From assembly GCA_034687125.1 (NCBI GenBank), contig JAQGBZ010000198.1, forward strand, positions 52,670 through 116,669: a stretch of 64,000 nucleotides of DNA, in the 5' to 3' direction. Made by a program: the position numbers and the translations under genes. Of this stretch, positions 1-64,000 are shown one piece after another (the stretch's first letter is position 1; every line of letters starts with the position of its first letter). The stretch comes from Neelides folsomi. Lineage: Eukaryota > Arthropoda > Collembola > Neelipleona > Neelidae. The notes below the pieces were generated by a model. The model was not told the origin of the DNA, did not search any database, and saw nothing but the letters and a program-made list of their open reading frames with translations.

Positions 1-136
1 TCCTTGTGGTCCAGTCGTTAGTGTCAAATTGAACAATGAATAGATTGCTATTTGCCATCCAATAGATAAATCCCACTTTGAGACCTGAGCAATCCTCGAC
101 CCCATTTACATTTTTTGAAAAAACAAAGTGATTTAC

Positions 137-3100
137 CTTCCCTCGAACTTGTGCTTTAGGAAGTCAAAGATGGCCTTTTGCATCATGTCAGTGACCTCGT
201 AGCCCTTGAGGGATGGGCCTACGAGGACGACAGGGCGCATGGAGGGGACGACGTCGTACGGCGGAACGTTCTCCACTTTCTTGAAAAATGGTTTTCTCTT
301 TTCCTTTGTTGTCGGTGTGGTCACTTTCCCCAACTTGTTGGTGTTGGTGAGGGAGTCGCTGTCTTCTCCGCCGGTGCCGCCGTCGACGCCATAATGGTCA
401 GCTATGGGTTCAACAACGGTGAGTTCCATGGTCATTGCCGGTCGGCCAAAGACTGAGCCACTTACCTAAATTACTCGAAGACGATGTTTTGGAAGAGTAG
501 AGCTTGGAGTTCTTCGCTTGTGAATGGAGGAGCCTCAAGTTCTCGAGCTTGACGGGGGAGGGGATGAATCCCACGTCACAACCTTCCTTCACTAGCCGCC
601 CGATCCACCAGTTGTTGTCGTATTTCTCCTACAGAAGGACAAGGAGGAGTTAGCACTTCTTGGCCCGCTCCCACGCGCCTCCCATCTCGTGTACCTTTAT
701 ATGGAGGAAGTCCCGCATCCCGAAGGAAATGGCGCTTCCGTGGACAGGCGAGTCGTCGTCCACGGACCCATCGTAGCTGACATTCGTGCGGACGGCGAAG
801 GCCACCGGCTTCGTCTGCATCAAGAGAAGAAAGTGAGGAGGGGATTTACGGCCGCTGCAGTCTCATCCTGCAGCTGGGACGGAGCGGACGGCCGTGGTGG
901 CGAGCCGCCAACACCTTCGCGTGTCTCCCGGTACTTTCTCACTCACCCGGGCTTTCTCCAATTGTGTCAGCGCCTGCCGCTCAGTCTCCCGTCTCAACAC
1001 TTCTCGCTCCTCGTCCAGTGACAGGTCGGAGGATGGCTGTGAGTAGGTCGAGTCTGCTGAGCCCTGCAAAAGTCAAATGTCAATTTAGTCCCTCAAATTC
1101 AACCCAGATTTCTGCTCCATCTCACACACTCTCCTTCTCTATCTATTGTTATTTACAGCCACGTCGACAACTACGGAGGCTCTCAAGTTTTCTAAAAGGC
1201 CCTCGGCTTCAATCAAAGGTTGGTCAACAAATTAGCAAAATGGTTAAAACGTTTAGTAGCAGGTTAATGACTCTCTCTACAATTAAAGTAGGTACGTATT
1301 AAAATGATTAATAATCAAAATTCAAATTCATAAATCCAACAATAAATATTGAATAATATTTAATAAATGGTAAATAATATTTTTTTCGTCAGGTCCGTTT
1401 CTTCAACAAATCCATTCCGCCCATCGTGATCGTCAAAGACGTGAACACTTCTTGAACACAATATTTTTCCACAAGCAATAATAGAATATTTGAAGAAGAA
1501 ATGAGATTAAAATATAACAATACGGTTAAAATTACTGAAAAGAAGGAGGAGTTTTAAGGGGGACGTCGCCCTTTTAAAAGGGCTTCGGGCCAGTAGGGAC
1601 CGTCAGCGACGACGAGGACCAAGGGCTGTAATAAGAGTGAGAACGTGAGTGTGGAGGGGAGGGATAAATTAGTTAGTAACTCAGATTACATTATGCATAG
1701 CACGAGAATCACATGAGTGAGGAGTGGGGGACCAGTTCACGAGGATCTGAGGTCACATTTGGGGCGGTCGTGGGGTCTCCGCCAAGTGGCCATGGCACTG
1801 CGGAGGATCAGGGGCCCTTCTGGGACCCGTCCATTGTCGCCACAACAATGCAGAGGTGGGGAGAGGTGCGAGAGTCGCGGACCGAGTGTGCCTGCAGAGG
1901 AAACTCTCCTGCCCGGAGTTGAGGGTGGGGAGGACGTAAGCGCCCGAGCACCAGACATGCCGGCTCATCGATTCGCGCAGCCTCACTCCCGCGTCGTCCT
2001 CCGAGGTCAACACGCCGTCCCGACCCGACCTCCCGCAGTGCCAAACCCGCCGTCCGACCCCTCGTTCTCATCGCATCTTTAATGGCTTGGGCATGGAGGG
2101 GCCTTTAAAATGCTTTAATGAGTCCCTTCTAAATACTTCCACCTCTATGGAGGTGTGGAGTAAACATTCTCGACTTTCCCTAATCGACTCACCTTTACAC
2201 TTTCTTCCAAGGAAAACCTTTGCATGGGGGCATGTGTGTGAGTTTGGTATGTGTACTATACGCCTTGATACCGTAAATAAAAGATAACACTCCTTCTCAC
2301 GTTCGATGCATATTGCTTCTCAGGGGGGCGGTCCGAAATGCCAAACCTATGCATGTTCAAATTGAGTTCTTCTCTATTAGAAGAATTAGAACTCTCATTA
2401 AAGAATTAAGCGTTAAGGAATGACGTTCGAAATTGTCTTCATGAACGCTTTATGATCAATGTGACGTTTGGAAATTTGAATGCAATCATTTGATGACGTA
2501 AGGTAGATATGAATTTCGCAAAGGTAATGTCGTTAAAGACTTGAAGAGGACCACATTGGAAATAATTATTATAAGTGGAGGGTAATATTCAAACCAGACT
2601 TTTTTTCCACTTTACTTGTGTTATTTGCCTATGACCTATAAAAACGGCGACGGATCAGAATGCGGGGATTATATCGTTATTTTTATTTGCATATAAATAT
2701 TACCGGTTAGAAGCGAAATTGAAAACATGTGTAATTTTATAGACTCTTTTATGACGTATTGAATCACTCAAAGCGAGATAACATTTATAGTATATACACA
2801 CGACTTCCACTCTCAAAATATGGCACAAATGGGGTCAAAAGCTTGGAAGGGGGGAAAATTCAATTCCCACACACACACGACAAATGTAAAGTGAACCGCG
2901 ATATTAAATGATAGGAATCATTATTCATGGAATCGTTATTCTTTTAGTAATAATGAGTTAATAAGATTAGACCCGCTGGTTGGAAAATAAGGAGAAATAA
3001 TTGTAAAATCAATTGAAGGGTTATTTTTTATTAGTTTCATTTCTTTTAATGGGAGATGCGAGTAGTTAGGCATCAGGTGATGGATGACGAGGAGTCCTTA

Positions 3101-3303
3101 AGTGGGTTAGTTGAGCGAGTGGTTGAGGGCGCAAGGGCCAGGAGGAAGGCTGAAGGTTCATTGAGAATCAAGTCGCCCAAACCCAAACTCTCGTGTGCCT
3201 CATTGGAAGTTGAGGCAGACGGACTCACCTTCCGGTGATTGTGGATCCCGAGGGGTTTGTGCGGGTCCCGCCGGCTGAGAATGGGCCGCCGCACGCTCCC
3301 CAT
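137..3303 (-). CDS. Ca-beta: Voltage-gated calcium channel beta subunit (N-terminal part, runs off left edge)
   Basis: Cytoplasmic MAGUK-type auxiliary subunit that traffics and modulates high-voltage-activated calcium channels. Minus-strand exons are 3229-3303, 947-1063, 695-814, 466-628 and 137-401, all with GT-AG junctions and matching phase, giving about 247 residues. The order is a short N-terminus, the family segment [19 protein letters not shown], then the SH3 domain ([48 protein letters not shown]). A Gly/Asp-rich HOOK linker follows, then the start of the guanylate-kinase-like domain ([20 protein letters not shown]). The rest of that domain, including the alpha-interaction pocket, lies beyond position 1. 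The first exon ([20 protein letters not shown]...) is inferred: its ATG follows an in-frame stop, a perfect GTGAGT donor ends it, and phase 0 joins it to GSADS as in other beta subunits. The intron 1064-3228 holds a GC-rich island. Family call is near certain; exon 1 is moderately supported. Confidence 0.93.
1555..2090. other. GC-rich island in the first intron of the calcium channel beta gene
   Basis: This block is strikingly GC-rich against AT-rich flanks. It has several overlapping short open frames on both strands and none resembles a known protein. It begins with a perfect 16-bp palindrome, gcccttttaaaagggc, at 1568-1583. It may be an internal promoter or enhancer, or an unrecognised alternative first exon, because beta-subunit genes commonly use alternative N-terminal exons. 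No donor with convincing coding content was identified, so a regulatory role is inference only. Confidence 0.35.
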
Positions 3304-6300
3304 CCCGCCTGGATCCAGTGGAGGAGATTAAAAATTTGCAATTAATTTCCTCTTCCTCCTTTCTCCAATCCAATTTCCCTTCAATTAATATGCAATTTCC
3401 ACGAGGCACTAGAGTAATCAAATTTTAAATCCAAATATCACTCTCTGGAGGAGGGAGGAATGTAAACAGAGTTCACAAGGAGGAACACAATTTCCGCGTA
3501 AGGACCTTCGCCTCTCGGAGTAATAAGGTGGCTGAGGAGGAAGTCAACGGGTCCAACTGGAGTTTGGGATGAGGGTGACTCTGGGTGGAGGTTGCTGGTC
3601 CTGGAGATGGGCTCAGAGAATAATGAGAGTGGTTCATTGTGTGTGAAGGGAGTCGCAGATAGTGACGACTTCCTGGGCTCAGACGGACAACATCTTACAA
3701 GAGGATGAGTCTCGGCTAAAAATACCTCCAAAGCTCTGGTTCTCTCCCCCGGTATTCCCCTCATAACATCCGAACTCCTTCCTTCAGAGACACACCATTG
3801 AGCCAAATATTCGTCCCAATTTGTTATTGAGGAAGAAATCGACATTCTTCACTCTCCGAATCCGCAACTCTTCATCTTACGCTCTTCCTTTGGGGAAATG
3901 GTGAGCTTTTTCGAGGTCGCCGCCTCGGCCGCTAAAGATGAGATGAAACGGCTGGCGCGGTCCATAAGGCTTCTAGAGATTCAAGACGGAAGACTGCATG
4001 CATAATATAAAATTTCCTTCCTCGTCCTCAAATATGTAAAGGTCTCTTCCTTTTCTTCATTTGCAGACTTTCTTAAGTGGAAACTGGAGGCAAAGGAACT
4101 TAATTGACTTGTCTCCCTCCAATACTAACTTTACCATATAGATTTACATATATACATATTATTTAAGGCAATATACATACTACATTTAAGCATATTAGAT
4201 CCTTATTTTCCTTAGACAACGTTTGCTTAAAGTCTGAGGAAGTTAGATATACATATGGCCATCTTGTTAGGAGATTTCTGGTTTAATTGGAGGTTGTATG
4301 AAGGAAGTTCCGAAGGAAGAATGAATTAATAGTAATTGAACATGAATGGCGTCCTAGAAATTCATTTGGTTAATCAGGTTCCTTAATTGGGTTCTCGAGG
4401 TTGGCAGAAACTGTTTTGATCCCCTTTTAATTCTACATTATTCCTCCCTGCCTTCATTTAGATTGAATATGTAATCGCATGTTTGCTCAAGATTTCCCTG
4501 CTCTTTAACACAATCCCAGTCCCAGACATCCTAGCTAAATGTTATTTCCCTATTCCATGATGCAATTAAAATCATATTTTAACGAGGATCTCATTTCTTA
4601 ATCTATATTATATTACAACAGGTGAAGGAAGCTCCATAAAATAATTTGTAATCATACTCTGATGATATCCATTTAAAGCAACATTTTGAGCCGAGAGGAA
4701 AGAACAAGGCCCTGAGCACAATATTATTTATTTTAGAGTGCAAATTCATGCTTATCTCAATAAATATGTTCCGAGAGGTCCGTAAGTTCTCTATGAAAAT
4801 GAAATGGCTCAACGATGGAGAAAATGAGCTTTCACTCTCCTCTTCCCCAATTCCCTCTTGGATTGAGTTAGTGGAATGGAGCGGAGATATTTCTTTTCAT
4901 TTTATGGAGAAGAAGTAAAGGAGATTGGTACTTTTGAAGAGGGAAATTCATCGGTTACAGAAAATGACTCCCTTTTGAATTCACCCTTCAGAGTGATGAC
5001 AGATGTAGGAGAATATTCTCGTGGATTTTGAATGGGAAGAGACACACAATGGGATGTGACGAGGGTTTACTACATATTAGGAATATTACACATGGTCATA
5101 GACGCCGTCTCCGGTCTCACCTACATCCCATAGAATGGAACGAGGACTCGGGGTCGTAGTAAAGATATACGGGCATTTAGGATTTACTCGGGCTATATTC
5201 TCTATCCCTCGTTCTCAACCCTTCCCCTGGAATGTGGATTGTGGTGTCATGTGAGGGAGCTGTAATCGGAGGTCGTAATCGACTTCCGAATTCCAAATGG
5301 ATCTGGTTCGCGTAATTGAAGAGAAAGGTTCAACAGTTTGACGGTGAATTGGGGATCGTAAAATAAAATATTATTTTCACAACAACAAACAACAAGAGGG
5401 GGTCCTTGCGCAGAGGGGGAATGCGGTCGTTGACTGGAGAAGATGGAATCGGATCTTTTCCTCCGACCAACGACCGTCCACCTCAAGATCAGGCCATTCA
5501 TCTGGAAAATTCAATGTTCTCGACTCGATCCGATTCCGTGCAATCCATCACACAAGGATATAACCATACATAGGGCAGGAGTGGGAAATCGAGACGACGA
5601 GGAATTTTAACTTACTTTTCTCACGACGATTTGTATAAAGGAAAGCCCCTTTCCTTTATCACACTTTTACCCCATTTGAGATCCTTCACCAATCTAGAAA
5701 TTCGATTATAAACCACTCAAGTGCCATACTAATAGGAATTAGCCAAAATCCCTTCCCAAACCATAGGGAAAATGCAAATGATAGTGGATGTCTAATCGAC
5801 TAAAAATATCAAAATGATCTTTTCCATGATGTTATTCGCTTCTCGGTTAAAATCGGTTGAATTGTCTCAGAAAGTAAGCCAATTCCGGGTTTGAAAAATC
5901 ATTTCCTAAATGGTTGTCCTGTAAGTGACAACTGCGGACGGCGGATGTCTCCTCACATGTCCCGTTCCCTCGCACGTGGAAGCGATCCGAAAGAGCCCAT
6001 GGGGCCGTGACATTCAGACCCGTGTTGAGCTATGTTGTTCCATGCATTTGGGCTCGGATTAAATGCGGAACGTCCGGGGAATTGCGGTGACAGGGCGAGA
6101 AGTTCATCTGCCCAATGTCAATAATTTGATTTGTGAGGCGATGGCGGGAGGCGAAGTAATTAATCGATGGAGGAGTAATGAGGGTGGCGAGGAGGATTGG
6201 GATCGATGGGAGGGATTGCGTAATTTTGGGCATACTCAGGAGAGCATTAGCTCATTGCCGGCTGCTGGAGGTGCATAAATGAAAGTATTATTGATTATTT

Positions 6301-6556
6301 GCGGGGGGAGGTAAGGCGAGGCGAGGTGATTAATGAGGAGGGAGGCTCCTCTCCGGAATTACCCGGGACTGGCTGGCTCGGGAGGAGGAGGACAAAAAGG
6401 AGTCGGATAATGCACAGTTACGGGTAATGTTTATCACTGAGCAGTTGTAGGTCGTCCCTCAAACTCCCGCTCCCCGCTTTTTATTGCGCCGACCCCCGTT
6501 AATTTCAGCCCCTCGCGATTCCATGTGGGCCCTCCAGTCCACCCGCCCCTGACATC
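3304..6556. other. Divergent intergenic region, calcium channel beta / Abrupt-like gene
   Basis: These 3.2 kb separate two divergently transcribed genes and should contain both promoters and 5' untranslated regions. Several moderate open frames occur (for example on the minus strand at 3438-3845 and the plus strand at 6063-6278) but none shows a known domain. The last 600 bp before the ATG at 6557 is purine- and GC-rich, as expected for a 5' leader of a developmental transcription factor. No core promoter element could be assigned with confidence. Confidence 0.5.
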
Positions 6557-8996
6557 ATGGCCGAGGACCAGCGATATTCCCTCCGCTGGAACGACTTTGC
6601 CCCGAATGTGGCGGCCGCCTTTCGGGCCCTCAAGGACTCCGAGGACTTTGTCGACGTCACCCTTGCTTGCGATGGAAAGGCGCTCAAGGCACACAAGGTC
6701 ATACTCTCCGCCTCGTCTCCGTTCTTCAGGCACCTCCTCAAGGTAAGGACCCGGTCCTTGGGTCGGCTAATTAACTAAATTAACCATTCTTGAACACCTT
6801 TAACTTTCCCGCCCCCTCCTAACGTCAACATCAACAGAGGAACGTGTTTACGATATTTAAGAGGGAATTTAATTGATTAATTCATCTCGACGTACTCCCA
6901 GCATCTTTCATTCTCATATTCCCTTCATGCCACTTCCCCCCCCCCCACATCGCAAATCTCTCTTTTCTTCCAATCCCAATTTTATTGATTTTTAATCCTT
7001 CCAGCCTCTCTCGACGTACTTTGACCAACTCCCTCTTTATTTGACTCATGCCTCGTTGGGATAATGAATTAATTGAATAATTGACATTAAATGAATAATT
7101 ATTTATCATTTATTTATCAATTAATATAATATAAATATTTATTTAAAATATTTCTGTTCGTGTTTTACGAATAAAATTACGATTTTTATATTTATTTACA
7201 TCATTTGTCAAATATAATAATTATTATAATTATATTTATATTAAATTAAATTGAAGATTCGGACATTAGAAAATATTATGTTGACAGCTCACTCGCGTTT
7301 AACTAAAATATCAAATATTTTTTTATATTAATTAAATAATATTTAACTAAATGAATAGTTAATTAATTGGAAATGTATTTTGTAGGAGAATCCCTGCCAG
7401 CACCCAATTGTGATTCTCAAAGACGTGCGGTATCAAGAAATGGAATCTCTTCTCAATTTTATGTATCATGGAGAAGTTCAGATTTCTCAGGAGGATCTCA
7501 ATGAATTTCTTCGAACCGCCCACTCCCTCCAAGTCAAGGGCCTGGCCGACGTCCCACATCAATTCCCGAATCAACCTCCGTCACCGGCACCTTCGATATC
7601 CTCACTCCACATCCCGGAGGTTCGGATGTCTGAGAACGAGAGCGACAGCCTTCCTGGACCCCCAAACGGGCCCAAGGCAGAATCTGACGGCGAAAAACAA
7701 CAAGTCGAGTCAAATAGGAAGGGGAGCGATGCACACTCTGACGATGAAGGCCTTTTCAACCACCGCCCAGACAAGAAACGTCGCCATGAAGATGACGACG
7801 AAGAAGCTGACGACGAGGGAGAACATGAGAGAGGACGAAGGAAAACATCCCGATCTTCTATTCTCATCCAAGCACTTCAAGGAGATCAACACAGGAATTC
7901 CGATGATTGCAAACATGAAGGTTAAATTCAAGTCTTTTTCTAGAATTAATAACATTCTTCGCGTTCTTTATTTCGCATTAAATACAATTTATATTTGAAT
8001 TTCAGTAATTGAAGACGACAGTTCGCCCGACGAAGGAGAAAAGTATGAAGACAAAGATGGGTCCTCAGATGAGCTGTCTGCTCATGCACTGTCAGAAGCA
8101 ATAAGGTTCCCAGCCGCTGCGGCACTTCTTGGCTTCCAGGGGCTTCCCGGTTTTCTACCCGGTCCTAGTTCCGGCAACAATGCTTCCAATGACAATGGGA
8201 ATTTTGGTATATATCTCAAGCGAATTAAAATTCTGTCTTAATGTCTTAATTTTTATCAAATCTTAAATTATGATCTTAACTTTTTATATCTATATTTTTA
8301 GTCTCACGAAGAGGAATGGAAATGCTTCGAGTCCGAGCTACGGACCCGCGTCCCTGTCCTAAATGTGGAAAAATCTATCGGTCAGCCCATACGCTGCGAA
8401 CACATTTAGAAGATAAGCATACGGTGTGCCCTGGATATCGCTGTGTTCTTTGTGGCACTGTCGCCAAGTCTCGAAACTCTCTCCACTCTCACATGTCTCG
8501 TCAGCATCGAGGGATTTCGACAAAGGACCTTCCCGTCCTTCCAATGCCTGCGCCTTTCGACCCACAACTTGCTGCTAGACTTCTTGCAAAAGCAGGACTA
8601 AAATTCCCCGACATACCAAATTCAGCTGGGTAAATTTTTAATATATAAAATTATATAATATATATTAAATAAAATTTAAGTATTAAAGATATAAGAATTT
8701 TATCTTTCAAATTAATCCCGCATCGTGATATTGCTTTTCAGAAAGGTTCTAATGATAATTCTTTAATTTATAATTTCAGTGGGTCTCCAAATCAAACTGG
8801 AAATCGTCGCGATTCGAGTGGTGAAAAAGTAGATGTAAGTCCAGGCGGACGAAATAGTGATGGCGGGACAACTGGTTCCGCCATACTTGACACATACCTC
8901 CAGTTCATAGCGGAAAACTCCATGGGGCCTGGAGGCCAAATGGCTTTCAATAAGCGAGGCAATAACTCGGGCGAGGAGTCTGAAGAAGATCCTTGA
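6557..8996 (+). CDS. ab: BTB/POZ-C2H2 zinc-finger transcription factor, Abrupt-like
   Basis: Nuclear BTB-zinc-finger regulator, 488 residues, in five exons: 6557-6742, 7386-7920, 8006-8206, 8302-8629 and 8780-8996. All junctions are GT-AG and keep frame. Residues about 6-115 form a BTB domain of the insect Ttk/Broad/Abrupt class (YSLRWNDF, SEDFVDVTLACDGKALKAHK, VILSASSPFFRHLLK, then QHPIVILKDVRYQEMESLLN). The second half resembles Abrupt more than Broad. An acidic, low-complexity linker with the basic stretch DKKRRHEDDDEEADDEGEHE follows. A C2H2 pair starts near residue 326 (CPKCGKIYRSAHTLRTHLED) and 354 (CVLCGTVAKSRNSLHSHMSR), then the conserved tail STKDLPVLPMPAPFDPQLAA. Abrupt regulates dendrite morphology, neuromuscular targeting and epithelial fates in flies. 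The Abrupt name is recalled from family resemblance; a Broad-complex-like paralogue is the main alternative. No clear poly(A) signal was assigned. Confidence 0.88.
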
Positions 8997-11616
8997 ACCC
9001 AATGTACAAAACATAATCCCCTATGATCTCGTTTCTCCAGCTTTCTATCATCATCAACTGACGTGCAAACTCGTATAACTTTGAGGCTGTCTTTGATCTC
9101 GATTAATTATTTAATACTCTCGTTTCACATTTCTCGCTTTTTAAACAATTATTTTTCATTAATACTTCCTTTTACGTTAATAAGCTTATTTAACTTTTGA
9201 ATCAAATCAGCTCGGCAACGGGCAACGGGTCAAACCTGAAAGTCTGTTCGTCTCAACCTTCTTCACTACCTCAATCTTGTCATTTCTTCATTTTTCTATT
9301 CTAATTTTTCATTGAACTATTTTGTATTAAAAATAATTAATTTTTTACATATGTGCGAAAGTAACCATTTTAATGCTTTATGTTGCGCTTTAAAAATATG
9401 CCAAAATATATTAATTTTCAAATTCGAAAAGCAATACAATTTAAGTTTATTCTCTATGATGCCTACAAATTTAAAGTACATATTAATCTATTTATAGTGA
9501 AATCTAACAGACTCGTAACAAAGTATTTATAGCTTTAATTTATATAATACTTATCGTGAGAAAACAGTTCAAGATGATGAGAAAGGACAGTTTTGAATTA
9601 AAATGAAAAGCAATAGCGTGCCCTTATGAAAATGAGTACAGGTATTAAAAAAAGTATTCAGGGACAAATATCAAGAAATTCGGGTATTATCGTAAGTAAT
9701 AATTAAAATAATAAGGAAAAATAGCCACCTAATACAAATTAATCCCTAGATGCTAACCAGATTTTACATAGAGGTAGATTTAATATAAATTGTATCTTTT
9801 TAGCTAAAAGTACATTTTTGTGTGAAAATACTCAGGAAGGCAGATAATGCGATTTCAAATTACTGCAATAGGGAAGGAGTGTTTATAAGCAAAATAATAA
9901 TCACAGAATAAATTAACAATAAATAACGATATAATATTTGAGAGAAATAATGTCTGTGTACATATATTTAGCTACTCTTATTAACTAAATGTATAATAGA
10001 TGAAGGAGTTTAATTTAAAATTTTAATAATACTCTAATATACACATTAGTACGTGCAATTAAGCACGCGTTCTTGATGATTAATGTGAAATAAACTTGGG
10101 TGAAAAATATAGGCAGTAGTTAATAAGGATAATATTGATGATCAAAAACTGATTATAAAAATAAAAGTAGTGAATTAACAAAAGCAATTTATAAAATTGC
10201 CAACCAAAAAAGCTTAGTCAGATAACAAGAAGAATATCAACGTCAAGGGGGATTTTACAATAATAACGAAAGAGATTTAATACGAAAATCATATTTAGTG
10301 TAAATGATATAAAAGGACTATCTATATACCTCTACCTCTAACCATCATTTCGAGTCCACCTTGTCATAAAATGAAATTATGAATCGGAAAAATAAATTTT
10401 GTGATTAATATAAAATCATAGCCTTAAGTATTTACAAGTTAATAAAAATTTCAAAATTAATCATCATGAATCAAAATTGTCCTAATTTAGTGGTTTTAAT
10501 GTTGTGTTTAAGTATGTTAAATTGTCCGTTGAATCACATTTTAAGTTTGTATTTAATTTAATAATGAAATTACTATACAAATCAGTATTGTTAATATTTA
10601 TATATTTACCATTGTGTACTATAATTTAATTATAATTTAACTTGCGTTTCTAATTATCTTGTTTTTGTAACTTTTCTAGTCTTCTTGACTTACTATTAAC
10701 GGTTAAGATTTACTAACTCCTAATTTAATCATTTTTGTTACCAATTTTTAACGCGGTGTTAAACTAATTGCTTCATTTCTGTTTTTTACTAAACATTGTG
10801 AGAATTATCAAATAGGTTTACAATAATGTTTAATAACAATCGTGTGCATTTACAAGATGAAAAATAATAATAACGACAGATCGAAAATATAAATTTTTGA
10901 AATGAAAGAAGAGTAATAGCCATAGGCAATAATATCTTGTAGTTTTCTAGTTTTCGACAGAGTAGGTACATATTATTATCTCAATGAGTCTTTAGTTCTA
11001 TAGAATTGGGCGATCGATCCGAAATTGACAAAACACTGATGGTTTTTTTATGGAATTGAAAATTGAAATTATGAAGGAATAAGAAATTATGTGAAGATAG
11101 ATCTATTTGTAACATCATAAAAAGTATATCTTGGGAAATGAATAATGAATAAAATACTTATTAGATGAAGTGGTAAAAATGAGATAGCAATGAGAAAACA
11201 TCACTGTTGACTTTGTATCAGTGAAGTAGACTTTAAATGAAGAATAGCCTCAGTGGTAAATGAAACGTACAAAGATAATCCATTGAGATAAAAAATAATA
11301 AAAAAACACTCATGATGTTTTGAGAAATTATGTATAAAGAAATTGTCTTTATAGCTAGACTCGAATAAAAATCAATAACAATATAATGTATTTTAGTAGA
11401 TGATGAATAAACCAATGTGTGTCAATGTTGAGATTTGAAAAATGAATTTTATTCACCATTGCATTTTTAATTTACTTGCACCAATATTAAATACTAACTA
11501 CGACATTTATATTCAAAAAGCCCTAGGACTTCGAACTCGTGTATTTACTAAATATAAATATAAATGCCAACATTTTGGATATCGTTCCATTCCACATCAT
11601 TTCATTTTGCTCTAAT
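8997..11616. other. AT-rich intergenic region downstream of the Abrupt-like gene
   Basis: About 2.6 kb of very AT-rich sequence, presumably including the 3' untranslated region of the Abrupt-like gene. Only short open frames under about 60 codons occur. No repeat, RNA gene or coding exon was recognised. Confidence 0.5.
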
Positions 11617-11849
11617 AAAAAGTTGGTAAAAGGTACGAATACGGGCGCAGCCAATATTGGTTACTTTAAATGTGTTTTCTTACTAAATCGATGATGTAGA
11701 TCACGAATCTGATACTTATTAGAAGTGCAAAATTATAATTACAAAATAAAGTTAATTATGGAATTTTAATTTTAAATGGAAAGTTTAAGGTTGTTTTACA
11801 GAATTTTCGCGCGCTTCAAATTGATTCGTTCTATTCTTTATCACTTTCG

Positions 11850-11866
11850 TTAGGTTAGGTTAGGTT
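11850..11866 (+). repeat. Short TTAGG telomere-type repeat inside the Merlin-like element
   Basis: Three consecutive TTAGG units (ttaggttaggttagg) are followed by tttggg. TTAGG is the ancestral arthropod telomere repeat. The tract is internal to a transposon and between ordinary genes, so it is an interstitial copy and not a chromosome end. It may be a chance or telomerase-patched insertion. Confidence 0.7.
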
Positions 11867-12004
11867 TGGGACGCCCAAACTCTCGTTCCACTAATCAAAA
11901 AGTGGATCTCACCTGGAACGACAATCTACTCGGACTGTTGGAAGGCCTACAACCCAATCCTCGAGAATCCTGACTTCAAAATGCTCCAAGTGAAGTATTG
12001 GTAA
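11864..12004 (+). pseudogene. ISXO2-like (Merlin) transposase fragment
   Basis: An open stretch of 46 codons with no start codon lies inside the miniature transposon, opening after a TAG at 11861 and closing at a TAA at 12002-12004. It encodes VWDAQTLVPLIKKWISPGTT followed by IYSDCWKAYNPILENPDFKM. The segment TLVPLIKKWISPGTTIYSDCWKAYN matches the ISXO2/IS1016 transposase domain around its second catalytic aspartate, the D of SDCW. The first aspartate, the expected downstream VNHS-type motif and the third catalytic residue are all missing, so this is a relic with no activity. Codon content is much less AT-biased than the surrounding inverted repeats. Confidence 0.82.
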
Positions 12005-12146
12005 TTGAAAATTTATATTTCTAAATATAATTTTGCACCTCTAATAAGTATCAGATTCGTGATCTACATCATCGATTTAGTAAGAAAACACATGTAAAGT
12101 AACCAATATTGGCTGCGCCCGTATTCGTAACTTTTTCCAAAAAGTT

Positions 12147-13624
12147 AAATGAATGATTGAAGTGTATGAAGACACGATGACAAGATACAAGGTATTACTG
12201 TTAGGGTATACTTATAAGGTATACTATAAGTATGACTGTTAAGATTTTATCGAAAATGTTGATTTTGTCACAATTCACTATTTAAAGCGAGATTGATTAA
12301 TTTCTCATTGAACATTGTCACTTTTTATCAAGGATATCGCCAGATAACTGCGTATTTTTCTTCCTATGAAAAAGAGAATATACCTATAGGATAAATACAT
12401 AGCAAACGGGCTGTACAAATACATAAGAATGGATAATTATGCAGTAATATTTAATTCCACATTAAAAGATAAACACTGTGTAAACTTTTTGTAATAATTA
12501 TGAAACTTCACCAATAGCCATGTTTTAATATAAACTATTTCTAGATTGACAATTGCACCATATTTTAATGGTTCCATATCGAATCGAGTACCATAAATTG
12601 GAGAAAAGCGCAAATGTAAGTTGCACACTTGAGAGTGTAATACTAATAAGGTTCAAACTCCCAACAATACAATGAGAATATTCCTCCATAAATTTAGATA
12701 TATGTATAGGAAAGTCATGAGAGTCTCATGACTTATGATGACTGAATAAGAGATAAGGGAATGGGAGTATGAAGAATGGATGAGAGGGAGCAATGAATCA
12801 TTTAATGTGATTCACCATCATTTTCCTTCAGAATCCTAGTCCTTCATTTTCATTTTCTCATAATGTTGAAGGGAATTGACGGCAGAAATCTCACGATGAA
12901 GGAAGGCGATTAGGGGATTAGACCAAAAACCAAGGAACATTGGAAGACATAGGAAAATTAATCCTCCCAAGGAAGAGCGGAGAGTTTGGGAGAAATGCCC
13001 GAATTATCTCTCCAATGCTGACAAGGGTAGAAGTCTCACGTTTCCCACCTTTGATGTTACTCTGAGGCCAACTCTGAGGCTCCTGATGAGGTGCGATGGG
13101 CGATGGGTGCACGATGCATTTTGTGGATCCTGCTTAGGGCTAGAAATGGAAAGTGGATGGATCTTCTCGTGAGGAATTTCCTCTGCAGAGACCTCTACGC
13201 ATTCGGTCTCAGCCTCCCTCCCTTTCACGAACACATTCTTGAGACTTCAATCCTTTCGCTCTAACAGTCCCAATCCCCCCACGGCATGGAGAAGGATAAA
13301 TAAACTCTCGTGTCCTCCCTCTCATTCCAACTAATCCAAAAGTAGATTTAGAATTTTAATTTACAACCCATCGCTTTTTGATTCTTCATTAGCCCACCTG
13401 GATCATAAGTGAAGTATTTTAATTACAGTATGAATTTCTAAAAGAAAGTTTCATCCATTTCACAATCACTTCTATTTAATTCCTTTTATGCATTTTTTAA
13501 TTCGAGAGTGCCAATACGAAACGAAAAAAGACGGAATATTTTTGGAACAAGGCCCTTCCATTCCTTGGACCAACCTTCGGGCGGTGGGAAGACTTTTTAA
13601 GGGAGCTTCAGGGAATTCCAATTT
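12147..13624. other. Intergenic region and probable 5' leader of Ajuba
   Basis: AT-rich sequence up to about 12,850, then less AT-rich sequence approaching the Ajuba ATG at 13625. Minus-strand open frames near 12918-13234 have no recognisable domain. The last few hundred bases probably carry the Ajuba promoter and 5' untranslated region, since an in-frame stop (13598-13600) sits 24 bp before the start codon. Confidence 0.45.
12208..12233. repeat. Small perfect hairpin
   Basis: A 9-bp perfect stem, atacttata and tataagtat, flanks an 8-base loop. It lies 60 bp beyond the Merlin-like element in AT-rich intergenic DNA. No function can be assigned; such stems are expected by chance at this base composition. 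Confidence 0.4.
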
Positions 13625-15964
13625 ATGGACGAAGACACGTCGAGGATTATAAAGGACTTGAGCCTCTTTGAGCCCGTGAGTAATTCTTCGGCGGGTCCGC
13701 AAGTACTCCGAAGGCTCCATGGAGGAAATCCTGCATTATCACCCGCCGCCTTGCCACACCTTCACAATCAACAATTTCTTAAGAACCGCGGCCCGACTCC
13801 TAACTCGATAGTTGCTCAGCTGAGTCGCCTCAACGTGGGTCCAAGTTTCAATCACCATTTGAGTCAACAGTATTCGGTTCCTTCGCCGCCTCCGCCACCA
13901 CCGCCGCTACATGACGATCCAATTTACGAAAATCTTGGGCTTGGAAGTCCACAATTTCCACCTCCACCGCCGCCCCCGCCGTATGAAGCATTCCATAATA
14001 AAATCGGAGTAGGAAGCGGGTCGGTGGCGACAGGAGGGTCAATCAGCAGCAGGTCAAGTCCGTCCCCATTCTCTGGTAGTGTTCATTTTGGGAACGGGCC
14101 GATTTACGAAAATTTGGAGAGTTTAGGGCAGAACAAAGCCTGTCCGCAAGTACCAACGAAGAAGAAGGTCGTCGCATACAGTGAAGTGCTTCCAGAGAAA
14201 AGACAACTCTTTGCCGAATCAACCCATGTGGCCAACAACGTGGGCCAACTCCATAACCAATTTAAGCCAATTGTGAACGCTGTTGGAAATAATAAACTAG
14301 TGATAGGGCCGGTAAAGAAACCAGGATTATTAAACAGTCCGACCAAAAAGTTATTACCATCCATAACGCTCCACAAACAAAATGTAATTAAAACAGCTGT
14401 CTTTTTATTGCAATATAAACAATTGAAAAACACTTTTATGAGGAGGAACCATGTGGGAGAAAAGTAAAATTATATTTTTATTGGTTTTCTTAGGGTCCAT
14501 CTGAAGCGGAGAAAAAAATTGACGAGTTAACTAGACAAATTGAGGCGGAGATGGCTAAACAAGAAGAGCATGGAGCATATTTCGGTAAATATGTAGTTTA
14601 GGAAATGCAAAGTGATTTTACACAATGATGAAATTAAATATGGTTAATCTTGATCGGATGTATTTTCAATAGGAATCTGCCACAGTTGCGGTGATAAAGT
14701 TACTGGGGCGGGTCAAGCATGTCAAGCGATGGGAAACCTCTACCACACAAACTGCTTTGTTTGTGTGTCTTGCGGAAGAGCACTGCGGGGAAAAGCTTTT
14801 TATAATGTTAATGGTAAAGTTTCTCCTCAATTATCCACTTGATCTATACCGAGATAAGTCGAACATGGGCATGTAGCTTTTCTCTATATTAATATAATTT
14901 TAAATATCAAGTAACACATTTCCCATTACCATATTATATAGGTATTATTGTATACATACAAATATGTCATAGATGATTCAGACGAACCAAAACTAAATCT
15001 ATTAAAAATTGTATAGGAAAAGTATACTGTGAAGAAGACTATCTTTACTGCGGGTTTCAGCAGACTGCAGAGAGATGCACCCTTTGTGGCCACCTCATTA
15101 TGGAAACGGTACAAGCTGACATCTTAAAGTTTTTTTCTCTCATTTTTAATTCTGCTATATGAATTTATGAATAACAATATAAAAAACTTCGTATATGTTT
15201 TGTCAACTAACTTTTATACAATAATACATATATTATATATATTGTAGATTCTGCAAGCAATGGGGAAGCCTTACCATCCCGGTTGCTTCCGGTGTAGTAT
15301 TTGCAACGAGTGCCTAGACGGTGTCCCCTTCACTGTCGATATGGATAATAAGATTTACTGCGTCAATGATTATCATGCCATTTTTGCGCCAATTTGTGCT
15401 GCATGTGGAAAGTCGATTACACCCATTGAAGTAAATAAAAATTCAATATTTATTTCTAATATAATACATTACAAATTCATATATTTATGTTGATTTCAGA
15501 TTATAGGAATATTAATTTATTTTTTTAAATAGGGTACAGAAGAAACCGTGAGAGTTGTTTCAATGGATAAAGATTTCCACGTCGACTGCTATTCTTGTGA
15601 AGTAATATTATAAACAATGTTTAATCTTTTAAAAAAGTATGATGCTGGTGTTGATGCTTAAATACAAAATGCAATATGGGGAAATAAATAAATAAATGTA
15701 ATTTTTTAAAAATACATGATTAATTTTTTATTTAGGACTGTGGAATGCAGTTGACCGATGAGCCAGATAAAAGATGCTACCCACTTGAGGGTCATCTCCT
15801 TTGCCGTCCTTGTCACGTCAACCGTCTTAGGCTTCTAAGCCTCTCAACGCCACAGAGTCTAGAGGTATTTAGCACATTTTGATTTGAGTCTGAGAATAAA
15901 TGGCTAAAAATGGTCTTTGGTACAATTATAGGGAGTTGCCGCGGCTTATCACTGTCTTGGATAA
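13625..15964 (+). CDS. jub: LIM domain protein Ajuba (Zyxin/Ajuba family)
   Basis: Cytoplasmic and junctional scaffold that inhibits Warts/LATS in the Hippo pathway and binds alpha-catenin and Aurora A in other animals. It has 498 residues in eight exons: 13625-14383, 14494-14584, 14673-14813, 15017-15108, 15248-15430, 15533-15601, 15736-15864 and 15932-15964, all GT-AG and in phase. The N-terminal 253 residues are low complexity with two polyproline runs (88-94 and 112-119). They contain two copies of PIYENL exactly 60 residues apart (99-104 and 159-164). A helix ([20 protein letters not shown]) precedes three C-terminal LIM domains starting at about Cys286, Cys351 and Cys411. Diagnostic segments are [48 protein letters not shown] and [18 protein letters not shown]. 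The start is the first ATG after the in-frame stop. Family call is secure; the end of exon 1 (CAAAAT|gtaatt) is chosen by phase. Confidence 0.94.
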
Positions 15965-17671
15965 TCACTTCCGGATCAAAAAATCAATGGGACCAAAATG
16001 AAATTTAAAGCTCAATTGATTGAGATTCCCGTCATTCCAGTGCTATATTTTAGTAAAAGAAACATATTTACTACACGATTATTTATCCAAAATATATACA
16101 ACAGTAGATTAATAATGAGTAGAGAAGAAACATTTTAATTTTTAACATTATATTAAATCATTTTAATGAAAGACGCAATAAAAAACATAATAAATATATA
16201 TATATATCTAAAACATTATTAGTACCTTATTTTATTTAAACCCATCACAATCACACATACTTAAATATAGGTACATTATACAAAATACAAAAAATATTTA
16301 TAAAATCAAAGACCAAAAAAATGTTTTTTTTTACTTTTTGATAACAATCCAACACCATATATGTAAAACAATGAAAATTGTATTATGAAAAATACACAAA
16401 GCTATATTGATTTGAACAATACTTTTAAGTAAATCAAATCACGTTCCGAATGATTATATTAAATTAAAATTGATAGAAAATTATACAATAATTTTACATC
16501 TAATAAACGGTTTTATAAATTTTAGCTCTGTATCGTTTCCAAAGGCATTTCCATACATTGTTTCATATCCCAACTCTCCCGTCAAAAGGAGTTTCATCAA
16601 TAAAACTCACAAACCTTAAATTTTTCTTTTCTTTAGACCATGGGGAGATTAATTGAGAGATCTTTTAGTAAATAAATGTATTGGGTTGACAGTCCATGTC
16701 GATTTTATATACTTAATTGAAGGAGCAATGTTTGGGGAGTGGGTTTGGGCAGACGCTCCCTCGTTATCGATCGGTGAATGGTGCCTTGTGTTATATTCAA
16801 AAAAAATTCCTCGAAATCACTTTCCTCTCTTTCGCTCTTCTTCCTCCCTCGGCGACCCTTTGGATTTGGAAGACTAGTGATTTTGTTGTCTGAATCTCTG
16901 TACAGCAATTTCACTTGTCTTTTTCATTCTTGGGTCAACAGTCGTCGGTCAAAAGTTGACGTTTGAATCTGTAAGGTAATGTTTTGCATTTAAACCCAAG
17001 ATTTTTAAATCTCTTTCTCTCACATCTTGCTCTCTATTTCTCTACCTATAGAATATTTATTTCTCTCCAATCCAATCTTTACATTATTGTGCCGATTTCT
17101 TTTTTATCAAATTAGTGTTTGGAATATAGAATTAACTTGATATAAGATCACTTTTATCTCCTTTAATCTTTGAGTAATTGCTTTATTATTTGAAGATATG
17201 AAGTTGGGGATCGTTGTGTGTGTGCTCAATTGCTCATTCGACAGCTTCGTGCTAAATAAGCATGTGATTTGTACATGTAAGAAATTATTTACAAACGTGT
17301 GGTTTTTTCTTGGTAAGAGTGAACAATATAATTCAAGATTGAAAGATTTATTAAACTGTTGCAAGAGTATTAAATTGGCATGATGAATTTAAAAAGTTTA
17401 GAACTTTATGAGCTTAATGTTAGACAAAGTATTTTACATGCGATAATTTGTTTTTATTAATGAGAAATGAATTGAAGAGAATTTATTGTCTGTAATAGAA
17501 ATTTATTTTTTTGTTTTAACATTATCACAATGTAGTTCTTTGTTAATCATTTGAGCAAATACACCTTATTTATCGGAAGGATCAAGCCAAATACTTTTAA
17601 AAAAATATAATGACTATTTTTTAAAGCTAGAAACTAATTTTTATACAAAATTTGTTAAAGGAAGTTAAAAG
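15965..17671. other. Convergent intergenic region, Ajuba / peptide transporter
   Basis: About 1.7 kb between two convergent genes, holding both 3' untranslated regions. It is AT-rich with homopolymer runs, a short (TA)n tract near 16,193-16,206 and no recognised exon or RNA gene. Short open frames at 16653-16966 and 17107-17383 look non-coding. Confidence 0.5.
16177..16182 (+). terminator. Candidate poly(A) signal of Ajuba
   Basis: A canonical AATAAA lies 213 bp after the Ajuba stop codon in AT-rich 3' sequence. Because such hexamers are common at this base composition, assignment rests on position only. Confidence 0.4.
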
Positions 17672-20600
17672 TTATTCGTCTTTTTCTAAGCCGTCATTTT
17701 CTTCTCCCTCCCTCTTCTTCGCTTCCTCTGGAGTTTCGAGGACAGCTGGAACATAGCGATATGCCAACCAAGAGAAAACGATCATATCGACAAACATGAG
17801 ACCGGCAAAGAGGAAGAACTCTTTCGACTGTATTTAAAGTTAATCATAAAATCAATTCCAAAGTCTATTGATCTTTTCCATTTGCTAATTTTGTTAGATC
17901 GATCACCTGTTCTTTGAAGAATTTCGCCTCCACAATGATGATGTCAATAATGTTACCAAATGCGACAGTTAGAAGCCAAGCCGATTGCATCACAGACTTC
18001 ATGCTTACTGGAGACTATTAGATAATATATTTTTAATAATTAACTACCATATTTAACTTTTATTGAATTTTAAGTTTAATTTAAGATATGTAATTATATT
18101 TCTTTACCTGCGAGTATGAAAATTCAAGACCGGTAATACTGAACATGATTTCTCCAAGGGTAATGACAATATATTGAGGAATAAGCCACATCATGTGAAT
18201 TGAATTTGGTTTAGTTATTTCGTAAATGTGGAAATTAAACGTAGCATTTTCATCAACATCAGCGTTTGTTCTTGATACAACTGCTACGTAGGAGCCACCA
18301 AGTCTCAATTCCTCTGATTTAAGTGTCTTTTTCTCTATTTTATCATTTACACCATATTCCATAATAAAGTCAAATCTAAATTATGTAAAAATAGAAATAT
18401 TAAAATGATTTTTGTAAAGTTGATAAGTAATTATGTATACCGTTTCATTTTAGAATTAAAACTTACTCTTTGGGTTGAACTTCTGTAGCATAGTGTTCTT
18501 CTTCTTCGCTTCCAAATTCTACTTCTTCACTGTCATCAGCTTTGTCAGCATCAATTCTGAAAATGGGGTTTTTAAATCCTTCAAAGGCGTTTTTGTCCCG
18601 ATAAACTCTGCACACGTAATTAGAATATTAAAAAATTAGTAAAAATCGAAATTTTAATTAAATGAAATGAAATTAATATTGGTTAAATGTTATTAATATA
18701 AACCTTATTTTTGGAAATCCTTCGCTAGATCTTTCCATTTCATCAGAAAGTTTATATTGATATACAGAATATAATTGAGTAGTATTCCAAGATTTTCCAA
18801 TGACAATTGTTGTGGCCTTTAAAGGTTGAATTTAAATTAGAGAGAGAATTAATTTGAATGTAAAGTACACAATATGAAGGACAGTTAATTGCAACATACA
18901 ACATTAAATTATATTTTAAGCCTATACACATTTTTTATATGTAGTAGTAATCAGAAACGTGTTTGAATATGATATTATATATTTTAAAGATTACATTTTC
19001 CTTAAATCCTTTAATCGTGGTAGAGTAAGTGCCATCAACACATTCATCATGATTTCCTGTTGTTGAAATGGTCAGGGGATAATTGTAATCTTTCTCAATA
19101 TATTTTGCCCTTTCTACCATTATAGATTCGAATTCTTTGATCTCAAGGTTAAAATCTTGATTGTCATACTTGTATTGAACCTTTGTCAAACAAGGTAAAT
19201 TGTTCACAAAGTGAAAGTTCGTTTCAGTTGACTCCAAAACAGTTGCATAAGTGGGCTAGATGAATACAAACAGAAAAAATCCTTAATATTTAAGTAGGTA
19301 TATGAAAAACTTTACCAAATTGTAATAGTAATAATTATAAATAAATAGAATACTTTAAGGTCTACGTAATGTATCAAATACAAATTAGAGCTAATTTTTC
19401 CACTTTGGATATAAATACCTCCAATTGAAGCTCAAGTATTCCAGAGATAATAAAAGAAATTCCAGCTAGAATTCCTCCAATAGTGAGTCTTTGAAGTGGT
19501 TTTTTCAGGATATTGCATTTGCCCAATAATGGATAAATTCCTTTTTCGAAGATAGGAATGAATATCAAAATAAGCAATGGGTTGATTACCTGTGGATTCA
19601 ATTAACAATAAAAGTTCAATTAACAATCAAATCATTATTCGCATTATTACATATTGATCATCATATTGATCTACGTTAAAGGAATTCTCTAAAATCCTAT
19701 AAACGATTATAAGACAATGAAATGTTTTATCACGCACTTGAACTTGATCAGGTTTAAAGGTGTATCCAAAAGTTTTTCCGTCCATGTTAATAGCCTGGAT
19801 GGTCCATCGAGATCCCTTTGATTAAAAATATTTTAATGTTGTGCTAGGCCAAGTTATACATTTAAGTACATCATGATTGGATATAACATTATTATTTCAA
19901 ATTAAATAAATTGGTATAAGTATTTCAGAAGTTTATAAGTAAAGATTTAGTATATAAATTGTATACTATGTAATAGATACAGATATATTGAATAAATATT
20001 ATACGTAGTAAAAATATAGTTATATTACTTGTTGGTCAAAGAGGGACCAGAAGAAAGGAAGAGGAATGTAAAGGACGAGAACTCTGAGAACAATCTTAAC
20101 ATCTTCAATGAACCTCCTATCGTACTCATCATCAGCGTGATCGAGAAAATGCTCTTTCTTCTCTTTCGACTTTCTCTTTCGGCTCATGGCATGCTGAGAG
20201 GATAAAAATCAATTAAGTCTTGAACCCAGACACTTTATGGTTCCCTTTTCACTTACTCCAATGCATTTGGCGACCTTGACCACCACATTTCCTGCCGGCT
20301 TCTTCACAATATAAAGCGGTCTTCCAATGAGGAAAACAACTACGGAATAAAAAGAAAAGTTATGAAACCCTTGATATTCATTCTAATTAATTGAAATCCA
20401 ACTTTTCCGGAAAAAGTTTGGCAAAAGTTTGTAAACCATTATGCCATTGAACAATGTGGTTCGTGTTCATGACAGTCCTTAAATTAATTCCTTCTTTATC
20501 TTTTGTATCTCGCGATCCCATCTTAAGATACTACTACATTGTACTGAAAAATTCTTACTGAGGGCGACGATCATCAGGGCGGCCGGGACGGAGAAAGCGA

Positions 20601-21758
20601 GCGAGTAACAAGTTCGCTCATCGAAACAAGAAATGTCGTTTCTAAAGATGGGCGTGAGAAACGTGGAGATGAGGGAGCCCGCGTTAATGGAGAAGTAGAA
20701 GATGGAAAAGAATTGCTTCAACGGGGTTTCCTGTTCCGGCAGCTTGAACTGATCTCCTCCAAACGCTGACACACATGGCTTGATTCCACCCGTGCCGATA
20801 GCGATGAGAGCCAGACCGATCATACTTATTGCCCTGTTTCCAATCCGAATTAAGAGAAGAGCCCATGAGCCAATTAAGTAATTCTGTGTAAGTGGAGAAA
20901 ATCGGCTTACGTTGCGGGAAAGTTGAGCGGCGGAGTGGCTGCCATTGAAAGGACCACATTTCCGATCGCGTAGACGACCGAGAGATAGAAGATCGTCCTG
21001 GGGCAAATGAAATGTGAGTTCTACACCCAACAACTTACGAATCTATTCTTCATGAAAGTTTGAGAAGTTGGGCGACTTTGGTGGGACACAAAAGCCTCCA
21101 GTTCGCTCTTTCATTCTTACTTGAATTTCCCGAGAAGGGAGTCAGCAATCATGGCACCCAGGAGTGGAGTAAAGTAACAAAAGGCAGTGAACAAATGGTA
21201 AATCGTCGTGGCGGAGTCATCGGAGAAGTTCAGGACGTTCCTCAAGTACAATGTAAGAACGGCTAAAAAGGGAAAGGCATTTTGAAAAGAATTTGCACAA
21301 CTTTGGGCTAAATTTTTTATACCTGCCAGCTTATTATTCTCATACGCGTTATTTTTTACAATGGACTACAAAATGAACCTCTTTCTTTCCATACTCAAAG
21401 TTCTTTTGTAATGTTATCAAATATTTCCTAATTTACATTTATGTTTTACTTTCCTTTTATGTTTCGTCAAAACATTCTCTTTATACTTATTTATGTATGT
21501 CGGTAATAATGTTAGGTCTGGATGAAACAACAAAGGATTTACGTACCTCGCATTCCGTAATAGGAAAACCGTTCGCAAAATTCCATAATGACGATGAAAA
21601 ATACGGATTTGGGATACGGGAGTTTCTGGAATTTCCAAAAGTTGGGTCATTTCAGTTAAAACAAAACTCAAGAGCTGGAACATTTGAAAATGAAAGGAAC
21701 TGTTGTTTCCTACCTTTCCCCCTGACTCCATGTCAGTTCGTCCTTTGGGCTCCTCCAT
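17672..21758 (-). CDS. SLC15/PepT proton-coupled oligopeptide transporter
   Basis: Plasma-membrane symporter of di- and tripeptides with protons (POT/PTR2 family, major facilitator superfamily). It has 723 residues in 15 minus-strand exons: 21714-21758, 21547-21625, 21121-21262, 20911-20997, 20559-20833, 20257-20339, 20029-20193, 19738-19815, 19419-19589, 18995-19255, 18704-18816, 18467-18607, 18108-18375, 17907-18014 and 17672-17827. All joins are GT-AG and in phase. The proton-coupling helix motif EFCERFSYYGMR lies at 30-41, giving E30, E33 and R34 of the ExxER motif. PTR2 signatures follow (AFCYFTPLLGAMIADSLLGK, IAIGTGGIKPCVSAFGGDQF, FSIFYFSINAGSLISTFLTP). Next come YIPLPFFWSLFDQQGSRWTI and QVINPLLILIFIPIFEKGIY. 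A long hydrophilic extracellular loop of roughly 250 residues, typical of animal PepT, precedes the last helices (GLEFSYSQSPVSMKSVMQSA). Length matches vertebrate PepT1/2. A 5' non-coding exon probably lies upstream, because an acceptor sits at 21770-21772, 11 bp before the ATG. Confidence 0.95.
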
Positions 21759-21769
21759 TGTCCCGGCCG

Positions 21770-22578
21770 CTGAAAATAATTATAAATTCAAAACATGTAC
21801 CGGGTTAAGTTTGCCAAATTTTAATGAGGTTCGTGGATTTCGGAGATTTATCCAAAAGACATTAGATTGAAGAGTTGATTCATGAGCGGAGATAAAGCTT
21901 AAAGTTTGAGGAGATCGTGTCGAGGTCGCTTGGCTGTCATAATCATTGAGGCTGAGTGAGAAGACAAGTCCTTACGTTCGTCTCTTACGGCTAGCTGATC
22001 CAATCGTGGAGTAGCATCTTCTTTGTCTGAGTCCATTCCGGCCCGGGTTTCTTCAAAGGCCCGTTTAATAAGAAATGAAGCTGATGCTCCGGCGGAGTCT
22101 TGGCAAGAGAGAGACACTCACCCTACTAGCAAAACCTCTTCAAAACACCATTGCCTCTACAATTACTCCATTATCTCCACAATAAATTTTATAATTAATC
22201 AGGCTGTTATTCAATTGATAAGCTCCAAGTACAGAGGACCATCAGTTTTGTCCAATTCTTTTATTTAGCAGTCAACATATAAGCTATCTTTTCAATTTAA
22301 CTTGTTGACTTTTTTATCAGTCCATTGTGCTACTCTTCAATTCGGCGATGCTGTTAGTTATATGGTAAATGTTACTTTAAGATAAAGCTTGGGACAGTGT
22401 TTGAATGAATATTTCAAGTATGTACTTACACCTTTGAGTCTTTGAATTACTATTATTATCACAAGTAATTTAAAAAACTAACATTCATTAATATAGTAGT
22501 ACTCTATTGTGTATAGTAGTTACCTTTATTAGTAGTATTATAACTCACTCCATAATTAAACAAGTAAAATATATTAAA
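21770..22578. other. 5' flank of the peptide transporter
   Basis: This segment probably holds the promoter and an upstream untranslated exon of the transporter, since its first coding exon is preceded by a splice acceptor. A 72-codon minus-strand frame at 21899-22117 starts with ATG and is moderately GC-rich. It has no recognised domain and could be part of that leader or an alternative N-terminus. Confidence 0.4.
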
Positions 22579-22969
22579 TACAACCTGAGCAAGAAAGTCT
22601 TTGGAATTTTGGTTTGAGCCTTCCTTGCTTTATTCTGAATTCTAACTAGACATTGAATATAATATGTATATCACATCAATATGGTTTTAATATTTAGTCA
22701 CATCTCCTTTTACTTTAATTAAATCTCTTATCCTTTGACGCATTGAAAATACCAGTCGATACTTTTATTTCCTAAATACTTTATCTTAATTAATTTAACT
22801 AAATCAGCAGATATTTGTTTGCCTTTTGCCATTTAAAATAATTAAAATTCAAGCTCATTGAATTGCGAAAAATGAAAAGCCATATGGAGCCACAAAGAAA
22901 TGTAAGTCCAAACCAAGAATGGAAGGAAGATCAAACCAAAATTCCAAAGACTTTCTTGCTCAGGTTGTA
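22579..22969. mobile_element. Miniature Tc1/mariner-like transposon with TA duplications
   Basis: The element is 22581-22967 (387 bp). Its two ends are perfect inverted repeats over 37 bp (starting caacctgagcaagaaagtct), after which similarity decays. TA dinucleotides flank both ends (22579-22580 and 22968-22969), as expected for Tc1/mariner insertion, and the ends begin with CA. Inside on the minus strand is the start of a Tc1-like transposase. The element is internally deleted and non-autonomous. Confidence 0.85.
22728..22832 (-). pseudogene. Truncated Tc1-like transposase N-terminus
   Basis: The frame has 34 codons with ATG at 22832 and reads MAKGKQISADLVKLIKIKYL followed by GNKSIDWYFQCVKG and a stop. 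MAKGKQIS-DL-K-I resembles the first helix-turn-helix of Tc1-family transposases, which bind the inverted repeats. The recognition helix is disrupted by a probable frameshift near its end, because the next frame continues with FNASKDKR. No DDE catalytic region remains. Confidence 0.65.
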
Positions 22970-25900
22970 TACATTATAATAATCAAGTAAAAATATTACA
23001 AATCTAGATATAATAAAGTATAATCAAATTGAATTCAACAATACAATAATTGAGTTACAGTAAATTAAAATTATCTTCAGAATTATGCATAAACTTAATA
23101 AGAATTTACAGTTTTTCTCTAAATAAAAATCATATCAGTAAACAAACTGTTTAGAAGGAAAATCGGCAAAAGATTCAAATCCACGAAAAAGAGTCTACGA
23201 GTTAAAGGACATCGAGTAAAATGGAAAAGAGTAAAATGCCATTCAACTGATGGGAATTGTGAATAGTCATTGACAGGTTCATTCGGCCATTTCGACCGAT
23301 TGGACTCTGGCGTGGGGAAAGGTATTTTGCCACCCGTGAGCAAATTACGCCAATGGAAAAGAATTCGGATTGAATGGGGACACAACGAGGAAAAGAAAAG
23401 CAAACAAACCTCTCCTACATGTATTCTCATACTTATACCATACTTATTTATATTATGTACATACATACTTCACCCGAGTCAAAGAGTATCCAACTCGTGG
23501 AAAATCCATTTTACGTAGTGTGTTTCTCGTAAATGAACATTTTCCTTTCCATCAAATAACCGATGACTGTTGGCTCCTTATCACCCATTGAACTCATCGA
23601 TATTGACCCAATTGTCAAAGTTGTGATGGTCTCCTTTTCCCCTTTCTCTCTTGACAAACTTATCTCGTTCAAACAGTTTGCTTCCTTACTCTTCCTAATT
23701 TGATCATTAAAGAACCGAAGGAGGGTCTTCCCTTTGAAGTTGAATTCATTCCAAGAAACTTCCCCTGCTTTCACTTCCTATCTGACACTCTCGCCAGACT
23801 TTGCAAGTCTTCTCATGCATCCCTCATATGTACACCCTGTCCCTTCTCTTCACCACTCCATTCATAATGCATATTGGCGTGAGGGGGATCGGCGAGTATA
23901 TCTCGAATGCATCACACCATTTCCACATTTGCATGCCTTCCAAAATACAAAACCCATTTGTAAGGAATGTAAAGGGCCGAGAGGAAGGAAAAGGGGAATT
24001 GGAAAAGATAAGAGGGAAAAGACAGGGAAAATTTTATTCAGGGCCTGTATTTCCTCAATCGAAATTTGAATTGGAGTAATAAATGATAATGGAAACTCGG
24101 ATTCTTTTGCAAAATTTTATGCGCCGTTGGGTCGTTGAAATTCAATTGTTCGGCAATCCACTAGGAATTGAGGGAATTGGCGTGCTTAGGAAAATTCATT
24201 ACAAATTCAAGACTCTCTGCTTCTTATTCATGGTTTTCGCTCTGGTAATTGTTAAAGCAATAATTACATAAGCAACCAGTATCTTCGCACTATTATAAAC
24301 ATTGACCCTATTTGATAAGTAGGCACAAATGAAATAATGAGAGTTTTAATCGCTTGTCATTGTTTAGTTCTTACAACTATTCAAATATTCTCAATGAATC
24401 GATTCCTGTAATTTATTTTATTCAATACATGAATACCTCATTTGAATGCAATTGACAACCATTAGCATAAAAAGTTGAGAATGGTATCAAGCTGCAGATT
24501 TTGCCTTCAGTCAATAATATCGTTAAATATTTATTTCACATACCTAGTTATAATTTATAATTTGAATATCGTTCTTATTTGTACCTGTAGTTTGTGGTGT
24601 TATAGCTTAATTGATAATATAAAAAGTTTTGGAATTTTTAACATAATTAACATAATTATTGATACATACTGTAATACTATATATGTAGGTACATTATAGT
24701 ACATTGTTAATTGCAATGGATATTTGAACGAACGAATATAAATTTTCTAATGCATGTTTCCCTGTGCTTTCATGATATCATGATCCATACTGGGAGTTTG
24801 TTTTAAAAGGGCCACAAGCCACAATAGATTATTTGTTGATTTTTATTTGTTCAATAAATATTACTTGATAAAGTAAACATTTGATTTTCTTTATTAGTCG
24901 TATTCGTAGGTAATGTATGATAGTAGCTTAAGTCATCAAAATAAACCAGATCGGTTTAAATAAAATATTTGATAGGTACTCTGAGTACCGTACTCATAAA
25001 AGACATGATAGAAACACATTAGATTGTGCAAAATTAAATTAAGATAATTAATAGATACATACAATTTATTAATAATGTGTAATTAAGGGTTAATATGTTA
25101 ACTTCTAATATTTATTCAACGATTATGATTTCAAATTAATCCTTATTGGCAGCTTGTTTAATTTCGGTATGCATTAAGTGATGGTCCTTTAGTCCTTCAA
25201 TACAAAAAGGATTGAAGTGCGGATTAATCTTTTATGGAAAATCCCAAATTATAATGAAGCGTATAAAGAATAAGGAGCTTCTAATACAAATTAAGGATTC
25301 AGGCACATTCATTCAAATTAGCTTACATAAGCTACAAGAGCTCAATCAGAAGAGAGGTGACAAGAGGTCAGCATTGTTGAGAACAAAGGAATAAAGAGGT
25401 AGAAGGAAGGAAGGTGGACTGTTCTCATCCCCACTTGTCACTCCTCAGTTGCTTCGGCGGCTCGATTGCCGTTGGAGCTCTCACTTCAGCTTACAACTCA
25501 TATTATATATATTTAACAATTATAATATCAATTACCTCAGTCCTAATTATTGTTTGTGATTTATATTTATTACAGTGATTGAGATTAATAAATTAATCTC
25601 AATTTTGATTAATAAATTAATCTCAATTTTGATTAATCAATACTTGTGTGAAGTTTATTATTCATACAAGTTCATTTGCATTTCTTGTTCATTTATTCTT
25701 AGCGATCATCTTCATCCTAAGATAATTTATTCTCTCTCTCCTCTCACTTAAGATCTTTAACCAGTAAGGCTGTTAGGTCCTAACTCATTCATTATTTAAG
25801 CAGGTTTCACCTATAACTCCAAGAAGGTCAAAGGGGAATCTGCTTGTTCCATTATAAGCGTGAATAACTAGCTGATTAAAATTATTATGCATTTATTCGT

Positions 25901-28900
25901 TCTTGAGATTTAAATGAGCCTTTTAAGCATAATTTTCTTTATTTCAAGGGAATATGTATAAAATAATTTTAAGTAAGATATAACATTACTATACTTTAAT
26001 TATTATAAATATTGAATTAAGGAAATGAATAAATTAACACCTACATTTATTTATACTTATCATTATCATATTATAAATATTAATTATCCTATTACCTACT
26101 CGTACTAGTAATACTAAATACGTACAGTGTATTGCTTATCTTATTCACATTAGTATAAATATTTTGGAAAACTAAATATGCATTAAGTAAACTTATATTT
26201 AACTACACTTAATACAATATAACAATGTAGAGTAGGTGTTAACTTTATGCATGTTTCAATTAAATTATAGAATTTACAAAACTTGTTAATCGGTGATAGT
26301 TTATACTTTATCCTTCATAATATTATTGATTAGTTAAATACTCATATCATCATCTTTAGATTTATGCACTTGGAGCATTCCATATACCTAGTTAAATTAT
26401 ATAAATTAACTAGGTATGTATAACTTGAACTATAACCTAATAGTATTATTATCTATTTGTTTGTTTTATTCCATTAAACTTCGGAATAATCTGAATGACG
26501 TGAACAGTTTTGGCTTTCCCGTAAATCTAATATAATTTTTCTAATTCTTTTGAAATTAATCACATTCGTGTTACTAATTCGTGTAAGTAATTCCAATTTC
26601 ATTTTCACTCCATTCAATGTGTAATTTGTTAAATACATGTATCTATTAACCCTAGAATCCATTATCGACTGATATAAACCATATAGTTTTCGTGTGATAC
26701 TAAATACGATAGTAAATATACCAATACCATATAAATATGTGATATAAATGATTAGAGTATTGCAATTTGTTCGAACTATGTATTTCATTTATGGAACTAA
26801 TATTCCAAATATATAATTTTAAGTATGAGATGATATGGAGTACATAAATACATATTGTGTACTTAATTTTTGTGATTATGTTATTTCAATGCATAATGAT
26901 AATAATGAGTTAATGAGTATAAAACCTTATACATGTATATTAGGTATCTACTCCATATAAATACACGTTTAATTTATATGTTGACATATATAAGAATGTA
27001 CTAGATCATGTAATTACAAACATCGAATTTCCGCAAGTTGACCTCTAATGACTTTAAATTCCATTAGAATAAATGGAATGGGAGTGGAAGATCGATTGAA
27101 TTCCCTCAAGATGAATCTTATATAAGTAGTTAGGACGAGAGATAAAATAATGAGTCCGTGTCGGTTAAAACTTAATTAATATCTCATTTACTCCAATTTC
27201 CCTGGGGGCCAATCCAGCTCGGCTCCTCAAATGTCAAAGGCTGAGAGTTATATTAATGATCCATGCGGGCTGTGAGATAATTAACGTCCTCCTCTCGCCA
27301 TCTCCACCTTATCCAGGATGAAAATTTCACCGGCTTCGTTGGTCGACTAACTGAGTACATAATTTAATAGGCAATCGAGCCCTTGCTCCCGATTCAACGA
27401 TTTGAAATTACAGACGTAATAACCTTTATAAGCTAAAATACCATTTGGGGTGTGGGGATGGGTTATCACTTGACAAATTGATTTTTAAAACTTGTAATCG
27501 GTCTCCGTTCAATGCAAACCACTCGAGAACCCCCAATTTCATTATTAATAAACCAGAGTGAGAAGAGATATGGCTGGAAACTCATTTGAAATCATTTGGT
27601 TGTTCTGTTGCAAAAGGGAAACTTATCCTAATCAATATTAGAAATGGAGTTTTAATAGGCAATTTGTCCTTTGCCTCCTCATTTGTTGAGACCGAATCAA
27701 TTAGAAATTATCTGTTTTCAATGTTATTATCAATTATTTGAATGTTGCATTTACATACATTTAGGCTCTTTAACTTGAATTACTTCGACTCCTCATTTAT
27801 TGTTTTATTGATTGAACACTCTGAATATTTAATCACTTTTTCATATTTTATTGAATGATTGTTTGGTCGTTGAATGCTTGTTTCACATTGGAAAGTTCTT
27901 AGTATACAAGTAAATTGTTAGTATTGCTGCTTATTATTACTTACTGTTGGAATATTGATTAAAATGATAAATGAGCCATTAAAATTGTTTTAAGGCTGCA
28001 ATGGGAGTGTGTTGGATTGTATGTTTACGGTATTAATTTCTGTTGTTGTCTGATACATTAATAATTGACAATGATGAATAGTTTTTACCCATTACTTATA
28101 AGAGCCAAATTTAATTAGACTCTAATGAAGATTATCAAACACTGACGATGAGATGCCTCGTGTATTAAATAATGTAATATGTTTTGATGCTTGATTTAAT
28201 GAAAATAATTTGACCGAGTGGGTACTTAATAAATATGTTTAATTTATGTTGATTTTGCAATTAAACTCACATATGAAGTAAAGATATGCTTTGGTGTTCT
28301 TTCATCAATTCATGTTAAACTTTATAATAGACATAATGTACACGAACGTATGAAAATTTACATAAAATCCATGTTCATAATTAATGATGAAAGCTTTTCA
28401 GTTTAGTTGTGATAAGTTTCGTTAATATGCATGTAATGTAGTTACAACACATTTGAATATGACATTATTATCTTTACACTTTGTAATAGTATTATATTGT
28501 TATTACAATAATTCTTAACTAGTTTTCCAACTCAATTAAATTCTACATTCTGTATAAAATAATTTTTCACAAACGAGAACAAGTTTAATAAACAAAATTC
28601 ACTTTGTGTTTCTTAACATTATTCACAATTTGCAAGCTGTTAGCTAATTACAATAAATTTGCTCTGCGAAACTCAAATAAAATGCTTTTAATTTTAATTC
28701 ATATTTAATGACCAACGATGTGACTAATTAATTAGCGACCATCTCTCATTATTACTAATTTTGAATTATGAATGATTTTATACAATTTAAACATAATATC
28801 AAAAGGGACCGTAGGTGAGATTGGTGATTAAAGTGATTAGAGAGAGAGAAGGCAAACTTCCATGAAATTAATTAAGGCTTGATATTCCTAAACGATATAC

Positions 28901-29796
28901 TTAAGTTTATTTTCTCAACCATTCCCCTGGTATAAGGTTGCAAAAGTTTAATTTCACACCGGCTGCTCCATGATGAAATCTAATTTGTAAAAGATTTGGA
29001 AGTTAAGAGGTGAAGAGGGTGAATAACGGCACTAATTTAAATTTTCTCCTTTACACCATCGATTTTGACGATATGAATGAATCTTCATTTTAAATATTTA
29101 CAAAGTCTAAATGTCTAAATTGTAAGTTGAAATTGATAATATCACTCTATAAATATTACAAAAATTGATTTTTTTCCTTTGTCCTATAGCTTCTGCATTG
29201 AGATTTTTCTCCTTCGTCACAAAGTCTAAATTTTAAAGTCTCATAAATATAAAGTATCATGTTGAAGTTTATTAAAAGATTGAGTTCGAGTCTTCATTTT
29301 ACTTATTGTGCTTCTCCTCGGTTCTTCTCCGGCTCCTCCAGAAATTCCAATTAAAAACGCCCGGAATAATTAATGAACTTCTTTGAAGAACCCAGTCGAG
29401 TTGTAGAAAGTCCCAGCATACACGAACATTCATGAGTGATCGGAGACGCGTTTGTTGATGGAGACTCTCGAGATTTGAATAATTCCTCAGGAGTGGAGAT
29501 TGTGTGTTTGAAAGGAGGCGGACAGGATTTAAGAAGAAAGGGGTCTTCTCCCGGTCAAAGTTTTCCCATCAGGATGTTGGAAGAGAGTTGGAATCGCGGA
29601 GCGTCCTTTATTTTTATTTGGATTCGAGTCGAGTGCAGAACTTCACTCCTCTCGTATACATTATACACACAATTGTGAAGAAAGTTTTCTCATAACGAGA
29701 GCTCTTTTGAGCTCTTACAGTTTTAACTCAACTGATGATGACACTTGAGGATATTGAAATTCGGAATTAAATCCGGGCTGGAATTGAACTCTAGAG
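22970..29796. other. Large AT-rich intergenic region
   Basis: Some 6.8 kb of AT-rich sequence between the peptide transporter promoter and the 3' end of the CUB-LDLa gene. No known exon was recognised on either strand. A more balanced, less repetitive block at about 27,020-27,680 and another at about 29,280-29,680 stand out from their surroundings. They could be regulatory DNA or 3' untranslated sequence of the CUB-LDLa gene. Confidence 0.5.
25583..25637. repeat. 24-bp tandem repeat containing a dyad
   Basis: Two exact copies of a 24-bp unit (gattaataaattaatctcaa plus tttt) are followed by a 7-bp partial third copy. The unit contains the palindrome-like core gagattaataaattaatctc, so the array could form hairpins. 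It is probably slippage-derived. Confidence 0.8.
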
Positions 29797-32700
29797 TTAA
29801 ATTGAAAGAAATGGGGATTGTTCGAGGGGGAGCAAAAGAGCCATTGGTTGTCCAAACTCTTTCACACCCAAAGACTGCCGGGCACAACAAGGACAGTCTT
29901 TTTCCATACTAAAATACATATTTGAAGTTATGTATTTAGTTGTAGATTTGACAGTGGCGAGGTGAATTGGGACAAGTTTTATTTTGTATATTATTTTTCT
30001 CTCCCTGCGGTTTGCGTTGTTTGGCCTGAAATACTCCTTCATGGCCAGAAGTTGAACGATTCTCTCGTCACACGAACCATTCTTCCTTCTGACTCGGTGA
30101 CACATCCCTGAAAAATTCAATTCAATATCTTCATCAACTACCATCAAGTTAAAAGGGTCTCAAAGGACTGAAGTTCAAAGCTTTACACACAATCATGACA
30201 CGGCCCGAACTTCCTCTCAAATGGCATTAAAAAAGAAATGAACAAAGTTTGGATCTTACGATTGATTCATCCTCGGCGGAAGAATCAGTTTGGAATGAAA
30301 AGAGGGAGACGCCGAAGAAGTGTCCCGGGCACTATGTTGCACCCTTTGCTTTCCGCAGGGAGATCCCAGTTTTCCGACTTCCCAGTATAACTTCCCAAAG
30401 TTCCCAGCCGGGTCTTCTCCAAAGTCGTCATTTGGCTCCCATTAGGGTCCGGACCCGGTTCTGTTGTTTAAATGAAACAGATCCGTCAGTTTCCGCCCTT
30501 TTTATATACAAGAGACAATGACAAAAGAGGGTTTGACATTACTCATGGGAACGTGATTGAGGCGAGGCTGGGGCGTTGGGACGCGCCTCCGCTTGCAGAG
30601 GCAGAAGATGGAAATACTCACGACCGTCACGACGAGGAGGCCGACCATGACGATGATTCCGAGCATCGTATCTTCAGTGTTTTTCAGGTGAAAAATGTCC
30701 CTCAGGAAGTTACCTTTCACATAATAAATCATGAGACGTCAATTCAACTCCACAACTGAACTCAACTCAATTACACCGGGGGAAGTTTGAAAGATCTCCG
30801 AGAGTTTCTAAACTATTGTTCAACTTTGGATGATAAAATGGAAGTGTAGCTATTTGAATGAAAATTCATTTATTTCTCCGGATGCATACTTCAAACATAC
30901 TGTAATAATCTATATTCTAAACAAATAATACCTATATTGGAATATTCCAAATTGGAAGAAATATATCTAAAATGTAGAAGTATCCGATTCTGGCTAAAAC
31001 AGAAAGGCACACCTTTTATAGATTTTTGTTTAAATTTGAATTCTAATAGACATTAAGGCTAAAGGCTTTAAATATAAATATATTGTAATTTTAGGTTGTA
31101 TCAAAATACACAGCTGTATGTAATGTACATACTCATACCTACATATATCGCATGGAATAAATAGTTTAAATTTACTTACACATTACAAATAGTATGGTAT
31201 GTATTTATTTCAAACTATCATTTGTAATAAAAGGTTCAATTTGACTTAGGATCGTATATTTCAAATCAAAATAGAACCCGTACATTGTACTTAAATCAAA
31301 CGTCATTTATCATGCCATTGTATATGTATCTAAATAGTAAATATACTCCCCTAGGTATTTGGTTGAGCGCTCGATTAGGTCTATACATTTAAATAGAGAT
31401 ATTTATTACGTAAACGTACTGTTCTACTCCATTAGTATCGGAAACGGGGTTTTTTCAGAATGAGTCTTCATGCGTGCTCAGAAATCCGACTTCTCCAAAA
31501 TGCGTGTTTATAATGTAAATTTGAGGGTTTGAGTGGGCCAGGGCGGGCGCATAAAAATTTATATATTACTATAAATTTACGAGCCCCGAGATTCGAAAGG
31601 AGATGAAAGTTAATTAAAGATATTTATGTCAAGTGGGATGCATTGTTGGAGAAGTTTATGGAAGGCGGATTGCGGATATGAGAGTCGGTTTATCGCTCCC
31701 GGAGTGATTTGTGCCCGAGCAGGTAGTCTCATTTGAGTGGGATAATAAATGGGTGTGGGAGGGAGAGAGAAGAATGTGAGAGTTCTTACTGCTGCAGTTG
31801 GCGGATCGCATCTCGTCTTCCCCTCCCGCACAGTTGTTGACGGAGTCGCAGAGGAGCCTTGGGGAAATGCAAATATTTTCTTGACCGCAGTGGAACGAAT
31901 CCCGACAGCCTTGGTCTGCAAATAAGTCCACATCTCCCATTAAACCCGGTCGGAGCCGAACCCGGGTGGGGGAACTCACTTGAGTCTTTGTAGGATGTGA
32001 TGATCATGTTGAACTTCTGCTGGTCCGTTCCCCACCCGTCTGCTACGAACCGAAGAGTCACGTAGTGCCCCCGCGTCCGAATCGGTTTGATATTCTCCGG
32101 ACTTAGGTAGCGGCAGGTCAACTCGGCCTTAACCAATCCCCCATTTTGAGTTTCGAAGAGAGAGAAACATATTTTATGAGATCTTACTCGGTGGTTGCCG
32201 ATTGCGTTGGCCGAGTCGTAGATGTACAGCCGGTCGCCGCACTCCATGTTAAACTCCTCGAATCGGATGAGGAACTTCTGACTTACGTATTCTGCTCGGA
32301 AAGTGACTGTGCAGTCGAGGTTCTTGTCGTTGTTAGACGTAATCATTGCCGCGTCGATCTGCCGCTGCATCGCTGTGGGGAATTGGCCCTTGTTGCAGAG
32401 GGACGAGAAGTCTACTGAAAATTCATTTAAATTAATCCTCTTTACCATTCATCCTACCGTAGTTCCCAAACTTCAAATCGAATTCCATTCTTGAGAGAGC
32501 CGCTCGCATATTTGCATAATTCTATCCTCTCAGTTACATGAAATTCCATTCCATCCCATTCATAATAAAATATACATAATATATCATTCTAAGAGCGGAA
32601 TTAAGGACGCATAAAAGGGGGAAATCTTAAAGAAAGGAAATTCAATTAGCAGTATCAAGTGTAATATAATATTAAACTAACTACACAGAGCTTTATATTC

Positions 32701-34504
32701 TTCAGTCAGTCCATTATATCACAATATCACATATTGTGAAATGTTAATACATGCTAACATTTTCATTTCATAAAATATTCTCTTTTATCTTGCTGTGTGT
32801 ATACAGTAGATGATTTGAAAAAAAGAGTAAAAGACCTTTAAAGGTATTTTAAAAAAAGGAGCTCGAGGGTTTCTCCCACAAAGGTTCTTTCTCAAATAGA
32901 AAGTTTCCATAAACCTTTCTTATTTTTGACATTTCATGGAGAAAATGAACGGCAAGACAGACCTTGGAGGATTACGTTCAAAGCTCTTCACTACCTTCTT
33001 ATGCCCTTCGGTTTTTCAACTTTCAAATATTCACTTTGAAGGGGATTAGGAGAAATGAAGAGTTATATTTACTGAAGCCGAATATCAGAACTCCCTTGAA
33101 ATTAATGTTTTATCTCAGGAAAAAGTAAATGTGAAAGGTTTACAGTTCCCATCCAAGCCTATATTTTGGACAAATTATAGTTAATTGGAGCTCCACCCCA
33201 TATCAGGACGAAGGTAAGTAATTACCCTTTCTCCGGCCCTGTCCATAAGGTGAGAGTGACAAATCTGAGGGGTGAAGAGACGGAGGGAAATTGTGGACAT
33301 GGAGGGAAACCGAAAGTGGTTCTATGGGCTCACAAAGTAGAAGAGCTTATGAGCGGCACGCGTCAGTGTAAAAAATGATCCCTTGACGTACCTCGTTTAA
33401 AAGCCGACTCGTTATATTTCCTCCGAAAAACCTCGAGGAGAATAATTGACATGAGAGCGAGGGGGAAGTCGGGGATCTCGAGAGTGGAGGTGTGTAGCTT
33501 GCCATTTATCCATCGATTATGAGAAGACGGGAATTATGTTCTCAAAATTGCACCTTTCCGTTTTTCCCTTCCCTATTACGACTCCAATGCTCTCCCAACC
33601 ATATTTGATATGGAGTTATATCGACCTGTCTTTCCAATCCAATGTATATGTTTATATGAATTTTGTCTGCACGAGGCCCCGGCTTCATTCACTCCAGTTG
33701 TACTCCCACAACTCTGGGTGGATCGTATTTACGAAGAGCCTTTCACGGGTGAGAAAGAAGGGCCAGCACGAGTCAGGTAAGAGGAGAGAGAAAGGCAAAT
33801 TTATTAGTTCCCCTATTCCCTGAACTCCTCAATTCTCTAGAATATCGAGATTAAGGAAAAGAAAAAAAGCATGATGAAAAGAGACTTTTTTATGTTGGAG
33901 TAATAACATTATGTAATGGAGAGTTTTTCCTTTCAATTTTGATTAAATAAACGTCCCCGTCGAATTTCCCTATACGAACAATCTCTTTTTGTCACTCAAT
34001 TATTAATGGGGTCTTTTTGTCTGGCAACCATTTCTCAAGAATCCAATACTCTTCCACTCAGACAAGCTTCCACAGTCATTATGAGCCCAGACTGGATGGA
34101 TATCAATTAATAATTTCTGTTGTAATTTGAATGTTCTTTTTCTTATTTCTTTTTCTCGTGGCTGGGAAGTGAGAAGGGAAAGTGGTCTTGTAAAGTTGGA
34201 CAGGTGAGTAGGTGCGGTGTTCTCTTTACTCTGTTCACCCATGCATAACTTAAACTCTAAGGAGGAATCTTTTATGGTGAGAGAAGAGGAATTCGGGGGA
34301 AGTTAGTCAATAATTTATAGGGTTGTGAGGGGGTAAGAGCTCGAATTGGAATCGGGGGACTGAGATTAAACTTTAATGTTTAATTGAGTGAGACTTACAG
34401 ATTTCCGTATTCGCACTTCCAAGTGGGGTCCTTAGGAGGAGACAGGCGGCGAGGAAGAAGATCACTTCACCCAAAAATCCACACAACCGTCCCCCTCTCA
34501 TCAT
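29797..34504 (-). CDS. CUB-LDLa single-pass membrane protein (Neto/LRP12-like)
   Basis: Predicted type I membrane protein of about 362 residues. Minus-strand exons are 34399-34504, 32188-32414, 31980-32127, 31790-31915, about 30543-30713 and 29797-30107. Exon 1 encodes a signal peptide (core VIFFLAACLLLRTPLGSA). Exons 2-3 encode one CUB domain (LDCTVTFRAEYVSQKFLIRF, CGDRLYIYDSANAIGNH, HYVTLRFVADGWGTDQQKFN). Exon 4 encodes one LDL-receptor class A repeat (CRDSFHCGQENICISPRLLC, CDSVNNCAGGEDE) with acidic calcium-type residues. Exon 5 encodes a transmembrane helix (MLGIIVMVGLLVVTVVSISI) ending in CLCKRRR. The tail contains CHRVRRKNGSCDERIVQLLA and MKEYFR. Neto proteins, which are glutamate-receptor auxiliary subunits, have two CUB domains plus LDLa. 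With only one CUB this may be a divergent relative, so no symbol is given. Exons 1-4 are solid in phase. The start of exon 5 (30713 or 30671) and the C-terminal end are uncertain. Confidence 0.82.
30714..31789. other. Intron of the CUB-LDLa gene
   Basis: About 1.1 kb of AT-rich sequence separates the LDLa exon from the transmembrane exon on the minus strand. No domain or repeat was recognised, although an alternative exon cannot be excluded. Confidence 0.55.
32415..34398. other. First intron of the CUB-LDLa gene
   Basis: About 2 kb between the signal-peptide exon and the CUB exons, in phase 1. No second CUB domain was found in any minus-strand frame here, which supports the single-CUB reading. 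The plus-strand open frame at 33536-33823 has no recognised domain. Confidence 0.55.
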
Positions 34505-37004
34505 TAGGCGTAGATGAAAATAAGCTCTTTCTCACTCTTTAGAAAAGAGATGTGCGAGTCTTTGAAGATGAAAGTGAAAGAGTTCAAAACATTTTACACT
34601 TTTTTCAACTTTCCTACTTCCGAGTCACCGCACTTTTTTTTATCTTTCACTTTCCGTCCAATTCTTTATTAGACCTTCAGTCTGTCAAGTCCCATTTCCT
34701 TATCGTTCCATTTCGCCTTAATACAATGAAAAGTCCTTCCGTATGTTCTGATATGAGACGCATATGTACGGTCGCAAAGTAGCAGGATTGATATGGTATA
34801 AGAATGTGAAGAAATCGATGGGTTTCATTTACGTGATAGATCGTGACAATGTATCAAGTGGATTGGAAGTGACAAGGAAGTTAATAACTCGGCTTCCAAA
34901 AATCCAAATATTAGTTGCGGCCGCTCCATTGTACTCTATGTTGGTTGTTGTAATTGTTGTTACCAAAGCCGCTTTCTCTTCTTCTTCATCTTTCCACTTT
35001 GTTTCTGGGTCTCTTCGGACTCGCGTGGGAAATTAAAACCCGGGCGGCGTAGCAAGAAGTTGCAGAGAAGCTGCCGAGTGTCGGCTCCTTGTCAGACTGA
35101 ACCCACAGACTAAATTACGCTGAGGATGGGGATCCCTGCAGCCATGGATTGCGAGTTTCCCTTCGGTCCTGCGCGCCCTTCCCACCTCCATCGATCGCCC
35201 AATTCCGGAGGATCCGTGTGTGTGTGTGTGTGTGCGGGCAGGAAGAGCTATATGGGGAAAAGGGCACTGGATCACGTGGGGCTCCCAGCAGACAAACACA
35301 CTTTCTCCTTCAGTAAGGAGCATTGAAATGTGAGTGATAGGAGGAGATTCGGAAAGATTATTGACGAGGGTTCCCGGGATCTGCTCATCCGATTGTCCAA
35401 GGAGACGGAAGAACTCTCGAGGAAACTTTTTGCCCCTTTCTTTGTAGTGCATGATATCTTTAAGGCGGTCCTTAAGCTTGAACCAACTTTGGCCTATTTG
35501 ACCCCCTTTATCTTTTCGAGAATCTCGCAAAGGAGAATTAAGAATGTATTGATGGAAATGGAGGATCTTCGGATACTCTTCCGCCTCCTTTTAAATCCGC
35601 GGAGCTTGAGAGGACCGAGGGAAAGTGATGGGAAAGCGAGTCTGGTTTTCTTCTCCCGCCTCGCGGTTCGGGTAGGGTTCTGGGAGTAGATAACGCTCCC
35701 ACTCTATTTCCTCACCAAAAAACACTCTTTGTATTGGGAGGGAAAAGGGAGATAGTGGAATAAAAAAACCCAGTCTCATCCATCCCTACATGATATCCAT
35801 TCTCGAGCGTGGAGTTAAGGAAGGCCGGCGAAAAACTTGGGCTTTCTTCTCCTTTCCCAGCCAATTCTTCCTCTCTTTCCCTCGCCGCATAAATTGAGGA
35901 CAGAAGAGTCAAAATATAAACTCCGACTCTTCGATTCTTCTTGGGGAATAATGGGGAGATTTACATTCGGAGGTCTAATGGGTTGGAAAGCCCGTCCTCC
36001 CTTTACCTCCTCCATTCGTACGCAGAAGAAGGGGAGGGGGCGAAGAGAAAGCCAATTAATCATCGAATCTCTCCAAACAATCCAAATCTCCAATGGGCCA
36101 CCGCCGTTGCAATAAATCCACACCCAATCTTATTCCCTCAGCCGGCCTAAAAACTTTTCGACGCCTTTTCATACACACAATAACCAACAACCCTTCATAA
36201 ATACACACAACAAATGAAATATCCATTGAGTTTCACGAGAAAAACAAACTTTGTAATTACAAATTTTCAGCCCTCATCGATCTCAATCATCGTTTGGAGT
36301 GGAAGGTGAAGTCAATAGCTCAACTTCTCCCGCTCATGAATTCACTTCCCATTTTTTTCAATCGCATTCCGGAAGGAAGAGAAGACGGCCATAAAGAGCA
36401 AAAGGAAAAATAATGTTCCAGCTTCCTCCATAAATAAATATGAAAATGCATGGATATGAAAAATGATGTTACGATCCTCCTACCCATGTATAAATATGAA
36501 CCTGCCCAACGCACATGGAACGTACTAAATGTGCGAGAGATAAGTTGACCATAAAAATATACACAACGTTTCAAACACGATACATGGCGGTTGAGGATAA
36601 GGAATACAGATAGGTTTCTGCCTGGAGTCAAACGAGTTTTTTACATCCCCCCTCCTCTGTGACCTTCAAGCAGGTCAGTCCAGGTATTCTCCTCTGTGCA
36701 TGTGGTATGTAAAGGTGATACGTGAATACACGGCTCGGGTCGTTGGTCCTTCCCTGCTGGACGCACCTCCGCCAAAATTCCCTCCCTCAACTCCCACTCG
36801 GGTTGAATTGGAATTGAAGTCACTCTCTTCACTCTTAAAAATTCACGAAGCCTTTCTCTTTCATCTTCCGCGAATATCCCCCTTTTAGCAAGGAAGCCCC
36901 GGGTGAACGACAGTTTCCTGTTTATTTGAGGAATTTTAAATCTTTTAGTGGAGGAGAGAAGAAGAAGTAATTTCCTCGTAGTTCCATTTCATATTCTTTA
37001 CAAG
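34505..37004. other. Divergent promoter region, CUB-LDLa gene / esterase-like gene
   Basis: About 2.5 kb between two divergently transcribed genes. Open frames of up to 165 codons (for example minus strand 35033-35530) are low complexity, include a translated GT microsatellite and show no domain. They are most likely 5' untranslated or promoter sequence. Confidence 0.45.
35216..35234. repeat. (GT)n microsatellite
   Basis: A run of about nine GT units lies in the divergent promoter region. Confidence 0.9.
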
Positions 37005-40000
37005 ATGTCAAGAAAAGGTTCTCCAGTTCTCCTCCTCGTCTTGGTGGCCGTTTCTCTCTGCACCCGTGTTGAATCCATAACGGTCGGGACAAAGTTGGGT
37101 AAAATTCTTGGGACGAGAGAGGAAATGGTGAGTGGGACAAAGTATTTGGCTTTCAGAGCCATTCGCTACGCATCGCCTCCAACCCGCTCTCAAAGATTCA
37201 AGGTATCTCACAACACGGACTTGGAGAAGAAAGACGGAGTTATGAATTTTTAATAAAATCTTCCTCGTTCAGCCTCCTGTGCCGGTGAGTCCATGGGAAG
37301 GAGTCATGAATGGAACTGAAGACGGCCCCGTCTGCCCGCAGCTCAACTTTGGAACCAATGCCGTAATCGGCGACGAAGACTGTCTCACTCTCAATGTCTA
37401 CACGAAAGATGTATGTAATAAATACCAATATCCTCGTCCTTACCTGTCTATAAAATATATGACATAAGCCTTTTACACCCAGTTTCCTATCCATTACTAA
37501 CTCGAGTATATTAAATTTCGACTATGTCCGGATTTCGAAGTTTAAAACCGCAATTTGAGCTTCATGATGACAAGTCGACAGGGAAAGGGTCGGTCTTTGG
37601 GCATATCCCTTTCTCCTATTTATTTAACTACATAGTTTCCTATGTATATTGCTCTCTTTAAATTCAATAATGCTTCATGTGTGGGGATTTCACTTTTGAC
37701 AGGTCGAGCATTTGAGGCCAGTCGTCGTATTTATACATGGAGGGGGCTGGTGAGTAAATATACACTGGGCTATGAAACGCCAAAATGATTGAAATACCAT
37801 TTGCATTACACATTCCGAAAGGATATTTTGTTCTGGTATGGCTGAAGATAATGCATAAAAAGGGTGTTTGAGGAGAACGTAATTTTTTTCTTTTTCCTCG
37901 ACAGGTCGACAGGCACGGGCTCAAGTCTTCTATACGGCCCGAATTTCCTGGTGGATAATTTTGTTCTCGTGACGATCCAGTACAGACTCTCAGTCTTGGG
38001 TAAAGAATGGCCGTGAATAAGTAATTACATGGCTAATGGAAATTTTATGCTGAATGTCATAGGATTCTTGAGCACTGGGACAGATGAGGCTCGGGGAAAC
38101 TACGGGCTTCTCGACCAACTCGTGTCTCTTGAATGGGTGAAGGAAAACATTGCGTCGTTCGGCGGAGACCCCGATCGTGTCACTTTGATGGGCGAAGGGG
38201 CTGGTGCTGCGAGTGTTGGTCTTCTCAGCTTCACTGAACGATCCAGAGGTTATACTTTTCCTTGTCCGATGGTTGTAGTCAGAACGATCCGAAAAAGCAA
38301 GGATAAAAATGTATAGGAAGGAGAATCTCGAGAGGGCCCTTTATTATTTTATTGCTCTCTACACTCTCTATGATTGAATGCGTCCCACTAAGGGAATCGA
38401 ATCGAATTCCGTCTCCTTTGACTTCAATGGAAAGGAAAAAAGTTTTTTTGGTGGAAACTCCAACTCTTTAGATTGCCTGAATTAAACCTTTGACTTTCAC
38501 TGACGGGGCTTTGTCGATAGAATTCGATAGCCGCAGACGATCCCCCATTCAATTTACACAGAAGCCCAGAAGACTAGGGCTAAAAAAGAATCGTTACCTT
38601 ATTTCTCCGATGATTAAACTCCCTATTATGCAATTTCCTCCTCTTCCTCTCGTCCCATTGAACATCTTTAGAGCTTCACATTTTAAATTGGAACATGGGG
38701 ATTTGGGGAGGCTGAGACAGAAAATCAAAATTTAAGAGGGGAAATTTAATCTTGGGCAAAAGAGTAAAATCCCCGTAGTTGGATTCGACATGTAATGGGG
38801 GATCGGAGAAATGAAGAGAGTTCGTGGCAATAAATGCATGTGATGTTCTTCCAGGATTGTTCCGGAACGGGATCCTTCTGGGCGGATCTCCATTGAATAG
38901 CCAATACTTTCAGAAGGATCCGCTGGAGTCAGCGAGAGAAATTGGGAGTCGACTTGGCTGCACTTACGACGACCTCGCCGGGCTCGTCTCCTGCTTAAGA
39001 GAAGCAGAAGCGGAGAAACTCATCCGAGAAGTTAATCAGATGTTTGTAAGTCACTTGATAGTAACGAGACTCTCTGAAGGAAATTGCCTCTGCGGTTCGG
39101 CCATAAAATTAAGAGGGAAGATGGCCAGAACCATGTCCATTAAACTTCCCTTCACTAAGGAGACTGTTCCCTTTTTTTCAGTCGTTTTTCTCATTCCCTC
39201 GATGGTTCGCACCCTCCGTCGACAATGTTTTATTCAGCGGGGACCCGGCCGAGATGCTCCGAGACGGAGGAAGATTGGTCAAAGTGCCGATTCTCATTGG
39301 GCTGGCGAGGCACGAGGGAGCCTTCTACTACCCGCGTATGACACATTTACAACTCTCCATATCTCCCATCGTTGGCCAGAATGACTTGCCATATCCTCCC
39401 GCTCGGGGAAGCATAATGAGCGGATATGAACTCTCATTATCCTGTCTATTCCTTATAAGTATAATAAGATTCCTCTTTGGAGCAAATGAGGTTCTTTGAA
39501 TAGAACCTTCACACCAGCCATTTGCCCAAAACCGAGTCAACAAAAGAGAACTTTCTTTCCTCGCCCTTTTCAAAAGGAGGAGTTATTGAGGAAACTTCGC
39601 GCCCGGGCCCTCTAATCGCTTCTCATCCCATTTGAATTTTGGGAAGCTATAAAAATGGGCCAATCAAATAAATTAATATGACGACGCTTCCCATTTCCCT
39701 CCCCGCCGAACCTAACGAGCCCATTTTCCGACCCTGGAGGGGAAGTGAATGGGGAAATGAGGGGGAGCCTCTTGATTTTTAATTGGCCTTTTAACTGGCC
39801 CTCTTCATGAGTGCGGAAGATAGGGGCAAGTACCATTGAAAATGTATTAGGGACCAATAAAAAAGTTATGAGGAGCTCCGCAGGAGCCATCCAGTTCAAG
39901 TAATCTCCCTTAGGCTCATTATAAGGGAAGAATGAATTGATTTATCATTTGGCAGTCACTCTCAACGCCTTCAATGATGGAGTCTACAAGGGGAACTTCA

Positions 40001-41254
40001 TCGACCAGCGGTTCCCACGACTTCTCCCCGTCATTTCCGAGTTTGAGAGGAAACTTCTCCCACTTACAAAGGCCATCAAGAAACGCTACTTCACAAACAT
40101 CGACATCGACAACGAGGATGAATTTAGGCCAAGATATATTGAGGTAAACAAAATGGCTTACAAATTAAAACCTATTTGTATTCTAAATATTCTCTCCATT
40201 TAAAGTCTTATAGAAATATTTAAATTTATTTTATAATTGTGCAAATAATACTTCTACTCAATTTTGTGATTTCTTTAAACTATATATAAAATCCTATATT
40301 TAAAAATACTTCTTTTGTAAAATAAATTAATTTCAAATATTACTGATGTATGTAATTTCACATTTTGTTAAAGTTTTAAATATTATTGTAATTAAGTAAT
40401 TCACTTTCGTTAGCTTATTCCTTTTAATATTTATCAATTTGATATCATCAAAGAGAAAAACTAATTAGTATTTTTTGAGGTATGTTCTAATTCGAACGAT
40501 GGACCTAGAATTTAATAAAGCAAATTCAATAAGATGGTCCCAATGGAATGGGATTATCTTACTCTTGGTAATATGGAAAATACTAATTAAATGACTGAAA
40601 TCGATTCTTTCAGTTCCTCACGGACCTCCTCTACACTCGGTTTTCCAACGAATACGTGAAGGGACTCAAATCCCACGGTGTTCCAGCTTACTTCTTCATC
40701 TTTGACTACTACGGGTCCAATAGCATCATGCAGGTCATCGGGGACGGAGATGGAAAAGGTGGGAGTTTTAATTAAATTGTGCTAAAACGCTCTGAACTAA
40801 AGACCCTTTTCGGTCTCTTGGCAGCCATTGCACATGGTGACATTCTCCAATACATCTTCAACGGAGTACTTGGAGAAGAAAAGGAACTTCCCGAGGACGA
40901 CCGCAACTTTGCGACTTCAACTCTCATTCCGCTCCTCTCCAACTTTGTGAAGACGAGGTGAGGAGAATGGGCAATTGGGCAATGTGTGCAACTCTCAAAC
41001 TTCACTTTCCAGTTCCCCGAATCCCGTCAACGGCTTTAATTGCCCGAGGTTTGAAAGTTCCGAAGTGTGCGTCGTGGGAGGTGAACTCGCTTCAATGCCT
41101 CACTTCCGGACCAACATTCTCAAGTTAATATGCATACATCACTCTTGGAGTCTCCGCAGATTCCCCGTCGCATATTTTACATTCTCGAATATGTTTCAGG
41201 TTCTGGATGGAAGAAGTTCCGAAGATTCTCGGGCTCAAAAAAGACGAATTATAG
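37005..41254 (+). CDS. Secreted carboxylesterase/cholinesterase-fold protein lacking the catalytic serine
   Basis: Predicted secreted alpha/beta-hydrolase of the carboxylesterase family, 546 residues. Its twelve in-phase GT-AG exons are 37005-37202, 37273-37410, 37703-37749, 37905-37999, 38063-38248, 38855-39045, 39182-39335, 39956-40143, 40614-40758, 40825-40957, 41013-41123 and 41200-41254. A signal peptide ([19 protein letters not shown]) is followed by the esterase body. It has the [10 protein letters not shown] motif, the oxyanion-hole HGGGW (124-128) and [20 protein letters not shown]. The nucleophile elbow reads [10 protein letters not shown], with Gly205 where GESAG has serine. The acid residue is kept (RHEGAFYYP, Glu330), and so is the histidine region ([10 protein letters not shown], His451). 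The enzyme is therefore probably inactive as a hydrolase, like neuroligin, glutactin or neurotactin, which use the fold for binding. No transmembrane segment follows, so it would be extracellular. An in-frame upstream ATG at 36948 would mask the signal peptide, so 37005 was chosen. Confidence 0.9.
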
Positions 41255-44200
41255 GGGAAACCGCTAACGATTCAATGCAGCCGCTGGGTCCATTCAAAAA
41301 CTTGGAAATTAACCATCAAAAACCATTAAAGCTTCATCAACTTCAATTATCTATATTTTTCAAAATAAATGTGCTAAATCTGGTGATAAAAATTAATGAA
41401 ATTATTTATCAAAAACACATTTAATGGAATTTATTTCTTTTTTGAGTGCGAAGAGCGGTAAATGTACGTAAGAGGCGACTCAGGAATAATATTTGAGTCA
41501 GATATGATAAATGATGCGTTTTATGTGTATTATGCAAAGAGCGAACATTTATTTTAATTATTCATAAAATAAAGTACATCTTGACATTTATTCCTCTTTC
41601 GGGAGAAAATGAAATGAGACTTTGACATTTGTTCAATTTGAGAGGAAAATGATCAAATGTATAGAAATATTTTTATGAGCCTTCTTTCAATGACCTGAGC
41701 TGAGCAAACTCTTAAGAAAACATTAAAAAAAGAGAGGGAAGGGAAAGAATCTCCAAAAGGAAATCTGAGAATGAGAATAGAAGAATTCTTGGTAAGCGAA
41801 CAAAGGAGGAAATGAAAGATGCTCATCCGGGAGACGAAATTGCGGAAATGCAAAAATGAGCAAAAGAAGCTGTAAAAGGGAAAGGGGGAACTTCTGAGGT
41901 TCTAATTTCGATGATATATGAATAAACTGCTCTTTGTGAGTAAAAATATACAAAGTAAAGAATCGGAATGGGGAAAAGTTCCGTCGAGCGAAAAGGGGAG
42001 ATAAGTCGGGAAATATGAGACAATGTGGTTCCTTTTATTTTCTCTTCGGCTCCGCATCTCTCGCTTTTTCAACTCGGGCATAGATTTGGAAATGTGCTAT
42101 GTGAGATGAAGGGTTTGGGCTCTCTATTTTTTGTGCAACCTTTGCACCATCTTTGATCTTCTACTTCCCTTCATTCTCCGCTTCGTTACAACAACAAACA
42201 ACGTTTGAAATGTTCGTTTGACTCGGAATTAAATGGAAGCCCTTATCAGGGCCTTATCTCAATGTCATAAATAATAAGGCTTAAATTACCCGACTCTCAA
42301 TTGATTTATTGAAATGAGGCATGTCAAAATATTAACATGTATATATTTAATTGTGGCTTCAGTTTATCCTTATCAGGCGAAAAGTTGTATGGAGTTCTAT
42401 GACTAAAAATATTATCTTCGATTATACTCCAACCTTCCTCAATTTTATAAAAAGCTTTTGCCATACAAATTCATATTTAAAATATTTTCCTTACAAAACC
42501 CCAAATATTTTATTTATTTATAATTATAATTATTAAAATTGACATTATTTAGTAAAGATATGTTTTTAGCGTCTTTTTTTTAAACTCGAACCACACATTT
42601 TAACCAATTTACTAAATGATTCCTCTTTCTCTAAATGACTCATTTAATCCTAAATTTATGTGCTAGTTTAATATTTCACATTATATCCTTATTTAAATAT
42701 TCAATTTTTGTTAGTAAATAATGCATGAGTTTAATATCAACAATTTTAATCATTTTAATCAGAAGCATATTTTTCAATACACGGAATGCCAACATTTCCT
42801 ATTGGCTCATAAATAATTTTACATGTATTTTATGCCTTTATTGTTAATGCCATTTTAAAGCTAAAAATTTCATGTAGCACTTCGAATAAATTTCTATTCG
42901 ATTGTTAATTATTACATTCAAGTTATATCTAATTGGCTTAGTTGGCATAATAGCATCAATTTTGTGAAATTTTAATTATGGAAAGTGATAATGATGGACG
43001 AATTCTAATGTAGGAAAACCATACAGAAAGTTATTTGCAATAAAGCTAAAGGATTTTCCTTCACATTATAATTTCAAATATCCTGTTTATACTCCGAGCT
43101 CCGAGATAATCGAGGAGAAGCTATTCTTTGTGATTTAAATTTCAATTGGAGAAATGTTTACCAGTCACCGCGAAATTAAGCAAATTTATGTAATTGGGAA
43201 ATGAGGGCCAGAGAAGCCCCATATTTGCTGTTACGAGATGTGGAATATTGTGAACTGTTATTTTCACTCCGCTCCTCCATTCAATTTCCATTTGGTCCAG
43301 AAATTTTCCATTTAGCAAATCTACAAGGTTGCCCATTGAAATTAAAAGCAATATAGATAATTGAATTGTCTACCGTCAGCAAAACATTGATAGGATTTGA
43401 AGGAAGATGCATAGCATTAAAAGCAGATGACTCACCGCTCATTCTTTCCCTCACCTACCCTAATTCATGGTGCTGAGAAAAAACCAGATTTCGATTTACG
43501 ACTTTTAAGCCTTACTCATCCACACACAAACACAGCGCACTCATCTCGACAATCAGCATTTAATATCTGGTGGATTCATATACTTAACATACGGAGAGAT
43601 TCACAGATTCACACTGGTTGCATATTCCATCTCAAGAGATCTCTCGAGAGGAAGATGACATAAGAATACTTAGGACAGCAGGAGTCGCGGATGAGAGCGT
43701 TGAGAAAATGGCCAACCAGATTTCATGAGCTCATGCATACGCGAAGGCTGAGGGAAGCGATGATAGTAAATTGTAAAAATAAAGCTTTACTCATCTCATA
43801 TATCCCACTTCAAACTGCCTACATTAGCTATCTAATGTACACACATATGGGACAAACAGACATTCGTTTTACAATAAGATAATCCTATGAGGAAAATAAT
43901 ATAATAATAAGGCTTTGCTTGAGCTACCCAAGTACAAATCTTTCCATTGTGTAGCGAAGCTTCTCCATTCCTCGTATCGCATATCTGAACATAGCAGCTC
44001 GATATCTCGCATCATCATACCATTAACACTTATTAACACTCGTATATCAGAGGGAAAATCCTCGGCTCAATTCCTTCCTATTTTCGCTTGTTTACTGTGA
44101 GCTCCATTCAACATCTAATGTATATGACAAATTAGGAGAGTTTAGGAGACATTAAATGACTACTGGATAACCAGAGTTAGTGTTGAAAGTTTATTTCCGC

Positions 44201-46503
44201 TTTTACTGATAGCATCCAATTTTTTAAAAAAATTAATGGAACTCATTGTTTATGTATGGACTCCATTTATATTCGCTTTTCATTTGAGGATTTTTAAGAT
44301 AGGGACAAAGTGGGGGTTGGAAAGTAAATAAATAAATATGGCGTTGAGAAATTAAACATTTTGCCAGTCGACTCACTCAGTCAGTCATTTAATTGTGAAG
44401 CGGAGGATTAATACGAGCAATTATCTCTCGGTTTGTTGATTTAAACTATTCCTCGTATTACTTTCAAATAAACTCAAGACCCGAAGAATGTTCATACACA
44501 AATACACAAAATTTACAAATTAAACAAGCCTAGAATTCTTGATTATATCATTGTTTATCTAACTCAGTTTGACAAAAATTCCGAATGAAAGGCCATGTGT
44601 GTATTTCTCTATAGACAAAAGTTTGTGATAGTTCTTATATGCCAAAGCTTTCAGTGCGGCTGAACAACAAGGGTTCTTATACTCCGCTTGTTCAACATTC
44701 CATATCTCAAATGATAATGTGATGAAATGAGTATCAATAAAAAGAACCGCATGACACCTCTGTACACAAATACAATTACCTAAAGTAAGTGTGTGCATGA
44801 ACCATATTTACAAATTGTGGAACAAGTGCGTAGTATTTTGCAGTATGCATTTATAATAACTTTTTTGTGCTCTTAGTCATCATTTAAATATCCCTACTAC
44901 GCGGTTGAGTCCTAATCTAATGTCAACACAAGCTAAATTCATTACATACCTAGGTATATCATGAATTCAAAGACATCCCTGCAGTGATAAACGCCGAATG
45001 GCTATCTCTTATATATGTAATAAGGAAAATTGTGAATTGTCCCTTCAACAATACCTTGTTTTATGGCCCTTCAATCCCAATTTGTCAACGAAAGTGAAGA
45101 ATAGGCCATAAACCTCGGGTCTGCATCTCGGAATTGAATTCCCTATTGAGCATGGTTTTAAAATTAGAAATTTAAATGGTTTAAACTTTCTCAAAACAAT
45201 AATCTCATGTACTTTGTTCTTTGTCATGTTGGTTAGCTAACAAAGAATGCTGATGGTTCACACACACACAGCAACTTGAGTTTAAACTATGTATCTGTTC
45301 AAAGTTCAGTGGAATCGATGCATTCATATGAGTAAGTAAGCAATACATGAACGAGTCCTTCCATCCTTTCCTCCCATGTTGAATATATGGGAGTGTAAGT
45401 ACACAGGGAAGAATGATATGGAAGAATGTTGATAGGATGCATTTTTATTTGGCCATGCATGAGTCTCTGGTTGTGGTGAGAGTTGAATAATCAAATCTCT
45501 TTATATCAAAGTATGTTTGTGCTCTGTCTGTGTGACCATTTTTGAGCCGTCATTCTTGTTCTCGTTCTGACCTGGATGTCAAAGCAGGCGAGTTCCAAAG
45601 GGCCTCGAGAGGTGAATCAGAGTAGATGAGGGAATCGTGTGAACGGAGGGTAGGGAAGGTTTCGGGTCGTTGTAGCACGGGAGGGATGGGAAGCTCTCTG
45701 TTCCGCAGACTCCCCAGCCTCCTCCCTTGCCCAGCTAGCGTTCCTCGAGGCTTCCCCTGCCAGACGCAGTTCAACAGCCCAGCCGACTCTTTCCCTCTCG
45801 CTCTCATGGCAAAACTCTCATTTTGACATGTCATGACCCAAACGGGAAGGAGCCCCTGTCCCAACCACATGAAACCTCTCCTGATCTCACAGTCCTCAGT
45901 TCTCCCTCTCACTCAGAGAACCTTCAGTCGTTATTCTCCTCTCACCAGTTCGGAGTAAATAATAAATCCGAAGATCAAGTGATTAAATTGATAAGAGAGT
46001 AAATTCCCAAAGTTCAAATTCCTCATTTTCGACGGAGTGGACGGAGTGTCGCGTCTCATTGGATGGAGCCTCCTTGAGTCAATCAGAGCGTTTATCCGTG
46101 TCGGACGACGGTGTGGGTGAACTCGGGTGAAAAAGCGAGGGAGTGCAATGTGTGAGTTGGAGAAGACTTCGACTACTTTGTCGACTCACCAAGTGAAGTA
46201 AGCGGAGAGAAGTAGTGAGTGATTGTTTTTTTCCTCTCGGAACTCTCGTATGACTCAACACCAGCCGAGCTTTATCTCGAGTGATTATGATGGGAAGAGT
46301 CGTCATCTGAGGGCCAGAGAACAAAAGGTGACTCTGTAATTGTATAATTACCCTCTCGAACCGTTCCAACGGTGGATCAATATTAAATATTTATAACACA
46401 CCTCTCGAGTCTTCGAGACATGAGTTGAAGTGGAAGGAGTCGAGAGAATCTCGGTGATCTCAGAGAATTGTGTGACTGCCAGCGTGGGAGCCATTTGTGG
46501 AAG
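41255..46503. other. Intergenic region upstream of the KLF gene
   Basis: About 5.2 kb. The first few hundred bases are the AT-rich 3' untranslated region of the esterase-like gene. The middle is AT-rich with no recognised exon. From about 45,540 composition becomes balanced and CT/GA-rich up to the KLF start codon, as expected for its promoter and 5' leader. The minus-strand frame at 45550-45912 has no domain and is probably incidental. Confidence 0.5.
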
Positions 46504-60095
<13,592 letters not shown>

Positions 60096-63000
60096 AAACC
60101 GAGTCAACAAGTGAAGTTTAAGGCTCCTTCTTCTCTCATTCAAAAGTCCCGTCGGGGTTCCCAAAGGTAAACTCCATTCCAAGACCTGAGGAACTTTTTT
60201 TCATCCTCCTCCTCATCGTCTCGCCCACCAAACGGAACTAAAATATGATTTTGAGTTTAAGTGATGAAATCCGCCATTGCATTTAATCCAAGTCTACTTC
60301 AAATATCTTCGTCTCGAAATTGTTTTTACTGGATCCCTCTCAACGTCTTCATTCTCATCATCATCGTGGGAAGTTGAAGTGTTGTGTGTGTTAAAACTCT
60401 CCAATTGTTGTATGGAAAAAATCAATTTTAGTTCCTTATTCCTTTTTCACTGCCATTCAACTCCATGAACTACAATTGTAATAACGAAAAAGAAATCATC
60501 TTATTGAACCAAATAACCAGCCATTTGCTCCGATTTTCAATTCAAACTGTTTGAAATATTTAAGTGAAGGAAGGGAAAAGCTCTTTGTTGTTTAAGCTAA
60601 CAATTTTTCCAAAGGCCCCACATGAATGTTTCAAAATACTGATGGCAAATTTTTGTCTTTCTCTAGCAAGTAAAAAATTGAAAAAAATACAAATGCAATT
60701 AGTATTAATATTCGTTTGACTTTCTCCATTACTTTCCCAGTAACTTAATTGTAACGCCTTACAGAAGTGTTCTCCATAGCATGTACATGTTCGTAAAATC
60801 TCTACATAATTAAACTTACAATACGAGTACATTTAAAAAAGGTACAGACGAACGCAAATTCAACGTTTACATTATACTCAAAAAGCAAAGTTTTATCACT
60901 CAGAAACGAGGTAAATGATCATGTAGACTTAAAAGCAACAATCAATTTCTCTTAAAATTCAAAGTTTTTTAAATTAGTTTAAAGGGCCTTTAAATTTATA
61001 TAGTCATCGACAGTCAATGAATATATCCCAGTTTAGGCTTAAACAGGATGTATTCGCATCCCACGTTTTCGTCTCACTTTTCTCAAAAGGAAAAATGTAA
61101 ATAATTGATTGTAAATGAAACCTTCCCGGGGCCTACACAATAACTATATAAAAATACCAATTTAATCGAGATTCGTGAACCAATTGGCAATTTTTCTAGT
61201 TACGTATATAAAAATGTAAAGTGATTAAGTTTGATTTTAATTATATAAAGAAGATTTTGAAGTATGAATTAGACGTTTGCTTGTTATGCAAATTTTGAAG
61301 AGTCAACACGAAAATATATTACCTTTAATAATTATTATGCAATTATTAAAACAAATAAAAATGCGTTTAATAGTGTTGGTTAGGAAGGAACACTATCTAC
61401 ACACGCATAGATATATTATATATTGTATAGAAAAACTAGGCTTTTACTTTCTTCATTGTTTGTATAATTATTCTATTAGAAAACTGTAGAATTTATGAAT
61501 TTAGCAAAATAATGAATATCTTTGATCTCGTCTTAAAAGTTCTAAAAACGTCTACATTATACCTTAATACTATTACCTTAAAGCCAAAATTCCAATACAA
61601 AAAAGTATCATTTAGGCGTGACAATCTTTAGGTTTATAAAAACTCATAGAGTTCGACTCTAAAAAATACAATCCAAAACACATTTTTTATATTATTATTA
61701 TTATTATATTGTTATTATTTTTTAGACGAGGGGCGAGAAGCTGCCGTAGTTTGTCGCATGGCTTTTAGCAATGATTAATTTCCGTGTAATGTAGTGCAAT
61801 ATCGAAGGAGAGGAGAAAGTGGAAGAATTACTGAAACTTCTATTATTAAATGTTAGGGACATTTTCATATCCAACATGGAAATGACCTCTCGTAGATCCC
61901 AATGTTACATAGGCCGAATGACGTTCAAATAACTCAACACGTTCATTTCTTTTTATCAAACTTAACTAGCGACACACAATAGGCACTTGAGCAAAATTTA
62001 GCACGCAGAAAGAGGGGAGTCATGATGAAGATGAGTCTCCATTCAAAACTGAGGAGATCATCTCTTTCTTCCCATGCCGACGTTTCCTTTTTGCCTTCCC
62101 GGAGAGTGCTGAGGCGGACAGAAGTGCCGGGTTAAAAAGGAACGACCGTGTGTTCAAAAAATGTAAAATTGAGATTGTTGCACGAAGGAATCCCTTAATA
62201 ATCATAATTGAGCTGATGGGAAGTTTTTTACACATGATTCAGCAACAAGAGCAGAATTGACGACGTTATAGGCCAGTTTCATTAGGAAAACTAATTTTTC
62301 AAATGTTTAAAAAGAGTAATTCTTCTAGTGGTGCTTTTTTCGCTCGATCAAGAAACGTTTACAAAAATTTTCTATATTTTTTATGAGTCTACTAACAATA
62401 AATAACAGATGATTATAAAAACAATTGCATAATAATAATGATGATTATAATGATAATAAATAACTAAATTGTATTATAAGGCTAAAAAATCATTGATTGA
62501 TTAATGTTAAATTTTAAGCTTTTATTATTATTATTAATTATTATAAATGTATTCATCATTGTAGGGAGTCGAGGTGTGTAGGACTTGTAAGAAATTAAAA
62601 GTAAACTTGCATAATATAGATATGATGTAAAGAAAGGAAAAACAGATCTCTGAGTATACAAAAATGTTGCTTGCAGTACTATACTATAAAATATAAATAT
62701 TAAATACGATATAATATACTGTAGCGTCTTTGTAGTGTCAACGGTGAACTTCATTGAAAGCCATTGAGTGTGAATGAGTCTATATAGTAGTGCATACATA
62801 TACTGTAATAATGATGTGTGTTTGTGTAACTGCAATAATAATTGATGATGTGGAGAAATAAAATGTCATAATTATTGAGTGAACTACTAAATATGTACAA
62901 TGTGTACGACGACCGGACGAGTAGTTGGGTGAGGATGATGGAAAAAATGTTTAGATTTCAGAAATTGACTGGATATGTAACGTAAAATATGTAAGGAGTG

Positions 63001-64000
63001 TAATAGGATGTAATAACGGTCCACCCGCCATTTTTATGTTTTTATCAACATATTAATTGAATTATCTGGTTCAATTCTTTTCCAAATTCGGTTCACTTCT
63101 TTTTTAAATATTTAACCCTCGGTTCATAGCCTTTACTTTTTCATGTTATTTATTGTGTGTTAGTCAATTTTCTCATTCAGAGCTACGCTTTGTTATTTCG
63201 TACATTATTATATAATAATCTTAAGAGTACATATATAAATAACATTATAATTATATTATTAAAATGGAAACTTTCTATTCTACATACCACATTTTAATAC
63301 TTATTACTCATATTAACTGACTCTCATATCATTTTTAATTGACCGACTTTGTATTTAAATAAAATGTGAAATCATGGATTTTAAGGAACATATGAGAAGA
63401 TGAATCAATAATTTACAAAAAAATCATTTTGAACACGAGATACAAATTCAGATTAATCATTTGGAGCTTCCTGGCTTACCATAAAATGTTAAACGTAAAT
63501 TATTTGAGTTATAGGGTATACACTTTGTAGTTTTACACATACTTATGATTAGATTATACTTAAATTTAATTTATGCTTTTTATTGTAACCAATAATATCC
63601 TCATCAATCAAATGGACCAAAAATATGAAAATGAAAAAAATTTAAACAATGCACTTATTTTGATCGAATGATTTATTTCCAAAAACACATTCTTGCACAT
63701 ACTAACTTCATTCTAAATACCTAGTCTTGTACATAAATTGTATGCTAGTTTAGCGCACAATATTTTTATAAACTTCACACGATGCACCTTGTACCATACA
63801 TTTATCTATGTACTATACCTATATAAATACGTATTACGCACGCTGAGCGCACGTTTAGTCCACAGATAGAAGATACAAAGTATGTTCAAATATAAATATG
63901 GGACTGAAATATCAGCAAGGGCCTATTTCAAATTTCGATTTATTTTTTATGGTTTCTATAAACCATGTAATTTTATAATTGGCTTATTTAAATGATATAA
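60096..64000. other. 3' region of the KLF gene and AT-rich right flank
   Basis: About 3.9 kb after the KLF stop codon. The first part is presumably 3' untranslated sequence, and several AATAAA hexamers occur without a clear choice. The rest is AT-rich with trinucleotide runs and no recognised gene. Small open frames at 62020-62235 and 62482-62835 on the minus strand look incidental. Confidence 0.45.
61690..61707. repeat. (ATT)n trinucleotide microsatellite
   Basis: Six uninterrupted ATT units followed by imperfect ones, in the presumed KLF 3' region. Confidence 0.85.

Follow-up and report, generated by a model that had tools for sequence, protein, structure and literature searches.

What kind of element occupies positions 11617-12146 of the window (the whole 64,000-nucleotide stretch analysed, from contig JAQGBZ010000198.1 of the collembolan Neelides folsomi), and why are its inverted repeats so long? 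An original prediction, made from the sequence letters, described a Merlin-type miniature transposon with an exact 8-bp target duplication and 113-bp inverted repeats differing at four sites without indels. Direct reading confirmed the former, AAAAAGTT standing on both sides of the element, and pairing of the arms confirmed the latter, the four differing sites over the 113 bp being arm positions 3, 9, 45 and 100, and indels being absent; a repeat finder followed the paired arms as far as 123 nt (95%). Features of the locus are collected in Table 1. Elsewhere the window holds two exon-like frames, one of a POT-family transporter (20482-21033, minus strand; PF00854, E 9e-36) and one of a carboxylesterase (38824-39381, plus strand; PF00135, E 4e-8).

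Table 1. Coordinates (window numbering) of the element, its flanking duplications and its internal parts, with the basis for each assignment.
Feature	Position	Strand	Basis
Whole non-autonomous Merlin element, 514 bp	11625..12138	+	Same ends on C55 and C41, 96-97% identity
Left target site duplication, AAAAAGTT	11617..11624	+	Direct reading; equals right copy exactly
Right target site duplication, AAAAAGTT	12139..12146	+	Direct reading; equals left copy exactly
Left terminal inverted repeat, 113 bp, tip GGTAAAAG	11625..11737	+	4 mismatches against right arm
Right terminal inverted repeat, 113 bp, tip GGAAAAAG	12026..12138	-	4 mismatches against left arm
Inner core of left arm, common to other Merlin families of the genome	11671..11741	+	Profile matches in protein-found loci
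Inner core of right arm	12022..12092	-	Profile matches in protein-found loci
Left-arm stretch with right-arm bases (arm positions 81, 90, 91)	11705..11715	+	Comparison with arms of other copies
Piece collinear with 5' non-coding part of C617	11788..11826	+	90% over 39 bp
TTAGG repeats	11850..11867	+	TTAGG run of C617 in presumed intron, matching order
Transposase remnant with second catalytic Asp (IYSDCWKAY)	11868..11994	+	92% over 127 bp to C617; Pfam PF12762

Element boundaries were sought with a scan for GG...CC ends that have similar tips and equal 8- or 9-mers immediately outside. Applied to 11001-12800, the scan returned a single solution, the window element; across 34 sources it solved eight, and 2 of 680 passed when the sources were shuffled. 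One further octamer, that of the coding relative C617 described below, was missed by the scan, spotted by eye and then checked directly.

The prediction had proposed a search of the source genome for other copies with the same ends and for a full-length relative with coding sequence, and both were found. Interrogation of 75,104,828 bases in 840 contigs (all copy counts are lower bounds) with 11617-12146 yielded at least 49 matches. Besides that of the window, near-identical long copies lie on C55 (96%), C41 (97%) and C542 (95%, right end missing); C14 is a fragment of the same family, and C30 is a 139-bp remnant, or micro-copy, that retains two tips and has no target duplication at its flanks. 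The copies on C55 and C41 are complete, the first between 8-bp duplications (CAAATTTT) and the second between 9-mers (GCAATTTCC), and the deletion form represented in the window is present in this genome as at least three complete copies and one truncated copy. Because the end pattern, at no more than three mismatches, recurs at 11 places on seven contigs (the window's included, against one place for a reversed control), and because two other complete copies carry different duplications, a chance origin of the window element's end pattern is excluded. The term "miniature transposon" holds in the sense of a short non-autonomous form and fails in the sense of an amplified one: very few copies were seen, and the term is therefore not to be read as denoting an amplified MITE family.

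Recurrence of the same bounded unit at unrelated sites, with other duplications and a piece of transposase exon inside, bears directly on the notion that the locus is merely a long hairpin, produced by local inverted duplication without transposition and flanked by equal octamers through chance. Template switching can create long near-perfect arms, and at this locus the octamer is identical to right-tip bases 3-10, the right junction (12129-12146) reading AACTTTTT-CC-AAAAAGTT, a palindrome around CC; the copies on C55 and C41, having the same ends within other flanks, nonetheless refute a hairpin origin, to which we assign next to no probability. Choice of a target resembling the tip was also considered and set aside: the other duplications (CAAATTTT, GCAATTTCC, AAATTCAG, TGTAATGT, GAATTTAA, AATTTCCTG and AATACTCA) are unlike the right tip, as is the less certain GAAGTATAA. 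We take the agreement between the window's duplication and its right-tip bases as coincidence.

Empty sites were sought with the joined flanks of the window copy and of C617, two of the four copies concerned (C55 and C41 were left out). For the window copy no empty site was found in this genome, the two matches obtained being its own two flanks. The joined flanks of C617 gave three matches, namely its own two flanks and, on C513, a match at 70% running across the junction. The insertion is absent from C513, and C513 was rejected as an empty-site test, its junction alignment being too poor for counting the octamer. By eye, the flank of C617 resembles an exon of an Arf-type GTPase.

The coding relative C617 is an element of 1562 bp with the tips of the window family and an exact 8-bp duplication (AAATTCAG). 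It contains a 231-residue frame with a PF12762 domain (E 1.5e-15; 58 bits against a cut-off of 27) in which the three catalytic positions are D, D and E. The predicted ISXO2-type transposase segment around the second catalytic aspartate proved to be a remnant of such a protein: the interior fragment TLVPLIKKWISPGTTIYSDCWKAYNPILENPDFKMLQVKYW matches PF12762 (DDE_Tnp_IS1595) at E 2e-4 and 21.9 bits, below the family's 27-bit cut-off, and is 81% identical to the C617 transposase over 43 residues. No ORF of 80 residues or more overlaps the window element, which has stops in all three forward frames. When the interiors of the window and C41 copies were compared with C617, a 5' non-coding piece, the TTAGG run, the exon piece and the 3' end were found to be collinear, and about 50 bp (approximately element positions 120-170 in C41 numbering) gave no clear match; C617 itself is therefore not the parent. 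The family interior is likely the product of an internal deletion in a close relative of C617.

The search brought up a single full-length copy of the C617 type, apparently disrupted in its upstream coding part. It may be defective, because a 28-bp perfect tandem duplication (L029:1342-1400) lies inside the presumed N-terminal coding part and the frames resembling N-terminal exons, read by eye, contain stops. No Zn_Tnp_IS1595 match was found in its 103-residue upstream ORF, in a scan that covered part of the N-terminal exons.

These comparisons also bear on whether an element of another superfamily, of hAT or P type, has merely acquired Merlin sequence. Elements of both those types make 8-bp duplications too; the GG tips, the enclosure of a PF12762 transposase by the same tips on C617 and the presence of ends built in the same way at other Merlin loci argue against acquisition, which we judge exceedingly improbable. 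The predicted identity as a non-autonomous Merlin element is upheld by the duplication, the GG tips, the transposase remnant and C617, and we are highly confident that the locus is an internally deleted, non-autonomous member of a low-copy Merlin (IS1016/IS1595-like) family in a eucaryotic genome. On C742 the cytochrome oxidase I frame stays open over 524 codons under the invertebrate mitochondrial code, in keeping with an animal host.

The length of the arms was addressed by asking how widely such ends occur among Merlin loci chosen by their protein. A search of the genome with PF12762 gave 18 loci, all above the family cut-off, on which we ran an end profile built from six arms only, those of the window, C55 and C41. 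At E <= 1e-3 the profile made 13 matches of at least 18 bits in seven of the 18 loci (C617, C257, C481, C281, C143, C369 and C194), every one of them facing inward and adjoining the transposase. Matches were present in seven of the eight loci with at least 50% protein identity to C617; the eighth, C621, gave weak matches only (E 0.012 and 0.017), both in register with its duplication-bounded ends. C400, at 48% identity and short on one side, had no match, nor had any of the nine loci below 40%. In controls, 20 mononucleotide shuffles of the 18 loci produced nothing above 8.5 bits (E 1.3), and outside the element the window gave no match better than E 7.1. Since C617 is closely related to the profile seed and C257 was also reached by DNA similarity, the cleanest cases for shared ends are C143, C281, C369, C194 and C481. 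In C281, C143, C369 and C194 one arm each aligns from tip through core.

Several loci showed further variations on this plan. C406 (L047:306-2356) represents a different Merlin family, a 2051-bp element with a 9-bp duplication (AATTTCCTG) whose ends agree at 192 of 198 aligned bases, whose protein is 28% identical to that of C617 and which has no end-profile match. In C481 (L057:135-386) two same-facing end cores stand in tandem to the left of the transposase; the outer one may belong to a second element, the bounded element possibly starting only at 272. The short relatives C85, C62, C205 and C221 (L031, L032, L033 and L043) have a weak third core on one side (E 4e-4 to 1.4e-3), arms of C85 and C205 being in the seed of the profile concerned.

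The sharing of ends can be set against the divergence of the coding sequences that they enclose. Among 35 element pairs (C448-C194 was left out, having too few shared codons), third codon positions were 31-42% identical in 33, the two close pairs C143-C281 and C369-C194 standing at 96-97%. Because ends are shared among loci despite such divergence, we read the long end as old and apparently constrained, a trait of the clade that the window family appears to have inherited from older relatives. Its long arms could instead be an accident of the family without function as an end, for example an internal duplication that copied part of one flank across. Departures from a full-length arm are compatible with an accident: the left arm of C617 is shorter than its right, the full 113 bp on the left not being needed everywhere; in C205 and C221 tip and core are closer together on one side; and in C281 and C143 the profile match of the second, right arm does not extend to the tip. 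An accident of one family would not readily account for profile matches at both ends of C143, C281, C257 and C481, whose proteins are only 58-65% identical to that of C617, nor for ends shared between distinct families at the third-position divergence just given, and we consider it unlikely.

Conservation within the long end, read here as an old and constrained structure, is concentrated in its inner core. Over the first 52 core bases, compared without gaps, 13 of 15 arms were 60-87% identical to the window or C617 family, values reached in none of 300 matched shuffles for each arm (shuffled means 36-40%, highest 56%). An indel keeps the cores of C675 (0.46, reached by 12 of 300 shuffles) and C448 (0.44, by 40 of 300) from standing out. 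As the arms in these identity tests had been picked beforehand by the profile, which favours conservation, it is the profile search on protein-chosen loci that carries the argument. Gapped pairwise identity of the core was rejected as the main evidence of constraint, shuffled cores averaging 0.58, with 0.68 as their 95% point; 25 of 35 pair means exceeded 0.68, and ten fell in the shuffled range (0.62-0.68). In the outer 45 bp, two of 35 pair means exceeded the shuffled 95% point of 0.67, both from the close pairs, and the GG tips were kept.

The best-kept blocks of the core are GATCACGAATCTGA and TGCAAAATTA. Selection on a putative binding site is the natural reading of this conservation, and predicted transposase binding sites probably lie inside the tip, within the long end. 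In several relatives a GC-rich palindrome lies in the spacer that separates tip from core (L033:824-848, L031:1225-1249, L029:1062-1074), for example GGTTGGCGGGCGCAACCCGCCAACC.

The two arms of the window element record a further process. At arm positions 81, 90 and 91 the left arms of C55, C41, C542 and C30 (long arm) read A/G/G and that of C617 reads G/G/A, and the right arms of the window, C55, C41 and C617 all read G/A/C. The left arm of the window also reads G/A/C, the right-arm type. From this pattern the left arm looks to have been converted from the right, which is the best explanation; position 81 alone could be ancestral, and positions 90-91 suggest a right-arm source. Mismatches between the arms of one copy number six in C55, six in C41 and four in the window. 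Among the four long copies (window, C55, C41 and C542), 4 of the 286 gap-free interior columns are variable, compared with 18 of 179 in the arms, a count to which the three conversion sites contribute (Fisher p 4e-5 on the assumption that columns are independent). Exchange with the arms of other copies is one possibility for the higher variation of the arms.

Similarity of the arms had been taken to indicate a fairly recent amplification, and on this point the prediction does not stand. The arms of DNA transposons, unlike LTRs, are not made identical at insertion; for this reason, and because of the conversion-like left arm of the window, the similarity of arms within a copy is no clock. A fairly recent spread of the window family is nevertheless plausible from the low variation of its interiors.

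The locus has the structure of an insertion, with duplications, copies, a coding relative and shared arms, and cut-and-paste movement by a Merlin transposase acting in trans very likely produced it. Supplied in trans, the transposase would most likely cut at the GG tips and move the element, and insertion at an AT-rich site with an 8-bp stagger would place AAAAAGTT on both sides. Aborted repair of an excision gap may have left, between the arms, collinear remains of a full-length element of the C617 type. The long arms would be inherited from an older Merlin clade, with an inner core that is plausibly a predicted binding site of the transposase, by which it would probably be bound; conversion between arms plausibly keeps the ends alike. 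We give about even weight to a more specific model in which the long end would serve one Merlin clade as a compound recognition unit, comprising a conserved GG cutting tip, a fast-changing spacer and an inner core of approximately 60-70 bp, with the blocks GATCACGAATCTGA and TGCAAAATTA, that selection maintains as a predicted transposase binding site, the arms of a copy being matched by conversion.

Taken alone, the window element is one more low-copy Merlin family, and its value is comparative. Families that share the inner core at the third-position divergence described offer a natural footprint of possible recognition by Merlin transposase, of which we found no earlier report in the portions of the open-licence literature searched.

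Several known systems resemble the window family in part. Like MITEs, the window element is short and non-coding, has inverted ends and was probably moved in trans. MITEs usually number hundreds of copies or more; in contrast to such high copy numbers of a uniform deletion form, the window element has at least three complete copies. Tc1/Sleeping Beauty elements have ends of the IR/DR type, in which the arms are long and a conserved block lies inward of the tip. The long arms and inner block of the Merlin loci are alike in this, as is the weak extra core of C85, C62, C205 and C221; the transposase is of a different superfamily, and in the window family no extra core was seen. Bacterial IS1016/IS1595 members have shorter ends than the window family, which is eucaryotic and has a transposase gene that is probably split by introns. 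Those bacterial elements share with the window family and C617 both the DDE_Tnp_IS1595 domain, common to Merlin and IS1016, and the size of the duplication, as described in PMC8101967.

The closest likeness is to the Merlin superfamily itself, for which PMC8101967 gives terminal GG, duplications of 8 or 9 bp and, citing Feschotte 2004, ends spanning 24-462 bp. The GG tips (GGTAAAAG / GGAAAAAG) are shared by the window, C55, C41 and C617, whose duplications measure 8, 8, 9 and 8 bp, respectively, and the coding relative C617 has both the DDE_Tnp_IS1595 domain and the D-D-E residues. The long, imperfect ends belong to this likeness as well: 113-bp repeats had been considered unusual for Merlin, an impression removed by the range given in that source and by the same end build on related Merlin loci. 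Non-autonomous and very low in copy, the window family showed no defining difference from the superfamily, and five Merlin-defining features were found in the family or in C617.
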